Position numbers and translations under genes: made by a program. Shown here in pieces: positions 1 through 64,000 of a stretch of DNA of 64,000 bases. The notes under the pieces are model-generated. The model was not told the DNA's origin. It was given only the letters and a program-made list of their open reading frames with translations, and searched no databases. The DNA is from an uncultured Muribaculaceae bacterium (GTDB taxonomy: Bacteria; Bacteroidota; Bacteroidia; Bacteroidales; Muribaculaceae): the NCBI GenBank assembly GCA_947176745.1, contig CAMWRV010000002.1, positions 52,378 through 116,377 of the forward strand, in the 5' to 3' direction. Positions within the stretch are counted from its first letter, which is position 1, and each line of letters starts with the position of its first letter.

Positions 1-2
1 AT

Positions 3-410
3 ATCAACTCACCCGGCGGTTCGGTGTACGCAGGACTCGGCATATACGACACAATGCAGTATATCAACTCCGACGTGTCTACCATATGCACCGGCATGGC
101 GGCCTCGATGGCAGCCGTCCTTCTTGTGGCAGGTGAAAGCGGCAAGCGCTTCGCGTTGCCCCATTCACGCGTGATGATCCATCAGCCCATGGGCGGCATT
201 CAGGGTCAGGCGTCGGATATCGAGATTACCGCACGCGAGATTCTGAAACTCAAATCGGAACTTTACAATATCATCTCCACTCATTCCGGCCAATCGTTTG
301 ATAAAGTCGAGGCCGACTCCGACCGCGACTACTGGATGACGGCAGCCGAGGCAAAAGAGTATGGAATGATCGACAAAGTGCTTGTAAATCCCCGCAAGGA
401 GGAAAACTGA
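3..410 (+). CDS. clpP: ATP-dependent Clp protease proteolytic subunit, 5'-truncated by window edge
   Basis: In-frame [19 protein letters not shown]...[36 protein letters not shown] is the ClpP active-site region; followed directly by clpX. Confidence 0.96.
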
Positions 411-411
411 A

Positions 412-1656
412 ATGGCAAAGAAGACAACCAAAAGATGCGTGATGTGCGGCCGTGAGGAGACAGCTGCCAATCCGGTGGTGTCGGTCTATGACCAGCTTAC
501 TATCTGTGAGGAGTGCATAGACTTCATCAACCAGATGCGCGACTCGGAGAGACTCGACCGCCGCAACGCCGGAAACAAGGACAAGGGGGGCAAAAGCATC
601 CCGACTCCGAAGAAGATACATGAGTTTCTCGACCAGTATGTAATCGGTCAGGACGAGGCGAAGAAATATCTCTCGGTGGCTGTCTACAACCACTACAAGC
701 GAATCAATCAGAATGCAGACGATGATGATGTCGATATCGAAAAGTCGAACATCATCCTCGTAGGTCCGACCGGCACGGGGAAAACCTTGCTCGCCAAGTC
801 GATAGCCCGTCTGCTTGATGTTCCGTTCACGATTGTTGACGCGACAGTGCTTACTGAAGCCGGATACGTGGGAGAAGATATCGAATCTCTGCTGACGCGG
901 CTTCTTCAGGCATGCGACTACGATGTGGAGCGCGCCGAGCGCGGCATCGTTTTCATTGATGAGATCGACAAGATCGCCCGCAAGAGCGACAATCCATCAA
1001 TTACCCGCGATGTCAGCGGCGAGGGCGTGCAGCAGGGTCTGCTGAAGCTTCTCGAAGGAAGCACCGTGCTCGTTCCGCCCAACGGTGGCCGCAAGCATCC
1101 GGAGCAGAAGATGATCGCCGTCAATACAAAAAACATCCTCTTCATCTGCGGCGGAGCGTTCGACGGCATAGAGCGAAAGATCGCATCGCGTCTCAACACG
1201 CATATGGTTGGATACGGACATGACGAGAAGTCGCGCAAACGTCAGCGAGAGAACCTGATGCGCTATGTCCTCCCGCAGGATCTCAAGTCGTTCGGTCTGA
1301 TTCCTGAGATTATCGGACGTCTCCCGATTCTGACAAGCCTTGATCCCCTTGACCGCGAGGCGCTGCGCCGCATTCTCACCGAACCGAAGAATGCCATAAC
1401 CCGCCAGTACAAGAAAATGCTCGAACTCGACGGAGTGACGCTTGAGTTTGCCGACGAGGCTCTCGATCTGATCGTCGACAAGGCCATAGAATACAAGCTC
1501 GGCGCCCGAGGTCTGCGTTCTATAGTCGAGACAGTTATGGTCGATGCCATGTACGAAGCGCCCTCTTCCGACAGCAAGAAGCTTGTGATCGATGCCGACT
1601 ATGTCCGTTCGCAACTTGAAAAGGCTCATTTCGAGAAGACCCGTATTTCCGAGTGA
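412..1656 (+). CDS. clpX: ATP-dependent Clp protease ATP-binding subunit ClpX
   Basis: N-terminal CxxC zinc finger, Walker A GPTGTGKT, Walker [35 protein letters not shown]. Confidence 0.97.
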
Positions 1657-1733
1657 TAGGGCGTCAGTGACATGCGGTCAGATTCCGCACCCATAGCCCG
1701 ACATGGAATTGACCCTGCTGAAACACGATATGC

Positions 1734-1765
1734 AGTCCGCCGCACATCAGAATGTGTGGCGGACT
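1734..1765 (+). terminator. Hairpin downstream of clpX
   Basis: AGTCCGCCGCACA...TGTGTGGCGGACT inverted repeat with one mismatch. Confidence 0.6.
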
Positions 1766-1840
1766 TGTCTATATATACGCGGCATGCGGCATGTGTCGGG
1801 CGTACAAAATGAAAAATGATTAAAAAAGATGGTCATTTTC

Positions 1841-1871
1841 TTGCATTTTTCATAAAAATAATTTAATTTTG
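1841..1871 (+). promoter_or_regulatory. Bacteroidetes-type promoter upstream of recQ
   Basis: TTG (1841-1843), N20, TAATTTTG (1864-1871), matching TTG-N19-21-TAnnTTTG. Confidence 0.55.
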
Positions 1872-1918
1872 TTAGTAAACGACACAATTGAATAATTATC
1901 TTCCCAAACCTCACTCCG

Positions 1919-4099
1919 ATGTCTGATACCGGTAAAATACTCGAAGCCCTCAAGACCCATTTCGGCTTTGATACATTCAAGGGAAACCAGCAGAAGATCA
2001 TAGAAAGTCTTCTCAGCGGGCGCGATGTCTTCGTGCTTATGCCGACCGGTGGCGGCAAGTCGCTCTGTTACCAGCTTCCTGCCCTTATGTCGGAAGGCAC
2101 GGCGATTGTCATCTCTCCGCTCATCGCCCTTATGAAGAATCAGGTAGACGCCATAAGAAGTTTCGAGGCCGAGGAGCATGTGGCTCATTTTCTGAACTCA
2201 TCGCTGTCAAGATCTGCGGCCAGGCAGGTGCGCAAGGATGTGCGCGAGGGGCGGACAAAGTTGCTTTATGTAGCTCCGGAGTCGCTCGCGAAGGGGGAGA
2301 TGGTCGAATTTCTCAAATCGATAAAGATCTCGTTTTTCGCAGTCGACGAGGCTCACTGCATCTCCGAATGGGGACACGATTTCAGGCCTGAATACCGCAA
2401 GATCAGACCGCTTATCTCGATGATCGGGGAGTTTCCGGTGATAGCGCTTACCGCTACAGCCACTCCCAAAGTGCAGCATGATATCCAGAAGAATCTCGGC
2501 ATACTCGACGCATGCGTGTTCAGATCGAGCTTTAACAGGAAGAACCTGTACTATGAGGTGCGTCCGAAGACAAAAGATGTCGACCGCGACATAATCAGAT
2601 ACATAAAGAGCAACCCCGGGCGTTCGGGCATCGTCTATTGTCTCAGCCGGCGCAAGGTCGAGGAACTTGCAGAAACTCTGCGCATAAACGGCATACAGGC
2701 GTTGCCTTACCATGCCGGCATGGACGGCGCCACCCGCTCGGCCAATCAGGACGCTTTTCTCAACGAGGACGTCGATGTGATAGTCGCCACTATAGCATTC
2801 GGCATGGGAATAGACAAACCCGACGTCAGGTACGTGCTTCATTACGACATACCCAAGAGTCTCGAAGGATACTATCAGGAGACCGGGCGCGCCGGGCGAG
2901 ACGGCGGAGAAGGTCGCTGCATCGCTTTCTACACCCGCAAGGATCTGCAGAAACTTGAGAAACTGATACAGACAAAGTCGGTCACCGAGCAGGAGATCAG
3001 CCGACAGTTGCTCATGGAAGCCGCCGACTATGCGGAGTCATCCGTGTGCCGCCGCAAGATTCTGATGCACTATTTCGGAGAATCTTACGACGATGAGAAC
3101 TGCTGTAACTGCGACAACTGTCTTAATCCGCGGAGGCGGATAGAAGCCACAGGTGAGGCGCAGACTGTCATAGAGATGGTAGATGCCGTCGGCGAGCGGT
3201 TCAGGTTGGAATATATTGTCAATATGCTGATAGGAAGGGCTACTGACGAGATCAGGGGCAACGGGCATGAGCAACTTGAACTGTTCGGAGCACTTAAGTC
3301 GATGGAGGAGAAGCTGGTGGGCATGCTTGTGCGTCAGTCAGTCATAGCCGGATTTCTTGAGAAAGATCTCGACAATTACGGAATACTGAAGGTTACGCTC
3401 GGCGGATATGAGTTCCATGAGAATCCGGTTCCCTTCTTTGTAGTGGAAGATGTGGACTATTCAGATACCGCTTCCACAGAGTCGCAGTCGTGTTATGCGG
3501 TCGGAGCACTCGATCAGGAACTCTATTCAATCCTCAAGGGGCTGCGCCGCGACGTGGCGCGAAGGGTGGGCGTGCCCCCGTATCTTGTCTTTCTTGAGGC
3601 TTCGCTTGAGGCCATGGCCACCATGTATCCTGTAACGAGCGAGGAACTGCTGACTGTGCCGGGAGTCGGAGCCGGCAAAGCGTCACGATACGGAAAGGAA
3701 TTCACCGATGTCATAGCCCGTTACGTAGAGGAAAACGAGATCGAGCGTCCTGCCGACATGCGTGTGAAACTGATGCCCAGCAGAAGCAACCGCAAGATAT
3801 CGATCATCCAGGCTATCGACCGCAAGATCGACCTTGATCAGCTTTGCGAGGGAATGGGCATGGAGTTCTCCGAATTTCTTGATGAGCTCGAGGCCATAGT
3901 CGAGGCCGGCACCAAGATAGATATCGATTATTTTATCGACGAGGTGTTTGATGAGGAGCAGGTGCAGGATATGACAGAATATTTTATGGAAAGTGCCGAC
4001 GGCGACGTCGAGACAGCCATACAGGAACTCGGTGCCGAATATGACGAGGACGATATACGCCTGCTTCGCGTCAAGTTTATATCAGATGTAGGCAACTGA
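1919..4099 (+). CDS. recQ: ATP-dependent DNA helicase RecQ
   Basis: MPTGGGKSLCYQLPAL, DEAHCISEWGHDFRPEY, QETGRAGRDG, zinc-binding cysteines and HRDC-like C-terminus. Confidence 0.95.
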   Translation: MSDTGKILEALKTHFGFDTFKGNQQKIIESLLSGRDVFVLMPTGGGKSLCYQLPALMSEGTAIVISPLIALMKNQVDAIRSFEAEEHVAHFLNSSLSRSAARQVRKDVREGRTKLLYVAPESLAKGEMVEFLKSIKISFFAVDEAHCISEWGHDFRPEYRKIRPLISMIGEFPVIALTATATPKVQHDIQKNLGILDACVFRSSFNRKNLYYEVRPKTKDVDRDIIRYIKSNPGRSGIVYCLSRRKVEELAETLRINGIQALPYHAGMDGATRSANQDAFLNEDVDVIVATIAFGMGIDKPDVRYVLHYDIPKSLEGYYQETGRAGRDGGEGRCIAFYTRKDLQKLEKLIQTKSVTEQEISRQLLMEAADYAESSVCRRKILMHYFGESYDDENCCNCDNCLNPRRRIEATGEAQTVIEMVDAVGERFRLEYIVNMLIGRATDEIRGNGHEQLELFGALKSMEEKLVGMLVRQSVIAGFLEKDLDNYGILKVTLGGYEFHENPVPFFVVEDVDYSDTASTESQSCYAVGALDQELYSILKGLRRDVARRVGVPPYLVFLEASLEAMATMYPVTSEELLTVPGVGAGKASRYGKEFTDVIARYVEENEIERPADMRVKLMPSRSNRKISIIQAIDRKIDLDQLCEGMGMEFSEFLDELEAIVEAGTKIDIDYFIDEVFDEEQVQDMTEYFMESADGDVETAIQELGAEYDEDDIRLLRVKFISDVGN

Positions 4100-4219
4100 C
4101 TGCGGCGGTATGTGATGCAATCCTGTCGCCACTACAATTTTTTAGGGTAGTATTCGTTTACAGAATTGAGAAAGACCGGCAGCCGGTCACAGACAAAAAA
4201 CTATATCCGTAAAACAGGA

Positions 4220-6396
4220 ATGAAAAAAACAGTAGCAGCCGGACTCGGAGCATGCGCGGTGGCTTTGGGCTTTGCCGCAAAAGATCCGGTGATCATGACA
4301 GTCAACGGAGTTGATGTGCCAAGATCCGAATTTGAATACCTTTACAACAAGAACAGTCAGCAGCAGATCAACCCTCAGACTCTCGAGGAATATGTCGAGA
4401 TGTTCAAGCTTTACAAGATGAAAGTGGCAGATGCCAAGGCAGAGGGAATCGACACCACAGCCGCCTTTCTCAAGGAGACGGCCCAGTATCGTCATGATCT
4501 CGCCGCTCCATATCTGACTGACTCGGTTTATATCAACCAGCTTGTAAAAGAAGCCTACGACCGTTCGCTCGAAGAGGTGGAGGCTTACCACATAATGTTG
4601 TTCAAGACACGCGACGCGGCTGCGAACGCTGCTCTCCGACAGCGTGCCGACAGTCTGAGGGATGTGCTCCGCGGAGGAGGCGATTTCACCGATCTCGCAG
4701 TCAGATACTCGCAGGACCGAGGCAGCAAGGATCGCGGCGGACGCATGGGCTGGATCGTTGCCGGCACATATCCCGCTGCATTCGAACTTGAGGCTTACAG
4801 ACTGCCCGAGGGTGCGGTTTCGGATGTTGTGGAATCCCCCGTGGGCTATCATATTCTCAAAGGCGGCAAGCATCGCAAAGCGCGTGGAAAAGTTCAGGTG
4901 TCGCATATCCTCAAGCTCACACAGGGCAAGGATGAAGCCGGCGTAGCACAGGCGAAGAAAGAGATCGACAGCCTCTACAATGTGGTGAAGGCCGCTCCCG
5001 AGACTTTCAATGCAGTGGCTACAGCCAATTCCGAAGACTGCCCGAGGGTGCGGTTTCGGATGTTGTGGAATCCCCCGTGGGCTATCATATTCTCAAAGGC
5101 GGCAAGCATCGCAAAGCGCGTGGAAAAGTTCAGGTGTCGCATATCCTCAAGCTCACACAGGGCAAGGATGAAGCCGGCGTAGCACAGGCGAAGAAAGAGA
5201 TCGACAGCCTCTACAATGTGGTGAAGGCCGCTCCCGAGACTTTCAATGCAGTGGCTACAGCCAATTCCGAAGACCGCGGTTCGGCTCGCCAGGGCGGCAT
5301 GCTCCCCTGGTTCGGCGCTGGTGAAATGGTGGCTGAGTTCGATTCAGTGGCATTCTCGCTCTCTGACGGAGAGATCAGCGAACCGGTGAAAACTGCATAT
5401 GGTTATCATATTATCCGTCGCTACGATTCGCAGGAAGTGCCGTCGCTTGAAAAGATGAAGCCGCAGGCCATAGCGAAGATCACCAATCCGCAGGATCCCA
5501 GATTCAAGCTTGTGCGCGACCGCCAGACCGCCGCATTCGCCAAGAATCACAAAGGATCTCTCAATTCGAAGACTGTGGGATTGCTTAAGGCAGACGTGGA
5601 GCGTCAGGGTCTCGATTCCCTTCTTTTTGCAAACTGGACCGCTGCTCCTTCGGCCGACATGCCCCTCGCTTCGGTAGACGGCAAGACAAAGAAAGTATCG
5701 GATTTCATGTCATCAATCAGCTACCTGCGAGTACCGGCGTCGGCAACTGCAGTCGAGATGCTTGAAGACAATCTCGATGCCTACTACAACGGACTCCTTG
5801 TGGATGCCGAAGAGCTCTCTCTTGAACAGTCCGAGCCTGATTACCGCAACCTTCTCAAGGAATACATCGACGGAAGCCTTCTTTATGAGGTCAGCGTGCG
5901 CAAGGTCTGGGACAAGGCCGCCAAAGACACCGACGGTCTCAGAAGTTTCTTCGAGCGAAACAGAGACAATTACAAATGGACCGAGCCTCATGCAAAGGGA
6001 TTCCTCGTCCAGGCGTCAAACGACTCTGTGGCGGGTCTGATACGCGAACGCGCCGCACAGCTCGCTCCCGACACACTTGTGCAGACGCTCCGAAAGGAAT
6101 TTAAAGGCAATATCGCAGTAGACAAGGTGCTTGTATCGAAAGGAACCAATGCCATGGTAGACAATATCGTGTTCGGCGCTCCTCAGGTTCAGCCTTCGAA
6201 TGCGAAATATCAGGTATATTTCATGGTCAATCCCCGTGTGCTTATGGAGCCTGAAGAGGTAGAAGACGTGAAAGGTCTCGTGACAAGCGACTATCAGAAC
6301 GAATTCCAGGCTGCCTGGGAAAATGAGCTCCGGAGCAAATATCCGGTGATTGTCAACGAGAAAGTTCTCAAACAAGTCAAGAAATCCGGAAAGTAA
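4220..6396 (+). pseudogene. Two-domain parvulin-type peptidyl-prolyl isomerase (SurA/PpiC-like) split by a frameshifting internal tandem duplication
   Basis: ORF 4166..5182 (signal peptide MKKTVAAGLGACAVALGFA from 4220, first parvulin domain) and ORF 5065..6396 (second parvulin domain and C-terminus) are separated by an exact 236-bp duplication. 2177-236=1941 nt, i.e. 647 codons, gives one continuous frame when one unit is removed. Confidence 0.85.
4799..5274 (+). repeat. Perfect direct tandem duplication, period 236 bp, with AGAC at each junction
   Basis: 4801-5036 and 5037-5272 read identical. AGAC occurs at 4799-4802, 5035-5038 and 5271-5274. Confidence 0.95.
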
Positions 6397-6416
6397 TCCG
6401 GCTCGGCATGATATGA

Positions 6417-6441
6417 GGCGACACTTCAGGCAAGTGTCGCC
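6417..6441 (+). terminator. Rho-independent terminator after parvulin gene
   Basis: GGCGACACTT-caggc-AAGTGTCGCC followed by TTTTTT. Confidence 0.85.
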
Positions 6442-6530
6442 TTTTTTCTATGCATGCGGTGCGTTAGAGCTACATTTTTTCATCTCCGGATAGCCTGAGT
6501 TAGAAGAAAAATGACTATTTTTGTAGTTAG

Positions 6531-7460
6531 ATGTGTTCTATGCGCTACATAGCGGCTTTCGCTGCCGCATGCTTGTTGGTCCAGCTTCTGTCATGCAGGT
6601 CGCAATCGGCTGACGCACAGCAGTCGGACGATGTTCTCGTGTCTGTGGGAGACTCGACTCTTACGGTGTCGGAAGTGTTGCGCAGAATCCCGGCGGGGCT
6701 GAATCCCGCAGACAGTGCCAACATGTTCGAAAGAATAGTGGGCGACTGGGTCCGCGATCTTGTGCTGATCGACGTCGCCGAGAAGAACATTCCCGATATG
6801 GACAGAATCGACCGGATGGTCGAGGCCTATAGAAACGGATTGATCGTCAGTCAATATCTTTCGACAGTGTCGGAGCGTGCGGCAGATGATGTCCCGGAAT
6901 CAAGGATAAAGCGATATTACGAGACGCATCGCGACGGTCTTGTGCTCGATCAGCCGCTTGTGAAGGGAGTATTTGTCAAGGTTGCCGCCAATGACGAGAC
7001 TCTTGACAATCTTAGAAAGTGGATGTCGCGTCTGACTGACGAGGATGTTGACAATATCGAGAAATATGGTCTGAGACAGGCTACGAGGTATGAATATTTC
7101 CGCGACGAATGGCACGAATGGAGTGTGATAGCGGAGCAGATTCCCTATCGCTTCTTTGATGCCGACGCGTTTGTCAGTTCTTCCGCTGATTTTGAGACAG
7201 AGGCCGACGGATCCGTCTATATCCTGCACATTTCGGATTATATTCCGAGTGGTAAGGAAATGCCTTATGAATTTGCAAGGCTTAAGATCCGCGAGATATT
7301 GAGAGCTACCGATGTGGCCTCTCACCGCGACAGGCTAATGGAGGACATCTACCGTGAACGCATAAGGTCAGGAGCGCTCAGACCCGGACTATACGATCCT
7401 GTGGGAAGAAAGTTCAGCAATCCTGTTGATAATAGCAAGAATAATCAAAAACAGAAATAA
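6531..7460 (+). CDS. Lipoprotein, SurA/parvulin-like family (second of three consecutive)
   Basis: Lipobox-like LLVQLLSC, then SVGDSTLTVSEVLRRIPAG and SurA-N-like helices; start may be ATG at 6540. Confidence 0.65.
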   Translation: MCSMRYIAAFAAACLLVQLLSCRSQSADAQQSDDVLVSVGDSTLTVSEVLRRIPAGLNPADSANMFERIVGDWVRDLVLIDVAEKNIPDMDRIDRMVEAYRNGLIVSQYLSTVSERAADDVPESRIKRYYETHRDGLVLDQPLVKGVFVKVAANDETLDNLRKWMSRLTDEDVDNIEKYGLRQATRYEYFRDEWHEWSVIAEQIPYRFFDADAFVSSSADFETEADGSVYILHISDYIPSGKEMPYEFARLKIREILRATDVASHRDRLMEDIYRERIRSGALRPGLYDPVGRKFSNPVDNSKNNQKQK

Positions 7461-7462
7461 AA

Positions 7463-8830
7463 GTGAAAATACGTAATCTGGTACTGCCGGTGACAATCAT
7501 GGCCGCGATATGCGCCATCGCAGCCCCTATAAAGAAGAATGTGGTCGATGAGGTGGCATGGGTAGTCGGTGACGAGCCGATATTCCGTTCCGATATTGAG
7601 GAACAGTACATGCAGGCGCGACAGGAGGGTGCGACGATCGGAGGTGACCCGTATTGTGTCATTCCGGAGCGCATAGCGGTTGAAAAACTGTTTCTTCATC
7701 AGGCCAAACTCGACACCATCGTGGCTCCTGAGGCCCAGGTGGCATCCGGAGTAGACAAGCGACTCAATTTCTTCATTGCCAATCTCGGATCCAAAGAGAA
7801 GGTAGAGGAGTATTTCCGCAAACCCCTTCCTGCGCTCAGGGAACAACTGATGGACATGATGCGCAACGGATATATCGTGGATCAGGTGCAGTCAAACCTG
7901 ACAAAAGATGTCAAGGCAACACCAAATGACGTGCGCAAATATTTTGCAGCTCTTCCCGCCGACAGTGTGCCCTATGTGCCTATGCAGGTCGAGACACAGG
8001 TCATCATGATCAATCCGCGTATACCCGAACAGGAGATCGAGGATGTAAAGGCGCGTCTGCGCGATTATGCAGACCGTGTGAACAGAGGTGAGATGCCTTT
8101 CTCGACACTCGCCATCGCATACAGCGAGGACGACGGCTCGGCGATGCAGGGTGGCGAACTCGGATTTCACGGCCGGGCCGACTGGGTGCCCGAATTCTCG
8201 CAGGTAGCGTTCAATCTCAGCGATCCCAACCGTGTGTCGCGCATCGTCGAGACAGAATATGGCTATCATATCATCCAGCTTATCGAGAAGAGGGGAGAAC
8301 AGGTCAATGTGCGTCATATCCTTCTGACTCCTAAAGTCAACAGTAAGGATCTCGCTGACGGAGTGGTGAAACTTGATTCGCTCAGAAAGGAGATCGTGGC
8401 CGGAAAGATTCCCTTCAACGAAGCGGCCCAGTGGGTGTCGCAGGATAAGGACACCAAGAACAACAACGGAGTCATGATGAACCAGAAAACCGGTTCGAGC
8501 CGGTTCGAGATGCAGGATCTTCCGCCTGAAATCGCGCGTCGTGTCGAGCTTATGCAGCCAGGCGACATATCTGAGGCCTTCATCATGAAAGACCAGCGCA
8601 AGAACCGCGATGTCATCGCTATCGTGCGCCTCACTGACCGTATCCCCGGGCACAAGGCGACACTGAGCGATGACTACAACATGATCAAGCAGATGTATGA
8701 GCAGAATGCAAAGCAGAAAATCATCAAGGAGTGGGTGGAGAAAAAAATAGGTGACACCTACACCAGAATCTCCGAGGGATGGGACGCCTGCGAGTTCGAG
8801 TACAAGGGGTGGAACAGTCAGTCGCACTGA
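7463..8830 (+). CDS. Periplasmic peptidyl-prolyl isomerase, SurA-like with two parvulin domains
   Basis: Signal peptide, VDEVAWVVGDEPIFRSDIEEQ, AYSEDDGSAMQGGELGFHGRADWVPEFSQVAFNL, EYGYHIIQLIEKRGEQVNVRHILLTP. Confidence 0.88.
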   Translation: MKIRNLVLPVTIMAAICAIAAPIKKNVVDEVAWVVGDEPIFRSDIEEQYMQARQEGATIGGDPYCVIPERIAVEKLFLHQAKLDTIVAPEAQVASGVDKRLNFFIANLGSKEKVEEYFRKPLPALREQLMDMMRNGYIVDQVQSNLTKDVKATPNDVRKYFAALPADSVPYVPMQVETQVIMINPRIPEQEIEDVKARLRDYADRVNRGEMPFSTLAIAYSEDDGSAMQGGELGFHGRADWVPEFSQVAFNLSDPNRVSRIVETEYGYHIIQLIEKRGEQVNVRHILLTPKVNSKDLADGVVKLDSLRKEIVAGKIPFNEAAQWVSQDKDTKNNNGVMMNQKTGSSRFEMQDLPPEIARRVELMQPGDISEAFIMKDQRKNRDVIAIVRLTDRIPGHKATLSDDYNMIKQMYEQNAKQKIIKEWVEKKIGDTYTRISEGWDACEFEYKGWNSQSH

Positions 8831-8862
8831 TCACGCGTTTCAGACACATGATTTGATCCGGC

Positions 8863-10734
8863 ATGAAGAGCAAAGGATTAGGTAAACCTGTATATGTGAT
8901 AGTAGTGCTGGCCGCCATTATGGTGGCCGGTTCGGTGTCTGTCATACAGAGTGCGATGGCACAGACGCGCAAGGCTGCCGCCGCCAAAAAGGAGGAGTCT
9001 TACACGCGTCCCCGTCCCACTCGTCCGATCACTCCTGCGATTCCTGATGCCGACAGGTATCAGGAAGACAAGGTGTTTCTGGAATACGCCGATTCTCTTT
9101 TCAGACCTCCCCACGGTTACGAGGAGTTTCAGGTGGTCAAAGGTTCCGTGAAATTCCGGCATGGCGGAATGTGGATGTTCTGTGACTCGGCCTATTATTA
9201 TCCTCAGAAAAACTCGATGGATGCTTTCGGCCATGTAGAGATGCGCCAGGGAGACACCCTCTTTGTATATGCCGATAAACTCTATTATGACGGTATCTCG
9301 AAGCATGCAACTCTCACTGACGGACCTTCCAGAAGCAATGTGGAGCTTAAAAACCGCAATGTGGTTCTGACTACCGACAGCCTCGACTACGACCTCAATT
9401 CGCAGATCGGATGGTATGCTGTCGGAGGTAGGCTTGAAGATGACGTGAACGTTCTTACTTCGGGATATGGCGAATATTCGCCATCATCGAAAATGGCCCG
9501 CTTCCGTGATGATGTCATACTGCTCAATACTAAAGACGGATACAGGCTTCTGACCGAAGAACTTGAATACAACACCGCCACTCACATAGCCAACATCAAC
9601 AGTCCGACACGAATAGAGGGTGCCAACGACACGATAATCACCACGCAAGGATCTTACAACACGGTGACTGACCGCGCCGATCTGACTGCCCGCTCCACAA
9701 TTCTGCACCGCGACTCTTCGATGAATGTCACGACGCTCGAAGGCGATTCGATCATATATGACAAAGCCACGCGGATAAGCCGTGCCTATATGTTCCGCGA
9801 CGGGCGTAAGCACAGCCGGCCGATGGTAATAACCGATACGGCCAGGAAAGTAATGCTCATCGGGGGTTATGGCGAGTACAATGATTCTACACAGCGTGCC
9901 ATGTCGACCGATTATCCGCTGCTAATGGAATTCTCGCGACCTGACACGATCTTCCTGCGTGCCGATACGGTTCTTTCGTTTATCGAGACCGCAGTCCCCG
10001 ATTCTCTCTCAGAAGCAAAGGATTTTCATGTGGCGCGGGCCATCGGGAAGGCGAGGTTCTTCAACGCAGACATCCAGGGAGTGGCAGACACTCTGGTCAT
10101 GCGCGAGCAGGACTCGATGCTCTACATGCTGCGCAAACCGATAGTGTGGACAGGAGAGAGGCAGATTTACGGAAACCGTATCAATGTGCATTTCAATGAT
10201 TCCGTTCCCGACTGGGCGGAACTGCCCGAATGGGGAATGGCCGCCGAGCATATAGCCGAGGATTTCTATGATCAGATGACCGGCGCACGTATGAAGGCAT
10301 GGCTTGAAGACAGCCGCCTGAAGCGGCTTGAGGTCGACGGCAACGTGATCGCCATTATGTTGCCTCAGGAAAAAGACTCTTCATACAATAAACTGGTTCA
10401 TGCGGAGAGTTCCTATCTTACACTCGACATGGACAGCAACAAGGTGAAGCATCTGAAGATGTGGCCCGAAGTCTCAGGAACAGTCACTCCGCTCTTCGAG
10501 GTTCGCAATTCGATGCAGTATATAGAGGGCTTCCGCTGGCTTGAGGCTCTAAGACCAAAGAGGGAGTGGTATGGCGACAGGGTCCGCTGGAATGACGAAC
10601 TTGGTGATGTGTCGGAAGAACTTGAGAGATATTTCTCGGAGCCTCCGCTGTTCAAGGCTATCCCTAAAGTGGCACGCGACGCGGTCAGACCCCGGAACGA
10701 AGGGGAGGGTTCCGGCCCGGCCATGAATATGTAA
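8863..10734 (+). CDS. OstA-like (LptA/LptD N-terminal fold) envelope protein
   Basis: Repeated OstA-type beta motifs (VKGSVKFRHGGMWMFCDSAYYYPQKNSMDAFGHVEMRQGDTLFVYADKLYYDG); N-terminal hydrophobic segment; between surA-like gene and mutL. Confidence 0.75.
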   Translation: MKSKGLGKPVYVIVVLAAIMVAGSVSVIQSAMAQTRKAAAAKKEESYTRPRPTRPITPAIPDADRYQEDKVFLEYADSLFRPPHGYEEFQVVKGSVKFRHGGMWMFCDSAYYYPQKNSMDAFGHVEMRQGDTLFVYADKLYYDGISKHATLTDGPSRSNVELKNRNVVLTTDSLDYDLNSQIGWYAVGGRLEDDVNVLTSGYGEYSPSSKMARFRDDVILLNTKDGYRLLTEELEYNTATHIANINSPTRIEGANDTIITTQGSYNTVTDRADLTARSTILHRDSSMNVTTLEGDSIIYDKATRISRAYMFRDGRKHSRPMVITDTARKVMLIGGYGEYNDSTQRAMSTDYPLLMEFSRPDTIFLRADTVLSFIETAVPDSLSEAKDFHVARAIGKARFFNADIQGVADTLVMREQDSMLYMLRKPIVWTGERQIYGNRINVHFNDSVPDWAELPEWGMAAEHIAEDFYDQMTGARMKAWLEDSRLKRLEVDGNVIAIMLPQEKDSSYNKLVHAESSYLTLDMDSNKVKHLKMWPEVSGTVTPLFEVRNSMQYIEGFRWLEALRPKREWYGDRVRWNDELGDVSEELERYFSEPPLFKAIPKVARDAVRPRNEGEGSGPAMNM

Positions 10735-10783
10735 GACCCCGGCGATAGTCCGGACTTGATTGACAAGCAGATTCAGAATAAGT

Positions 10784-12664
10784 ATGAGTGATATTATCAG
10801 GCTTCTGCCCGATTCCGTGGCCAACCAGATTGCGGCCGGTGAGGTGATACAGCGTCCTGCATCAGTCATAAAAGAGCTGGTGGAAAATGCTGTCGATGCC
10901 GGAGCCTCCGACATAAAGATTATCATTAAGGATGCCGGCAAGACTCTTATTCAGGTAATCGACAACGGCATAGGCATGTCAGAAACCGATGTGCGCATGG
11001 CATTCGAACGGCATGCCACATCCAAGATCAGAAATGCCGACGATCTTTTTTCACTTTCTACCATGGGTTTCAGGGGAGAGGCTCTCCCTTCTATATGCGC
11101 CATATCGGAGGTTGAGGTAAAAACGCGCCCCGAGGGGGAACAGATGGGAACTCGTCTTGTGATTCTCGGTTCAAAAGTAACCGTGCAGGAACCCTGTGTA
11201 TGCGACAAAGGCACTTCGATATCTGTGAGAAAGATTTTCTTCAACGTTCCGGCGCGGCGCAAATTCCTTAAAAGCGATACGGTCGAGCTATCAAACATCA
11301 TGAGGGAATTCGAGCGTCTGGCTCTGGTCAACAACAATATCCGGATGCATATCGACACCGGAGTCCGCAATCTTGACTTGCGCACCGCCTCCTTGCGGAT
11401 TCGTATAGAAGACATATGGAAGAACACTCTTAAGTCCGACCATCTGATACCTGTGGAGGTCGACACGTCGCTTGTAAGGATAGAGGGTTTCATATCGCGT
11501 CCGGAATTCGCAAGAAGACGAAACCCGCTCCAGTATCTGATCGTCAACGGTCGCAACATGCGTCATCCTTATTTCCACAAGGCTATCATGAGCTGCTATG
11601 ATTCGCTCATCGCCTCCGACACAATGCCTTGTTACTTTATAAAATTCTCGGTCGATCCGTCGACTATCGATGTCAATATCCATCCGACCAAGAATGAGAT
11701 CAAGTTTGAATACGAACAGCAGATATGGCCCATTCTTGTGTCGGCCATAAAGGCGGCTCTCGGCAAGTTCTCGGCAGTGCCGAGCATAGATTTTTCGGTT
11801 GATGCTATTCCTCTGCATCCGATGCGTGAAGGCGATTCGGCACCGGCTCCCCATATAGAATATCGCAACGATTACAATCCCTTTGCTTCTGCCGCGCGGG
11901 CTACGCGACAGCGTGTCGGAAGTGACTGGGAACGACTTTATGATAATTTTTCCGGGCATTCGCGTAATACGGAAAGCGCAGCCTCCCCCCATTTGCCGGA
12001 TGTCACGACAGAAGCGTCGTCCGCAGTCTCTCCCGATACGGAAGAAGACATATTCGCACTTGCCGGAGATCATGACGCTGACACGCCGCAGGTATGCATA
12101 CAGTATGCGTCGAAATATATTGTCACCACAACGCGCGACGGACTCGTGGTCATAGACCAGCACCGGGCGCATGTCAGAATACTTTACGAAGAGTATCTTG
12201 CACGCGTGGAGCGGATGGAGGTTGTGTCGCAGAGCGTCATGTTTCCGGAGACTGTATCGCTTGATGCGTCGCAGCAGGCTTCGCTCGGCGGAATAACCGA
12301 GGAATTGCATCGCCTCGGGTTTAGTCTGGAGTATGACTCCGACACGACATGGCGCATAACGGCCGTGCCCGCGCTGCCGAAGGGAACCCGCGCAGGCGAT
12401 GTGATCATGCGCATACTCGATTCTATTGCGGAAGACTCCGCCAATTATGGCAAGGAGGGTAATGTCGGTGATGCGATCGCAGGGCGAGTGGCTCTTGTCA
12501 TGGCAAGAGCGGCCGCTATACGCGGAGGCCAGCGTCTCTCTGTAACAGAAATGGAGGGTATAGTGAGTTCACTTTTCGCTCTGCCTGACCCATCGGTCAC
12601 TCCCGACGGCAATAAGGTCTACACCATCCTTGATGAATCGCGTGTGGCACGTCTGCTGACATAG
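10784..12664 (+). CDS. mutL: DNA mismatch repair protein MutL
   Basis: IRLLPDSVANQIAAGEVIQRPASVIKELVENAVDAGA, GFRGEALPSI, NVPARRKFL. Confidence 0.96.
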   Translation: MSDIIRLLPDSVANQIAAGEVIQRPASVIKELVENAVDAGASDIKIIIKDAGKTLIQVIDNGIGMSETDVRMAFERHATSKIRNADDLFSLSTMGFRGEALPSICAISEVEVKTRPEGEQMGTRLVILGSKVTVQEPCVCDKGTSISVRKIFFNVPARRKFLKSDTVELSNIMREFERLALVNNNIRMHIDTGVRNLDLRTASLRIRIEDIWKNTLKSDHLIPVEVDTSLVRIEGFISRPEFARRRNPLQYLIVNGRNMRHPYFHKAIMSCYDSLIASDTMPCYFIKFSVDPSTIDVNIHPTKNEIKFEYEQQIWPILVSAIKAALGKFSAVPSIDFSVDAIPLHPMREGDSAPAPHIEYRNDYNPFASAARATRQRVGSDWERLYDNFSGHSRNTESAASPHLPDVTTEASSAVSPDTEEDIFALAGDHDADTPQVCIQYASKYIVTTTRDGLVVIDQHRAHVRILYEEYLARVERMEVVSQSVMFPETVSLDASQQASLGGITEELHRLGFSLEYDSDTTWRITAVPALPKGTRAGDVIMRILDSIAEDSANYGKEGNVGDAIAGRVALVMARAAAIRGGQRLSVTEMEGIVSSLFALPDPSVTPDGNKVYTILDESRVARLLT

Positions 12665-12688
12665 CGCACCAATGCAATAAGACAAAAG

Positions 12689-12718
12689 AAAGAGGACACG
12701 ACAATTCGCGTCCTCTTT
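12689..12718. terminator. Bidirectional hairpin between convergent mutL and malQ
   Basis: AAAGAGGAC...GTCCTCTTT between convergent genes. Confidence 0.65.
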
Positions 12719-12738
12719 ATCTTTATCATCTGATCGGG

Positions 12739-15414
12739 TTATCTGTCTGATTCCTCGATCTTGCGCGCGATCATGTTGTTGAATGACTCCTGTGCCATAA
12801 GTTCCTCGACAGTGAGGTGCATTCTGTAACGCCAGTAATGGCGCGGGTTCGCGGGTTCGTTGATCTGTTCGTCTGCCGGATTCTGACGGCGCAGAGAGCC
12901 GTCGGCCGACAGCCAGTCCTGAAGGGGAAGCACGCAGAGCATCGACGGACTCTTGAGCTGAAGGTCGATGATCTTGTCGCAGATCCAGGGCTCGGCGAAG
13001 TAAGGAGCCTCGCCTCCCTCATGGAGCACATTGTTGTAGAACCTCTGCGAGACAGCGTGGTCTGATTCCCACCATGCGCGGATGCCGCCCATGTCGTGAG
13101 TGGATGTGGTGCACACACTGTAGTAGGGGTAATGCCAAGTGTCGCCGAATTCAGCCTGCGGGTCTTTGGGCATGCGCTGTATCTCAAGACTGAGAATCTC
13201 AAGCTGGTGCATCACCGCAGGAACGCAGTCGGGAATCATGCCGAGATCCTCGCCGCATGCGAGCATGGATGTAGAGTCAAGCAGGGGCGGGAGTTTCCAC
13301 ATCGCCTTGCCATACCAGAAGTCGTTGTGACGGTGGTAGAAGAAGTCGTTGTACAGTCGGTTGAAGCACCATTTGGCATAGTCGCTCAGTATGCGGAACT
13401 GATATGTGTACTGTGCTGCGATGCGCGGATGGTAATGCCCTTTCTGATAGGGATCCTCGATAAAGAGAACATCGTCGATAATGCCGAGAAGAGCGTTGCG
13501 CAGCATCTCGTTCTTCTCGTTCTTCTCCTGTGAGGCGAAGTATTCCTCCACTTTCTGCTGTGTGTTGACGAATGACTTCAGACCGTAGCGGTCGCCTCCG
13601 ATGCGCTCAAGGAAAAGTTCCTTGGCCTCCTCTGTGTGGTCACCGAAGAAGTCGGTGAGCATCCATTCGAGAATAAGCGCGTTGGTCTGGAGGTCGGTGT
13701 CTATCCAGAAATCGTATGTGCCGCGCATCTCTTCGGGCGAGTAGGGCATGGCCGGGTTGAAATACCCCAGAAGTCCATGAACCGCGTCAAGAGGAATCTG
13801 CCATATGCGGAAGAATCCGAGGATATGGTCGATGCGGTAAGCGTCGAAATATTCCGACATCTTGCGGAATCTGTCTTTCCACCACTGGAAGCCGTCTTCC
13901 GCCATAGCCTCCCAGTTGTAGGTCGGGAAGCCCCAGTTCTGTCCGAGCACGGAGAAGTCATCGGGCGGAGCACCGGCCTGACAGTCCATGTTGAACAGAC
14001 GCGGCGAGCGCCATGCATCGACGCTGAACCGGCTGATGCCGATGGGGATGTCGCCTTTGAGCACCACGCCGTTGGCGTGCGCGTAGTCGCGAGCCTCGCG
14101 GAGCTGGCGGTCAAGATGGTACTGCAGATAGTAGTGGAAGTCAATCTCTTTCTGGTGGGTGGCTATGAACGCGCTGACTTTTTTCTCGTCATATTCGGAA
14201 TATTCACCCCATGCGAAATGGTCGGGAGTGTTGTATTCGTCGCGGAGCACACGCCATGCAGAATAGGGGAGAAGCCAGTATTCGTTGGCTGCCACGAATT
14301 CTTTGTAGTCCTTGCGACGGCGTGTCGGGCCGGCGTCCTGTGCGAAAAGTTCGCGGAGGTATTCGAGTTTGGCGTTGTTCACGCGCTCATAGTCCACGGT
14401 GGGGAGCATATTGAGCTCGTTGCGTATCTTCTCGTAGTGTTTTATGCGCTCTTCATCCTTGAGCGTGCCTACAGCCTCGGGGCGAAGGAACATCGGGTGA
14501 AGCGCGAATGTGGAATTGGCCTTGTATGGGTATGAGTCAACCCATGTGCCGGTCATTGTCGTGTCGTTGATCGGGAGGATCTGGAGAATGTTCTGGCCGG
14601 TTTTCACACACCAGTCGACCATTTTCTTCATGTCGAGGAAGTCTCCGACTCCAAAATCATCCTCAGTTCTGATCGAGAATACGGGAATTGCTGTTCCGGC
14701 ACCCTTCCATTGGCGCTTGGGATTGGCAAATCGTGTGCCGTCGATAACGACCTGTTCGCCGTTCTTGCGCGGACGCACTCCGTAAACGCGGTTGTTCATC
14801 GCTTCCCAGCCCACAGTCTCGCCGTTTTTGTCGACTACGAGGAACTTGTATTCAAACGGCACTTTGAGTTCGGCGAGCGGGAGGTTAATCTCCCAGACGG
14901 GGAAGTTGTGGTCATTCAGACGCAGTGCGCGTGCGGGATCCCAGTTGCCGAGGTAATCACCTTCGCCTGTGACTGCGAGGCACTCGTCGGGCGCGATCAT
15001 GGGAGCCTCGATGCGGATGTTGAGAGTGTCGGGAAGAGCAGTGAGTTCGGGCGCGCGGTTGTCGCGACGCAGGATGCCGTCGATGAAAGCCGACGAATAG
15101 AAAGGCTTGTCTGCCGGCATGTCATGCCAGTTGTCGAATATCTGGTAATCGCTGATGCCTTCGCCGGCACGGAAGCGGTGGTTTGCTCCCCACTCGAATC
15201 TCCACGCACGGCCTTCGGCCTTGACAATAAAGAAATATTCGAAGTCGCCCGGACACTTTTCTGTCTCGAGTGTGAATTGCCACATGTCGGGGCTGACGAG
15301 ATTCATTTCCGCAGCTTCGCGTGCGTCGCCCGAACCCAGTTCCGGAATGGAGCCGCACAGATATACGCTCTCACCCCAGTTGGTGTGGTAATTGATGTTG
15401 AATGAAATTTTCAT
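12739..15414 (-). CDS. malQ: 4-alpha-glucanotransferase with N-terminal starch-binding (CBM20-like) modules
   Basis: MKISFNINYHTNWGESVYLCGSIPELGSGD, second module IEAPMIAPDECLAVTGEGDYLGNWDP, MalQ motifs LKGDIPIGISRFSVDAW, YRIDHILGFFRIW, CGEDLGMIPDCV. Start chosen at the MKISF codon. Confidence 0.92.
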   Translation of the reverse strand: MKISFNINYHTNWGESVYLCGSIPELGSGDAREAAEMNLVSPDMWQFTLETEKCPGDFEYFFIVKAEGRAWRFEWGANHRFRAGEGISDYQIFDNWHDMPADKPFYSSAFIDGILRRDNRAPELTALPDTLNIRIEAPMIAPDECLAVTGEGDYLGNWDPARALRLNDHNFPVWEINLPLAELKVPFEYKFLVVDKNGETVGWEAMNNRVYGVRPRKNGEQVVIDGTRFANPKRQWKGAGTAIPVFSIRTEDDFGVGDFLDMKKMVDWCVKTGQNILQILPINDTTMTGTWVDSYPYKANSTFALHPMFLRPEAVGTLKDEERIKHYEKIRNELNMLPTVDYERVNNAKLEYLRELFAQDAGPTRRRKDYKEFVAANEYWLLPYSAWRVLRDEYNTPDHFAWGEYSEYDEKKVSAFIATHQKEIDFHYYLQYHLDRQLREARDYAHANGVVLKGDIPIGISRFSVDAWRSPRLFNMDCQAGAPPDDFSVLGQNWGFPTYNWEAMAEDGFQWWKDRFRKMSEYFDAYRIDHILGFFRIWQIPLDAVHGLLGYFNPAMPYSPEEMRGTYDFWIDTDLQTNALILEWMLTDFFGDHTEEAKELFLERIGGDRYGLKSFVNTQQKVEEYFASQEKNEKNEMLRNALLGIIDDVLFIEDPYQKGHYHPRIAAQYTYQFRILSDYAKWCFNRLYNDFFYHRHNDFWYGKAMWKLPPLLDSTSMLACGEDLGMIPDCVPAVMHQLEILSLEIQRMPKDPQAEFGDTWHYPYYSVCTTSTHDMGGIRAWWESDHAVSQRFYNNVLHEGGEAPYFAEPWICDKIIDLQLKSPSMLCVLPLQDWLSADGSLRRQNPADEQINEPANPRHYWRYRMHLTVEELMAQESFNNMIARKIEESDR

Positions 15415-15434
15415 GAGTTGTATTTTAAGTTTGT

Positions 15435-17966
15435 TTATCCGCATTTTGAAGTTCCGCATGATGTGCAGATCAGGCATCCCTCCTGGTAAACCAGAGTCTC
15501 GGCTCCGCAGTTGGGACATTTCTGTCCGGTTGCAACGGTGCCGTTTGTAAGATATTTCTTAAGAGCGCGTTCCACTCCGGTTTTCCATGTGTTGATGTTG
15601 GTGGAGTCGAGTTCGAGTCCGCCCACAAGTTTGAGAACCTGGTCGATGGGCATTCCGTAGCGGAGCACTCCCGATATGAGTTTGGCGTAGTTCCAGAACT
15701 CCGGATTGAACTTCTCGCTCAGACCCTCGATCGTGGTCTTGTAACCGCGTTTGTTGATGAACTGGAAGTCATATCGTTTGTTTCCGTTCTCGTCTGTTGT
15801 CTTGATGATCTTTCCCTTGTTGACCGACTTGGGGCAGAAGATGCCGTCTTCGTCGTCGGCCAAACCGGTGAAGATCTCATACGGCTGGTTGTTGACCAGT
15901 CCGACAAACGCGATCCATTTTTCCTTGTTGTTCTGGAATCGCACAACGTCGGCCTCAAGCTCGGCTGGTCTGCGCGATATGTGGGCCGGAGTAGCCATGA
16001 CAGGCACGGCCGGAGTCTTCTTTACGGATTCAAGCACATTGTTGCGTGAGCCGTCTCTGTAGACCGTGCAGCCTTTGCATCCCGCCTTCCAGGCCTCGAC
16101 GTAGAGACGGTTGACAAGATCCTCGGTGACATCGGAAGGAAGATTGATCGTGACCGATATCGAATGGTCCACCCATTTCTGCACAGCACCCTGCATGCGC
16201 ACTTTCTCGAGCCAGTCTACATCGTTTGATGTAGCTTTGTAGTAGGGGGAACGGGCCACAAGCTCGTCGATCTCCTCGGGTGTCATGTTGCGCTTCGCCT
16301 CGATTCCGTTGATGCGCATCCATTCGAGAAATTTATGATGGTATACTATATACTCCTCAAACGCGTCGCCGACTTCATCGACAAAATCGACTTTTATGTC
16401 GGGATCGCCGGGGTTTACCTTGCGCTTACGCTTGTAGACGGGCATGAACACCGGCTCGATACCCGACGAGGTCTGTGTCATTATCGATGTCGTTCCGGTG
16501 GGTGCTATCGTAAGGCAGGCAATGTTTCTGCGTCCGCTTCTGACCATTCTTTCATAGAGCTCAGGATCGGCCTCGCGCAGACGGCTTATGTAGGGATTGT
16601 TTTTCTCTCTTTCAGGGTCGTACACTTCGAATGCTCCGCGTTCTTCAGCCATTTTGACAGATGCCCGGTAGTATGCCAGGGCGAGAGCCCGGTGCACGCT
16701 GACGGAGAATTCCGTCGCCTCGGGAGTGCCATATCGGAGTCCGAGTGCGGCAAGCATGTCGCCTTCGCCGGTGGTTCCGCAGCCGGTGCGACGCCCTTTG
16801 AGTGTCTTCTCCTTGATTTTCTTCCACAGATTGAGTTCGGTGCTCTTCACTTCCGCAGTCTCCGGATCGGATTCGATCTTGCTTATGATCGTCTCGATCT
16901 TTTCCATCTCAAGGTCGATGATATCGTCCATGATGCGCTGGGCTTTCCCGACATGGTCGGCAAAGAGATCGAAATCAAATTCGGCCTCGGGGGTAAACGG
17001 ATTTTTGACGTAGCTGTACAGGTTGATGGCTACAAGGCGGCAGCTGTCGTAAGGACAGAGCGGTATCTCGCCGCATGGGTTGGTCGATACGGTCTCAAAG
17101 CCGAGGTCACTGTAGCAGTCAGGCACGGATTCCCGCTGGATGGTGTCCCAGAACAGCACTCCCGGTTCGGCGCTTTTCCATGCGTTGTGCACTATCTTTC
17201 CCCAGAGGGAAGACGCGTCGATCTCTTTTGATACCAGCGGTTCGGCCGAACGGATCGGGAACTGCTGGGTGTAGGGAGTGCCCTCGGTGGCGCAACGCAT
17301 GAAGTCGTCGTCGATCTTGACAGAGACGTTGGCGCCGGTCACTTTCCCCTCAGTCATCTTGGCATCGATGAAATCTTCAGCGTCGGGATGCTTTATGCTC
17401 ACCGACATCATCAGTGCGCCTCTACGGCCGTCCTGCGCCACTTCGCGGGTGGAGTTGCTGTAACGTTCCATAAACGGCACAAGCCCCGTTGAAGTCAATG
17501 CCGAGTTTTTGACCGCGCTTCCTTTGGGACGTATGTGCGAAAGGTCGTGGCCTACGCCGCCGCGGCGCTTCATGAGCTGAACCTGCTCCTCGTCTATGCG
17601 GATTATGCCTCCGTAGGAGTCAGGATGGCCGTCGAGTCCGATTACGAAGCAGTTGGAGAGTGATCCGACCTGACGGTTGTTGCCTATTCCGGCCATAGGG
17701 CTTCCCTGAGGCACGATATAGCGGAAGTCGCGCAGAAGACCGAACACGGTTTCCTCGTTCATCGGATCGGGATACTTGTTCTCGATGCGGACAATCTCCG
17801 ACGCGATGCGTCTGTGCATGTCGTCGGGGGTCAGTTCGAAATACGTGCCGTCGGAGTCTTTCAGGGCATATTTGCTGGCCCAGACACGTGCTGCCAGCTC
17901 GTCACCCTTGAAATATTCGAGGGTGGCCGCGTAGACTTCGTTGTAGTTGTAGCGTTTTTCAGACAT
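15435..17966 (-). CDS. nrdJ: Adenosylcobalamin-dependent (class II) ribonucleoside-diphosphate reductase
   Basis: SNCFVIGLDGHPDSYGGIIRIDEEQVQLMKRRGGVGHDLSHIRPKG, NPCGEIPL, CLTIAPTGTTS, C-terminal CPNCG...CTSCG. Confidence 0.92.
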   Translation of the reverse strand: MSEKRYNYNEVYAATLEYFKGDELAARVWASKYALKDSDGTYFELTPDDMHRRIASEIVRIENKYPDPMNEETVFGLLRDFRYIVPQGSPMAGIGNNRQVGSLSNCFVIGLDGHPDSYGGIIRIDEEQVQLMKRRGGVGHDLSHIRPKGSAVKNSALTSTGLVPFMERYSNSTREVAQDGRRGALMMSVSIKHPDAEDFIDAKMTEGKVTGANVSVKIDDDFMRCATEGTPYTQQFPIRSAEPLVSKEIDASSLWGKIVHNAWKSAEPGVLFWDTIQRESVPDCYSDLGFETVSTNPCGEIPLCPYDSCRLVAINLYSYVKNPFTPEAEFDFDLFADHVGKAQRIMDDIIDLEMEKIETIISKIESDPETAEVKSTELNLWKKIKEKTLKGRRTGCGTTGEGDMLAALGLRYGTPEATEFSVSVHRALALAYYRASVKMAEERGAFEVYDPEREKNNPYISRLREADPELYERMVRSGRRNIACLTIAPTGTTSIMTQTSSGIEPVFMPVYKRKRKVNPGDPDIKVDFVDEVGDAFEEYIVYHHKFLEWMRINGIEAKRNMTPEEIDELVARSPYYKATSNDVDWLEKVRMQGAVQKWVDHSISVTINLPSDVTEDLVNRLYVEAWKAGCKGCTVYRDGSRNNVLESVKKTPAVPVMATPAHISRRPAELEADVVRFQNNKEKWIAFVGLVNNQPYEIFTGLADDEDGIFCPKSVNKGKIIKTTDENGNKRYDFQFINKRGYKTTIEGLSEKFNPEFWNYAKLISGVLRYGMPIDQVLKLVGGLELDSTNINTWKTGVERALKKYLTNGTVATGQKCPNCGAETLVYQEGCLICTSCGTSKCG

Positions 17967-18186
17967 TTCCTATGGGGCAGCGCCTGCTGGTGGCACTGTC
18001 TTTATGATTGTGTCGCGACAGGCTTCGGCCCGTCTTGCACATTTGTTGTGGTTATTTATAATTTTGTTGTAAAATTAGCCAAAAAATCTCAAATGTCAGT
18101 AAATTTACGCTACTTTTTTATTATTGATTTCATGAGCCGAGCGTGAGCGTTGCCTGTGTCGCGGGGGTATGTGTCCGGGCGGCAGA

Positions 18187-18795
18187 TCAGTTCGGGCAGA
18201 AGTCGTGCATGGCATTTTCCGGTCCGGCGTCCGCGGTCAGTCCGCTATCCGCACCGAAGCTTCTCTCTTCTTTGGGTTCGTAGAAGATAATTATGCCTAT
18301 CTGGTGCGAATTCTCGATTCCATAGCAGTTCTGTTCCGACACATATGCGCCCCGGATGTGGTTAGTCGCCATTATGTCGGTGATCTCGCACGCGTCAAGC
18401 AGAGCCATTCGCCCGATTCTCGCGCCATTGCAGTACACGTCGATCCAGTCTACGCCATCTTCGCGACACATGCACAGCCGGAGCGGACAGCCGGGCAGGA
18501 TTCTGTGCAGTTCCCGCGAGCCTTCGGCGGTGTCGGGCCCGCAGGTTAGGGCGAATGTCTGGCATGCCTGATGCCCGTGAAGTTCGATTATGCGCTCGAT
18601 GCGTGCAGTCATCTCATGATACGCTTCTTCTCCGATGAGGTCGATCGTTCTTGACTCACTGCTTTCTTTCTTCAGTTGTTCGAATCTTTCATGACTCAGC
18701 ATTCTCCGGGTGGCAAGCATGTCATGACGTGCCTGAAGACAGAAGGCGACCCCGGCGGCGATAACAACAATGCATATTATGACAACATCAACCAT
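18187..18795 (-). CDS. Hypothetical protein with N-terminal TM helix
   Basis: 202-aa ORF, hydrophobic MVDVVIICIVVIAAGVAFCLQ; C-terminal half possibly HIRAN-like. Confidence 0.6.
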   Translation of the reverse strand: MVDVVIICIVVIAAGVAFCLQARHDMLATRRMLSHERFEQLKKESSESRTIDLIGEEAYHEMTARIERIIELHGHQACQTFALTCGPDTAEGSRELHRILPGCPLRLCMCREDGVDWIDVYCNGARIGRMALLDACEITDIMATNHIRGAYVSEQNCYGIENSHQIGIIIFYEPKEERSFGADSGLTADAGPENAMHDFCPN

Positions 18796-18926
18796 ATTGA
18801 TTCAGACTTTGCATTTAAGACCCCATCCCACAAAATGTTAATGCCGGGGTCTCGGATTTCGGTTTTAATTAAAACCATTTGCAGCCCTTGTTGGATTACG
18901 AAAGTCTTGTTTCAGTCAATAAAAAA

Positions 18927-18958
18927 GCGCGGAAGCGATGTTCGTATCGCTTCCGCGC
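18927..18958 (-). terminator. Rho-independent terminator for the 18987-22823 minus-strand cluster
   Basis: GCGCGGAAGCGAT-N6-ATCGCTTCCGCGC perfect 13-bp stem followed by T6 on the minus strand. Confidence 0.88.
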
Positions 18959-18986
18959 GGATTGTATTGTGGCTATTCGGAATGTC

Positions 18987-19679
18987 TTATCTGATGACAA
19001 TTTTGCCGCTTTTGTTTCCGAGAGTGTATACATATACTCCGGCCTGAATGCCTGTGGCGTCGATTGATCCTGTGCCGTTTACGGTTTTCTCGACAACCTG
19101 TTTGCCGTCGGTGCCGTAGAGCGCGAGAGTGCAGGGGGCGGCTGCCTCATATTTCAGTTCTCCGTTGCTGAATGTCACCAGAGTGTTGTCGATCTCGAAC
19201 ACAGACACGGCTCCGCCGCCTGCGGATGTGATAACGGTGATTGCCGCGATTTTTTCGGTCGAACCGGCCGGACATACGTAGATGTCGGAGATGATGGTCG
19301 GAGTCTCGGGTTCGTCATCCCAATACGATGTCTCGAATTCGAGAGGCATAGCCGAGTTGGCGGTAAGGCTGATTCCGGATTTGACAACTTTGTCGGAGCC
19401 GATCATACACGCGCCTCCGCAGCACATCTGTATGAATCTGGTGGAAGCCTGCGATTCGGCAGCCATTTCGGCAGTGATGTCCACAAGAATATTCTGGTCG
19501 CTTACGACAGATATCTCAGGGTCGCACATGAATGTTCCGAATCCGTCATCTTCCCAGTCAGTGCAGGTGACAGTCTCTCCAGAAGCGATTTCTTTACCGT
19601 TCTGAAGGAACTTTACGGTCTGTGCGTTCATGCCGAGCGCGAAAGCCGCACATGCGGCAAACAAGGTAAATTTTTTCAT
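18987..19679 (-). CDS. Secreted protein with T9SS type A-like C-terminal sorting domain
   Basis: Signal peptide MKKFTLFAACAAFALGMNAQ; C-terminus LALYGTDGKQVVEKTVNGTGSIDATGIQAGVYVYTLGNKSGKIVIR; internal MCCGGAC. Confidence 0.75.
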   Translation of the reverse strand: MKKFTLFAACAAFALGMNAQTVKFLQNGKEIASGETVTCTDWEDDGFGTFMCDPEISVVSDQNILVDITAEMAAESQASTRFIQMCCGGACMIGSDKVVKSGISLTANSAMPLEFETSYWDDEPETPTIISDIYVCPAGSTEKIAAITVITSAGGGAVSVFEIDNTLVTFSNGELKYEAAAPCTLALYGTDGKQVVEKTVNGTGSIDATGIQAGVYVYTLGNKSGKIVIR

Positions 19680-19718
19680 AAGAATGAGTGATATGTTTTA
19701 TGATGAATTACTCGTTGA

Positions 19719-20603
19719 TCAGGATTGCCCTTCCTCTTCGCCGGTTTCGGAGTCAGCAGGGAAAAGAGCCTTGCGTACTACCTGAAGCACACCGCTCTTG
19801 TCGCTGACGAAGGCTACGACCGATATGTTCTCGGGAACCCAGTGTTCTTTGTCGGTCCAACGGTTGGCTATCGAACCTTCGGTTTCAGTCGGGAGACCTG
19901 CGACAAGAGAGATCTGCGAGCCTCGCAGACCGCTGAAGACCTGAGCACGGAACACATTGTTGTGCACATAGTCCTCCATAGTTCCTGCAGTGCTTCTTTG
20001 TGTGGCCACAATCCCGTTCTCGATGATCCAGAACTGAATGTCGGCGATGCGGTCGGTGCCGCTCTTGACTTCTGCTTTGATATCGATTGTTCCGAAGTAT
20101 CCGTTCTCTCCGTCGCGGCTGTCAGGAACGTATTCGGCATCAAGATCGATATTGACGTCGGTCTCGACCTTGATAGCGTTGCGAACCTCAGTCGGCCACA
20201 GGTCGTATACCATCGGCGAGCCCATGTTGATCACGCCCATTGGGAATGACTGGATGCCGTATGCCTCCATTATGGCGTTTCCCTCTTCTGTCATCAGTCC
20301 GATGCGGCCTGAACTGAAGTCGGTGCGTGAGGTCGACAGTCCGAATCCGCCGCAATGTATGCTTACGGCTATGAGCTTGTCTTCTCCATACCGTTCTTCA
20401 AGCTGCTCGATGACTTTGTGCGCGTCAGGGCAGTTGATGCAGGCCTGTCCGGTAAAGTCTTCGAGGAGCACTCCGCGTTCCGCTTTTACAGACTCGCCGA
20501 GTATGTAGCGGTCATTCGGGCTCACGTCATCACACGATACGAGTGCTGCCATTGACAAGGCGGCAATTGCTGTCAGAAGATGCTTTCTGTATGTGGTCTT
20601 CAT
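19719..20603 (-). CDS. Omp28-related lipoprotein (thioredoxin-like)
   Basis: Lipobox SMAALVSC; VLLEDFTGQACINCPDAHKVIEQLEERYGEDKLIAVSIHCGGFG. Confidence 0.8.
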   Translation of the reverse strand: MKTTYRKHLLTAIAALSMAALVSCDDVSPNDRYILGESVKAERGVLLEDFTGQACINCPDAHKVIEQLEERYGEDKLIAVSIHCGGFGLSTSRTDFSSGRIGLMTEEGNAIMEAYGIQSFPMGVINMGSPMVYDLWPTEVRNAIKVETDVNIDLDAEYVPDSRDGENGYFGTIDIKAEVKSGTDRIADIQFWIIENGIVATQRSTAGTMEDYVHNNVFRAQVFSGLRGSQISLVAGLPTETEGSIANRWTDKEHWVPENISVVAFVSDKSGVLQVVRKALFPADSETGEEEGQS

Positions 20604-20612
20604 TTCTTAGTC

Positions 20613-22283
20613 TTAGAAATTGTAGGTATAGTTTATCTTGAATCCGTGCATGGCCGGAACCGGTCGGCACAGACCTCCCGAGCAGTCGAAGCCGGCACGT
20701 GTGCGGCCATAGCTGAGCATGAGGCGGTTGTTGCGATAGTTGCCGGTGATGCCGAACATGTAGTAATGCGTGCCTGTGTCGCCGCAGTTCCACATGTCGC
20801 TGACCGACACCATGATATATGGAGTCCATGAGAACTCGAGCAGACCGTATGCCCAGTCTTTCTGATCCTGTTTGGTAAACAGATACTGTGCTTCGCCGCG
20901 CAGGGTGTACTTGCGGTTGAACCTGTATTTGGCGTCGGCCACAAGAATGTTGGTCCTGATGTATTTCTCGTCGGTCTCCACGATAGGTACAACCTGATTG
21001 TTGAGCATCTGGTTCATATACATGAACGTCATTGTGAACGGAGCCGAGAAGCGTTTCTCAATCTGGACATTGATGTCGTAGTAGTTGCAGTCTCCGTGGC
21101 CGAAGAAGCTGGAGGGGCGTGCACCGTCAGTACCCTGCACCATCCCGTCGAGTCCCTGCGGAGCCGGATTCATCGACAGTCCAGCCACATAACTTGCGTT
21201 GACAGTAAGTTTGGTGCCGTATCTGCCTCCGAGAGCGGAATGGCGGGGGAACATGTAGCTGAATGATCCCTGATACGCCCATTCGCCGTCGGCATACTGT
21301 GTCGCGTACGGATAAAGTGCCGGAAGTGAATATGTGTGCATGTAGGTGAACGCCGGCATGTAGTTGATATAAGCCGAAATCCCCTCAACTTTCCTTTGGG
21401 AGCGGTACGACATGTTGAAACTGCGTTTGGCCTGCAGCATGGCGCTGATGCCTTTCTTTGAGTATGACGCGCTGAGCATGTAGGCTGTTCCCGTTCCGTA
21501 GGTGTAGCTGTTGTCGTAGCTCGGGTCCTGACCTTTCCAGGCGAATTCGCCGAGTACGCTCCACGGGCCTTTGGCGAAGCTCGTGCGGACATCGAATGCG
21601 TTGACGCATTTCGGCAGATTGAGGTAATAGTCAGTATCGCCAACATATATTTCCTCCTCTCGCTCATGTTTGAGCACCCAGGAGCCTCCGATCATCCATG
21701 TGGCGCCGCGATCCTGCATCGAAGTGATGTAGTCGTGCATGTATAGTTCGGCGTTGGCGCCGTACACTTGTGAGTGCTTGCTCCAGTCCCAGTAGCGGCG
21801 CTGCACTCCGCCGAGCATTGTGAGGCGGAGTCCTCTGACTGCGTTTACATTGAGGCGTCCGCCGCGAATGGCGTTGTCGATGCCGAGTGCGCGGTCTTCG
21901 AATGTGCGGAGAATGAATCCGTTGCCAAACTGTTCGTAGAAATCTCCTGCGGTCAGGTCGAATCCTTTGTATTTTCCTTTAACGTAGAAATTCGACAGAC
22001 CCCAGCCTGCGAAATCTTTCTCATATCCGGGCAGAGGCCACTTCATGAACTCCGCTCTGAGACCGGCGTCGACATACCTGCTGGCCATGTTGACGTCGGC
22101 ATAAGTGTTGAAGAGAATTTTCTCGGCGTACGGGCCGATTGCTCCGATCTCGTTGTCTATCTCGGGGAATACGATGTCGGCCTGGACCGAGCCGTGCACA
22201 GCCACGGGATAATCTGCACTCGCTGTCTGTGACGCCAGTATCATGGCCGCGATGACCGGAATGCTGGTTTTATAAGGTTTCAT
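20613..22283 (-). CDS. DUF6029-like outer membrane protein
   Basis: Signal peptide, beta-barrel-like alternation, C-terminal FKINYTYNF; located between Omp28-like and TlpA-like genes. DUF number is from memory. Confidence 0.65.
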   Translation of the reverse strand: MKPYKTSIPVIAAMILASQTASADYPVAVHGSVQADIVFPEIDNEIGAIGPYAEKILFNTYADVNMASRYVDAGLRAEFMKWPLPGYEKDFAGWGLSNFYVKGKYKGFDLTAGDFYEQFGNGFILRTFEDRALGIDNAIRGGRLNVNAVRGLRLTMLGGVQRRYWDWSKHSQVYGANAELYMHDYITSMQDRGATWMIGGSWVLKHEREEEIYVGDTDYYLNLPKCVNAFDVRTSFAKGPWSVLGEFAWKGQDPSYDNSYTYGTGTAYMLSASYSKKGISAMLQAKRSFNMSYRSQRKVEGISAYINYMPAFTYMHTYSLPALYPYATQYADGEWAYQGSFSYMFPRHSALGGRYGTKLTVNASYVAGLSMNPAPQGLDGMVQGTDGARPSSFFGHGDCNYYDINVQIEKRFSAPFTMTFMYMNQMLNNQVVPIVETDEKYIRTNILVADAKYRFNRKYTLRGEAQYLFTKQDQKDWAYGLLEFSWTPYIMVSVSDMWNCGDTGTHYYMFGITGNYRNNRLMLSYGRTRAGFDCSGGLCRPVPAMHGFKINYTYNF

Positions 22284-22325
22284 GTGGAATCGTCAGGTTC
22301 TGTAGGTTGTTTTCGGGTGCGGATC

Positions 22326-22823
22326 TTATTTGGTGATGAGCTGGCGTACGATCTCGATCAGGTGGTCTTCCGATCCTTCGGTATATCCGGAGTGTGACTC
22401 TACAATCTTGCCGTTGCCGTCAACCACCACTACATGAGGAGGGTTCTGACAGCCCATCGCGCGGGCGAAGTCGCCGCTCTGGTCAAGCAGCACGTCATAT
22501 TCCCATCCTCTGGCATCAGCCATAGGTTTCACCTTTGTGGCATTCTGTGCCTCGTCGATCGAGATGGCATAAACCTTGACTCCGGTCTCGTCGACCCAGT
22601 CGGGATAGACGTCGTGTATTGCGGTCAGCTCGCGGATGCAGGGTTTGCACCATGTTGCCCAAAAGCTGATAATGAAAGGCTTGCCGTCGTTGCTGAGAGT
22701 GGCGGAGTCTACAGGCTTTCCTGCGAGGTCTTTCAACTGCACCGAGGGGAGCTGCGCATTTGCTGAAATAGCGAGGCCAAGGGCGATTGCCGTCATGGCG
22801 AGAAGTCGTCTGAGAGATTTCAT
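22326..22823 (-). CDS. TlpA/ResA-family thioredoxin-like protein
   Basis: Signal peptide; PFIISFWATWCKPCIRELTAIHDVYPDW (WCxxC). Confidence 0.9.
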   Translation of the reverse strand: MKSLRRLLAMTAIALGLAISANAQLPSVQLKDLAGKPVDSATLSNDGKPFIISFWATWCKPCIRELTAIHDVYPDWVDETGVKVYAISIDEAQNATKVKPMADARGWEYDVLLDQSGDFARAMGCQNPPHVVVVDGNGKIVESHSGYTEGSEDHLIEIVRQLITK

Positions 22824-23042
22824 ATTGAATCGAATTTTGGTTTTACTGTTAGATTGAAATGTGGCGAAGCGGTTTAGTGAGCCATTGCCCCCAGACCCGC
22901 TTTGATAGTTTCTGTTTGGTGCGTAAAAATAGCGGTTAAATTCGGAATCACCAAATTTAATTAATTTTTCTTGCTGAAAATATACGGAATCAGGCCGGAA
23001 TCAGGTTCGGCATTCCGGGCGTGCCCTCTTTCTGAACCATCG

Positions 23043-25043
23043 TTATCTCGGCTTGATCATGCCGTTGCGGTATGCGAAAAGCAGTTCACGCAGCTCGTCG
23101 ATCTGGGCCTGGAGTTCGACGCCTTTGTCAGTGTCGCGTACCCGCAGTCTGTTCTTGCTGAGTTCTACAAGCTGTATTGTCGATTTGATGTCGGTGCCGA
23201 GACGTATGGCCTCTTCGGTGCTGCTGAACGGCTCATGCTGCACAAGCTCAAATCCCCGGGAGTGGAACACAAGCGTATATCCCGCTATGCCGGTGGTGGT
23301 ATGGTATGCTTTTGCGAAGCCTCCGTCGATCACCATCAGTTTGCCGTTGGCTTTTATCGGCTGTTCACCTTTTCCGGCTTTCACGGGCACGTGGCCGTTG
23401 ATGATGTGGCGGTGCGCGCCTGACACTCCGAAGGAGTCAAGGATGCCGTCTACCACTTCCTCTCTTTCGCGCAGGATGTAATAGAATCCCTTGGGTTCGT
23501 CGTGTGTGTGCTTGTCGGCAATGAAGTAGCGCTCGAATGTGGTCATCTTTTCCTTGTCGAAGAGGGGAGAGTCGGGGCCGCACCATAGATACCAGTAGTA
23601 GTCTATGGCATATCGCCGCAGTTCGTCGGATGTGTCGTCGTTGTAGGCGGCACGCATCAGCATGCCTATCGCGTTGAGAAGATCTTTCCCCTTGAGCCGG
23701 GTGTCGAGTATGGTGATCTCGCGCAATGATCCGTCGGAGTTAAGCGGAACCGAGGCGTGAAACATGAGGTTGGAGTTGGAAATGTTGTATATTGATCCGT
23801 GGTCGAGCATGGTCGACATGTGGCGCCGCAGCTTGTCGCTGATTATAAATGAGCGGTGCAGTTTCTCCACAAGGTTCTTTTCGTCTTCGGTCAGAGCGTA
23901 GGGATCAGCCGGATCGACGGTGGGGAGGAAACTGTCGCGCATCGGATATGTCTGGCCGTCGATAGTTATCTGTTTGCGGTCTTCCGATATTGCCCCGAGC
24001 AGTTTGCGGCCTCCCATTTTCCATTCCGGATACCGGTCGATAAGCGCGCCTTCGAGTTTGAACTGGATAACTGTTATAGCCTTGTGCATTTTCGCCAGCA
24101 GTGATCGTGATCTCTCGTTGTCGGCAGAACTGCCCGGTTCGAGTTTCGGCTGGAATACTTCGCACGGATCATCGGCATAGGTCTCCATGGCGAATGTGGC
24201 CAGGGGCACGAGATTGATTCCGTAACCCTCCTCAAGGGTGTCCATGTTGCCGTAGCGCAGCGCTATGCGCAGCACATTGGCGATGCAGCTGTCGTTGCCG
24301 GCGGCCGCTCCCATCCACAGGGCGTCGTGGTTGCCCCACTGTATATCGAATCCTTTGTAATCGGCCAGAGTGTCCATTATGATGTGGGCGCCTTGTCCGC
24401 GGTCGTATATGTCGCCGAGTATGTGCAGACGGTCGATGCTGAGGTGCTGTATGACATTGCAGATGGCTATGATGAATTCATCTGCCTGTCCTGTCGATAT
24501 TATGGTTTCGACAATCCGGTTGTAGTACATCTGCTTGCTTTCGCCTCCGGGTGTCTCGTGAAGAAGTTCCTCGATGATATATGCGAATTCTTTCGGGAGG
24601 GCTTTTCTTACTTTCGAACGTGTGTATTTCGATGACACGCTCTGAAGCACTTTTACGAGCCTGTGGAGAGTCGTGTTGTAGAAGTCGTCGAGATCTTCCT
24701 CCTCTTCGCGTATTAGTTCGAGTTTCTGCTCGGGGTAATATATCAGCGAACAGAACTGGGCGATATCGGCGTCGCGCATCTCGTTGCCATAGATCTCGCG
24801 GACTTTGCGCTTGATGTTTCCCGAGGCGTTTTTCAATATATGGCGGAAAGCGGCGTCTTCACCGTGAAGGTCGGCTACAAAGTGCTCAGTGCCTTTGGGC
24901 AGGTTGAGTATGGCTTCGAGATTAATTATCTCGGAACTTGCCGCGCTTGCGGTTCCGAAAGTCTGGGAAAGAAGTTCCAGCACGCGTCGGTCTGTCTCGA
25001 TCTGCTCGGGCGAGTATTTCGCCATTGTGTTTTCAAGTGCCAT
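23043..25043 (-). CDS. fbp: Class III fructose-1,6-bisphosphatase
   Basis: 666 aa; HFVADLHGEDAAFRHILKNASG, LHILGDIYDRGQGAHIIMDTL, IQWGNHDALWMGAAAGN. Start may be 25025. Confidence 0.93.
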   Translation of the reverse strand: MALENTMAKYSPEQIETDRRVLELLSQTFGTASAASSEIINLEAILNLPKGTEHFVADLHGEDAAFRHILKNASGNIKRKVREIYGNEMRDADIAQFCSLIYYPEQKLELIREEEEDLDDFYNTTLHRLVKVLQSVSSKYTRSKVRKALPKEFAYIIEELLHETPGGESKQMYYNRIVETIISTGQADEFIIAICNVIQHLSIDRLHILGDIYDRGQGAHIIMDTLADYKGFDIQWGNHDALWMGAAAGNDSCIANVLRIALRYGNMDTLEEGYGINLVPLATFAMETYADDPCEVFQPKLEPGSSADNERSRSLLAKMHKAITVIQFKLEGALIDRYPEWKMGGRKLLGAISEDRKQITIDGQTYPMRDSFLPTVDPADPYALTEDEKNLVEKLHRSFIISDKLRRHMSTMLDHGSIYNISNSNLMFHASVPLNSDGSLREITILDTRLKGKDLLNAIGMLMRAAYNDDTSDELRRYAIDYYWYLWCGPDSPLFDKEKMTTFERYFIADKHTHDEPKGFYYILREREEVVDGILDSFGVSGAHRHIINGHVPVKAGKGEQPIKANGKLMVIDGGFAKAYHTTTGIAGYTLVFHSRGFELVQHEPFSSTEEAIRLGTDIKSTIQLVELSKNRLRVRDTDKGVELQAQIDELRELLFAYRNGMIKPR

Positions 25044-25088
25044 GTCTCTTGCGGTTTAAGGTTTTCGTCTTGGTTTCGGTAAATCAAT

Positions 25089-25272
25089 AAGTAAGTGCTC
25101 AAATTTAAACGATAGCAAGTGGTGAAATATCTTTCATACAATCTGCGGCTTCTTTTTTGTCGCTTCCGGTTTGTCGCTCAGTCGCATAGCCCGCTATGCT
25201 CCTTCACTCCGCACCGGAACCGCCTAAAAAACAAGCTCGCATTTTGTATAAATTAAATTTGAACACTTACTT
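25089..25272. repeat. MITE-like or hairpin intergenic repeat with 19-bp terminal inverted repeats
   Basis: Left AAGTAAGTGCTCAAATTTA (25089-25107); right TAAATTTGAACACTTACTT (25254-25272), one mismatch when reverse-complemented. Inner arms TTCCGGT/ACCGGAA and GCATAG-CCCG-CTATGC. Confidence 0.75.
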
Positions 25273-25326
25273 GCGGTCTGCAATTATAACGTTTTTTGAC
25301 GGATTTTCCTTATCTTTGTAGCTGAA

Positions 25327-25593
25327 ATGAAAAAGATTTTCATTATTTTACGTGACCGGCTCGGTTCGATGTCTTTCCGCACCGGCGTTTTTGTGGCAGC
25401 TCTGTGTGCGGTCTGTTATGCCGTTTCATTCGCTCAGATGCTGCTTCCGCTTCCTGTTGCTGCCAAAGGCGCGTTATGGGTGATTTTCTTCGGACTCGCA
25501 AAGACGTTCCAGTATTCCGCGATACTGATTCTCGGCAAGGAGGGTGTTGTAAGACTGAAAGCCCTTTTCAGGAAACAGTCGGGTGAAAGCTGA
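25327..25593 (+). CDS. Small hypothetical membrane protein (88 aa)
   Basis: Two hydrophobic segments; preceded by TATCTTTG promoter-like motif. Confidence 0.65.
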   Translation: MKKIFIILRDRLGSMSFRTGVFVAALCAVCYAVSFAQMLLPLPVAAKGALWVIFFGLAKTFQYSAILILGKEGVVRLKALFRKQSGES

Positions 25594-25615
25594 TGTTTTG
25601 TTGTATATGACTTCT

Positions 25616-26743
25616 ATGATTGAATTCAAAGAACTGATTCCTATATTCGATGCTGAATCGCCGGTCATCATTGCCGGTCCGTGCAGCGCCGAGTCGCGCG
25701 CGCAGACTCTGCGTACTGCCGAAGAACTGGCGTCTGCCGGGATAAGATATTTTAGAGCCGGAGTGTGGAAACCGCGCACACGCCCGGGCTCTTTTGAGGG
25801 TGTCGGAGCCAAGGCGTTGCCGTGGCTGGCCGAGGTGCGCGAGAAAACAGGCATGACTCCTATGACGGAGATCGCGTCGCCCGCTCATCTGCGCAATGCG
25901 CTAAGAGCCGGCATCTTCACGGTCTGGATAGGCGCGAGAACTACTGCAAATCCTTTCGCCGTGCAGGAAATCGCTGATTTTATTTCGAGTTTGCCGCAGG
26001 GCGAAAAGGATCGGATTGGGGTGCTTGTCAAGAATCCGGTCAATCCTGATCTTGAACTGTGGATAGGGGCGTTGCAGAGGCTTTACCGCGCCGGAGTGCG
26101 CCGGCTCGGCGCCATTCACAGGGGATTCAGCGCATATGGCAGCCATTTGTACAGAAATGTGCCTGAGTGGCGTATTCCGATCGAGCTCAAGCGTCGCATC
26201 CCCTCGCTGCCGCTGATATGCGATCCGAGTCATATCGGAGGACGCCGGGATCTGATCGGCAAGATTTCACAGCAGGCTCTCGACATGCGTTTTGACGGAC
26301 TGATCATAGAGTCGCACAGTGATCCTGACTGTGCGCTCAGCGACAGTGCCCAGCAGGTCACTCCTTCAGAACTCTCGTCAATACTTTCGTCGCTCAGAAG
26401 CAGTCCTGAATCGACTGCTGAAGATAGCCTCAGGGTGTATCGTGAAGAGATCGACATCATAGATGAAGAACTGGTGACGCTGCTTTCCCGCCGCATGGAT
26501 GTGGCACGCCGCATAGGCAGTCTCAAGATACGCGAGGGCGTGTCGGTCGTGCAGCCCGGACGTTATAGCATGCTTATGGAGCGCCGTGTGGCCGATGGCG
26601 AGCGGCTCGGACTTTGCCCTGATTTCATGCGCAGGATTCTTGGAGTCATCCATGAGGAATCTGTGCGCCAGCAGTTGAGCCTGCGGAGTAATGAATGCGA
26701 AACCGACATAGCGGGAGACAATGGTGTGACGGAGGACAATTAA
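25616..26743 (+). CDS. Bifunctional DAHP synthase / chorismate mutase type II
   Basis: PVIIAGPCSAESRAQ...FRAGVWKPRTRPGSFEG...LICDPSHIGG; C-terminal EEIDIIDEELVTLLSRRMDVARRIGSLK. Confidence 0.9.
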   Translation: MIEFKELIPIFDAESPVIIAGPCSAESRAQTLRTAEELASAGIRYFRAGVWKPRTRPGSFEGVGAKALPWLAEVREKTGMTPMTEIASPAHLRNALRAGIFTVWIGARTTANPFAVQEIADFISSLPQGEKDRIGVLVKNPVNPDLELWIGALQRLYRAGVRRLGAIHRGFSAYGSHLYRNVPEWRIPIELKRRIPSLPLICDPSHIGGRRDLIGKISQQALDMRFDGLIIESHSDPDCALSDSAQQVTPSELSSILSSLRSSPESTAEDSLRVYREEIDIIDEELVTLLSRRMDVARRIGSLKIREGVSVVQPGRYSMLMERRVADGERLGLCPDFMRRILGVIHEESVRQQLSLRSNECETDIAGDNGVTEDN

Positions 26744-26768
26744 GGAGACGCCCGGACGTTGCTATGAT

Positions 26769-27212
26769 ATGGACAGCACAGATATAGGAAAGTTGACTTT
26801 CATGACAGATGGTAACTACAGGCTTGTAGAGTTGCCGCGATTCCTCGATCCGCGTGGAAATCTGGCGGTGATCGAGCAGTTCAGCGAGATTCCTTTCAAG
26901 ATCGAAAGGTGTCACTGGATATATGATGTGCCCGGAGGAGGAGGGCGTGAAGGACACGCCTATCACGAGAACGAGGAACTGATAATAGCCCTGTCAGGTT
27001 CGTTCGATGTGGTGGTCAGACTTCCGGACAGAGACGAGACCGTGACGCTCAACAGATCTTTTGTCGGTCTGTATCTGCCCCGGATGACATGGCGCGAACT
27101 GACCAATTTCTCGACCAATGCCGTGGTGCTTGTGCTAAGCTCGAAGCCGTATTCCGACGCGGATTATATTCTCGATTATGACATGTATCTAAAACTTAGA
27201 AACAATGGGTGA
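26769..27212 (+). CDS. FdtA/QdtA-family cupin (dTDP-hexose 3,4-ketoisomerase-like), divergent copy
   Basis: LPRFLDPRGNLAVIEQFSEIPFKIERCHWIYDVPGGGGREGHAYHENEELIIALSGSF. Confidence 0.8.
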   Translation: MDSTDIGKLTFMTDGNYRLVELPRFLDPRGNLAVIEQFSEIPFKIERCHWIYDVPGGGGREGHAYHENEELIIALSGSFDVVVRLPDRDETVTLNRSFVGLYLPRMTWRELTNFSTNAVVLVLSSKPYSDADYILDYDMYLKLRNNG

Positions 27213-27642
27213 GGGACTCAGGACCGTATATGACTGCTCGGTCATAGAACTTGACAGGCATCCGAGCGAACGGCTCGGAAATCTCTCTGTGGTGCATTCG
27301 GAAGAAACACTTCCTTTCGATGTGAAAAGGGTCTTTTTCATTTACGACGTGCCCGGTGGGGAAAGCCGCGGAGGTCATGCCCACAAGGCTGTCAAGGAGT
27401 TTATAGTAGCTGTGTCGGGCAGCTTTTCAATCACGCTCGACGATGGCCGCGACCGCAGGACAGTCATGCTCAACCGCCCTTATGTGGGTCTTCTTGTCGA
27501 ACCCGGGGTGTGGCTGACGCTGCATGATTTCTCATCGGGAGCGATAGCTCTTGTCTTCACTTCCGACTATTTCTCGCACAGCGACCATATAAAGGATTAT
27601 GAGGAATTCCGGATCATGCGGTCGCGTCAGAAACTGAACTGA
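27205..27642 (+). CDS. FdtA/QdtA-family dTDP-hexose 3,4-ketoisomerase-like cupin
   Basis: GNLSVVHSEETLPFDVKRVFFIYDVPGGESRGGHAHKAVKEFIVAVSGSFSITLDDG; overlaps the preceding paralogue by 8 nt. Confidence 0.85.
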   Translation: MGEGLRTVYDCSVIELDRHPSERLGNLSVVHSEETLPFDVKRVFFIYDVPGGESRGGHAHKAVKEFIVAVSGSFSITLDDGRDRRTVMLNRPYVGLLVEPGVWLTLHDFSSGAIALVFTSDYFSHSDHIKDYEEFRIMRSRQKLN

Positions 27643-28937
27643 GCGAGGATCTGGGCGCGTCTTGCCCATGCGCTCCGGCCATCCATGTTGCCGCGGCGTC
27701 CGAGGTCAAGCTCTGCCGCGCAGCAGATGCGCGGAGTCAGATACCAGAAATAGTTTACCGCTATGTACATGCCGGTCTTGTATTCATCTCCGGGGCAGTC
27801 GTGTTCCGGCATATAGCGTGTGGCGCCCCACGTGGCGGAAAAGAGCATAGACGGGTTGAGATTGTACTGTACGGCCGCGTATCCGCCTACCGCTCCGGGA
27901 GCATACATTCGTCCGGGTTCCGACGGTTTGCCTACAAGATCATATTTTCCCATCAGCCAGTCTCCCCCGAGGCTCGCATATCCTTTGCCGCCGTTGAACG
28001 CGCCGTAGAACGTAAAATGATCTTCCGGCTGCCATTTGCCCGACAACTGAAGTCCCCAGCCTGCTACGTTATGGTTTTTCTGTTCGATAAGATCGCGGTA
28101 TGGGTGGCTTCTGACTATACCTGCCAACCGTATGTAGCTTGCTTCATCCTCACCCCAGGCGAACTGTCCGAATGCGGCTATGTCGGGGATGTACTGGCTC
28201 ACGCGGGCTGTAATATCTTTCTGTGTGTCAATCTGGTTTGTAGGGCTTTCCACTGAGGCTGCAACAGCCCATCGCCGGTTGTGAAATTCATGGAGCCACC
28301 GCACGAGAACCGCTGTGGCTGTCATCTTGGCGTTGGGTCCGGCGGCATCTACTGCTGGAGGAAGCGCGCCCGGATCGCTGAATGTGGAGTTGGTGTAGCC
28401 GATTGTAAAATCGTTGATCTGGCCGTAGGCCTTCTTGAGTCTGAAGTCGCGGGCCTCGTATCCGTTGAAATTGGCTTCGATATAGAGCTGGTAGTGTCCG
28501 AGTTTCTTGTTCATGCCCAGAACCCGGAAGAACAGTGCCGTACCGGCCGGGGATGTGCCGAGATACCGCCGGCGTGCGGGGTCTTTCTGCATGGGTATCA
28601 GGTAGGGTGCGAACGCCGGACTGTCGATCGAACCTCCCCAGTCGAGATAACCGCGCATGCGCACCACGCCGCCGACGCCCATGGCAAGATTGTTGTCACG
28701 GCTCATGAACAGGAAGTAGGGTGCGAGGGGATCCTGAAAGTGTCTGAACTGATCCTCGTAGAATTTCTGTATGAGTCTGGCTGAGGAATCAGGCGACTGA
28801 TCCTCTCCCTTGCCGAAATATATGATCTTGTGGTCGCTGATTGTGGAATCCATGGCTATGCCGGTCATGGTTCTTGCGTTGGCTGCGGCTGCGGCCGTCA
28901 GCATAAGCGCCGTGGCGAGACGAATTGCATTTCTCAT
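27627..28937 (-). CDS. Outer membrane porin-like protein (DcaP-like)
   Basis: Signal peptide; GVGGVVRMRGYLDWGGSIDSPAF; beta-strand pattern and terminal F (AQILAQFSF). Confidence 0.65.
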   Translation of the reverse strand: MRNAIRLATALMLTAAAAANARTMTGIAMDSTISDHKIIYFGKGEDQSPDSSARLIQKFYEDQFRHFQDPLAPYFLFMSRDNNLAMGVGGVVRMRGYLDWGGSIDSPAFAPYLIPMQKDPARRRYLGTSPAGTALFFRVLGMNKKLGHYQLYIEANFNGYEARDFRLKKAYGQINDFTIGYTNSTFSDPGALPPAVDAAGPNAKMTATAVLVRWLHEFHNRRWAVAASVESPTNQIDTQKDITARVSQYIPDIAAFGQFAWGEDEASYIRLAGIVRSHPYRDLIEQKNHNVAGWGLQLSGKWQPEDHFTFYGAFNGGKGYASLGGDWLMGKYDLVGKPSEPGRMYAPGAVGGYAAVQYNLNPSMLFSATWGATRYMPEHDCPGDEYKTGMYIAVNYFWYLTPRICCAAELDLGRRGNMDGRSAWARRAQILAQFSF

Positions 28938-29067
28938 GTCAGGGGAATCTTACTTGGCAATATGTTTATCCCTATAACAAATGCGGCCGCCGATTGTTAA
29001 CTTGGTTGAAAATTTCTTAATTTTGCAGATTCATAGTAAACTTTATACATATAAACAGTTTTCAGAT

Positions 29068-29241
29068 ATGTTGCCTCAGGATCCCTATATGTTGTTGAGC
29101 GTGGTCAATACAAAACTGCGTGACGAATTTTCAGATCTCGACGATCTTTGCGCGTCACTTGATGTGGACCGTAGCCGGCTTGAGGAGAAACTCGCCCAGG
29201 CCGGATTCACATATGATAAGTCTGTCAACCAGTTCAGATAG
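29068..29241 (+). CDS. Small DUF4250-like protein (57 aa from ATG at 29068)
   Basis: MLPQDPYMLLSVVNTKLRDEFSDLDDLCASLDVDRSRLEEKLAQAGFTYDKSVNQFR; preceded by TAATTTTG. Confidence 0.75.
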   Translation: MLPQDPYMLLSVVNTKLRDEFSDLDDLCASLDVDRSRLEEKLAQAGFTYDKSVNQFR

Positions 29242-30625
29242 ACCGGCTCTTCTTTCCGATGACATAGACCGGGCGGTAGGTCAGACTCCGCAGATGAGAC
29301 ATGTCTGACATCTGCAGAGAGCCGGACGGAGCCGATCCGGCCACACCGGTGTGCTTGAGATGCATGAGCACTTCTCTTGCCGATTTGAATTCCACTCGGA
29401 TCGAGTCTTCCACCACCTGCACGTCTGTGAAGTGCCGGCCCATCCACTCTCTCAGCTGCGTTGCCTTTGGATAGATCAGAGGTGACGGGCGCAGTTCATC
29501 GAGTTCCTCCATATTGCCCGGAACGAATGTCGATATCGCGAGAACGCCGCCCGGAGCAAGCCGTCGATGGCATTCGGCAAGAAATCTCGGTATGTCGGCA
29601 AACCACTGTATGGCCGATGCCGACAGAATCACGTCCCATTGTGCGGTCTGGCGGCAGATCCATCTTTCGGCGTCTTCGACCACGTATTCCTCTCTCGGCG
29701 CGATTCGGAACGGACCGGTTTCGGTAATGTCGACAAATGTCGCTTCCGACGGTTCGAGAAGCGGCGCGTATTCGCGTGTAAACAGACCTGTGCCGCAGCC
29801 TATCTCAAGAATTTTGCCATGACGGCGTGGGTGACCGGCTTCAAGCAGTCCGGCCAGCTTCATGGCTGCTGAATACTGCGCTATGGCATGGGTGTCGTAC
29901 GAACCGGAGGCTTTGGTGAACTGTCTTGACACTTTCGAGGGGTCGGAAATCACGGATCTTGCAATCCGTCCGATATCAACCCAATGTGCCTCGTCAAGGA
30001 GTATTGTCTCGACGTCAGGGTCGCGTTGCCATGCGTTTTTCTGATTCTCAGGTGGGAAGATGCGGTCATGACTCGAAATATAGGCTCTTGTCCAGGGCAG
30101 TCCGCCGTCATAAGCAGTGTCGGAAGAACCGCATGCATCACGGTGAGCCTGACGAATTGTGGCAAGTTGGCGGCTCAGACCGGCGATCTCGCTTTCTGCT
30201 GCAGGAGAAAACATGTGTGAAGCATTGTCATATGCCGCTCTGTCGCGCATCATGCGCATTCTGAATTTGGTCAGGTTGCGCACTGTCAGTCCGCCGGCGG
30301 TTCCGTCGAAAATGGCTGCAGGAATTCCAAAAGAATCATCGACCGGATCCGTAGTGCCGTTGATAGCGAATGCAGCGGTGACGCGTTGCGATGGCAGAGT
30401 CCGGGAAGCCGCGAAGACACCGAGCGACCATGCGAACAGGTAGACCGTGTAATAGCGGTCAAGAAACGAGATGTCGAGCGTCATGTCGGAATAGTCGTGG
30501 ACTACGGCGGTATCCCATCCCGGCAGTGAGATTCCGGTTCCTGTCTCTGGTCCGGTGCTCCAGCCTGTGAATATCAGTATGAGCCGTGAATTGTCTGGCT
30601 CAGAGTGTGTGAAGTCGATTTTCAT
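29234..30625 (-). CDS. Fused BioG (DUF452 pimeloyl-ACP methyl esterase) - BioC (malonyl-ACP O-methyltransferase)
   Basis: N-terminal FTGWST...LFAWSLGVFAASR...FAINGTTDPVDDSFGIP; C-terminal SAM-MTase ILEIGCGTGLFTREYA...ILSASAIQWF. Confidence 0.9.
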   Translation of the reverse strand: MKIDFTHSEPDNSRLILIFTGWSTGPETGTGISLPGWDTAVVHDYSDMTLDISFLDRYYTVYLFAWSLGVFAASRTLPSQRVTAAFAINGTTDPVDDSFGIPAAIFDGTAGGLTVRNLTKFRMRMMRDRAAYDNASHMFSPAAESEIAGLSRQLATIRQAHRDACGSSDTAYDGGLPWTRAYISSHDRIFPPENQKNAWQRDPDVETILLDEAHWVDIGRIARSVISDPSKVSRQFTKASGSYDTHAIAQYSAAMKLAGLLEAGHPRRHGKILEIGCGTGLFTREYAPLLEPSEATFVDITETGPFRIAPREEYVVEDAERWICRQTAQWDVILSASAIQWFADIPRFLAECHRRLAPGGVLAISTFVPGNMEELDELRPSPLIYPKATQLREWMGRHFTDVQVVEDSIRVEFKSAREVLMHLKHTGVAGSAPSGSLQMSDMSHLRSLTYRPVYVIGKKSRSI

Positions 30626-30677
30626 TCCTGTCTTATGATAATCTGATGCTTGTTTTCTTGTTGATCAACCGGCGGCC

Positions 30678-31823
30678 TCAACGCAGATTGTCGTATGCTT
30701 CTTCTATGATTTCAAGAATTTCATGAATTTTCCCGACAGACAGCCCGGCGTTGAGAGAGAATCTGATTCTTTCGCCTCCGGGCGGGACGGTGGGGCGTCT
30801 TATCGGAAGTGCGAGTATGCCGGCTTTCTCAAGCGCAAGCGAAAGGTTTGTGGCAGTTTCTGCGTCTCCGGTGACAAGCGGCACGATTGCAGATCTCGAC
30901 GGGTTGGACCTACCGGTGATCCGTTCGATTCCTTTCCTGAACGTTTCTGAAATCTCCAGGAGATGTCGGCGTTCACAGTCCATGTCAGCCAGCTTTTCAA
31001 GCATGAGGAGTGACCATGCGGCATTTGCCGGGGCGATCGCTGTCGAGAAGATAAGACTTCTCGCCGAGTTTATCAGGTAGTCTTTCAGTGTGCGGCAACA
31101 GATCACAAACGCTCCCGCTGAGGCGCAGGCCTTTCCCAATGTCCCGACTATAATGTCGGCCTCACGGGCAGTTCCGCTTTCCATGGCGACGCCGAGTCCC
31201 TGAGGCCCGACCGCGCCTATTGCATGCGCCTCGTCGACATAAAGCATCATTTTCGGGAATTCATGCTTCAGAGCCGACAGTTCACGTAGAGGCGCGACAT
31301 CTCCGTCCATGCTGTAGACAGATTCGCATACAACTATTATCCGCTCCCGGCTGTCATGCTCTTTTTCGAGAATCCTGCGCAGATGCGCGGTGTCGTTGTG
31401 GTTCCATCTTTTGAAGTCAGCACCGGCCATGCGCAGTCCGTCGATCACCGAGGCGTGTACAAGCCTGTCCGTGGCCCATAATGTACCCGGCACATCGAGC
31501 GCCGACACCAGGCCCGTGTTGGCGTGATAGCCTGAATTGAACAGCAGGGCCGGACGACCGTAGCATTTTTCGAGATATTCTTCCAGAAGGAGGTATATTT
31601 CCTGGTCGGATGCGAGAAGTCTTGACGCAGACGATGTCATGGATGCGTATGGAAACCTCTTGCGGAATTCTTCTGTCCATTCATGAGCGCGTGCCGCCAG
31701 ACCCATGTAGTCGTTCGAACATAGATCTGTCATTCCTGATCCGGAGCGATGTGCCGGAATCCGGCGCATTCTCCCCTCGCTGCGGAATTTATCGGTGATT
31801 TCGCTGTAGATGTCCGTATTCAT
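30678..31823 (-). CDS. bioF: 8-amino-7-oxononanoate synthase
   Basis: DLCSNDYMGLA, LLFNSGYHANTG, LYVDEAHAIGAVGPQGLG, VGTLGKACASAGAF; neighbour of bioA. Start ATG at 31823. Confidence 0.92.
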   Translation of the reverse strand: MNTDIYSEITDKFRSEGRMRRIPAHRSGSGMTDLCSNDYMGLAARAHEWTEEFRKRFPYASMTSSASRLLASDQEIYLLLEEYLEKCYGRPALLFNSGYHANTGLVSALDVPGTLWATDRLVHASVIDGLRMAGADFKRWNHNDTAHLRRILEKEHDSRERIIVVCESVYSMDGDVAPLRELSALKHEFPKMMLYVDEAHAIGAVGPQGLGVAMESGTAREADIIVGTLGKACASAGAFVICCRTLKDYLINSARSLIFSTAIAPANAAWSLLMLEKLADMDCERRHLLEISETFRKGIERITGRSNPSRSAIVPLVTGDAETATNLSLALEKAGILALPIRRPTVPPGGERIRFSLNAGLSVGKIHEILEIIEEAYDNLR

Positions 31824-31827
31824 TTCG

Positions 31828-33096
31828 TTACTCCGGTCTGATGAGATCAAGAAGTGTGTCGCATAGCGTGACAAGCTGCTCGTCGCTTATGGCGAGATAC
31901 GGGGGATAGATATAAGCGTTTTTTCCGAACGGACGGATCCACACACCGGCATCGACGCATTTTTTCTGGAAAGATGCGAGATCGACGTCTTCGGTAAGTT
32001 CGACGACACCGATGGCTCCGAGCACACGCACCTCCCTGACATTGGCGAAGGATTGCGCGGGAGCGAGCCTGTCGATCATGATCTTCTCGATCTCGGCCAC
32101 GCGCTGTTGCCATGGCTGCGAGAGCAGAAGACGGGTCGAGGCTATGGCCACCGAACAAGCGAGTGGATTGCCCATGAATGTCGGCCCATGCATCATGACG
32201 CCGCTCTGAGAACGCGAGATCATGTCGGCGGTCCGTCTGTTGGCGGCGACTGCCGAGAATGTCATGTATCCTCCGGTTATGGCCTTGCCGACAAGCATGA
32301 TGTCGGGTTCGACGCCGGCGTGCTCCCATGCGAAGAGTTTTCCGGTGCGTCCGAATCCGGTGGCGATCTCGTCGAAGATCAGCAGAACATCGTTGGCATC
32401 GCACTCCTTGCGGAGTTCGCGCAGGTATTGCGGATGATAGAACCTCATGCCTCCGGCACCCTGCACGATCGGTTCGAGTATGACGGCGGCGAGACCGGCG
32501 GCGTTCTCGCGGATAAGTTTTCGCATCGGTTCGAAGTCGGCTGGATCCCACTCGTCGTGAAAGCGGCATTGCGGTGCCGGCGCGAAGTGACGTATCGGCA
32601 ACGCCGGACCGAATGCTCCGTGCATTCCCGTGACGGGATCGCAGACAGACATGGCGTTCCATGTGTCGCCGTGGTAGCCGCTGCGGATTGTCGCGAAGTT
32701 TGTCTTTTTCGGATTGTCGTGGGCCTGTACGGCCATCTTCATCGCTACTTCCGTTGCCACCGATCCGGAGTCGGCATAGAAGATATGTTCCATCGACGGG
32801 GGAAGTATGTCAAGAAGCAGACGTCCGAGTTCGACGGCGGGTTCATGTGTGAATCCGCCGAACATGACGTGCGACATTGAGTCGATCTGGCGTTTCATGG
32901 CCTCGTTGAGAACCGGGTGGCTGTATCCGTGGATGACGCACCACCATGATGACATGCCGTCGATGAGCTCACGCCCGTCGGCAAGAGTTATGACCGCTCC
33001 CTTGGCGCTTTTTACCTTGTAAGTAGGAAGCGGATTGTGGGTCGATGTGTAGGGATGCCACAGATGTTTTATGTCAAATTCGTCGTGTATGTTCAT
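31828..33096 (-). CDS. bioA: Adenosylmethionine-8-amino-7-oxononanoate aminotransferase
   Basis: [61 protein letters not shown]. Confidence 0.95.
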
Positions 33097-33128
33097 TGGG
33101 TTGTATTGTGTTTTTATCGTCAGGAGCG

Positions 33129-35588
33129 TCAGGCCGGATCGACGTCATAATAGACCTGTGTCGATTTCATTTCCGGCATGGCGGCCGCCTGTGAATAAAT
33201 CATTTCAAGAAGTTCCTTGACTTTCTTCATCGATGCGTTGGCCTCGATCTTGAGCATGAATGACTGGATGTACCAGAGTGCGACGCGGCTCACGAACGGT
33301 TTGACCGGTCCGAGCACCCTGTCGCCGAAGATGCTCCGCAAGAGCACCGAGTATCTGGCGGCCGCACGGTCGGCTGCCGCAGCGTCTTTGTTTCGCAAGT
33401 AGATGTTGATGACTTTGGTGAACGGTGGGTAGCGGTATTTCTCACGCTCCGCTATCTCACGGTCATAATATTCTCTGTATGAATGTCGGCGCACGAATTC
33501 AAGCACCGGGTTCGACGGATCGGTAGTCTGTATTATGACTGTGCCTTTCTCTTTGCGGCGCCCGGCGCGTCCGGACACCTGCTCAAGCATGTTGAACGCC
33601 CGCTCGTTGCTCCTGAAGTCGGGAAAACTCAGCAGAGTATCGGCGTTAACGACAGCGGCCACGCGCACATCACCGAAGTCGAGACCTTTGGTCACCATCT
33701 GGGTGCCGACAAGTATGTCGGTGTCGTGGCGCGCGAATTCCTCGATTATCTCCTGATGGGCGTCTTTGTTGCGTGTGGTGTCGAGATCCATTCGCGACAC
33801 CCGGCTGTCGGGAAAGACCTGATGCACTTCTTCGGCAATGCGTTCTGTGCCGTATCCGAATATGTCGATGCTGTTCTGACCGCACGCCGGACATATGGAG
33901 GGGAGATTGTGCGAGAATCCGCAGTAATGGCATTTAAGAAGGTTGGAAAATTTGTGGTAGACAAGCGACACGTCGCAGTTCTCGCATTTCGGAATCCATC
34001 CGCACTGCCTGCACACGACGACAGGCGCAAACCCGCGTCTGTTCTGGAAAATTATGGCCTGACGGTTGTCTTCAAGCGACTTGCGGACCTCGCTGACGAG
34101 CCGCGAGGAGAGAATGCCGGTGTTCAGTTTCTTTTTTCGCTGGTCGCGCATGTCTACGATCTCTACGTCGGGAAGCACGGACCCTTCATATCGCTCAGAC
34201 AGTGTCACAAGGCCGTATTTGCCGTTGTGTGCCTTGTAGTATGTCTCGACCGACGGCGTGGCCGAGCCGAGTAGGACTTTCGCCCCATGCATCGTGGCCA
34301 GCATCATGGCGGTGTCGCGTGCATTGTATCGCGGTGCCGGATCGAACTGCTTGAAGCTGCTCTCATGTTCTTCGTCTACAATCACAAGTCCAAGGTGCGC
34401 GAAGGGGAGAAAAACTGACGAACGCGCTCCAAGCACTACAAGCGGTTCGTTGCCTGACAACAGACGTTTCCATATATCGACTCTTTCGCTGTCGGAGAAT
34501 TTAGAGTGGTATACCAGCAGACGGTCGCCCAGCACCGTCCTGAGGCGGTCGGTGAGCTGAGTGGTAAGCGATATCTCGGGAACAAGGTAGAGAACCTGAT
34601 TGCCGTCGTGAAGCGCCGACGCTATGAGGTGTGTGTATATCTCGGTCTTGCCGCTTCCGGTAACCCCGTGAAGCAGTACAGTCTGCCTGTCGCGGAAGCC
34701 GGATCTAATTTCTGCGAGAGCCGTCTGCTGTGCGGCTGAAAGTGGAGCTGGGGCGGAGTGTCCTTCCTGTCGGCCGTTGAACCGGTTGATCGTGCGTTTC
34801 TCCTGTCGCATCACACCCTTGTCGACGAGGGCTTTCAGTATGCCGGGGGTGATCCCGGCGGTCTTGATAAGTTCCTGACGGGTCACATCGCGGAGTTTGC
34901 CGTTTGGCGACATCCATCCCGACAGGTCGAGATAGGCTATCAGCGTTTTCTCCTGCTGGCGCGACCTTCGGGTCAGGTCGAAGAATCCGTGTAGAGTCTC
35001 GTGGTCTCCGCGCAGGGCGTTCAGTTCTATGTAGGTCTCTTTGCGGGCGTGATATTTTTCTACTATCTTTTCATCGATATTCACTATGCCTGCGTCAAGG
35101 AGACGGCTTATAATGCCTGTGGCGTCCTTGACTTTGAGTTCGGACTCGATCTCTGACACACGCATCCGTTTGCGCTCTTCGAGCAGCATGATGACCAGAG
35201 CCTGCCGTTCTGTAAGTTTCACTCCCTCAGGAGTGCCGAAGTCTTCGTTGAGAGACACGAATGTGTCGCTTTCCGGCTTGAGTCCGGAGGGAACTGCGGC
35301 TTTAAACACCTCGCCGAGAGGGGAGAGGTAATACTCGGATATCCATTTCCAGAGTCTGAGTTGTGGGTATCGTGTGATCGGCTGGGGATCGAGCAAAGCC
35401 ATAATCGGCTTTGTTTCATAGCCCGGATCGTCGGAGTGCATGCGGTCGACAATCCCGGTGTAATACTTTTTCTTGCCGAACTGCACGAGTACACGTGAGC
35501 CTGTCTGCATATCGGCTTCTGATCCAGCCGGTACGGCATACGTAAACGTGCCCTTCAGGGGCAATGGAAGAATTATTTCTGCATACAT
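33129..35588 (-). CDS. priA: Primosomal protein N' (replication restart helicase PriA)
   Basis: [45 protein letters not shown], paired zinc-binding cysteines, [11 protein letters not shown]. Confidence 0.95.
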
Positions 35589-35656
35589 CACTGCAAAGAT
35601 AAGGATTTTCCAAGAATTTTTTATTAATTTTGCCAATATAAACAAATTCACGTGTT

Positions 35657-36271
35657 ATGACTAAGACTAAACTTTCCATCGTAGTGTTGCTGGTCGCACT
35701 TTTTACCGGCCTTTCCGCTCAGGCGAAATTCGGATTCGGACCCAAAGTCGGCATGAACATAAACAAAATGCACTTCAGCGGCGAGAAACTTCTTGATTCC
35801 GACAATCGTTGCGGCTTCACTGGCGGTCTTACCGCCGAATATATCGCTCCGGTTCTTGGACTCGGTGTCGACGTATCGCTCATGTATGCTCACATGAAGA
35901 CTGCGTATGAAATCGAAAACGGGCCTTCGGAAACTGTCAGCGGCAATTTCTTCGAGATTCCCGTGCATCTGAAATACAAGATCGGAATCCCGGCAGTGGA
36001 ATCGATCATCGCTCCCTACATCTTCACCGGCCCCTCGGTGGCTTTCAAGCTCAGCGGTGAGAACAGCTATGCCGGCACCAAGAAGACCCAGTGGGGCTGG
36101 GATCTCGGTCTCGGTCTTGAGTTGGTGAGACACCTTCAGATCGGAGCCGGTTACACTTTCGGTATCAACAAGATCGCCAGTATCATTACTGCAGATTACG
36201 GCATCAGTACAGGTCACGAGATCAAGGTCAAGAACAATTACTGGACTGTCACCGCAGCCTGGATGTTCTGA
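35657..36271 (+). CDS. Outer membrane beta-barrel protein
   Basis: Signal peptide; KFGFGPKVGMNINKMHFSGEKL; barrel-like alternation. Confidence 0.75.
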   Translation: MTKTKLSIVVLLVALFTGLSAQAKFGFGPKVGMNINKMHFSGEKLLDSDNRCGFTGGLTAEYIAPVLGLGVDVSLMYAHMKTAYEIENGPSETVSGNFFEIPVHLKYKIGIPAVESIIAPYIFTGPSVAFKLSGENSYAGTKKTQWGWDLGLGLELVRHLQIGAGYTFGINKIASIITADYGISTGHEIKVKNNYWTVTAAWMF

Positions 36272-36311
36272 TGATGAAGACCGGGAATTCCGGTTTAATC
36301 ACAGTTAGCTT

Positions 36312-36920
36312 ATGAAAAAAATACTATTGACAATATTCTGTTTGGCCGTGGCTTTCGGAGCCTCGGCCAAATTCCGTTGGGGGCCTTCGGTAGGTGCCAA
36401 TTTCCCATATTACTATTGGGAACAGAACCTCGTCAGCTCGACAACTCTTGCCGGTTTTAGTGCCGGTGTGCAGTGTGAGCTTATGATTCCGGGCATCGGA
36501 TTCGGTGTCGATTTCGGCCTTAAGTATGCCAACAGGGGAGGACGTGTGGCTTTCGGCGATCAGTATGTATGGTCATCGGATGGAATAGGCACGGTCGACC
36601 TGCGTCTCCAGACAATCCAGATTCCCGTCAATCTGCGTTTTAAATGGACGAGAATGAACGGTATCGAGAATTATGTGGCGCCGTTCGTATATGCAGGACC
36701 TGAATTCAATATCAATGTGGCCAACACTAAGTGCGATGCTGTCAAACGGGCGGGTGCTTCTCTCGGACTTGGCGTCGGCCTTGGTGCTGAGTTGTTCAAG
36801 AGGTATCAGCTTTCGGGCGGATATGTCTGGGATGTCACATATGATGTAAAGACTCACAAACTTGACGACTTCAGCGCACGTCTCGAAGGTTGGGTTGTAA
36901 ATTTTGCAGTCTTGTTTTAG
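36312..36920 (+). CDS. Outer membrane beta-barrel protein, paralogue of preceding gene
   Basis: Signal peptide; KFRWGPSVGANFPYYYWEQNLV; same layout and terminal aromatic (VNFAVLF). Confidence 0.75.
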   Translation: MKKILLTIFCLAVAFGASAKFRWGPSVGANFPYYYWEQNLVSSTTLAGFSAGVQCELMIPGIGFGVDFGLKYANRGGRVAFGDQYVWSSDGIGTVDLRLQTIQIPVNLRFKWTRMNGIENYVAPFVYAGPEFNINVANTKCDAVKRAGASLGLGVGLGAELFKRYQLSGGYVWDVTYDVKTHKLDDFSARLEGWVVNFAVLF

Positions 36921-36963
36921 CATTCCTGCCGGTCGGGCTTTGATGTCTGACTTTATGGCGGGA

Positions 36964-36994
36964 AATAAGTAAGTGTTTAAATTTGAACACTTAC
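36964..36994. repeat. Palindrome matching the ends of the 25 kb MITE-like element with no interior
   Basis: GTAAGTGTTTAAATTTGAACACTTAC (36969-36994) is 24/26 self-complementary; TTAAATTTGAACACTTAC (36977-36994) is identical to 25253-25270. Confidence 0.75.
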
Positions 36995-37040
36995 ATATGT
37001 TAATACTTAAGGAACCTTGTCCAGTCAGGGAGATTTAGTT

Positions 37041-37391
37041 ATGGAAGAAATGGAAAAGAAGGCCGCGCCTCAGAGTGAAGAGGAATTGCGCATAACCGAA
37101 AAGGCCATTGAGATGCTGCGGACGGTATATGATCCGGAAATCCCGGTCAATGTCTATGATCTTGGTCTTATCTATAAAATCGATTATACGGTGTCAGACA
37201 AGACTCTGCATGTCGACATGACGCTCACCGCGCCCTCCTGTCCGGCGGCTGATTTCATCCTTGAGGATGTAAGGCAGAAGCTGGTCAGCATCAAGGGGCC
37301 GGAGAAGGTCGATCTGCGCCTTGTGTTCGAGCCTGTGTGGTGTAACGACATGATGTCGGAGGAAGCCAAGCTGGAGTTGGGTTTCCTTTGA
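37041..37391 (+). CDS. MIP18/DUF59-family Fe-S cluster assembly factor (SufT/PaaD-like)
   Basis: LRTVYDPEIPVNVYDLGLIYKIDYTVSDKTLHVDMTLTAPSCPAADFI. Confidence 0.88.
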   Translation: MEEMEKKAAPQSEEELRITEKAIEMLRTVYDPEIPVNVYDLGLIYKIDYTVSDKTLHVDMTLTAPSCPAADFILEDVRQKLVSIKGPEKVDLRLVFEPVWCNDMMSEEAKLELGFL

Positions 37392-37472
37392 TGTTTATTT
37401 ATATTTCATCGTTTATTTACTCCTCGCATCAGACTCTGTCCGGATGTGGGGAGTGATTCATTCTGACGAGCA

Positions 37473-38216
37473 GTGACAGCATATTTTCTAAGTGACCTGC
37501 ATCTTGGTGCCCCCTATTTCTCTGACTCACGCGAGGCGGAGAAGAGAGTTGTCGATTTTCTTGATTCGATCAGGCATGACGCCGATGCCATATTCCTTCT
37601 CGGCGACATACTTGATTACTGGTACGAGTACCGTTATGTCGTGCCACGGGGCTTTGTGCGTTTTTTCGGCAAGTTGGCGGAGCTGGCCGACAGCGGTGTG
37701 AGGATAGTCTGGTATATAGGCAATCATGACATCTGGATCTACGATTATCTGCCCACGGAAATCGGCATTGAGGTGATCGACGGCTACTCGGTCGAGGAGC
37801 TTGACGGGCATAAGTTTCTTATGACTCACGGCGACGGAATAGGACGTCTCAAACCATCTTTCAAATTGCTTAGAAAGCTGTTCAGAAACAGGATCTGTCA
37901 GAAGATGTTTTCGGCCATCCACCCACGTTGGACAGTGCCGTTCGCATATAACTGGAGCCGTCATTCAAGAAAGATAGAGGGGCCGTCGGATGCAGACGCA
38001 GAGCGAATGATGGAAAATATCATTACTTTTACCCGTGATTACAAGGAGAAGCATCCGGATGTGGATTATTATTTATTCGGACACCTGCATCTGTTTGTCG
38101 ACAGGGAGGTGGTTCCAGGGGCGAGAATGGTAGTGCTCGGCGAGTGGATCGCCCGGTATTCCTATGCAAGGTGGGATGGATCGGAACTGTCGCTGCATAT
38201 CTGGAACGGACGCTGA
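37473..38216 (+). CDS. lpxH: UDP-2,3-diacylglucosamine diphosphatase
   Basis: FLSDLHLGAP, FLLGDILDYWYEY, YIGNHDIWIYDYL, MTHGDGI, YLFGHLHLF. Confidence 0.85.
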   Translation: MTAYFLSDLHLGAPYFSDSREAEKRVVDFLDSIRHDADAIFLLGDILDYWYEYRYVVPRGFVRFFGKLAELADSGVRIVWYIGNHDIWIYDYLPTEIGIEVIDGYSVEELDGHKFLMTHGDGIGRLKPSFKLLRKLFRNRICQKMFSAIHPRWTVPFAYNWSRHSRKIEGPSDADAERMMENIITFTRDYKEKHPDVDYYLFGHLHLFVDREVVPGARMVVLGEWIARYSYARWDGSELSLHIWNGR

Positions 38217-38300
38217 AACACATTCTCCTTGATCTGGCTCCTTGATCTGGCAAATGTCCCGAAAGTTCTAATGTTCCGGAAGCGAGGGATATGAAATCAT

Positions 38301-38331
38301 AAAAGGCGCGGCCGTCACGGTCGTGCCTTTT
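38301..38331 (+). terminator. Terminator hairpin downstream of lpxH
   Basis: AAAAGGCGCGGCC...GGTCGTGCCTTTT. Confidence 0.65.
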
Positions 38332-38492
38332 ATAAGTTTCTACAGGTAAAAAATCTTAAGGTAAAAAAAGATTGTATTTTAGTCACTGCAAATATATCGC
38401 TTTTTAATCTTACAGCCAAATTAATAGACTCTAAAATCACGAAACCTGTTGCAGAACATCTTTTTGCCTTTTGACTGCGGTGTGACGGAGTC

Positions 38493-38723
38493 TTATTCTT
38501 CACCTTGCTGGCGTTCCCTTTTGAGCAGGAAGAACCGTAGTAGAACGATAATGAACACTTCCGACAGGAACACGATAATGAGCCGTGCAGTCTCACCCCG
38601 GGCTATGAGTTCGGGCGCGAACCATACGGTCATTCCGAATAGATAGATCAGCAGCAATGCGGGCATCCATGTGGATCTACGAATCTTTTTCCTGCCTTTG
38701 AGTCTGTTGGGTGACGGGTTCAT
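38493..38723 (-). CDS. Small two-TM hypothetical protein (76 aa)
   Basis: Overlaps the 3' end of the upstream exonuclease gene by 47 nt; two hydrophobic stretches. Confidence 0.6.
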   Translation of the reverse strand: MNPSPNRLKGRKKIRRSTWMPALLLIYLFGMTVWFAPELIARGETARLIIVFLSEVFIIVLLRFFLLKRERQQGEE

Positions 38724-39384
38724 CGAATTCTCTGTAATATTTTGACTTCTTGTAGTCGAATCCTTCGTTGTTCAGGAAGTTGTATATGTGCAGGCATGCA
38801 AGCGCGTCGAGTGCCGCGTATTCCTGCTGGTGAGAGGTCAGGACGGGCGCTTCCCAGTTAGAGAGCCGTTGTCCTTTGGATATTCTTTTGTCAAATAGAA
38901 TGCCGTAGATGCGTGAGAGGCTGTTGTCGGCTATGTTGTAACGCTTCACGTATGCCTGAAGATCTATGAAGCCGCCGGGCGAGAAAGTAAATTTCTTGTT
39001 CAGGTTGAGGAAGTCGTCATGTATTGAGACGCCGATCTTGACAATGGCCTCGTTTTCGAGAATGTCGGCGATGCACTTGGGCAACCCTATGTGGTTTAGC
39101 CGGAACAGGAATGTGTCGCTGAGAGTGGAGAGCTGAAGCAACGATACGGAGTGCCTTTCACCACGGCGGAACGACGGCTTGGTCTCTGTGTCGAAACCTA
39201 TAGTGTCGGTAGCCGACAGAATTTCCGCAGCTTTCACCGCGGATTCCTCATCGTCGACTACAGTGATTTTCCCTGTATAAATCTCGGCAGGCAGTTCGGC
39301 AAGCTCGGTCTTGGTTATGGAGGTTTTCCATACAGTGTGACGTTCCTGTCGGTCTGTGCTGTTTATGTCTGTTATTATGTCCAT
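38677..39384 (-). CDS. 3'-5' exonuclease (DnaQ/RNase D-like DEDDy)
   Basis: TIGFDTETKPSFRRGERHSVSLLQLST, VSIHDDFLNLNKKF, YAALDALACLHIYNFL. Confidence 0.88.
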   Translation of the reverse strand: MDIITDINSTDRQERHTVWKTSITKTELAELPAEIYTGKITVVDDEESAVKAAEILSATDTIGFDTETKPSFRRGERHSVSLLQLSTLSDTFLFRLNHIGLPKCIADILENEAIVKIGVSIHDDFLNLNKKFTFSPGGFIDLQAYVKRYNIADNSLSRIYGILFDKRISKGQRLSNWEAPVLTSHQQEYAALDALACLHIYNFLNNEGFDYKKSKYYREFDEPVTQQTQRQEKDS

Positions 39385-39402
39385 ATATCTTATGGCACAT
39401 GC

Positions 39403-40083
39403 TCACGGCTTAAGAGTCTCCATTTCCATGAACTCCGTGCCTTCGAAGCGCTTCTTGAGCCAATGCCTAATATATTTACGCGTATCTTCTGCAATTATTT
39501 TATCTTTGTCGAAATATGAATTGTAAATCACGGCTTTCAGTTCAATTCCGGCGTTTCTGATAGCGTCGAGAGCGAGCAGTGTGTGGCTTATCGATCCGAG
39601 TGCTCCGTTGGTGACGAGCACGGCCGGGAGCTTCCTTTCGCGCACGTAGTCTATGGTCAGATAGTCTCCTTTGAGCGGCACCATGAGGCCGCCGGCTCCC
39701 TCTATAAGCACTGTGTCGTATTCGCGGGCGAGTTCGTCGGCGGCTTCGTCTATCAGGTTAAGGTCGATTTCCCGCCCGTCAATTCGGGCTGCGAGTTCCG
39801 GACTGCATGGATACGAGAATATCTCGGGTGCGGTGATATGCAGCCTGTCGGCGGCCGTAGTGTCGATGCCCATGATGCGGCGGTGGATGGCTATGTCTTC
39901 GCTGAATCCGCTGTTGCCCGTCTGGACGAATTTCATTGTCATCGCGTTTCCGCCGTTTTCGTTGATCAGCCGGGCGAGCCAGCCTGTGGCGTAGCTTTTT
40001 CCTGCGTCTGTATCAATGCCGGTCACAAAGATCTTGCGTGGCCATGTGGCCGTAATGTCGTTATTAGTGCTTGCGTTATTCAT
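39403..40083 (-). CDS. bioD: ATP-dependent dethiobiotin synthetase
   Basis: KIFVTGIDTDAGKSYATGWLA, VLIEGAGGLMVPL. Confidence 0.92.
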   Translation of the reverse strand: MNNASTNNDITATWPRKIFVTGIDTDAGKSYATGWLARLINENGGNAMTMKFVQTGNSGFSEDIAIHRRIMGIDTTAADRLHITAPEIFSYPCSPELAARIDGREIDLNLIDEAADELAREYDTVLIEGAGGLMVPLKGDYLTIDYVRERKLPAVLVTNGALGSISHTLLALDAIRNAGIELKAVIYNSYFDKDKIIAEDTRKYIRHWLKKRFEGTEFMEMETLKP

Positions 40084-40120
40084 ACGCTTTTTGTGGGGTG
40101 GGGTATAATGATAACAAAAG

Positions 40121-40148
40121 ACTGACCCGGCGTGAGAGCCGGGTCAGT
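40121..40148 (-). terminator. Terminator of glyA
   Basis: ACTGACCCGGC-N6-GCCGGGTCAGT perfect 11-bp stem followed by CTTTTG on the minus strand. Confidence 0.75.
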
Positions 40149-40157
40149 TGTTTTATT

Positions 40158-41438
40158 TTACCATGCGAACATCGGATATTCATTCATCATCTCGTTGACC
40201 TCTTGTCTCACTTCTTTGATGACATTCTCGTCATCAGCGTTGCTGAGCACTCTGTCGATGAATCCTGCTATGGTCTCCATCAGCTCCTCTTTAGCTCCGC
40301 GGGTAGTTATTGCTGCCGTGCCGAAACGCAGACCGCTTGTCAGGAACGGACTCCGTGAGTCATAGGGCACCATGTTCTTGTTTGCCGTGATGTCGGCCTC
40401 TACAAGTACACGCTCAGCTTTCTTTCCGCTCATCTCGGGGAACTTAGGTCTCAGATCGACGAGCATGCAGTGGTTGTCTGTGCCGTCAGATATGATCTTG
40501 TAGCCTCTGCTGATAAGCGCTTTTGCAAGAGCATCGGCATTTTTCTTTACCTGCTCCGCATATTCTTTCCACTCGGGCTGAAGAGCCTCGCCGAATGCAA
40601 CTGCTTTCGCTGCGATAACGTGTTCGAGCGGACCGCCTTGTACGCCCGGGAATACTGCCGAGTCAAGCAATGCCGACATTTTCTTGATCTCCCCTTTGGG
40701 AGTGGTCTTTCCCCACGGGTTGTCAAAATCCTTGCCCATCAGAATGAGACCGCCTCGCGGACCGCGCAGAGTCTTGTGAGTGGTGGTGGTCACGATGTGG
40801 GCGTGCTTCACGGGGTTCTCAAGGAGTCCGGCTGCGATCAGACCGGCAGGGTGCGCCATGTCGACCATGAATATCGCACCGATCTCATCGGCGATCTTGC
40901 GGATGCGTGCATAGTCCCATTCGCGGCTGTATGCGCTCGCTCCGGCGATAATGAGTTTCGGACGTTCTGCGCGTGCCTTCTCCTCAAGTTCCTCGTAATT
41001 TACACGGCCGGTTTCTTTCTCGACCGTATAGCTGACAGGCTGGAACATCAGTCCGGAGAAGTTCACCGGGCTTCCGTGGCTCAGGTGACCGCCGTGGCTG
41101 AGATCCATTCCGAGGAATTTGTCGCCCGGCTGCAGGCATGCCATGAACACAGCCATGTTGGCCTGCGCGCCGCTGTGCGGCTGCACATTCGCCCACTCCG
41201 CGCCAAATAGCTTCTTGGCACGTTCGATCGCGAGGTTCTCAGCTTCGTCTACTACCTGACAGCCGCCGTAGTAGCGTTTTGCCGGATAACCCTCTGCATA
41301 TTTGTTGGTGAGACATGACCCCATGGCACGCATTACTTCGTCGCTTACAAAGTTCTCGCTTGCGATAAGCTCGATTCCGCGACGTTGGCGGAGGTGCTCA
41401 CGGTCGATGATCTCGAAAATCTCGTTGTCTCTTTTCAT
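40158..41438 (-). CDS. glyA: Serine hydroxymethyltransferase
   Basis: [61 protein letters not shown]. Confidence 0.97.
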
Positions 41439-41542
41439 GATGGTGTATTTTTAGATTTAAGTTTGTCTTGATTGATACCGCTTAGACTCCACCTCACAAA
41501 AAATGTCATTGATGGAGTCTTGGTTTGTGTCGTTTTCTTGGA

Positions 41543-42835
41543 TTATCCTCCGAAATTGTCGTAATGAATGCTTTCAGGCTCGACTCCGAGGTTGTAGAGC
41601 ATGTTGTTGACTGCATTGCTCATCGGGCCGGGACCGCACATGTAGTACTGTATGTCTTCCGGAGCCTCGTGGTCTTTAAGATAAGTCTTAAACATCACGT
41701 CATGCACGAAACCGGCGGTGTATTTCACTCCTGCGGCGTCGGCAGCAGGATCCGGGCGGTCAAGCGCGAGATGGAAGTGGAAGTTGGGGAATTCCTTTTC
41801 AAGCTGCAGGAAGTCTTCGAGATAGAAAACCTCGTTGAGGGCACGTGCGCCATAGAAGTAATGCATCACACGGTCGGTGGTGTGGAGAGTCTTTGTCATC
41901 CACATGATCTGTGCTCGCAGAGGTGCCATGCCGGCGCCGCCGCCTACCCAGATCATCTCCGCCTTGGAGTCGACGATAGGATGGAAGTCTCCGTAAGGTC
42001 CGCTCATCATCACTTTGTCGCCCGGTTTGAGCGAGAAGATGTAGCTCGAAGCGATGCCGGCCGGTACGTTCTGGAATCCTGTCTGAGGTTTCGGCTTGAA
42101 CGGGGGAGTGGCTATGCGGACTGTGAGCATGAAGCGGTCGCCCTCTTCAGGATAGTTGGCCATAGAATATGCCCTGACAGTGTCTTCCTCGTTCTTTGCC
42201 TTGAGTGTGAACAGTCCGAATTTTTCCCATGCGGGGAGATATTCGTCACCGATAAGGTTCTTGTCGATATCCTTGTCGTAGTCCATCTCATATTTCGGAA
42301 TCCTGATCTGTGCATAGCTGCCGGGTATGAAGTTCATATGTTCGCCGGCAGGAAGCTGCACGATGAATTCCTTGATGAAAGTCGCAACGTTCTTGTTCGA
42401 TATCACCTCGCACTCCCACTCCTTGACATCAAGAGCGGCGGGATCCACTTTCACCTCAAGGTCGGATTTCACTTTCACCTGACATCCGAGTCTCCAGTGA
42501 TCCTTGATCTGTTTGCGCGAGAAGTGTACGGCCTCTGTGGGAAGAATGTCTCCGCCTCCCGACACTACCTGCAGTTTGCATTGTCCGCAACTGCCCTTGC
42601 CGCCGCATGCACTCGAAAGATGCACTCCGTTGTCGTTGAGTGTGGCAAGAAGTGATTTCCCGGCAGGGGAGTGAAGCAGCTTCGACCCTTCGTTGATCGA
42701 GATCGCCACCTCGCCGCTGTTTACAAGCCATGACTTTGCGAGCAGCAGGATGATTGTCAGCACAAGCACAATCACAAGGAAAATGAGCGACGCAGCCACC
42801 ACATTGTTCCATAATATTTCATTGAGTATAGACAT
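41543..42835 (-). CDS. nqrF: Na+-translocating NADH:quinone reductase subunit F
   Basis: 2Fe-2S CGGKGSCGQCK; RAYSMANYPEEG; VGGGAGMAPLRAQIM; YYMCGPGPM. Confidence 0.96.
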   Translation of the reverse strand: MSILNEILWNNVVAASLIFLVIVLVLTIILLLAKSWLVNSGEVAISINEGSKLLHSPAGKSLLATLNDNGVHLSSACGGKGSCGQCKLQVVSGGGDILPTEAVHFSRKQIKDHWRLGCQVKVKSDLEVKVDPAALDVKEWECEVISNKNVATFIKEFIVQLPAGEHMNFIPGSYAQIRIPKYEMDYDKDIDKNLIGDEYLPAWEKFGLFTLKAKNEEDTVRAYSMANYPEEGDRFMLTVRIATPPFKPKPQTGFQNVPAGIASSYIFSLKPGDKVMMSGPYGDFHPIVDSKAEMIWVGGGAGMAPLRAQIMWMTKTLHTTDRVMHYFYGARALNEVFYLEDFLQLEKEFPNFHFHLALDRPDPAADAAGVKYTAGFVHDVMFKTYLKDHEAPEDIQYYMCGPGPMSNAVNNMLYNLGVEPESIHYDNFGG

Positions 42836-42856
42836 ATCCGTGTTTCTTTGTGGTGG

Positions 42857-43471
42857 TTAGAGTTTAATGCCGAGGAAGCTCATGAAAGCAATACCCATGA
42901 GGCCGGTGATGATGAATGTTATGCCTATGCCTCTGAGCGGAGCGGGGATGGCTTTTACGTCAAGACGCTCGCGGATGGCCGCAAGGCACGTGATGGCGAG
43001 AAGCCAGCCGATTCCGGAGCCTACGCCATATACTGTGGCAGTCCATGCGTCGGCAAACTCGCGCTGCTGCATGAAGAGCACCGCGCCGAGTATCGCGCAG
43101 TTCACGGCGATCAGCGGCAGGAAGATTCCAAGAGAGTTGTAGAGTCCCGGGCTGTATTTCTCGATCACCATCTCAAGTATCTGGACAAGGGCGGCGATCA
43201 CGGCGATAAACATTATAAGTCCGAGAAACGAGAGGTCGGTTCCGGCATATTCCTCGCCGAGCCAGCTCAATGCTCCCGGCACGAGGATATACTCGTTGAT
43301 GCACCAGCAGACGGGAAGCGCGATCATGAGCACGAATGTGACCGCAACTCCGAGGCCGAACGCCGTCTTCACATTCTTGGAGACCGCAAGAAATGAACAC
43401 ATGCCTAAGAAATAGGCGAAGATCATGTTGTCGATAAAGATCGACCTGATAAACAGATTGAGATTCTCCAT
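42857..43471 (-). CDS. nqrE: Na+-translocating NADH:quinone reductase subunit E
   Basis: Multi-TM; ENLNLFIRSIFIDNMIFAYFLGMCSFLAVSK; operon position. Confidence 0.95.
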   Translation of the reverse strand: MENLNLFIRSIFIDNMIFAYFLGMCSFLAVSKNVKTAFGLGVAVTFVLMIALPVCWCINEYILVPGALSWLGEEYAGTDLSFLGLIMFIAVIAALVQILEMVIEKYSPGLYNSLGIFLPLIAVNCAILGAVLFMQQREFADAWTATVYGVGSGIGWLLAITCLAAIRERLDVKAIPAPLRGIGITFIITGLMGIAFMSFLGIKL

Positions 43472-44091
43472 TATTCCTGAAGGTCTTTATTGAATGAGCG
43501 GTGTGCCCAGATGATACATGCTGTCACTATCAGTGCCATGGGAGGCAAAATCATCATGCCGTTGTTCTGGTATCCGGCGTCATACCACCACTGCGGGAAC
43601 ACCTGACAGCCGAACAGCGTGCCGCTTCCGAACAGTTCGCGGAAGAATGACACGATCACCAGTATGATGCCGTAACCGATGCCGTTGCCGATGCCGTCAA
43701 GGAACGCCGGCCACGGGCGGTTGTTGAGCGCGAACGCCTCAAGGCGTCCCATGATGATACAGTTCGTGATGATGAGTCCGATAAATACTGAGAGTGCTTT
43801 TGAAATCTCGTAATTCCATGCCTTCAGCACCTGGTCGACCACTACTACAAGCGCGGCTACTACCACGAGCTGTACGATAATTCGGATTGACGAAGGTATG
43901 GTGTTTCTCATCAGCGATATAATGACATTGGCGAGAGCGAGAACTGCAGTCACCGATATTGTCATCACGAGAGCCGGCTCCATCTTTGCTGTCACCGCTA
44001 GAGCCGAGCAGATGCCAAGCACCTGCACAATCACCGGATTGTCTTTCGACAGTGGATTGAAAAGCGGCAGAAATGTCTTTTTGAAATTCAT
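43471..44091 (-). CDS. nqrD: Na+-translocating NADH:quinone reductase subunit D
   Basis: PLSKDNPVIVQVLGICSALAVT...VFIGLIITNCIIMGRLEAFA; operon position. Confidence 0.95.
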   Translation of the reverse strand: MNFKKTFLPLFNPLSKDNPVIVQVLGICSALAVTAKMEPALVMTISVTAVLALANVIISLMRNTIPSSIRIIVQLVVVAALVVVVDQVLKAWNYEISKALSVFIGLIITNCIIMGRLEAFALNNRPWPAFLDGIGNGIGYGIILVIVSFFRELFGSGTLFGCQVFPQWWYDAGYQNNGMMILPPMALIVTACIIWAHRSFNKDLQE

Positions 44092-44124
44092 TTCTATATT
44101 TTGTTATTTAATTGACGGTTGTGA

Positions 44125-44838
44125 TTAGTGTTTGGCTCTCAGGAAGTCGAAGAACGCCTCGTATGGTTTGAGCGAGTTCTGGAGCATTTTCTGAACGCCC
44201 TGACTTGTGATCGTACCTCCGCTGATGGCGTGCACGTACGCACCTTCAGCAGGTTCCTGCCCGTTTTTGACAACTTTTACCGACTGGAACTGTCCGTCCG
44301 GGCTGAAAAGATTCTTTCCTTCGAACTGAGAGCTGAAAGCCGGTTTCTCGATTTCGGCGCCAAGTCCGGGAGTCTCGCCCTGATGCGCGAAGTATGCGCC
44401 GTAGATGGTGTCTCCGTTGTTGTCCATGGCTACATAGCCCCATATTGGTCCCCAGAGACCGGCACCGTATACGGGAACGATGTATTTGACTCCGTTGTCA
44501 GTGTTGCATACGAACACAGGAAGTTGACGCTCATCGGCCGGTTTTTTTACCTCAAGTGCTACATTGACATCGAACGGGTCTGCGGAAGCGTCAGTCCTTT
44601 CTCCCGCTGAATTGACGATGAATGAGTCTGTTATGTGTGATGCATAGACTTCCGACACGCTTTCTCCCGACGCAGGAGTTATCAGTGCGGCGGCGAGAAT
44701 CTGTCGTTTTGTGTCATCTGCGATATTCTCGAGTTGTTTCGGGCGGAGAGCCTGATAGACTATGGAAAGCACGACGCCGACAACAGCCACAAGAATGATG
44801 GAGTATATGATCGTGTAAGTATTGCTCTGTCTGTTCAT
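44125..44838 (-). CDS. nqrC: Na+-translocating NADH:quinone reductase subunit C
   Basis: FMN-binding; YGAGLWGPIWGYVAMD, HQGETPGLGAEI, SGGTITSQGVQKML. Confidence 0.95.
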   Translation of the reverse strand: MNRQSNTYTIIYSIILVAVVGVVLSIVYQALRPKQLENIADDTKRQILAAALITPASGESVSEVYASHITDSFIVNSAGERTDASADPFDVNVALEVKKPADERQLPVFVCNTDNGVKYIVPVYGAGLWGPIWGYVAMDNNGDTIYGAYFAHQGETPGLGAEIEKPAFSSQFEGKNLFSPDGQFQSVKVVKNGQEPAEGAYVHAISGGTITSQGVQKMLQNSLKPYEAFFDFLRAKH

Positions 44839-44851
44839 ATCCTTGTGTAAG

Positions 44852-46045
44852 TTATTGGTTCTTGACTGTTATCCTGCGCATGCGGCGGCGTATGTTCATG
44901 TTCACCACGCAGTAGTCGATCAGCGGAGCGAAACAGTTCATGAGAAGCACCGAGAGCATGGCTCCTTCGGGGTATCCTGTGTTGTATATGCGGATGATGA
45001 TCGCAGTCATGCCTATCAGAAATCCGTAGATGTATTTTCCCGGGTTGGTACGGCATGCTGTGACGGGGTCAGTGGCCATGAAGACTATGGCAAAAAGGAA
45101 TCCGCCGAGGCTGAGCTGCGTGAGTGGCGCGAGGTACGACACCGGGTAGAGAGGGGAGGCCCAGTTGTGCGCCACGGCAGCCATGCAGAAACCTCCGACA
45201 AGCGCCGACAGGATTATGCGCCAGTTGGCAATGCCTGTAAGCAGAAGGATAGCCGCGCCTATGAGAATGCAGAGTGTTGAGGTCTCGCCCCATGAGCCGG
45301 GATAAAGGCCGAAGAAGATGTCGCTGCACGACAGAGGATTGCCGATCACATCGGTTATTGTCACGGCACCCTCGGTAGAAGAGGCAAGCTGTCCCAGCGG
45401 TGTGGCTCCGGAATAAGAGTCAACGGCCGGAGTGCCTCCGAGCTTCACAAATACGTTGTCGCCGCTCATTTTCGATGGATAGCTGAAGAACAGGAATGCA
45501 CGGGTCACAAGCGCCACGTTGAGGAAGTTATGTCCTGTTCCGCCGAATACCTCTTTGGCGAATATGACAGCGAACGCCACTGCGATAGCGAGCATCCAGC
45601 ACGGGGTGTCGACCGGACAGATCATCGGAATCAGAATGCCCGACACAAGAAATCCCTCCTGGATCTCGTGGCCGCGCATCTGGGCGACGATGAACTCTAT
45701 GACGAGTCCGACGATGTAGGCCGTCAGTATCTGCGGAAGAACCGCGAAGAAACCGTAGAAGAAGAGAGTGAAGAACTCCCTGTCGGGGTTGCCTGTGGCC
45801 ATGAAATGCTGCAGACCGATGTTCCACATGCCGAAAAGACAGCATGGCAGAAGCGCGATCACAACTGTGATCATGGTTCTTTTGGAGTCGTTACCGTCGT
45901 GTATGTGTACGCCCGATCGTGATGTCTCGTTGGGCGTGAACAGGAACGTATAGAAGCCGTCGAACACGGAGTGGAGCTTGCTCAGCTTACCCCCTTTCTC
46001 GAAATGCGGCTTGATCTTGTCGATATTTCTCTTTAATCCTTTCAC
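44852..46045 (-). CDS. nqrB: Na+-translocating NADH:quinone reductase subunit B
   Basis: Multi-TM; YSGATPLGQLA covalent FMN motif; operon position. Confidence 0.95.
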   Translation of the reverse strand: MKGLKRNIDKIKPHFEKGGKLSKLHSVFDGFYTFLFTPNETSRSGVHIHDGNDSKRTMITVVIALLPCCLFGMWNIGLQHFMATGNPDREFFTLFFYGFFAVLPQILTAYIVGLVIEFIVAQMRGHEIQEGFLVSGILIPMICPVDTPCWMLAIAVAFAVIFAKEVFGGTGHNFLNVALVTRAFLFFSYPSKMSGDNVFVKLGGTPAVDSYSGATPLGQLASSTEGAVTITDVIGNPLSCSDIFFGLYPGSWGETSTLCILIGAAILLLTGIANWRIILSALVGGFCMAAVAHNWASPLYPVSYLAPLTQLSLGGFLFAIVFMATDPVTACRTNPGKYIYGFLIGMTAIIIRIYNTGYPEGAMLSVLLMNCFAPLIDYCVVNMNIRRRMRRITVKNQ

Positions 46046-46071
46046 TGCTTGTCAGGTGTTTTTCGGTTATG

Positions 46072-47406
46072 CTAAAGCGTTTCTTTGCGGAGATAGTCAA
46101 GTCCCTCTCTCACAAGTTTCTGCAACTCGATCTTAGAGGTGTCTACAAATTCCGGAAGAGCGAAGTCCTCTGGAGCCACCTCATAGATGCCGAGCTGCTC
46201 CATCCTTTCTATGTCTTTCGCCATTATGGCTTTGATAAGGTATTCCGGATAAATGTCCATCGGGAACACCTTGTCGTATTCCCCGCTCATTATCATGGCG
46301 CGGTGGCCACCCTTGATTCTTGCGTCGAAATGGAAAGGCTTTGAGAGTCCGCGAAGGAAGGCGGGGAACGACCGGCTGACACTGTACTTCCGCGGATCGA
46401 GCGATGCCCAGCCCATGAACTCGTCTGTCTGGTCTCCTTCGTCGATGGCTGTGATCTGACGGTAGGGATAGCGCAGGAATCCGGCCTTCCAGTCCACGCG
46501 GACACCGGTGAGCACATTGCCGGAGATCACTCTCACCTTGCCGTTGCTGTGGTCGAGCTGATTGTCGAGCAGTGTGCCGAGCGACGCACCTATTGTAGTC
46601 TCCACTATATGTGGTTCTTTCATGTCTTCGCCGGTAAGTGCCACGGATGTACTGTAGTCTGCTTTGCCGGAAGCCATGAGTCTGCCGATTCTGGCGGCGG
46701 TAACTGCGTCAAGAGTCCATACGGTCTCTCCTTTGTTGACAGGAGAAATGGCTGCTATCTGGGTGCCTGCATTACCGGCAGGGTGCGGGCCGGAAAATTC
46801 ATATACTTCCGCATATCTGCTTTCGATGCCTGAGCCTGCACGCACCGAAAGGTAGACTTTGCCGTCGGTAAGTCCGCCAAGAACCTTAAGCCCTTCTTCC
46901 AGATCCGACATCATGTCGGCTTTTGTCATTTCGGCGGCAAGCGGAGCCGAGTCAAATGCCGTCACAAAAATGTCGCGGGGTGTGACTCCGATAAAAGGGA
47001 CAATATCGAAAGGTCTCTGCCTGATCATCGCAAACAGACCGCTGTTCATAAGCTTTGTGAGAATACCCTCCTTGTCTGTGGGCGAGCCGAAGTCCTTTTG
47101 AGTCTGCTCTCCTTCCTTGTTGACCGACACGTATTCGATCTTGCGGCGTTCTCCGCGATGTATTTCCGAAACTGTGCCGGCAACGGGAGATGTGAGACAA
47201 AGACGCGCGTCTTCTTTGGCGAAAAGAAGTGCGTCGCCGCATTTCACAGAGTCTCCGGCTTTTACAGCCGCTTTCCAGGTGTAGCCCGGAAAATCGTCCG
47301 GAACGATACCGAAAAGAACGGTGCTGTTGTCAACGGTTATATTTCCGTCGGCCGCACCCTTCAGAGGGATATCGAGTCCCTTTTTTATCTTGATAATATT
47401 ACTCAT
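46072..47406 (-). CDS. nqrA: Na+-translocating NADH:quinone reductase subunit A
   Basis: KIKKGLDIPLKGAAD; operon position; characteristic C-terminus. Confidence 0.95.
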   Translation of the reverse strand: MSNIIKIKKGLDIPLKGAADGNITVDNSTVLFGIVPDDFPGYTWKAAVKAGDSVKCGDALLFAKEDARLCLTSPVAGTVSEIHRGERRKIEYVSVNKEGEQTQKDFGSPTDKEGILTKLMNSGLFAMIRQRPFDIVPFIGVTPRDIFVTAFDSAPLAAEMTKADMMSDLEEGLKVLGGLTDGKVYLSVRAGSGIESRYAEVYEFSGPHPAGNAGTQIAAISPVNKGETVWTLDAVTAARIGRLMASGKADYSTSVALTGEDMKEPHIVETTIGASLGTLLDNQLDHSNGKVRVISGNVLTGVRVDWKAGFLRYPYRQITAIDEGDQTDEFMGWASLDPRKYSVSRSFPAFLRGLSKPFHFDARIKGGHRAMIMSGEYDKVFPMDIYPEYLIKAIMAKDIERMEQLGIYEVAPEDFALPEFVDTSKIELQKLVREGLDYLRKETL

Positions 47407-47511
47407 TACCTATCCGTTTGGGATTATTGTGCAAAAATAAATAAAATCGTTAACCTTTCCAAAAGAATCAGGCTTCAGCATTAACATTTTTTTCAAAAGA
47501 AATTTATAGCA

Positions 47512-47547
47512 AAACGGGACAAGCGTCATATGACACTTGCCCCGTTT
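47512..47547 (-). terminator. Terminator of the TonB/TPR operon
   Basis: AAACGGGACAAGCGTCATATGACACTTGCCCCGTTT near-perfect inverted repeat. Confidence 0.75.
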
Positions 47548-47578
47548 CAATTTATTGAGATGAGATTACAGACGAACG

Positions 47579-49210
47579 TTATTTCAGGCCGTCGACGAAC
47601 TTGCGGAGTTCGGCGTTGTCGGGATCGTACTGGAATATCTTCTCGTAGTTCTCCTTGGCCTTGGCCACGTTGTTCTGGTTGAGGTAGTAGTTGCCGAGAT
47701 ACATGTACATCTCCTTTGCGTCGCGCGCATAGCGGGAAGTGTCGGATGCTCCTTCAAGAAGTGTCACGGCTGCCTCGTAGTCGGGAACTGCGGCTTTCTC
47801 TGCGGCTGCCTCGCTGGGAGCTGTCTGCTTAGCGATGTCACCATAGATCTTCACAGGCTTGTAGTTGTCGGGCAGGATAGCCTTGGCCTTGTCAGCGTTG
47901 GCTTTGGCCGCGTCGAAATACTTGGCTGCCTTTGCTGCGTCAGCCTTGTTCTCTACACCTGCATAGAAATCGAAAGTGGCCTGCTGTATGAAATCATTGT
48001 AACCGGGCTCGATTTTCGAGAGGTAGACCTCATACTCGTCGGCTGTCTTCGACAGGTTGTTCTGGTCAAGATAAGCGAACGCAAGGCTCTTGTTGAAGTC
48101 TGCGAACTCAGGCATTTCCTTGATTCCTTCCTGAAGAACGGCTATGGCCTCGTCTGAACGCTTCGCGCTGAGAAGTTCGTTTGCGATCAGAGTGAAGTCT
48201 ATGGTAGCAAACTTGTTGACTGAAGGGTTCTCCTTGTGTTTAGCGTAGAGAGCCTCTGCAAGCGGAAGCAGCTTCTCTTTCATCGCCGGAATCTGGGCCG
48301 CGTTCATGAACTGATAGCGCTGGGCGGTGAAGTTGTTGGGATCTTCAGCGAGAAGTTTAGACGCGTAGTCGTAACCCTTCTGGTAGTCCTGGCCGTAGAA
48401 GAGAAGGAACGCATAGCGGTTCTCGTCGCTCTTGAAGTGGCTGGGATTCTGCACGTATTTGCCATACTGCGCGGCTGCGTTGGCGTAGTCCTTCTTGTTG
48501 TAGTACGCATTGGCGAGTTCGCGCTGGCCGAGAGCGGAATTCGGATTGACGCTGAGAAGATTGTTGAGCATCTTGATCGCGTAGTCCGGATTGACCATAG
48601 TGTAGAGGTTGGCATATTTCACATATGCGGCAGTGGCGTTGTTGTCATAGCCTGATGCCATCTCATACATGCCGGCTGCTTTGCCCCAGTCTTTCTGCTC
48701 GCGGGCCTGGTCTCCCTCGAAAATGTATATGTCGGGGTTCTGCATGTTGAACTTGCGTGCTTTCTCCACCTGCTTTGCAATCTGCTTCTCATAGCGGACG
48801 GGATCGACACGGTCGTATGCGCGGGCGATAGCTATCTGAAGCGAAGCGTCTTTCTTTGAGAGTTTGTCAGCCTGCTTGAAGAGTTCCTCTGCTCCTTTCT
48901 GGTCTCCGGCCATGAGCTTGATCAGACCTTGTCCCACATAGTTGTAGGGATATTCGGCGTTGGCTGCGACTCCCTGGCTGAAGTAGTTGGCTGCGTCGGA
49001 GTTCTTGCCTTCCTCGATCGCGATGAGTCCCAGATAATAATCGCTTACAGCCTTGTCGGTCTGAGGATTGTTGAGACTGCGGAGAAGAAGGTCCTTGGCG
49101 TTGTCGAGCTGATCAGCCTTGTAATATTCCTCTCCCTCTACGTGAGACTGGGCAAACGCGCCTATCGACGCCCCGGCCAGACATAATGTTAGAATTCCTT
49201 TAAATTTCAT
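47579..49210 (-). CDS. Tetratricopeptide-repeat periplasmic protein
   Basis: Signal peptide; many TPR-like units. Confidence 0.85.
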   Translation of the reverse strand: MKFKGILTLCLAGASIGAFAQSHVEGEEYYKADQLDNAKDLLLRSLNNPQTDKAVSDYYLGLIAIEEGKNSDAANYFSQGVAANAEYPYNYVGQGLIKLMAGDQKGAEELFKQADKLSKKDASLQIAIARAYDRVDPVRYEKQIAKQVEKARKFNMQNPDIYIFEGDQAREQKDWGKAAGMYEMASGYDNNATAAYVKYANLYTMVNPDYAIKMLNNLLSVNPNSALGQRELANAYYNKKDYANAAAQYGKYVQNPSHFKSDENRYAFLLFYGQDYQKGYDYASKLLAEDPNNFTAQRYQFMNAAQIPAMKEKLLPLAEALYAKHKENPSVNKFATIDFTLIANELLSAKRSDEAIAVLQEGIKEMPEFADFNKSLAFAYLDQNNLSKTADEYEVYLSKIEPGYNDFIQQATFDFYAGVENKADAAKAAKYFDAAKANADKAKAILPDNYKPVKIYGDIAKQTAPSEAAAEKAAVPDYEAAVTLLEGASDTSRYARDAKEMYMYLGNYYLNQNNVAKAKENYEKIFQYDPDNAELRKFVDGLK

Positions 49211-49332
49211 ATTATGATGATTTTGTTTGTATTTAGGTTAGTTGCGTATTCTGTCAGGACGAGCCGGACGGAATCCGTTTTCAATTCTATTTCATTCCCG
49301 GTACATGTTAGATGTCTGCGCGGCAGGTTGGT

Positions 49333-50337
49333 TTATTTCAACTCGACGACGCGGGCATTCATGTGGTAGGGGAGTATGCCGGTCTTCGATATGATCTTCT
49401 GTCCGGCAAAGCCGGTGACAAACATATAGAAACTGTTCAGCACAGTGCTTTTTGATGCAGTGGAGATCATGTAGACCTTTCTGAATAACGGATATTCCCC
49501 GGAATTGATATATACCTGATATGGTTTGTATGCTATCGGATTGAAATCATTCTTCTCTGTCGGATCGCTTACCTTCAGAATATTCACCTCGGTGGTCAGG
49601 TTGGTGGCTATTGTGTCGTTTTCATTCTTGTATCCCTCATAGCGTTTGTCGACAGGTATTGATTTCGCCGCGCTCAGGTCATCGCCGAGCCAGCTTACGC
49701 TGATTATGCCGAGCGCATTGCGGTCTTTCTTGACAATATCAAAGACGGCGGCGTTATTTTTCTGCGCATATGCGTTGGGATTGTCTGAGATTTTCTTTCC
49801 CTCAGGCATGAACCGTTCGCGCATGTAGCTGACGGTAGAGCTCCCGGCGTTGTCGAAAACAAGCTTTATGGTTGTGGTGTCGTTTCCGGCGAGCTGACTC
49901 CACTTGGTTGTCTTGCCGTTGAGAATGTCACCGATCTCTGCCGTCGATAGCGACGTCACATTGTTGTTTTTATTGGTTATGAGAGCGACTGCGTCAACGG
50001 CGATGCAATGTGTGCGCACCACACGCTTGAATTTGCTTTTCATGTATTCGCGCTGCTCCTTGGTGAGCTCGCGGGTCACGATTATCGCCTGCGTGCCGTC
50101 GGCAAGAAGGGTGTCTATAGCCTCCTGCTCGCTGACATAGAACGGTATTATCGATGACTCGGGGTATGAGAACTCAAACACCTCGATCTCTTCCTCAAGA
50201 ATGTTTCTGAATCCGTCGTCGCAGAAGAGTGTGGCACTTCCTTTTGCGTATTCGCCGCGCTTGACTTCTCCGCATGACGAGACTCCCAGTCCTGTCAGGG
50301 CCGAGAGTCCGATTATAGCGTATTTAAACAGTTTCAC
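49333..50337 (-). CDS. PstS-like phosphate-binding lipoprotein
   Basis: Lipobox GLGVSSC; ALITNKNNNVTSLSTAEIGDILNGKTTKWSQLAGND; PBP fold. Confidence 0.82.
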   Translation of the reverse strand: MKLFKYAIIGLSALTGLGVSSCGEVKRGEYAKGSATLFCDDGFRNILEEEIEVFEFSYPESSIIPFYVSEQEAIDTLLADGTQAIIVTRELTKEQREYMKSKFKRVVRTHCIAVDAVALITNKNNNVTSLSTAEIGDILNGKTTKWSQLAGNDTTTIKLVFDNAGSSTVSYMRERFMPEGKKISDNPNAYAQKNNAAVFDIVKKDRNALGIISVSWLGDDLSAAKSIPVDKRYEGYKNENDTIATNLTTEVNILKVSDPTEKNDFNPIAYKPYQVYINSGEYPLFRKVYMISTASKSTVLNSFYMFVTGFAGQKIISKTGILPYHMNARVVELK

Positions 50338-50396
50338 TTTTATGCGTGTTTGTTATGTTTCCGGTTGTAGGATTTCGGGCTTTTCACATCTTGCGG

Positions 50397-50606
50397 TTAT
50401 CCCCACCCCTTGTACAGTCTGACTCCGCGCCATATGCCATATGCGCACAGGAGACCGCCGATGACGTAGCTTATGGCAGGAGTGATGCCGAAGAAGTTGA
50501 AAATAAAGAGCAATCCTACTCCAAGATATACCAATACCATCAGTATCCCGAACGCGAGTCTCGCGCCTTTCGGGGGCTGTGCCCCATTGTTCTCATTCCT
50601 TTCCAT
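50397..50606 (-). CDS. Small two-TM protein (69 aa)
   Basis: Two TM segments; in operon between tonB and PstS-like gene. Confidence 0.6.
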   Translation of the reverse strand: MERNENNGAQPPKGARLAFGILMVLVYLGVGLLFIFNFFGITPAISYVIGGLLCAYGIWRGVRLYKGWG

Positions 50607-50881
50607 AACTTTTGTCTTTATTCTGATCTGTCGTGCATGAATCAGTCGGCAAGACAGATCGAGCGATTGTTGATATACAATTTTAATATTTTAACAATCG
50701 TGAGGTGTACATGTTCAGTAAATTCCTCTCTTTTCGTACGCAAATTTAACATTTCTGTCTTGATTTTCCAAACATACACGCAATGTATCTCTTAGACGGT
50801 ACCCGGAGGGGAGTCGGAGTGAAGCCGCCGGTTCATTGTGTAGTATTGCTCCGGCATTCATTTGCACCGGTATTCATATGT

Positions 50882-50914
50882 AGAGAGGAGGATCCTGTGC
50901 GGACCCTCCTCTCT
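50882..50914 (-). terminator. Hairpin downstream of tonB (possible attenuator within operon)
   Basis: AGAGAGGAGGATCC-TGTGC-GGACCCTCCTCTCT, one mismatch. Confidence 0.6.
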
Positions 50915-50934
50915 GGAAGTATTAGGAATCTCAA

Positions 50935-51810
50935 TTATTGATTCTGGAGTTTGAATGTCACAGGGAGTGTGAAGTAGCTTCGCACTGCGACACCGTTGTT
51001 CTTGCCGGGCTGCCACTTGGGCATCTTCTTGACCACGCGGATAGCCTCGCGGTCGAGATCCTTGTCGACACCCTTGGCGATTGTGGCCTGTCCGATCGAA
51101 CCGTCTTTCTCGACGACAAACTTGACTACCACGCGACCCTGGATATCGTTCTGCTGAGCAGATTCCGGATAACGGATGTTGTTGCTGAGCCATTTCATAA
51201 GAGCCGCCTGACCGCCGGGGAACTCCGCCTGCTGTTCCACAGCCACGAAGATCTCTTCCTCCTTAGGTTTAACGACCTCAGGTTCCGGTTCCTTGACAAC
51301 CACTTGCTGCTGCACGGCCATGAACTTGTCGGCGTCATCGCTACCTTCCTGATTGACGATACCGCGGGCGGTATTGTCCTCTTTCTGGGTCTCCATGTCC
51401 ATCACCTCGTTTTTCACCTTGTCGGCCTCGACGATGGCGATCTGGGTCACCTGTACGGTAGCGAGCACTTCTTCGGGCACCTGAATCTCAGGCTGCTCAT
51501 ATTTCTGCTCTTCGACCTCTTCTTCTTCGGGAGTCTCCTCCTCTGCCTGTTCGATGGCTGCGGCCATCATCTTTTCGCGCTGCTCCTGAAGCTCGAGAGC
51601 TTTCTTCTCATCGCGGTAGTCTGCATATTTGCTGTAACCGATCACGAGGAAGATCACAACCACGAGTCCCACGAGCATATAGAGGAACGCCATGTTGTGG
51701 CGCTTGTCGCTCGCCTTACGGAGCTGATAGGCTCCGAATTCTTTATTCTTTTCGGCAAAAACCAGGTCACGCCATTCCGCCGATGTCAGATCTACATTTT
51801 TATTAGCCAT
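50935..51810 (-). CDS. tonB: TonB-family energy transducer
   Basis: N-terminal TM; acidic linker; C-terminal AEFPGGQAALMKWLSNNIRYPESAQQNDIQGRVVVKFVVEKDGSI. Confidence 0.93.
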   Translation of the reverse strand: MANKNVDLTSAEWRDLVFAEKNKEFGAYQLRKASDKRHNMAFLYMLVGLVVVIFLVIGYSKYADYRDEKKALELQEQREKMMAAAIEQAEEETPEEEEVEEQKYEQPEIQVPEEVLATVQVTQIAIVEADKVKNEVMDMETQKEDNTARGIVNQEGSDDADKFMAVQQQVVVKEPEPEVVKPKEEEIFVAVEQQAEFPGGQAALMKWLSNNIRYPESAQQNDIQGRVVVKFVVEKDGSIGQATIAKGVDKDLDREAIRVVKKMPKWQPGKNNGVAVRSYFTLPVTFKLQNQ

Positions 51811-51846
51811 TTCTTTCTGTTGCTTTAAAGGTTAATAAATCCAACA

Positions 51847-52623
51847 TTATTTGTGATGACGGTTCTGGTAGTCAATCACCATAACAGAATCGGCCTTGGT
51901 CATGTTGTCGATCTGATACTTCGAAATCGAGTTGATCTGCATCTCGTCGAGCACCGACACAAGACTTCCGAATGAAGCCTGCGGGGTAGACTTGATGATG
52001 ATCACCGGTTTCTTCAGATTCTCGTCTTTTCTGACTTTCGACGCTGCCTCGTCGTAAGCGAGCTGTGCTTTCTCACGGCCCTCTTTTGTCTCGAGGCTAC
52101 CGAAACCGCCGCTGGCATATTTCTCTTTCAGCTTGTTGATCTCGGTGAGTACATCCTTGTTACGCTGCTGGATTATCTCGCGGATGCCGCGGGCTTTTCC
52201 AGACTTCTCGTCGTTGCCAAGGAATTCGGATTCCTGAAGGTTGTTGCGTGCTGCGATTGTTTCGGGTGCGTCGCCGAGTCCTTCCGGACCGCCGGGCTTG
52301 CCGAAGTAGTAATATACCACAGGCACAACCTTGCCGTTCACTGTGTCTACCTCCATCGATCCGGCCTTGCGTTTCGCGTCAAGGATGATTGTCACTGCAT
52401 CGTCTTCTGATGCCTGCGACATGTTCTCGACGTTGTCGACCTTTTCGTTTGAAGGAAGCGCTATTGTCAGTGTCTGGGACTTGATCATTGTCGTACAGAG
52501 CATGAAGAAGGTTATAAGCAACATGTTCATGTCGACCATCGGCGTGAAATCCACGCGGATCTGCATCTTTTTCTGCTGGCCCTTTTTGCCGTCGCCACCA
52601 GTGTTTTGTTGAACTTCTGCCAT
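51847..52623 (-). CDS. exbD: ExbD/TolR biopolymer transporter
   Basis: RVDFTPMVDMNMLLITFFMLCTTM. Confidence 0.92.
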   Translation of the reverse strand: MAEVQQNTGGDGKKGQQKKMQIRVDFTPMVDMNMLLITFFMLCTTMIKSQTLTIALPSNEKVDNVENMSQASEDDAVTIILDAKRKAGSMEVDTVNGKVVPVVYYYFGKPGGPEGLGDAPETIAARNNLQESEFLGNDEKSGKARGIREIIQQRNKDVLTEINKLKEKYASGGFGSLETKEGREKAQLAYDEAASKVRKDENLKKPVIIIKSTPQASFGSLVSVLDEMQINSISKYQIDNMTKADSVMVIDYQNRHHK

Positions 52624-52629
52624 TTCCTT

Positions 52630-53355
52630 TTAATCTTCTGCTCCTTTCAGAGCTGTCAATAACGTAAATTTATTCATGTGGATCGTCTGGAGATTGTCCA
52701 TCACGAGGTGGACAATGTCGAACGACGTGTTCTGGTCTGCCTTGATAGCCACGCCCGTGCCGTCCTTGATGGCCGATACGAGGTTTTCGTTGCTGCTCTG
52801 GCGCATGGCCTTCATCCACATCTGGAACTCGTTGGGGTTGGACTCGTTGTCATTCCAGGAGATAGGAATTCCGGTCGGATGGTTAGGATCTCCGTCTCCC
52901 TCAAGCCATTTGTCCATCTTCGTCTGTCCCTCGGGCTGGTTGACAAGGTCGAGATACTCGCCCATCTTGGCCAGAGGCACGCCGAAGCTTCCAAGTTTGC
53001 TGAATGTGTACTTCTGCGCTTCCGTGAAATTCACGGGTTTGTTCTTATGCGTCTCATTGTAGATCTCGCTTACTTTGTCGAGAAGCGCCATGCGCATTTT
53101 CTCGTTGCTCCAGTTCGAGCTGGTGTCATTGTTCATCGTAAGCCAGACCTTGCCTTCGGGATTCACAAGAACCTGCACCACGTTTGTCTCCTGAACCTTC
53201 TCGGTCGATACCGAGGGGGGAGTGATGACAGTGGCCGGTTCCTTTGAAAGGAAGGTTGAGGTCAACATGAAGAAGGTAAGCAGAAGCACGGTCACATCAC
53301 TCATCGCGGTCATGTCGATGAATGTGCTCTTCTTTGCTATCTTTACTCTTCCCAT
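52630..53355 (-). CDS. exbD: ExbD/TolR biopolymer transporter, second copy
   Basis: KKSTFIDMTAMSDVTVLLLTFFMLTSTF. Confidence 0.92.
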   Translation of the reverse strand: MGRVKIAKKSTFIDMTAMSDVTVLLLTFFMLTSTFLSKEPATVITPPSVSTEKVQETNVVQVLVNPEGKVWLTMNNDTSSNWSNEKMRMALLDKVSEIYNETHKNKPVNFTEAQKYTFSKLGSFGVPLAKMGEYLDLVNQPEGQTKMDKWLEGDGDPNHPTGIPISWNDNESNPNEFQMWMKAMRQSSNENLVSAIKDGTGVAIKADQNTSFDIVHLVMDNLQTIHMNKFTLLTALKGAED

Positions 53356-53404
53356 AGTTGCTATTAACTTTTATCGGTTTGTATGATTAGGTTAGAGCCT
53401 CCGA

Positions 53405-54262
53405 TCATTTGTGTGTTGCAGCAAATGTGGCAACGATGGAGAAACCGATTTCGTCGATAGCGTACGAGAGGTTGTCGATCTTGTTGGTGTAGAAGTTGTA
53501 GGAGATAACAGCGAATGCACCAGTTGCGATACCGAATGCAGTGTTCACAAGTGCCTCGGAGATACCGGTAGAGAGCTCGGTCGAGTCAGGAGAACCTGAT
53601 GATGCGAGAGCCTGGAACGATTTGATCATACCCATCACAGTACCGAGAAGTCCGACGAGTGTACCGAGTGTGGTGAGTGTTGCCACGATGGGAAGGTTCT
53701 GCGAGAGCGAAGGCATCTCAAGTGCGGTAGCCTCTTCAACCTCGTTGCGGAGGGTAGTGAGCTTCTGCTCCTTGCTCAGAGTGGTGTTGGCGTCCATCTC
53801 TTTGTAGCGTACGAGTGTGTTGTAGACAACAGATGCCACAGAGCCTTTCTGATCCTTGCAACGCTTCATGGCTGCGTCGATGTTGTTGGCGGCGAGGTCA
53901 GCCTTGATGTCGGCTACGAACTTGGTAGTGTTGCCTTTGCCGGTTGCAGAGCTGAGGGCGATCCAACGCTCGATCGAGAGAACGATCACAGTGAGAAGCA
54001 GTGTCATGAGGATAGGCACGATGAAACCACCCTTGTAGACAGTGCCGGCGAGGTTCAGAGGATGACCGTCGGTAGTGCCGCCCTCGAAGTTGCCGCCGTA
54101 ACCCATGCCGAAGAGGAAGATGCATACTGCAGCGATAGCACAGCAGATGATCACGATGAACGCGTTCTTGATACCGCGGATGTTGCTGATCTTTTCTTCT
54201 TTCTTGATCTTGGCGGCTGCGGTTGCCGCAGGCTTGGGAGCCATTGGTTTCTGAGATTCCAT
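53405..54262 (-). CDS. exbB: MotA/TolQ/ExbB proton channel protein
   Basis: NLPIVATLTTLGTLVGLLGTVMGMIKSFQALA...ELSTGISEALVNTAFGIATGAFAVISYNFYTNKID. Confidence 0.94.
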   Translation of the reverse strand: MESQKPMAPKPAATAAAKIKKEEKISNIRGIKNAFIVIICCAIAAVCIFLFGMGYGGNFEGGTTDGHPLNLAGTVYKGGFIVPILMTLLLTVIVLSIERWIALSSATGKGNTTKFVADIKADLAANNIDAAMKRCKDQKGSVASVVYNTLVRYKEMDANTTLSKEQKLTTLRNEVEEATALEMPSLSQNLPIVATLTTLGTLVGLLGTVMGMIKSFQALASSGSPDSTELSTGISEALVNTAFGIATGAFAVISYNFYTNKIDNLSYAIDEIGFSIVATFAATHK

Positions 54263-54685
54263 AATCTTACTGAATTTGTTAGGTTTTTTTGGTTTGTTAT
54301 AAATTAGTTTTGGTTATTTCTATCTTTGGGTGACTCTTTCGGGTCTTTCCCGGGATTAGGCCGACGCGTTCCTGTCTATCGTGATTGGAGATTGAGTGAT
54401 CATGATTGTAAGGTTACGTCTTGCGCGCATCCGACAGGGGAAAGCGGACTTTGCGCTTATCTTTTGCAAAGTTACTATATTTTTCAAAAAAATCAATAGA
54501 TGATTTTAAAAATTTAAGGAGTCTGAGCGTGATTTAGCTTTTCTTAGGCATAATTGTTGCAAAATTATGTTGTATAACATATTTTTGCTATTCTCAATAT
54601 GTCTCTCTTCATACCGTTAACTCCAATTGATAGCATTAATTGTATGAATTGGGTCATTTCAGTATAGAGAAATGAAGCTTTAAGA

Positions 54686-54719
54686 AAAGGGCAAATCCAC
54701 TTATGTGCATTTGCCCTTT
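54686..54719 (-). terminator. Terminator of pgk
   Basis: AAAGGGCAAAT...ATTTGCCCTTT. Confidence 0.75.
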
Positions 54720-54817
54720 ATCCTGGTATCGCCCGGAGTGTCACGAATGATTTCCGGCGTTATGTGTTCGTTCAGTCCGTTGGTGAAGCACGGTCTTCAA
54801 TGCGTGTGTCGCGTTTG

Positions 54818-56068
54818 TCATTCGGCCACAGCCGCTACGCCCGGAAGTGTCTTGCCTTCGATGGCTTCGAGGAGTGCGCCGCCGCCTGTCGATACGTAGC
54901 TTACGCTGTCGGCAAGGCCGAACTTGTTGACACAGGCTACGGAGTCACCGCCGCCTACAAGCGAGAACGCTCCGTTGGCAGTAGCCTCAACGATAGCATC
55001 GGCTATCGCTTTGGAGCCTGCAGCGAAGTTGTCGAATTCGAATACGCCTGCGGGGCCGTTCCAGAGTATAGTCTTGGCGGGCAGGATGGCGTTGCGGAAT
55101 GCTATGACAGAGTCAGGACCGGCGTCCATGCCTTCCCATCCGTCGGGAATTTCCATTACGGGGCAAACCTGACGGTTGGCGTCGTTCGAGAATTTGTCGC
55201 CTGCCACGCAGTCGGTTGCAAGTACGAGGTTTACACCCTTTTCTTTGGCAAGTTCCATGATGTGGAGTGCGAGGTCGAGTTTGTCGTTTTCTACGATAGA
55301 GTCGCCGATCTTGCCTCCCTGCGCCTTTGCGAATGTGAATGTCATGCCGCCGCAGAGGATAAGGTTGTCAACCTTGTCCATGAGGTTTTCGATAATACCG
55401 ATCTTCGTCGATACTTTCGAGCCGCCCATGATGGCAGTGAACGGACGGTTGATGTCTTTGAGGATATTGTCGACAGCCTTGACCTCTTTCTCCATGAGGT
55501 AGCCGAGCATCTTGTCTTCTTTGTCGAAGTAGTCGGCGATTACGGCTGTAGAGGCATGGCGGCGGTGAGCAGTGCCGAACGCGTCGTTGACATATACGTC
55601 AGCGTATCCGGCAAGTGTCTTTGCGAATTCCTTCTGGCTCTCTTTCATGGCCTTCTTGGCCTCTTCGTATGCAGGATCGTTTTTGTCGATGCCAACGGGC
55701 TTGCCCTCCTCTTCGGGATAGAAGCGGAGATTCTCAAGCAGAAGAACCTCGCCGGGCTTGAGATCCTTGGCGGCGTCGGCTGCTTTGGCGCAGTCGGGAG
55801 CGAATTTTACGTCTGTGCCGAGAGCCTTGGCTACGGCATCGCGGATCTGGAGAAGGCTGAGTTTCTCGTTGACTTTCCCTTTGGGCTTGCCCATGTGCGA
55901 CATGAGGATCAGGCTTCCGCCGTCGGCGAGAATCTTCTTGAGAGTGGGAAGAGCACCGCGGATACGGGTGTCGTCGGTGATGTTGCCATTTTCATCGAGG
56001 GGCACATTGAAGTCTACCCTCACGATGGCTTTTTTGTCCTTGAAATTGTAATTTTCGATCTTAGCCAT
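54818..56068 (-). CDS. pgk: Phosphoglycerate kinase
   Basis: [52 protein letters not shown]. Confidence 0.97.
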
Positions 56069-56326
56069 TTGATTAGTCTATATTTAGGGTTTGTATGTTT
56101 CTTTTCTTTGACTGTCAGTGTCTGAATGACATTTGAAAGGCATCGGTGCGGCCCTGTAGAAACCGACCGATATCGCATTGCAAAATTAATAAATTTCTTC
56201 GATTAATCATTGCAGATCGCTGAATTAAAACTTTTTTACATTAAATTTGCAAAGAAATAACGTCTGTGGCGTTTATGGCGCGGACGGCATTATGACTATT
56301 TGTCTTATTTTAGCTTAAGTTAGTAT

Positions 56327-57757
56327 ATGTCATTATCTGATCATATGGAGTCTCTTTTCGATCTGTGCGAGACAGCCTTCGGCATGCGTCCCATATCTTT
56401 TTCCGATATGCCGCAGGGTGGAGGTGACCGCAGGTATTTGCGGTTGCGCTTCCCCGACGGCAAGACCGTGCTTGGAGTGCAAGACGACAACCGGAAGGAT
56501 GCCGCCTCTTTTGTGGGTTTGTCAAGAGTATTCGCTCATAATGGAATTTCTGTCCCGGAGGTTTATGCCTGTACGGAAGACTTTTCCTGTTACCTTGAGC
56601 AGGATCTCGGCGACCGGTCGTTGTTTTCCGCGCTTGGCGAAATCGATGTCGCGTCAGTCGGCGCAGAAGTGATGATGGAGCTCGTAAGAATGCAGACCGT
56701 TGATCCCCGCGAATGGAGAGAGAGTGTGTGTTACGGCGATTTCTCGATGCGTCAGGCCATGTGGGATCTCAATTATTTCAAATACGAGTTTCTTAAGCCG
56801 GCAGGAGTGGAATTCGACGAGGATCTTCTTGAAGATGATTTCGAAGCTTTTGCTTCCTCGCTTGTCGAGACTGACCCGCGGCTCTGGGGATTCATGATGC
56901 GCGATTGCCAGAGCCGGAATGTCATGCTTGCTCCGGATCCTGTCTTTATAGATTATCAGGGAGGCCGGTTCGGACCCTGCATATATGACGCCGTGTCGTT
57001 TGTCATGCAGGCTCGCGCCCGCTTTTCTTCTGAACTGCGAGATGAGTTGCTCCGTGTTTATGCCGGGGCATTCTCGGAAGCACGGGGAATTTCTGCGGAT
57101 CCGGTGCTTGAGGCCGTCGGTCGTTTCTCCCTCTTCAGGACTCTCCAGGTGCTTGGGGCGTATGGATTCAGGGGACTCGTGCAGAAGCGGGCTCATTTTA
57201 TAGAAAGCATACCGGCGGCTCTTGAGAATCTTGCCGCGCTGGCAGCAGGCGGAGCGCTAAACGCATACCCCGAACTGTCTGCTGCAACAGAGAGCCTTCT
57301 TTCGAATTCAAAGTTCAGTCCGGCCTTGAAGCGTGAGTCTGACGGAAGACTGCATGTCAAAGTATTCAGTTTCTCCTATAAACGCGGTTACCCGGAGGAT
57401 CTTACAGGCAATGGTGGCGGTTTCATGTTCGATTGCCGTGGAATGCACAATCCGGGGCGTTATGACAGATATAAGCCACTCACCGGTCGTGATCCGGAAG
57501 TGGTGGAGTTTCTAAAAGAAAGAGGGGAGGCAGACTTGTTTGCCGCCCGCGCTTTCGAGATAGTCTCACCTTCTGTAGAGCGGTATGTCAAAAGGGGGTT
57601 TTCCTCTCTGCAAGTCGGTTTTGGCTGCACAGGAGGCAGACACCGCTCTGTGTATTGTGCCGAACGTATGGCCCGTAACATAGCGGAAAGATTTCCTGAG
57701 GCTGTAGTCGAGCTTATCCACAGGGAGCAGGACATAACAGAGATGTTTAACAGGTGA
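56327..57757 (+). CDS. Aminoglycoside-phosphotransferase-fold sugar kinase (AmgK-like) fused to RapZ C-terminal domain
   Basis: Kinase motifs MRDCQSRNVMLAPDPVFIDYQGGRFGP; C-terminal VKVFSFSYKRGYP...GFMFDCRGMHNPGRYD...FGCTGGRHRSVYCAERMA. Confidence 0.88.
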   Translation: MSLSDHMESLFDLCETAFGMRPISFSDMPQGGGDRRYLRLRFPDGKTVLGVQDDNRKDAASFVGLSRVFAHNGISVPEVYACTEDFSCYLEQDLGDRSLFSALGEIDVASVGAEVMMELVRMQTVDPREWRESVCYGDFSMRQAMWDLNYFKYEFLKPAGVEFDEDLLEDDFEAFASSLVETDPRLWGFMMRDCQSRNVMLAPDPVFIDYQGGRFGPCIYDAVSFVMQARARFSSELRDELLRVYAGAFSEARGISADPVLEAVGRFSLFRTLQVLGAYGFRGLVQKRAHFIESIPAALENLAALAAGGALNAYPELSAATESLLSNSKFSPALKRESDGRLHVKVFSFSYKRGYPEDLTGNGGGFMFDCRGMHNPGRYDRYKPLTGRDPEVVEFLKERGEADLFAARAFEIVSPSVERYVKRGFSSLQVGFGCTGGRHRSVYCAERMARNIAERFPEAVVELIHREQDITEMFNR

Positions 57758-57792
57758 CACAGCCGTAGACAGTCAGTTTATAAACAAGTGCA

Positions 57793-58545
57793 ATGAAAGC
57801 GTTTATACTTGCCGCCGGTCTTGGCACAAGGCTGAGACCGTGGACTCTGGAGCATCCTAAGGCACTCGTGCCTGTAGGCGGGATTCCGATGCTTGAGCGC
57901 GTTATTCTCCGGATGCGCGATCAGGGATTTGACGATATAACAGTCAATGTGCATCATTTCGCCGATCAGATAGTCGATTTTCTGAACGTGCGAGACTTTG
58001 GAGTCTCGATACATGTCAGCGACGAGCGCGAAAGGCTACTCGATACCGGCGGTGCGATCCTGCATGCCGCGCGGTTTCTTGCATCTGATCCGGCACCGTT
58101 TCTGGTTCATAATGTCGATATACTCAGCGATGCGCCTCTTGCATCACTTATGCAAAAGCATATGGATTCGGGGCGCGATATCTCGCTTGTGACGAGTGAC
58201 CGGAAGTCATCGCGTCGCCTTATCTTTGATTCCAACGGCAAGCTGTCGGGGTGGCATAATCTCGCTACAGACGAATATCGCCCCGAGGGATTCTGCCGTC
58301 ACGCCGAAGATGGTCTTGCTGAAAACGCGTTCAGCGGTATATATGTGGTGTCGGCAAAGGCTGTCGATTCATTTCGTGAATATGCCGACAAAATAGGTTC
58401 TCCATCCTTCCCGCTCATGGATTACCTGTTGCAGCAGCCGCAAAAAGCAGATATCGGCGAGATCAGACTCGACAGTCTGAATCTCATCGATATCGGAAAA
58501 CCGGAGACTCTCGGCATGGCCGAAAGTCTCTGGTCGGGCAAGTGA
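57793..58545 (+). CDS. Sugar-phosphate nucleotidyltransferase, MurU-like
   Basis: MKAFILAAGLGTRLRPWTLEHPKALVPVGGIPMLERVI; VHNVDILSD; follows AmgK-like gene. Confidence 0.85.
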   Translation: MKAFILAAGLGTRLRPWTLEHPKALVPVGGIPMLERVILRMRDQGFDDITVNVHHFADQIVDFLNVRDFGVSIHVSDERERLLDTGGAILHAARFLASDPAPFLVHNVDILSDAPLASLMQKHMDSGRDISLVTSDRKSSRRLIFDSNGKLSGWHNLATDEYRPEGFCRHAEDGLAENAFSGIYVVSAKAVDSFREYADKIGSPSFPLMDYLLQQPQKADIGEIRLDSLNLIDIGKPETLGMAESLWSGK

Positions 58546-58556
58546 TAAGATTGTAA

Positions 58557-58733
58557 TCAGTGGTAGTGTATGGTCTTGCGGTTGTTGGTGTAGAACTGGA
58601 ATACGCATCCGAGCACAAGAAAAACGACAGCGACACCTCCGAGAATCCATGTCAGTGTCACACCTGTTGTGAAGCAGGATGCGATCAGAAGTCCGGAGCC
58701 GATGATATAAAATAGAATCGATAATGTTTTCAT
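58557..58733 (-). CDS. 58-aa small membrane protein
   Basis: Read directly: MKTLSILFYIIGSGLLIASCFTTGVTLTWILGGVAVVFLVLGCVFQFYTNNRKTIHYH; below the ORF-track length cutoff. Confidence 0.55.
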   Translation of the reverse strand: MKTLSILFYIIGSGLLIASCFTTGVTLTWILGGVAVVFLVLGCVFQFYTNNRKTIHYH

Positions 58734-58767
58734 AGTGACAAGTATTTATTGATTGGCATTAAAAAAA

Positions 58768-58803
58768 TTACAGGCATACAGGAAGCTTCCTGTATGCCTG
58801 TAA
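58768..58803 (-). terminator. 36-nt perfect palindrome acting as prfA terminator
   Basis: TTACAGGCATACAGGAAGCTTCCTGTATGCCTGTAA followed by T7 on the minus strand. Confidence 0.85.
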
Positions 58804-58832
58804 AACAAATGTGCGGATAAAAGGGTTTATCG

Positions 58833-59942
58833 CTACAGTTCCGCCTCCTTCAGTTTCTCGGCATTCTCGGCCACAGTCAGCCTGTCGATGCATTCCTGAA
58901 TGTCGCCGTCCATGAAAGCCGCGAGATTGTAGACCGTATAGTTGATCCTGTGGTCGGTGATTCGGCCCTGGGGATAATTGTATGTCCGGATCTTGGCGGA
59001 TCTGTCGCCCGTGCTGACCATGGTCTTTCTTCTCGACGCTATGTCGTCGACATATTTCTGGTGCTCCTTGTCATATATGAATGTGCGCAGTCGCGATAGT
59101 GCCCTCTCTTTGTTTTTCGGCTGGTCGCGGGTCTCGGTGCATTCGATAAGAATCTCCTCTGTCTGGCCTGTCACTGGATTCTTCCAGTTATACCTCAGTC
59201 GAACGCCTGATTCGACCTTGTTGACGTTCTGGCCTCCAGCACCTCCAGACCTGAATGTATCCCACTTGATCTCACCCTCGTGGATCTCGACATCAAACTC
59301 CTCGGCTTCAGGCAGAACGGCTACGGTTGCGGCCGAGGTGTGAACGCGTCCCTGCGTTTCCGTGGCCGGAACGCGCTGAACACGGTGTACGCCGCTTTCA
59401 TATTTCATAGTGCCATAAACACCCTCACCGGAGAGGGTGCATACGATTTCCTTGAATCCTCCCGCCGCACCTTCCGACATGGAGGAGACGGCAAGCTGCC
59501 AGCCCTTGCGTTCGGCATATTTCTGATACATGCGGAAAAGGTCGCCGGCAAAAAGAGCTGCCTCGTCGCCGCCGGTGCCACCGCGTATCTCAAGAACCGC
59601 GTTCTTGGCGTCATCGGGATCAGATGGTATGAGAAGGAGCTTTATGCGCTCCTCAAGCTCCGGTATCCTCGCAGTGCATGCATCGATCTCTTCGCGTGCG
59701 AGTTCGCGCATCTCCTCGTCGCTTTCGGAAGCGAGAACGGTTTTCGATTCCTCCAGCCCGGCGAGAGTCCGGCTGTATTCGTTCTTTACCTTGAGAATCT
59801 CCTCAAGGTCATGATATTCTTTGGTCAGCCGCACATAGCGCGGCTGGTCGGCTATCACCGACGGATCCGTTATAAGTGTCGAGACTTCCTCGAATCTGGC
59901 GTCGAGACCCTCAAGTCGCGACAGCAACATATTTTCTGCCAT
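58833..59942 (-). CDS. prfA: Peptide chain release factor 1
   Basis: EIRGGTGGDEAALFAGDLFRMYQKYAE; FRSGGAGGQNVNKVESGVRLRY (GGQ). Confidence 0.96.
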   Translation of the reverse strand: MAENMLLSRLEGLDARFEEVSTLITDPSVIADQPRYVRLTKEYHDLEEILKVKNEYSRTLAGLEESKTVLASESDEEMRELAREEIDACTARIPELEERIKLLLIPSDPDDAKNAVLEIRGGTGGDEAALFAGDLFRMYQKYAERKGWQLAVSSMSEGAAGGFKEIVCTLSGEGVYGTMKYESGVHRVQRVPATETQGRVHTSAATVAVLPEAEEFDVEIHEGEIKWDTFRSGGAGGQNVNKVESGVRLRYNWKNPVTGQTEEILIECTETRDQPKNKERALSRLRTFIYDKEHQKYVDDIASRRKTMVSTGDRSAKIRTYNYPQGRITDHRINYTVYNLAAFMDGDIQECIDRLTVAENAEKLKEAEL

Positions 59943-60043
59943 CGTATGTCAATATATCGGTCAGATGTGCTTCCTGCTTCGGGACGTACATCTTCTGTTC
60001 ATTCAATAATACGGTGCAAAATTACTAAATTAAAGTGAAAAAC

Positions 60044-60074
60044 TTTGCTATTTCCGAATTTAGAGTTAACTTTG
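60044..60074 (+). promoter_or_regulatory. Bacteroidetes-type promoter of rpsP
   Basis: TTTG (60044-60047), N19, TAACTTTG (60067-60074). Confidence 0.8.
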
Positions 60075-60140
60075 CATCCGGAATTCGCGGAAACGCGGAT
60101 TCTTAACCAAACATTAACCAATCAATAAACCGGCAAGTTT

Positions 60141-60683
60141 ATGGCAACAAAAATTAGATTACAGCGTCACGGCCGCAAGCGTTACGCTTTTTATCCTATT
60201 GTAGTAGCCGATAGCAGGGCACCACGTGATGGTAGATTTATTGAGAGGATAGGTTCTTATAATCCGAACACTAATCCTGCTACAATAAGTTTAGACTTCG
60301 ACCGTGCTTTGTATTGGGTGGAAACTGGTGCGCAGCCTACTGACACAGTGCGTTCGATCCTCTCCAAAGAGGGCGTGATGCTGATGAAGCATCTCCGTGG
60401 CGGTGTCAAGAAAGGCGCTTTCACCGAAGAAGAGGCAAAGCGCCGCTTCGACGCGTGGAAGGCAGACCGCACAAAGACAGCCGAGGCAGACAAGGCTAAG
60501 AACGAGGCCAAGGCAGCAGCAGACGCAAAAGCGCGTTTCGAGGCTGAAGCCGAGAAGAACCGTCTCAAAGGCGAGGCTGTCGCAAAGAAGAAAGCTGAAA
60601 AGCTCGCTGCCGAGGAGGCTGCCGCAAAGGCTGCTCTGGAGGCTGAAAACGCAGAAGCTCCCGCTGAGGAAGCTGCAGAGTGA
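60141..60683 (+). CDS. rpsP: 30S ribosomal protein S16 with Ala/Lys/Glu-rich C-terminal extension
   Basis: [41 protein letters not shown]; about 90-aa charged tail. Confidence 0.96.
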
Positions 60684-60696
60684 TCTGCTGATTCTG

Positions 60697-60744
60697 CACA
60701 ACAATAAAGTCCGGTGTCGCAAGACACCGGACTTTATTGTTGTG
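60697..60744 (+). terminator. Terminator of rpsP with perfect 22-bp stem and GCAA loop
   Basis: CACAACAATAAAGTCCGGTGTC-GCAA-GACACCGGACTTTATTGTTGTG. Confidence 0.85.
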
Positions 60745-60781
60745 TTTCGGCCAGGAGTGTGCAGAGGCAGGATGAAATAAA

Positions 60782-60807
60782 AAAAGCAACCGATATCGGT
60801 TGCTTTT
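60782..60807 (-). terminator. 26-nt perfect palindrome terminating tRNA-Met
   Basis: AAAAGCAACCGATATCGGTTGCTTTT followed by T-rich tract on the minus strand. Confidence 0.8.
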
Positions 60808-60808
60808 G

Positions 60809-60882
60809 TAGCGGGATCGAGAATTGAACTCGAGACCTCCGGGTTATGAATCCGACGCTCTAACCAACTGAGCTATCCCGCC
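60809..60882 (-). tRNA. tRNA-Met (anticodon CAT)
   Basis: Reverse complement GGCGGGATAGCTCAGTTGGTTAGAGCGTCGGATTCATAACCCGGAGGTCTCGAGTTCAATTCTCGATCCCGCTA folds as a cloverleaf. tRNA-Ile2 with CAT cannot be fully excluded by eye. Confidence 0.92.
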
Positions 60883-60968
60883 GTTTCCGTTTTGCGAGTG
60901 CAAAGTTATATAATATTTTTGAATTAACCAAGTTTTTCCGGAAAAATTCGCTAATTTTGTGTCAAATT

Positions 60969-61928
60969 ATGAAGATTTCAGTAAAATTTATCGAATATTC
61001 AGTGCTGCTTTTTGTGCCGGTGCTGCTCGCAATCAGTTGCAACACAGGCATAGAGAGTACAAAAGCCATCACTATGTCGAGGTCGGAGCGTCGGGAGACA
61101 ATGCCGGGTGCCGAAGAGCGTATGTCGGCGCAGATCACATCCGAACCGCTTGGGGAATGGCGAGCCGGAAAGAAGTTCCTGATTTCAGACAACAAGGCTT
61201 CCGTCTTGCTCGAACGTCAGCCTTATGCGCACAACTTTTCAGCGACTGATTCGATTGTCGGCACAGTTTTGAGCTTTGAGCGCGTATCCTCACGTCTAAC
61301 CCCCGGGGGCGACACTGTGGCAATAATTGAATTCCGCGGAGACGGGTGCGCATACCTCTACAATACGTCAAGAAATTTGCGCGATGCTCTTCATTCGTTC
61401 AAGGGACAGGATATGCCGATGATGATCGATCTCGACATGGTTGCGTCAGCCGACAGCCTGCTCCGCGGGCGAAAGGTGTGGACACGCTCGCGCCTGTGGT
61501 ATGACAGCGTAGGAAATATAGTAGATGGCCGTAAGTTCGATCCTGTCACAATAACACGGATTCGCCCGGGCAACATGGTTTTTCCGCTTGCTGTGGAATT
61601 CACGGATGAAAATAGAGAAAACGCGACTATGTTCATGAATGTCTCCAGCTCTGACGGAATTGGAGCTGAAAGCCGCACGTTCCAGAGTCTGTTTATTCTT
61701 GAGGATCCACGGCAGCTTTATTCATCTGTATCTCCCGAGATATGGGAGAATATCAAAAAAGGACGAGTATCGGCCGGAATGACCAAGGAGGAGTGTCGCC
61801 TGTCGCTTGGAAATCCCGCTGAGGTCGACGCCGGGCATAACTGGAGCTCGGTCATCGACATCTGGAGATATCGCGACGGATCATATCTTCAGTTTCAGGA
61901 CGGACTACTTGTGAACTACAGACATTGA
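60969..61928 (+). CDS. Lipoprotein with C-terminal SmpA/BamE-like segment
   Basis: Lipobox VLLAISC; C-terminal GRVSAGMTKEECRLSLGNPAEVDAGHNWSSVIDIWRYRDGSYLQFQDGLLVNYRH. Confidence 0.6.
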   Translation: MKISVKFIEYSVLLFVPVLLAISCNTGIESTKAITMSRSERRETMPGAEERMSAQITSEPLGEWRAGKKFLISDNKASVLLERQPYAHNFSATDSIVGTVLSFERVSSRLTPGGDTVAIIEFRGDGCAYLYNTSRNLRDALHSFKGQDMPMMIDLDMVASADSLLRGRKVWTRSRLWYDSVGNIVDGRKFDPVTITRIRPGNMVFPLAVEFTDENRENATMFMNVSSSDGIGAESRTFQSLFILEDPRQLYSSVSPEIWENIKKGRVSAGMTKEECRLSLGNPAEVDAGHNWSSVIDIWRYRDGSYLQFQDGLLVNYRH

Positions 61929-61954
61929 AAAGCAACAGGCTAAAGAATTGAATC

Positions 61955-63736
61955 ATGATAGAACATAACAAGGATATAACTTCATTCACGACGTTCGGGA
62001 TTCCGGTCCGCGCACGCCACTTCGCCGAATATTCATCAGAAAAGGAGCTTCTCAAAATCTCGCGAGACAAGACGTTTATCGAGGGTCCGGTGCTCAATAT
62101 CGGGGGAGGAAGCAATCTGCTGTTCGTCGGAGACTATGACGGACTCGTGCTTCATTCAGCCATAAAGGGCATTGTCAGATATGACAAGGACGGAGATACG
62201 GTTTTTGCCATAGCAGGTGCGGGAGAGAAGTGGACTGACTTTGTCGAATGGACTCTCGGCCAGGGTCTGGCCGGTGTCGAGAATCTTGCCGGAATCCCCG
62301 GAGAGGTCGGAGCGGCCCCGGTGCAGAATGTCGGAGCCTACGGTGTGGAGGCGGGAGATGTGATACATGCCGTGGAATGCTTCGACACATTCACAAGAAC
62401 CACCCGGCGATTCACTGCTGAGGAATGTCGTTTCGGCTATCGCGACAGCTTTTTCAAACATGAGGGGAAAGGCCGCTACATCGTAATGAGAGTCTCCTTC
62501 CGGCTCCGTCCCGGCTCAGAAGCACGGAATCTCGAATACGGACCGCTTCGCGATCTTGAGGAGAGACTCGGACATGTGCCGACTATCAGGGAGGTTGCCG
62601 ACGAGGTTGTCAGGATTCGTGACGCCAAGCTTCCTGATCCTGCCGTTATCGGAAGTGCAGGCAGTTTTTTCAAAAATCCGGTAGTGCACAGCGGGCATCT
62701 CGAGGAGATCAGGGTTCTGACCGGTGAGGCTGTTTCCGGTTATCCTGTAGGAGAGAAGCACACAAAGGTGTCGGCTGCATGGCTGATAGACCACGCGGGC
62801 ATGAAAGGTTGCCGTCAGGGAGGCGCGGAGGTATACGACAAGCAGCCGCTTGTTATAGTCAACAGAGAAAATGCGACTTCGGAAGATGTGGCTGTCCTTG
62901 CGGAAAAAGTGCGTTCGGCCGTAAGAAAGAAATTTCTGATCGACCTGAATCCGGAAGTCAACTTCATTGACACCTCAGTGCATGTCACCATGCTCGGCAC
63001 CGGCACATCAAAGGGAATTCCCGAAATCGGATGCGAATGTCCAGTATGCACATCTTCCGATATTAAAGACAAGCGGACACGCACATCCGCATTGGTGCGC
63101 ACAATGGGACTGACAATCCTGATCGATCCCTCACCCGATTTCCGTCTGCAGGCTCTTGCCGCCGGTATACACCACATAGACGCAGTTCTTGTCACACACA
63201 GTCATTATGACCATGTCGGGGGCATAGATGATCTGCGCCCGTTCTGCGACGGGGGCGATCTTGTAATGTATGCCAACGACAGAGCAGAGAAAGATCTTCG
63301 GAAGCATTATGACTATTGTTTCCGTGAGAATCCATATCCGGGAGTGCCGGTTTTCAGGCTGAAGACTGTGGGTAACACCCCGTTCTTTATAAATGGAGTG
63401 AAGATAGTCCCTGTTGAAGTCATGCACGGCGCGATGCCGATACTTGGATTCCGTATCGGTAATTTTGCATACATTACCGATGCCAAGACGATTGAACCTG
63501 CGGAGATCGAAAAACTGGAAGGGGTGGACACTCTTGTTGTAAACGCTCTCCGCGACCGCGACCACTTCTCGCACTTCACGCTTGCGGAGGCACTCGCGCT
63601 TGTGGAGTCAGTCTCTCCGAGGCAGGCATATCTGACACACTTCAATCACGAGATCGGCCGACACTACGATCTTTCAAAAAGATTGCCCGACGGCGTATCG
63701 CCGGGTTTTGACGGACTCTCCTTCTCCGTGAGATGA
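61955..63736 (+). CDS. murB: Fused MurB and metallo-beta-lactamase-fold hydrolase (PhnP-like)
   Basis: MurB motifs SFTTFGIPVRARHFAE, IGGGSNLLF, AGIPGEVGAAPVQNVGAYG, GSAGSFFKNP; then VTMLGTGTSKGIPEIGCECPVC...VTHSHYDHVGGIDDLRPF in the same frame. Confidence 0.88.
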   Translation: MIEHNKDITSFTTFGIPVRARHFAEYSSEKELLKISRDKTFIEGPVLNIGGGSNLLFVGDYDGLVLHSAIKGIVRYDKDGDTVFAIAGAGEKWTDFVEWTLGQGLAGVENLAGIPGEVGAAPVQNVGAYGVEAGDVIHAVECFDTFTRTTRRFTAEECRFGYRDSFFKHEGKGRYIVMRVSFRLRPGSEARNLEYGPLRDLEERLGHVPTIREVADEVVRIRDAKLPDPAVIGSAGSFFKNPVVHSGHLEEIRVLTGEAVSGYPVGEKHTKVSAAWLIDHAGMKGCRQGGAEVYDKQPLVIVNRENATSEDVAVLAEKVRSAVRKKFLIDLNPEVNFIDTSVHVTMLGTGTSKGIPEIGCECPVCTSSDIKDKRTRTSALVRTMGLTILIDPSPDFRLQALAAGIHHIDAVLVTHSHYDHVGGIDDLRPFCDGGDLVMYANDRAEKDLRKHYDYCFRENPYPGVPVFRLKTVGNTPFFINGVKIVPVEVMHGAMPILGFRIGNFAYITDAKTIEPAEIEKLEGVDTLVVNALRDRDHFSHFTLAEALALVESVSPRQAYLTHFNHEIGRHYDLSKRLPDGVSPGFDGLSFSVR

Positions 63737-63839
63737 ACGCTGAATGATATTTATAATTGGTCGGATTGTGATTATTAGTGGTCAATATGGTGTAAATTAT
63801 TAGAAATGGCAAATTTTTTAAGAAAAAATAGTTGAAAAA

Positions 63840-63871
63840 TTTGGTGGATTCGAAAATTGTTACTAACTTTG
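63840..63871 (+). promoter_or_regulatory. Bacteroidetes-type promoter upstream of tRNA-Glu
   Basis: TTTG (63840-63843), N20, TAACTTTG (63864-63871). Confidence 0.75.
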
Positions 63872-63942
63872 CATCGCAAAAGGGAAACAACGAGGCTCTG
63901 AGGCAAACGATGAATCGGGTTTCTGAGTGACCTTCGCCAACC

Positions 63943-64000
63943 GGTCGATTAGTGTAGCGGTTAGCACGCCACCCTCTCACGGTGGAGACTCGGGTTCGAG
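63943..64000 (+). tRNA. tRNA-Glu (anticodon CTC), truncated by window end
   Basis: GGTCGATTAGTGTAGCGGTTAGCACGCCACCCTCTCACGGTGGAGACTCGGGTTCGAG; anticodon loop CTCTCAC. Confidence 0.85.

Follow-up and report, generated by a model that had tools for sequence, protein, structure and literature searches.

The window, by which is meant the whole 64,000-nucleotide stretch of DNA that was analysed, derives from contig C2 in the draft genome of a gut bacterium, an assembly of 2.55 Mb in 91 contigs with 91% completeness, and contains, in two pieces, the gene of a two-domain parvulin-type PPIase (Table 1). Rotamase domains are found in both gene halves (Rotamase_3, 107.6 and 100.9 bits, respectively, in comparison with a gathering cut-off of 22.5; Pfam), and the frame between the two is broken by a perfect head-to-tail duplication, for which Tandem Repeats Finder and a base-by-base comparison give a period of 236, two copies, 100% matches and no indels. 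The base-by-base comparison counts 240 identical bases, i.e. the unit of 236 and a further 4. The first-pass annotation had described the same identical repeat in a different register (4801-5036 and 5037-5272), with AGAC at its start, middle and end, and this description is confirmed. Also correct were the two ORFs that it delimited (4166-5182 and 5065-6396), the GTG start of the latter within copy 2 and the absence of a signal peptide from this C-terminal ORF. The upstream ORF as annotated begins at TTG 4166, while the natural start of this fragment is probably ATG 4220. As 236 is not a multiple of 3, the duplication frameshifts the gene, and with one unit removed the two halves fall into a single frame of 647 codons including the stop (646 aa), as had been proposed and as was verified base by base. 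A duplication of this length and exactness is far beyond chance; random breakpoints would share 4 bp or more, as the AGAC-flanked ones do, with a chance of about 1.9%.

The gene order in the region of the window from 24 to 12664 is clpP/clpX-like, recQ-like, the split parvulin PPIase gene, an ORF at 6531-7460, a SurA-like PPIase gene at 7463-8830 (Pfam), an OstA-like gene at 8863-10734 and a mutL-like gene, where the names of genes other than the PPIases come from reading the translations. This region is apparently an envelope-biogenesis cluster. The ORF at 6531-7460, situated between the two PPIase genes, comprises 309 aa with a signal-peptide or lipoprotein-like N-terminus; it has no Pfam match at 0.001 and possibly represents a diverged SurA-like protein.

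Table 1. Features of the split parvulin gene in the window and exact head-to-tail duplications found across the draft genome.
Feature	Position	Strand	Unit (bp)	Junction microhomology	Effect on frame	Basis
Upstream fragment of parvulin-type PPIase gene, with an N-terminus resembling a signal peptide, parvulin domain 1 and a tail out of frame	4220..5182	+
Downstream fragment of parvulin-type PPIase gene, with parvulin domain 2 and the C-terminus; lacks a signal peptide; GTG/ATG starts all internal	5065..6396	+
Unit 1 of perfect duplication	4799..5034	+	236			Tandem Repeats Finder, base-by-base comparison
Unit 2 of perfect duplication, followed by AGAC at 5271-5274	5035..5270	+	236			Tandem Repeats Finder, base-by-base comparison
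AGAC microhomology	left end 4799-4802; junction 5035-5038; right end 5271-5274	+				base-by-base comparison
Duplication in parvulin gene	C2, window 4799-5274		236	AGAC	frameshift
Duplication in OlsH/GH3-like lyso-ornithine lipid synthetase gene	C6 near 52.3 kb (L099 12324-12821)		248	CC	frameshift
Duplication in primase-like ORF	C7 near 58.3 kb (L100 18288-18726)		218	ATC	frameshift
Duplication in thrS	C17 about 31.2-32.0 kb (L125 11238-11992)		376	GTT	frameshift
Duplication in M24 peptidase gene	C23 near 14.8 kb (L133 14796-15085)		144	AG	in frame
Duplication in gldL	C24 near 9.1 kb (L134 9078-9490)		204	GATCA	in frame

The parvulin gene was matched by DNA in 54 of 60 other genomes of the genus, and in every one of the 29 relative loci examined it forms one ORF with one unit, collinear with both halves of the split gene and 644-681 aa in length where the end of the ORF falls inside the stretch. 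No second 236-bp unit is present in any of these 29 same-genus orthologous loci. The comparison with sister strains suggested in the first-pass annotation is in effect a comparison with other species, since the nearest relative at the locus has ~73% DNA identity (76%/60% for the protein); a scan of genome contigs returned no same-species record (the best relative showing 63% aa identity), and among named records Muribaculaceae gut MAGs come closest. Because the relatives are single-unit at this locus, the duplication is derived and, to date, known from this assembly only, and an ancestral or shared duplication is rejected.

The genome assembly itself contains the two units, and the window is free of N, but a sequence that occurs in an assembly need not occur in the cell. 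An exact-repeat scan of sampled stretches, covering 1.631 Mb of the 2.55-Mb draft genome, found six head-to-tail duplications that are exact and have units of at least 100 bp, short-period tracts aside (Table 1); no units shorter than 144 bp were seen in this 1.631 Mb apart from simple repeats. The genes that contain them are unrelated (the names thrS, OlsH and GldL derive from NCBIfam, the M24 label from sub-threshold NCBIfam matches, and the primase-like label from a reading of the translation, which has no family match), and the GldL protein, with its 204-bp duplication, reaches 412 aa versus mostly about 300-350 in same-genus relatives. The unit lengths modulo 3 are 2, 2, 2, 1, 0 and 0, the frame thus being broken in four of only six cases, as expected without selection. 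All six duplications have junction microhomology, of 4, 2, 3, 3, 2 and 5 bp, respectively, and in simulation the chance that all would be at least 2 bp is about 2e-5. One kind of event made all six duplications, and the duplication in the parvulin gene must therefore be judged together with the other five.

The most telling of these loci is thrS, which a duplication of 376 bp frameshifts: the single threonyl-tRNA synthetase gene found in the draft genome is present in two pieces, and no second thrS was found in this draft. Among 40 other genomes, 37 have a thrS above the family cut-off, nearly all as a single ORF of about 650-670 aa. Threonyl-tRNA synthetase is essential, and because the split gene is the sole one found, living cells could hardly carry its duplication in fixed form. 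The split gene does have internal ATG/GTG codons downstream, and a 5'-truncated thrS might still be partly active.

These observations bear directly on the possibility that the parvulin gene has recently suffered a loss of function that is fixed in the strain, with two units in all cells. Such an event would agree with the two uninterrupted units of the assembly, and its consequences could be buffered by the neighbouring SurA-like gene. It is nevertheless quite improbable in view of the five other duplications, which are identical in character and one of which would break the sole thrS found, and of the single unit retained in all relatives checked; furthermore, an exact tandem repeat of 240 bp is unstable and should readily collapse.

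The first-pass annotation had offered three interpretations, namely a reversible ON/OFF switch of an envelope chaperone, a fresh loss of function and an assembly artefact, of which the last is favoured as the most likely by the six duplications and the interrupted sole thrS, and the first is left without support. A switch that works by gaining and losing the 236-bp unit would be comparable with the capsule phase variation of Streptococcus pneumoniae, which, in the account given by the citing article, stems from perfect frame-shifting tandem duplications within ORFs of the type 3 capsule locus, cap8E and tts that the loss of a single unit could undo (Waite et al., 2001, 2003, cited in PMC4022640). 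The anatomy of the parvulin duplication, which is exact, intragenic, not a multiple of 3 and reparable by loss of one unit, indeed resembles these cases. However, the pneumococcal duplications, as described there, accompany a phenotype (acapsular variants in culture), whereas the parvulin locus is known from an assembly only and shows no locus specificity. The 29 single-unit relatives provide no second example at this locus, the same pattern is shown by unrelated housekeeping genes of the same draft genome, thrS included, rather than keeping to a contingency gene or recurring there, and AGAC is only a 4-bp homology, so that nothing predisposes the site. A switch is consequently regarded as highly improbable. 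Little literature on internal duplications in phase variation was found.

In contrast to the six cases in this genome, no such exact head-to-tail duplications were detected in the controls, which comprised stretches from 26 relatives (1.12 Mb), named loci deriving partly from those genomes (0.18 Mb) and part of the finished genome of E. coli K-12 MG1655 (0.45 Mb). The repeats seen in E. coli were confined to Rhs-associated, H-repeat and tRNA repeats. At equal rates, the probability that all six would fall in this genome is about 0.01 (0.012) against all controls and 0.03-0.04 against the relatives alone, whose assemblies stem from various pipelines and are hence an imperfect control. The excess is accordingly moderate evidence, not proof.

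The contigs also carry a signature of the way in which they were assembled. Exactly 55 bases are common to the starts of several contigs and to other contigs or internal sites (C1, C13, C15, C20/C37, C28/C36 and others; L044, L110, L112, L130/L147, L138/L146), which indicates a de Bruijn assembly with k=55, and 55 is the largest default k of metaSPAdes. In a graph of this kind, a repeat unit longer than 55 bp is a loop whose copy number is guessed. All six units (144-376 bp) exceed k; they would lie between the typical short-read length and the insert size, where neither reads nor k-mers would fix the copy number.

The 236-bp duplication most likely represents an artefact of the assembly or the library (or a rare variant) rather than a genetic switch, and we assign a probability of roughly 0.7 to the reading that the duplication does not reflect the state of the resident chromosome, where the gene would be intact with one unit. 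According to this model, a few sequenced molecules would have carried a junction in which the end of the 236-bp stretch was joined to its start via AGAC, and these molecules could be library chimeras produced by annealing or template switching at short homology. In the k=55 graph the AGAC junction would close a loop longer than k, which the assembler would have traversed twice in producing the contig sequence. In that case the true gene would contain one unit and encode an intact, exported two-domain parvulin PPIase of 646 aa. That the junctions were present in sequenced molecules is most likely, because homologies of 2-5 bp argue against blunt joins of contig ends and against k-mer mis-joins. 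Thus, a blunt mis-join of overlapping contig ends or a scaffold gap is disfavoured by the short homology at 6/6 junctions and the absence of N from the window, and a k-mer mis-join is excluded by junction homologies far below 55. Homologous recombination between the two parvulin domains was also considered and is rejected, as the breakpoints are non-equivalent (between EAYR and LPEG in domain 1, between NSED and RGSA in domain 2) and have only AGAC in common.

An artefact would be expected to recur at unrelated loci of one assembly, to strike genes that should not be dispensable, to have unit lengths free of reading-frame selection and to leave a k-mer graph signature with units longer than k. 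This is what is observed, with six occurrences in 1.63 Mb, a frameshift in the sole thrS found, 4/6 units that are not a multiple of 3 (in only six cases) and exact 55-base overlaps alongside units of 144-376 bp. De Bruijn graphs of metagenomes have been described as ‘riddled with spurious cycles’ (PMC9104695), and microhomology-induced chimeric reads (PMC8674242) could close such loops. The present case resembles them in its exact unit longer than k, in contig-end overlaps of exactly k=55, in its short junction homology, in a scatter regardless of gene function and in a copy number that the graph leaves undecided. It differs in that loop traversal is here something that we infer rather than see directly, and in that the library chimeras documented to form via short homologies came from FFPE samples (PMC8674242). 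Little literature on short loops in metaSPAdes was found.

An excess of microhomology is equally expected of real microhomology-mediated tandem duplications (MTDs). If these arose chromosome-wide at low frequency in the gut population concerned and reverted easily, the assembler could have taken loops of minor variants into the consensus, with most cells retaining one unit. Homology of 2-5 bp at all six junctions, exceeding that of random joins, would fit such subclonal events, as would the fact that genes are struck irrespective of function, in the manner of mutational input, and spontaneous rearrangements are frequent in Salmonella cultures (PMC3411829). There is also a precedent in fission yeast, for which the citing article mentions reversible MTDs in coding sequence (cited in PMC13207564); as in those cases, the segments described here are bounded by short direct homology that is preserved at either end and also at the junction (AGAC at the parvulin gene, 2-5 bp at all six loci). 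The yeast duplications, as presented there, were shown to be subclonal and reversible, whereas the bacterium is known from a draft assembly alone. In Salmonella chemostat cultures, moreover, spontaneous duplications were confirmed only with junction homologies of 11 bp or more, the candidates of 7 and 9 bp having failed when tested (PMC3411829); the 2-5 bp found here lie below this range, which favours chimeras. Slippage would be expected to yield mostly short units, in contrast to the lower limit of 144 bp seen apart from simple repeats, and the relatives' sampled assemblies contain no such duplications. Real but subclonal duplication, the principal competing explanation, is on balance possible but unlikely, and the artefact remains the preferred explanation.

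As the parvulin locus illustrates, a striking finding at one locus of a draft genome may be a single member of a family of assembly-level events; the remainder of the genome should be searched for similar cases before a perfect frame-breaking duplication in a draft assembly is called a mutation or a switch. It is unlikely that natural populations of gut Bacteroidales generate microhomology-mediated tandem duplications of 150-400 bp continuously and throughout the genome, frequently enough for these to surface in consensus assemblies. If this does happen, such duplications would amount to pervasive reversible gene inactivation in bacteria, similar to that which the citing article reports for fission yeast (PMC13207564). 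Should the junction molecules be real, the frequency of reversible microhomology-mediated duplication in gut bacteria could be tested directly at these six loci.
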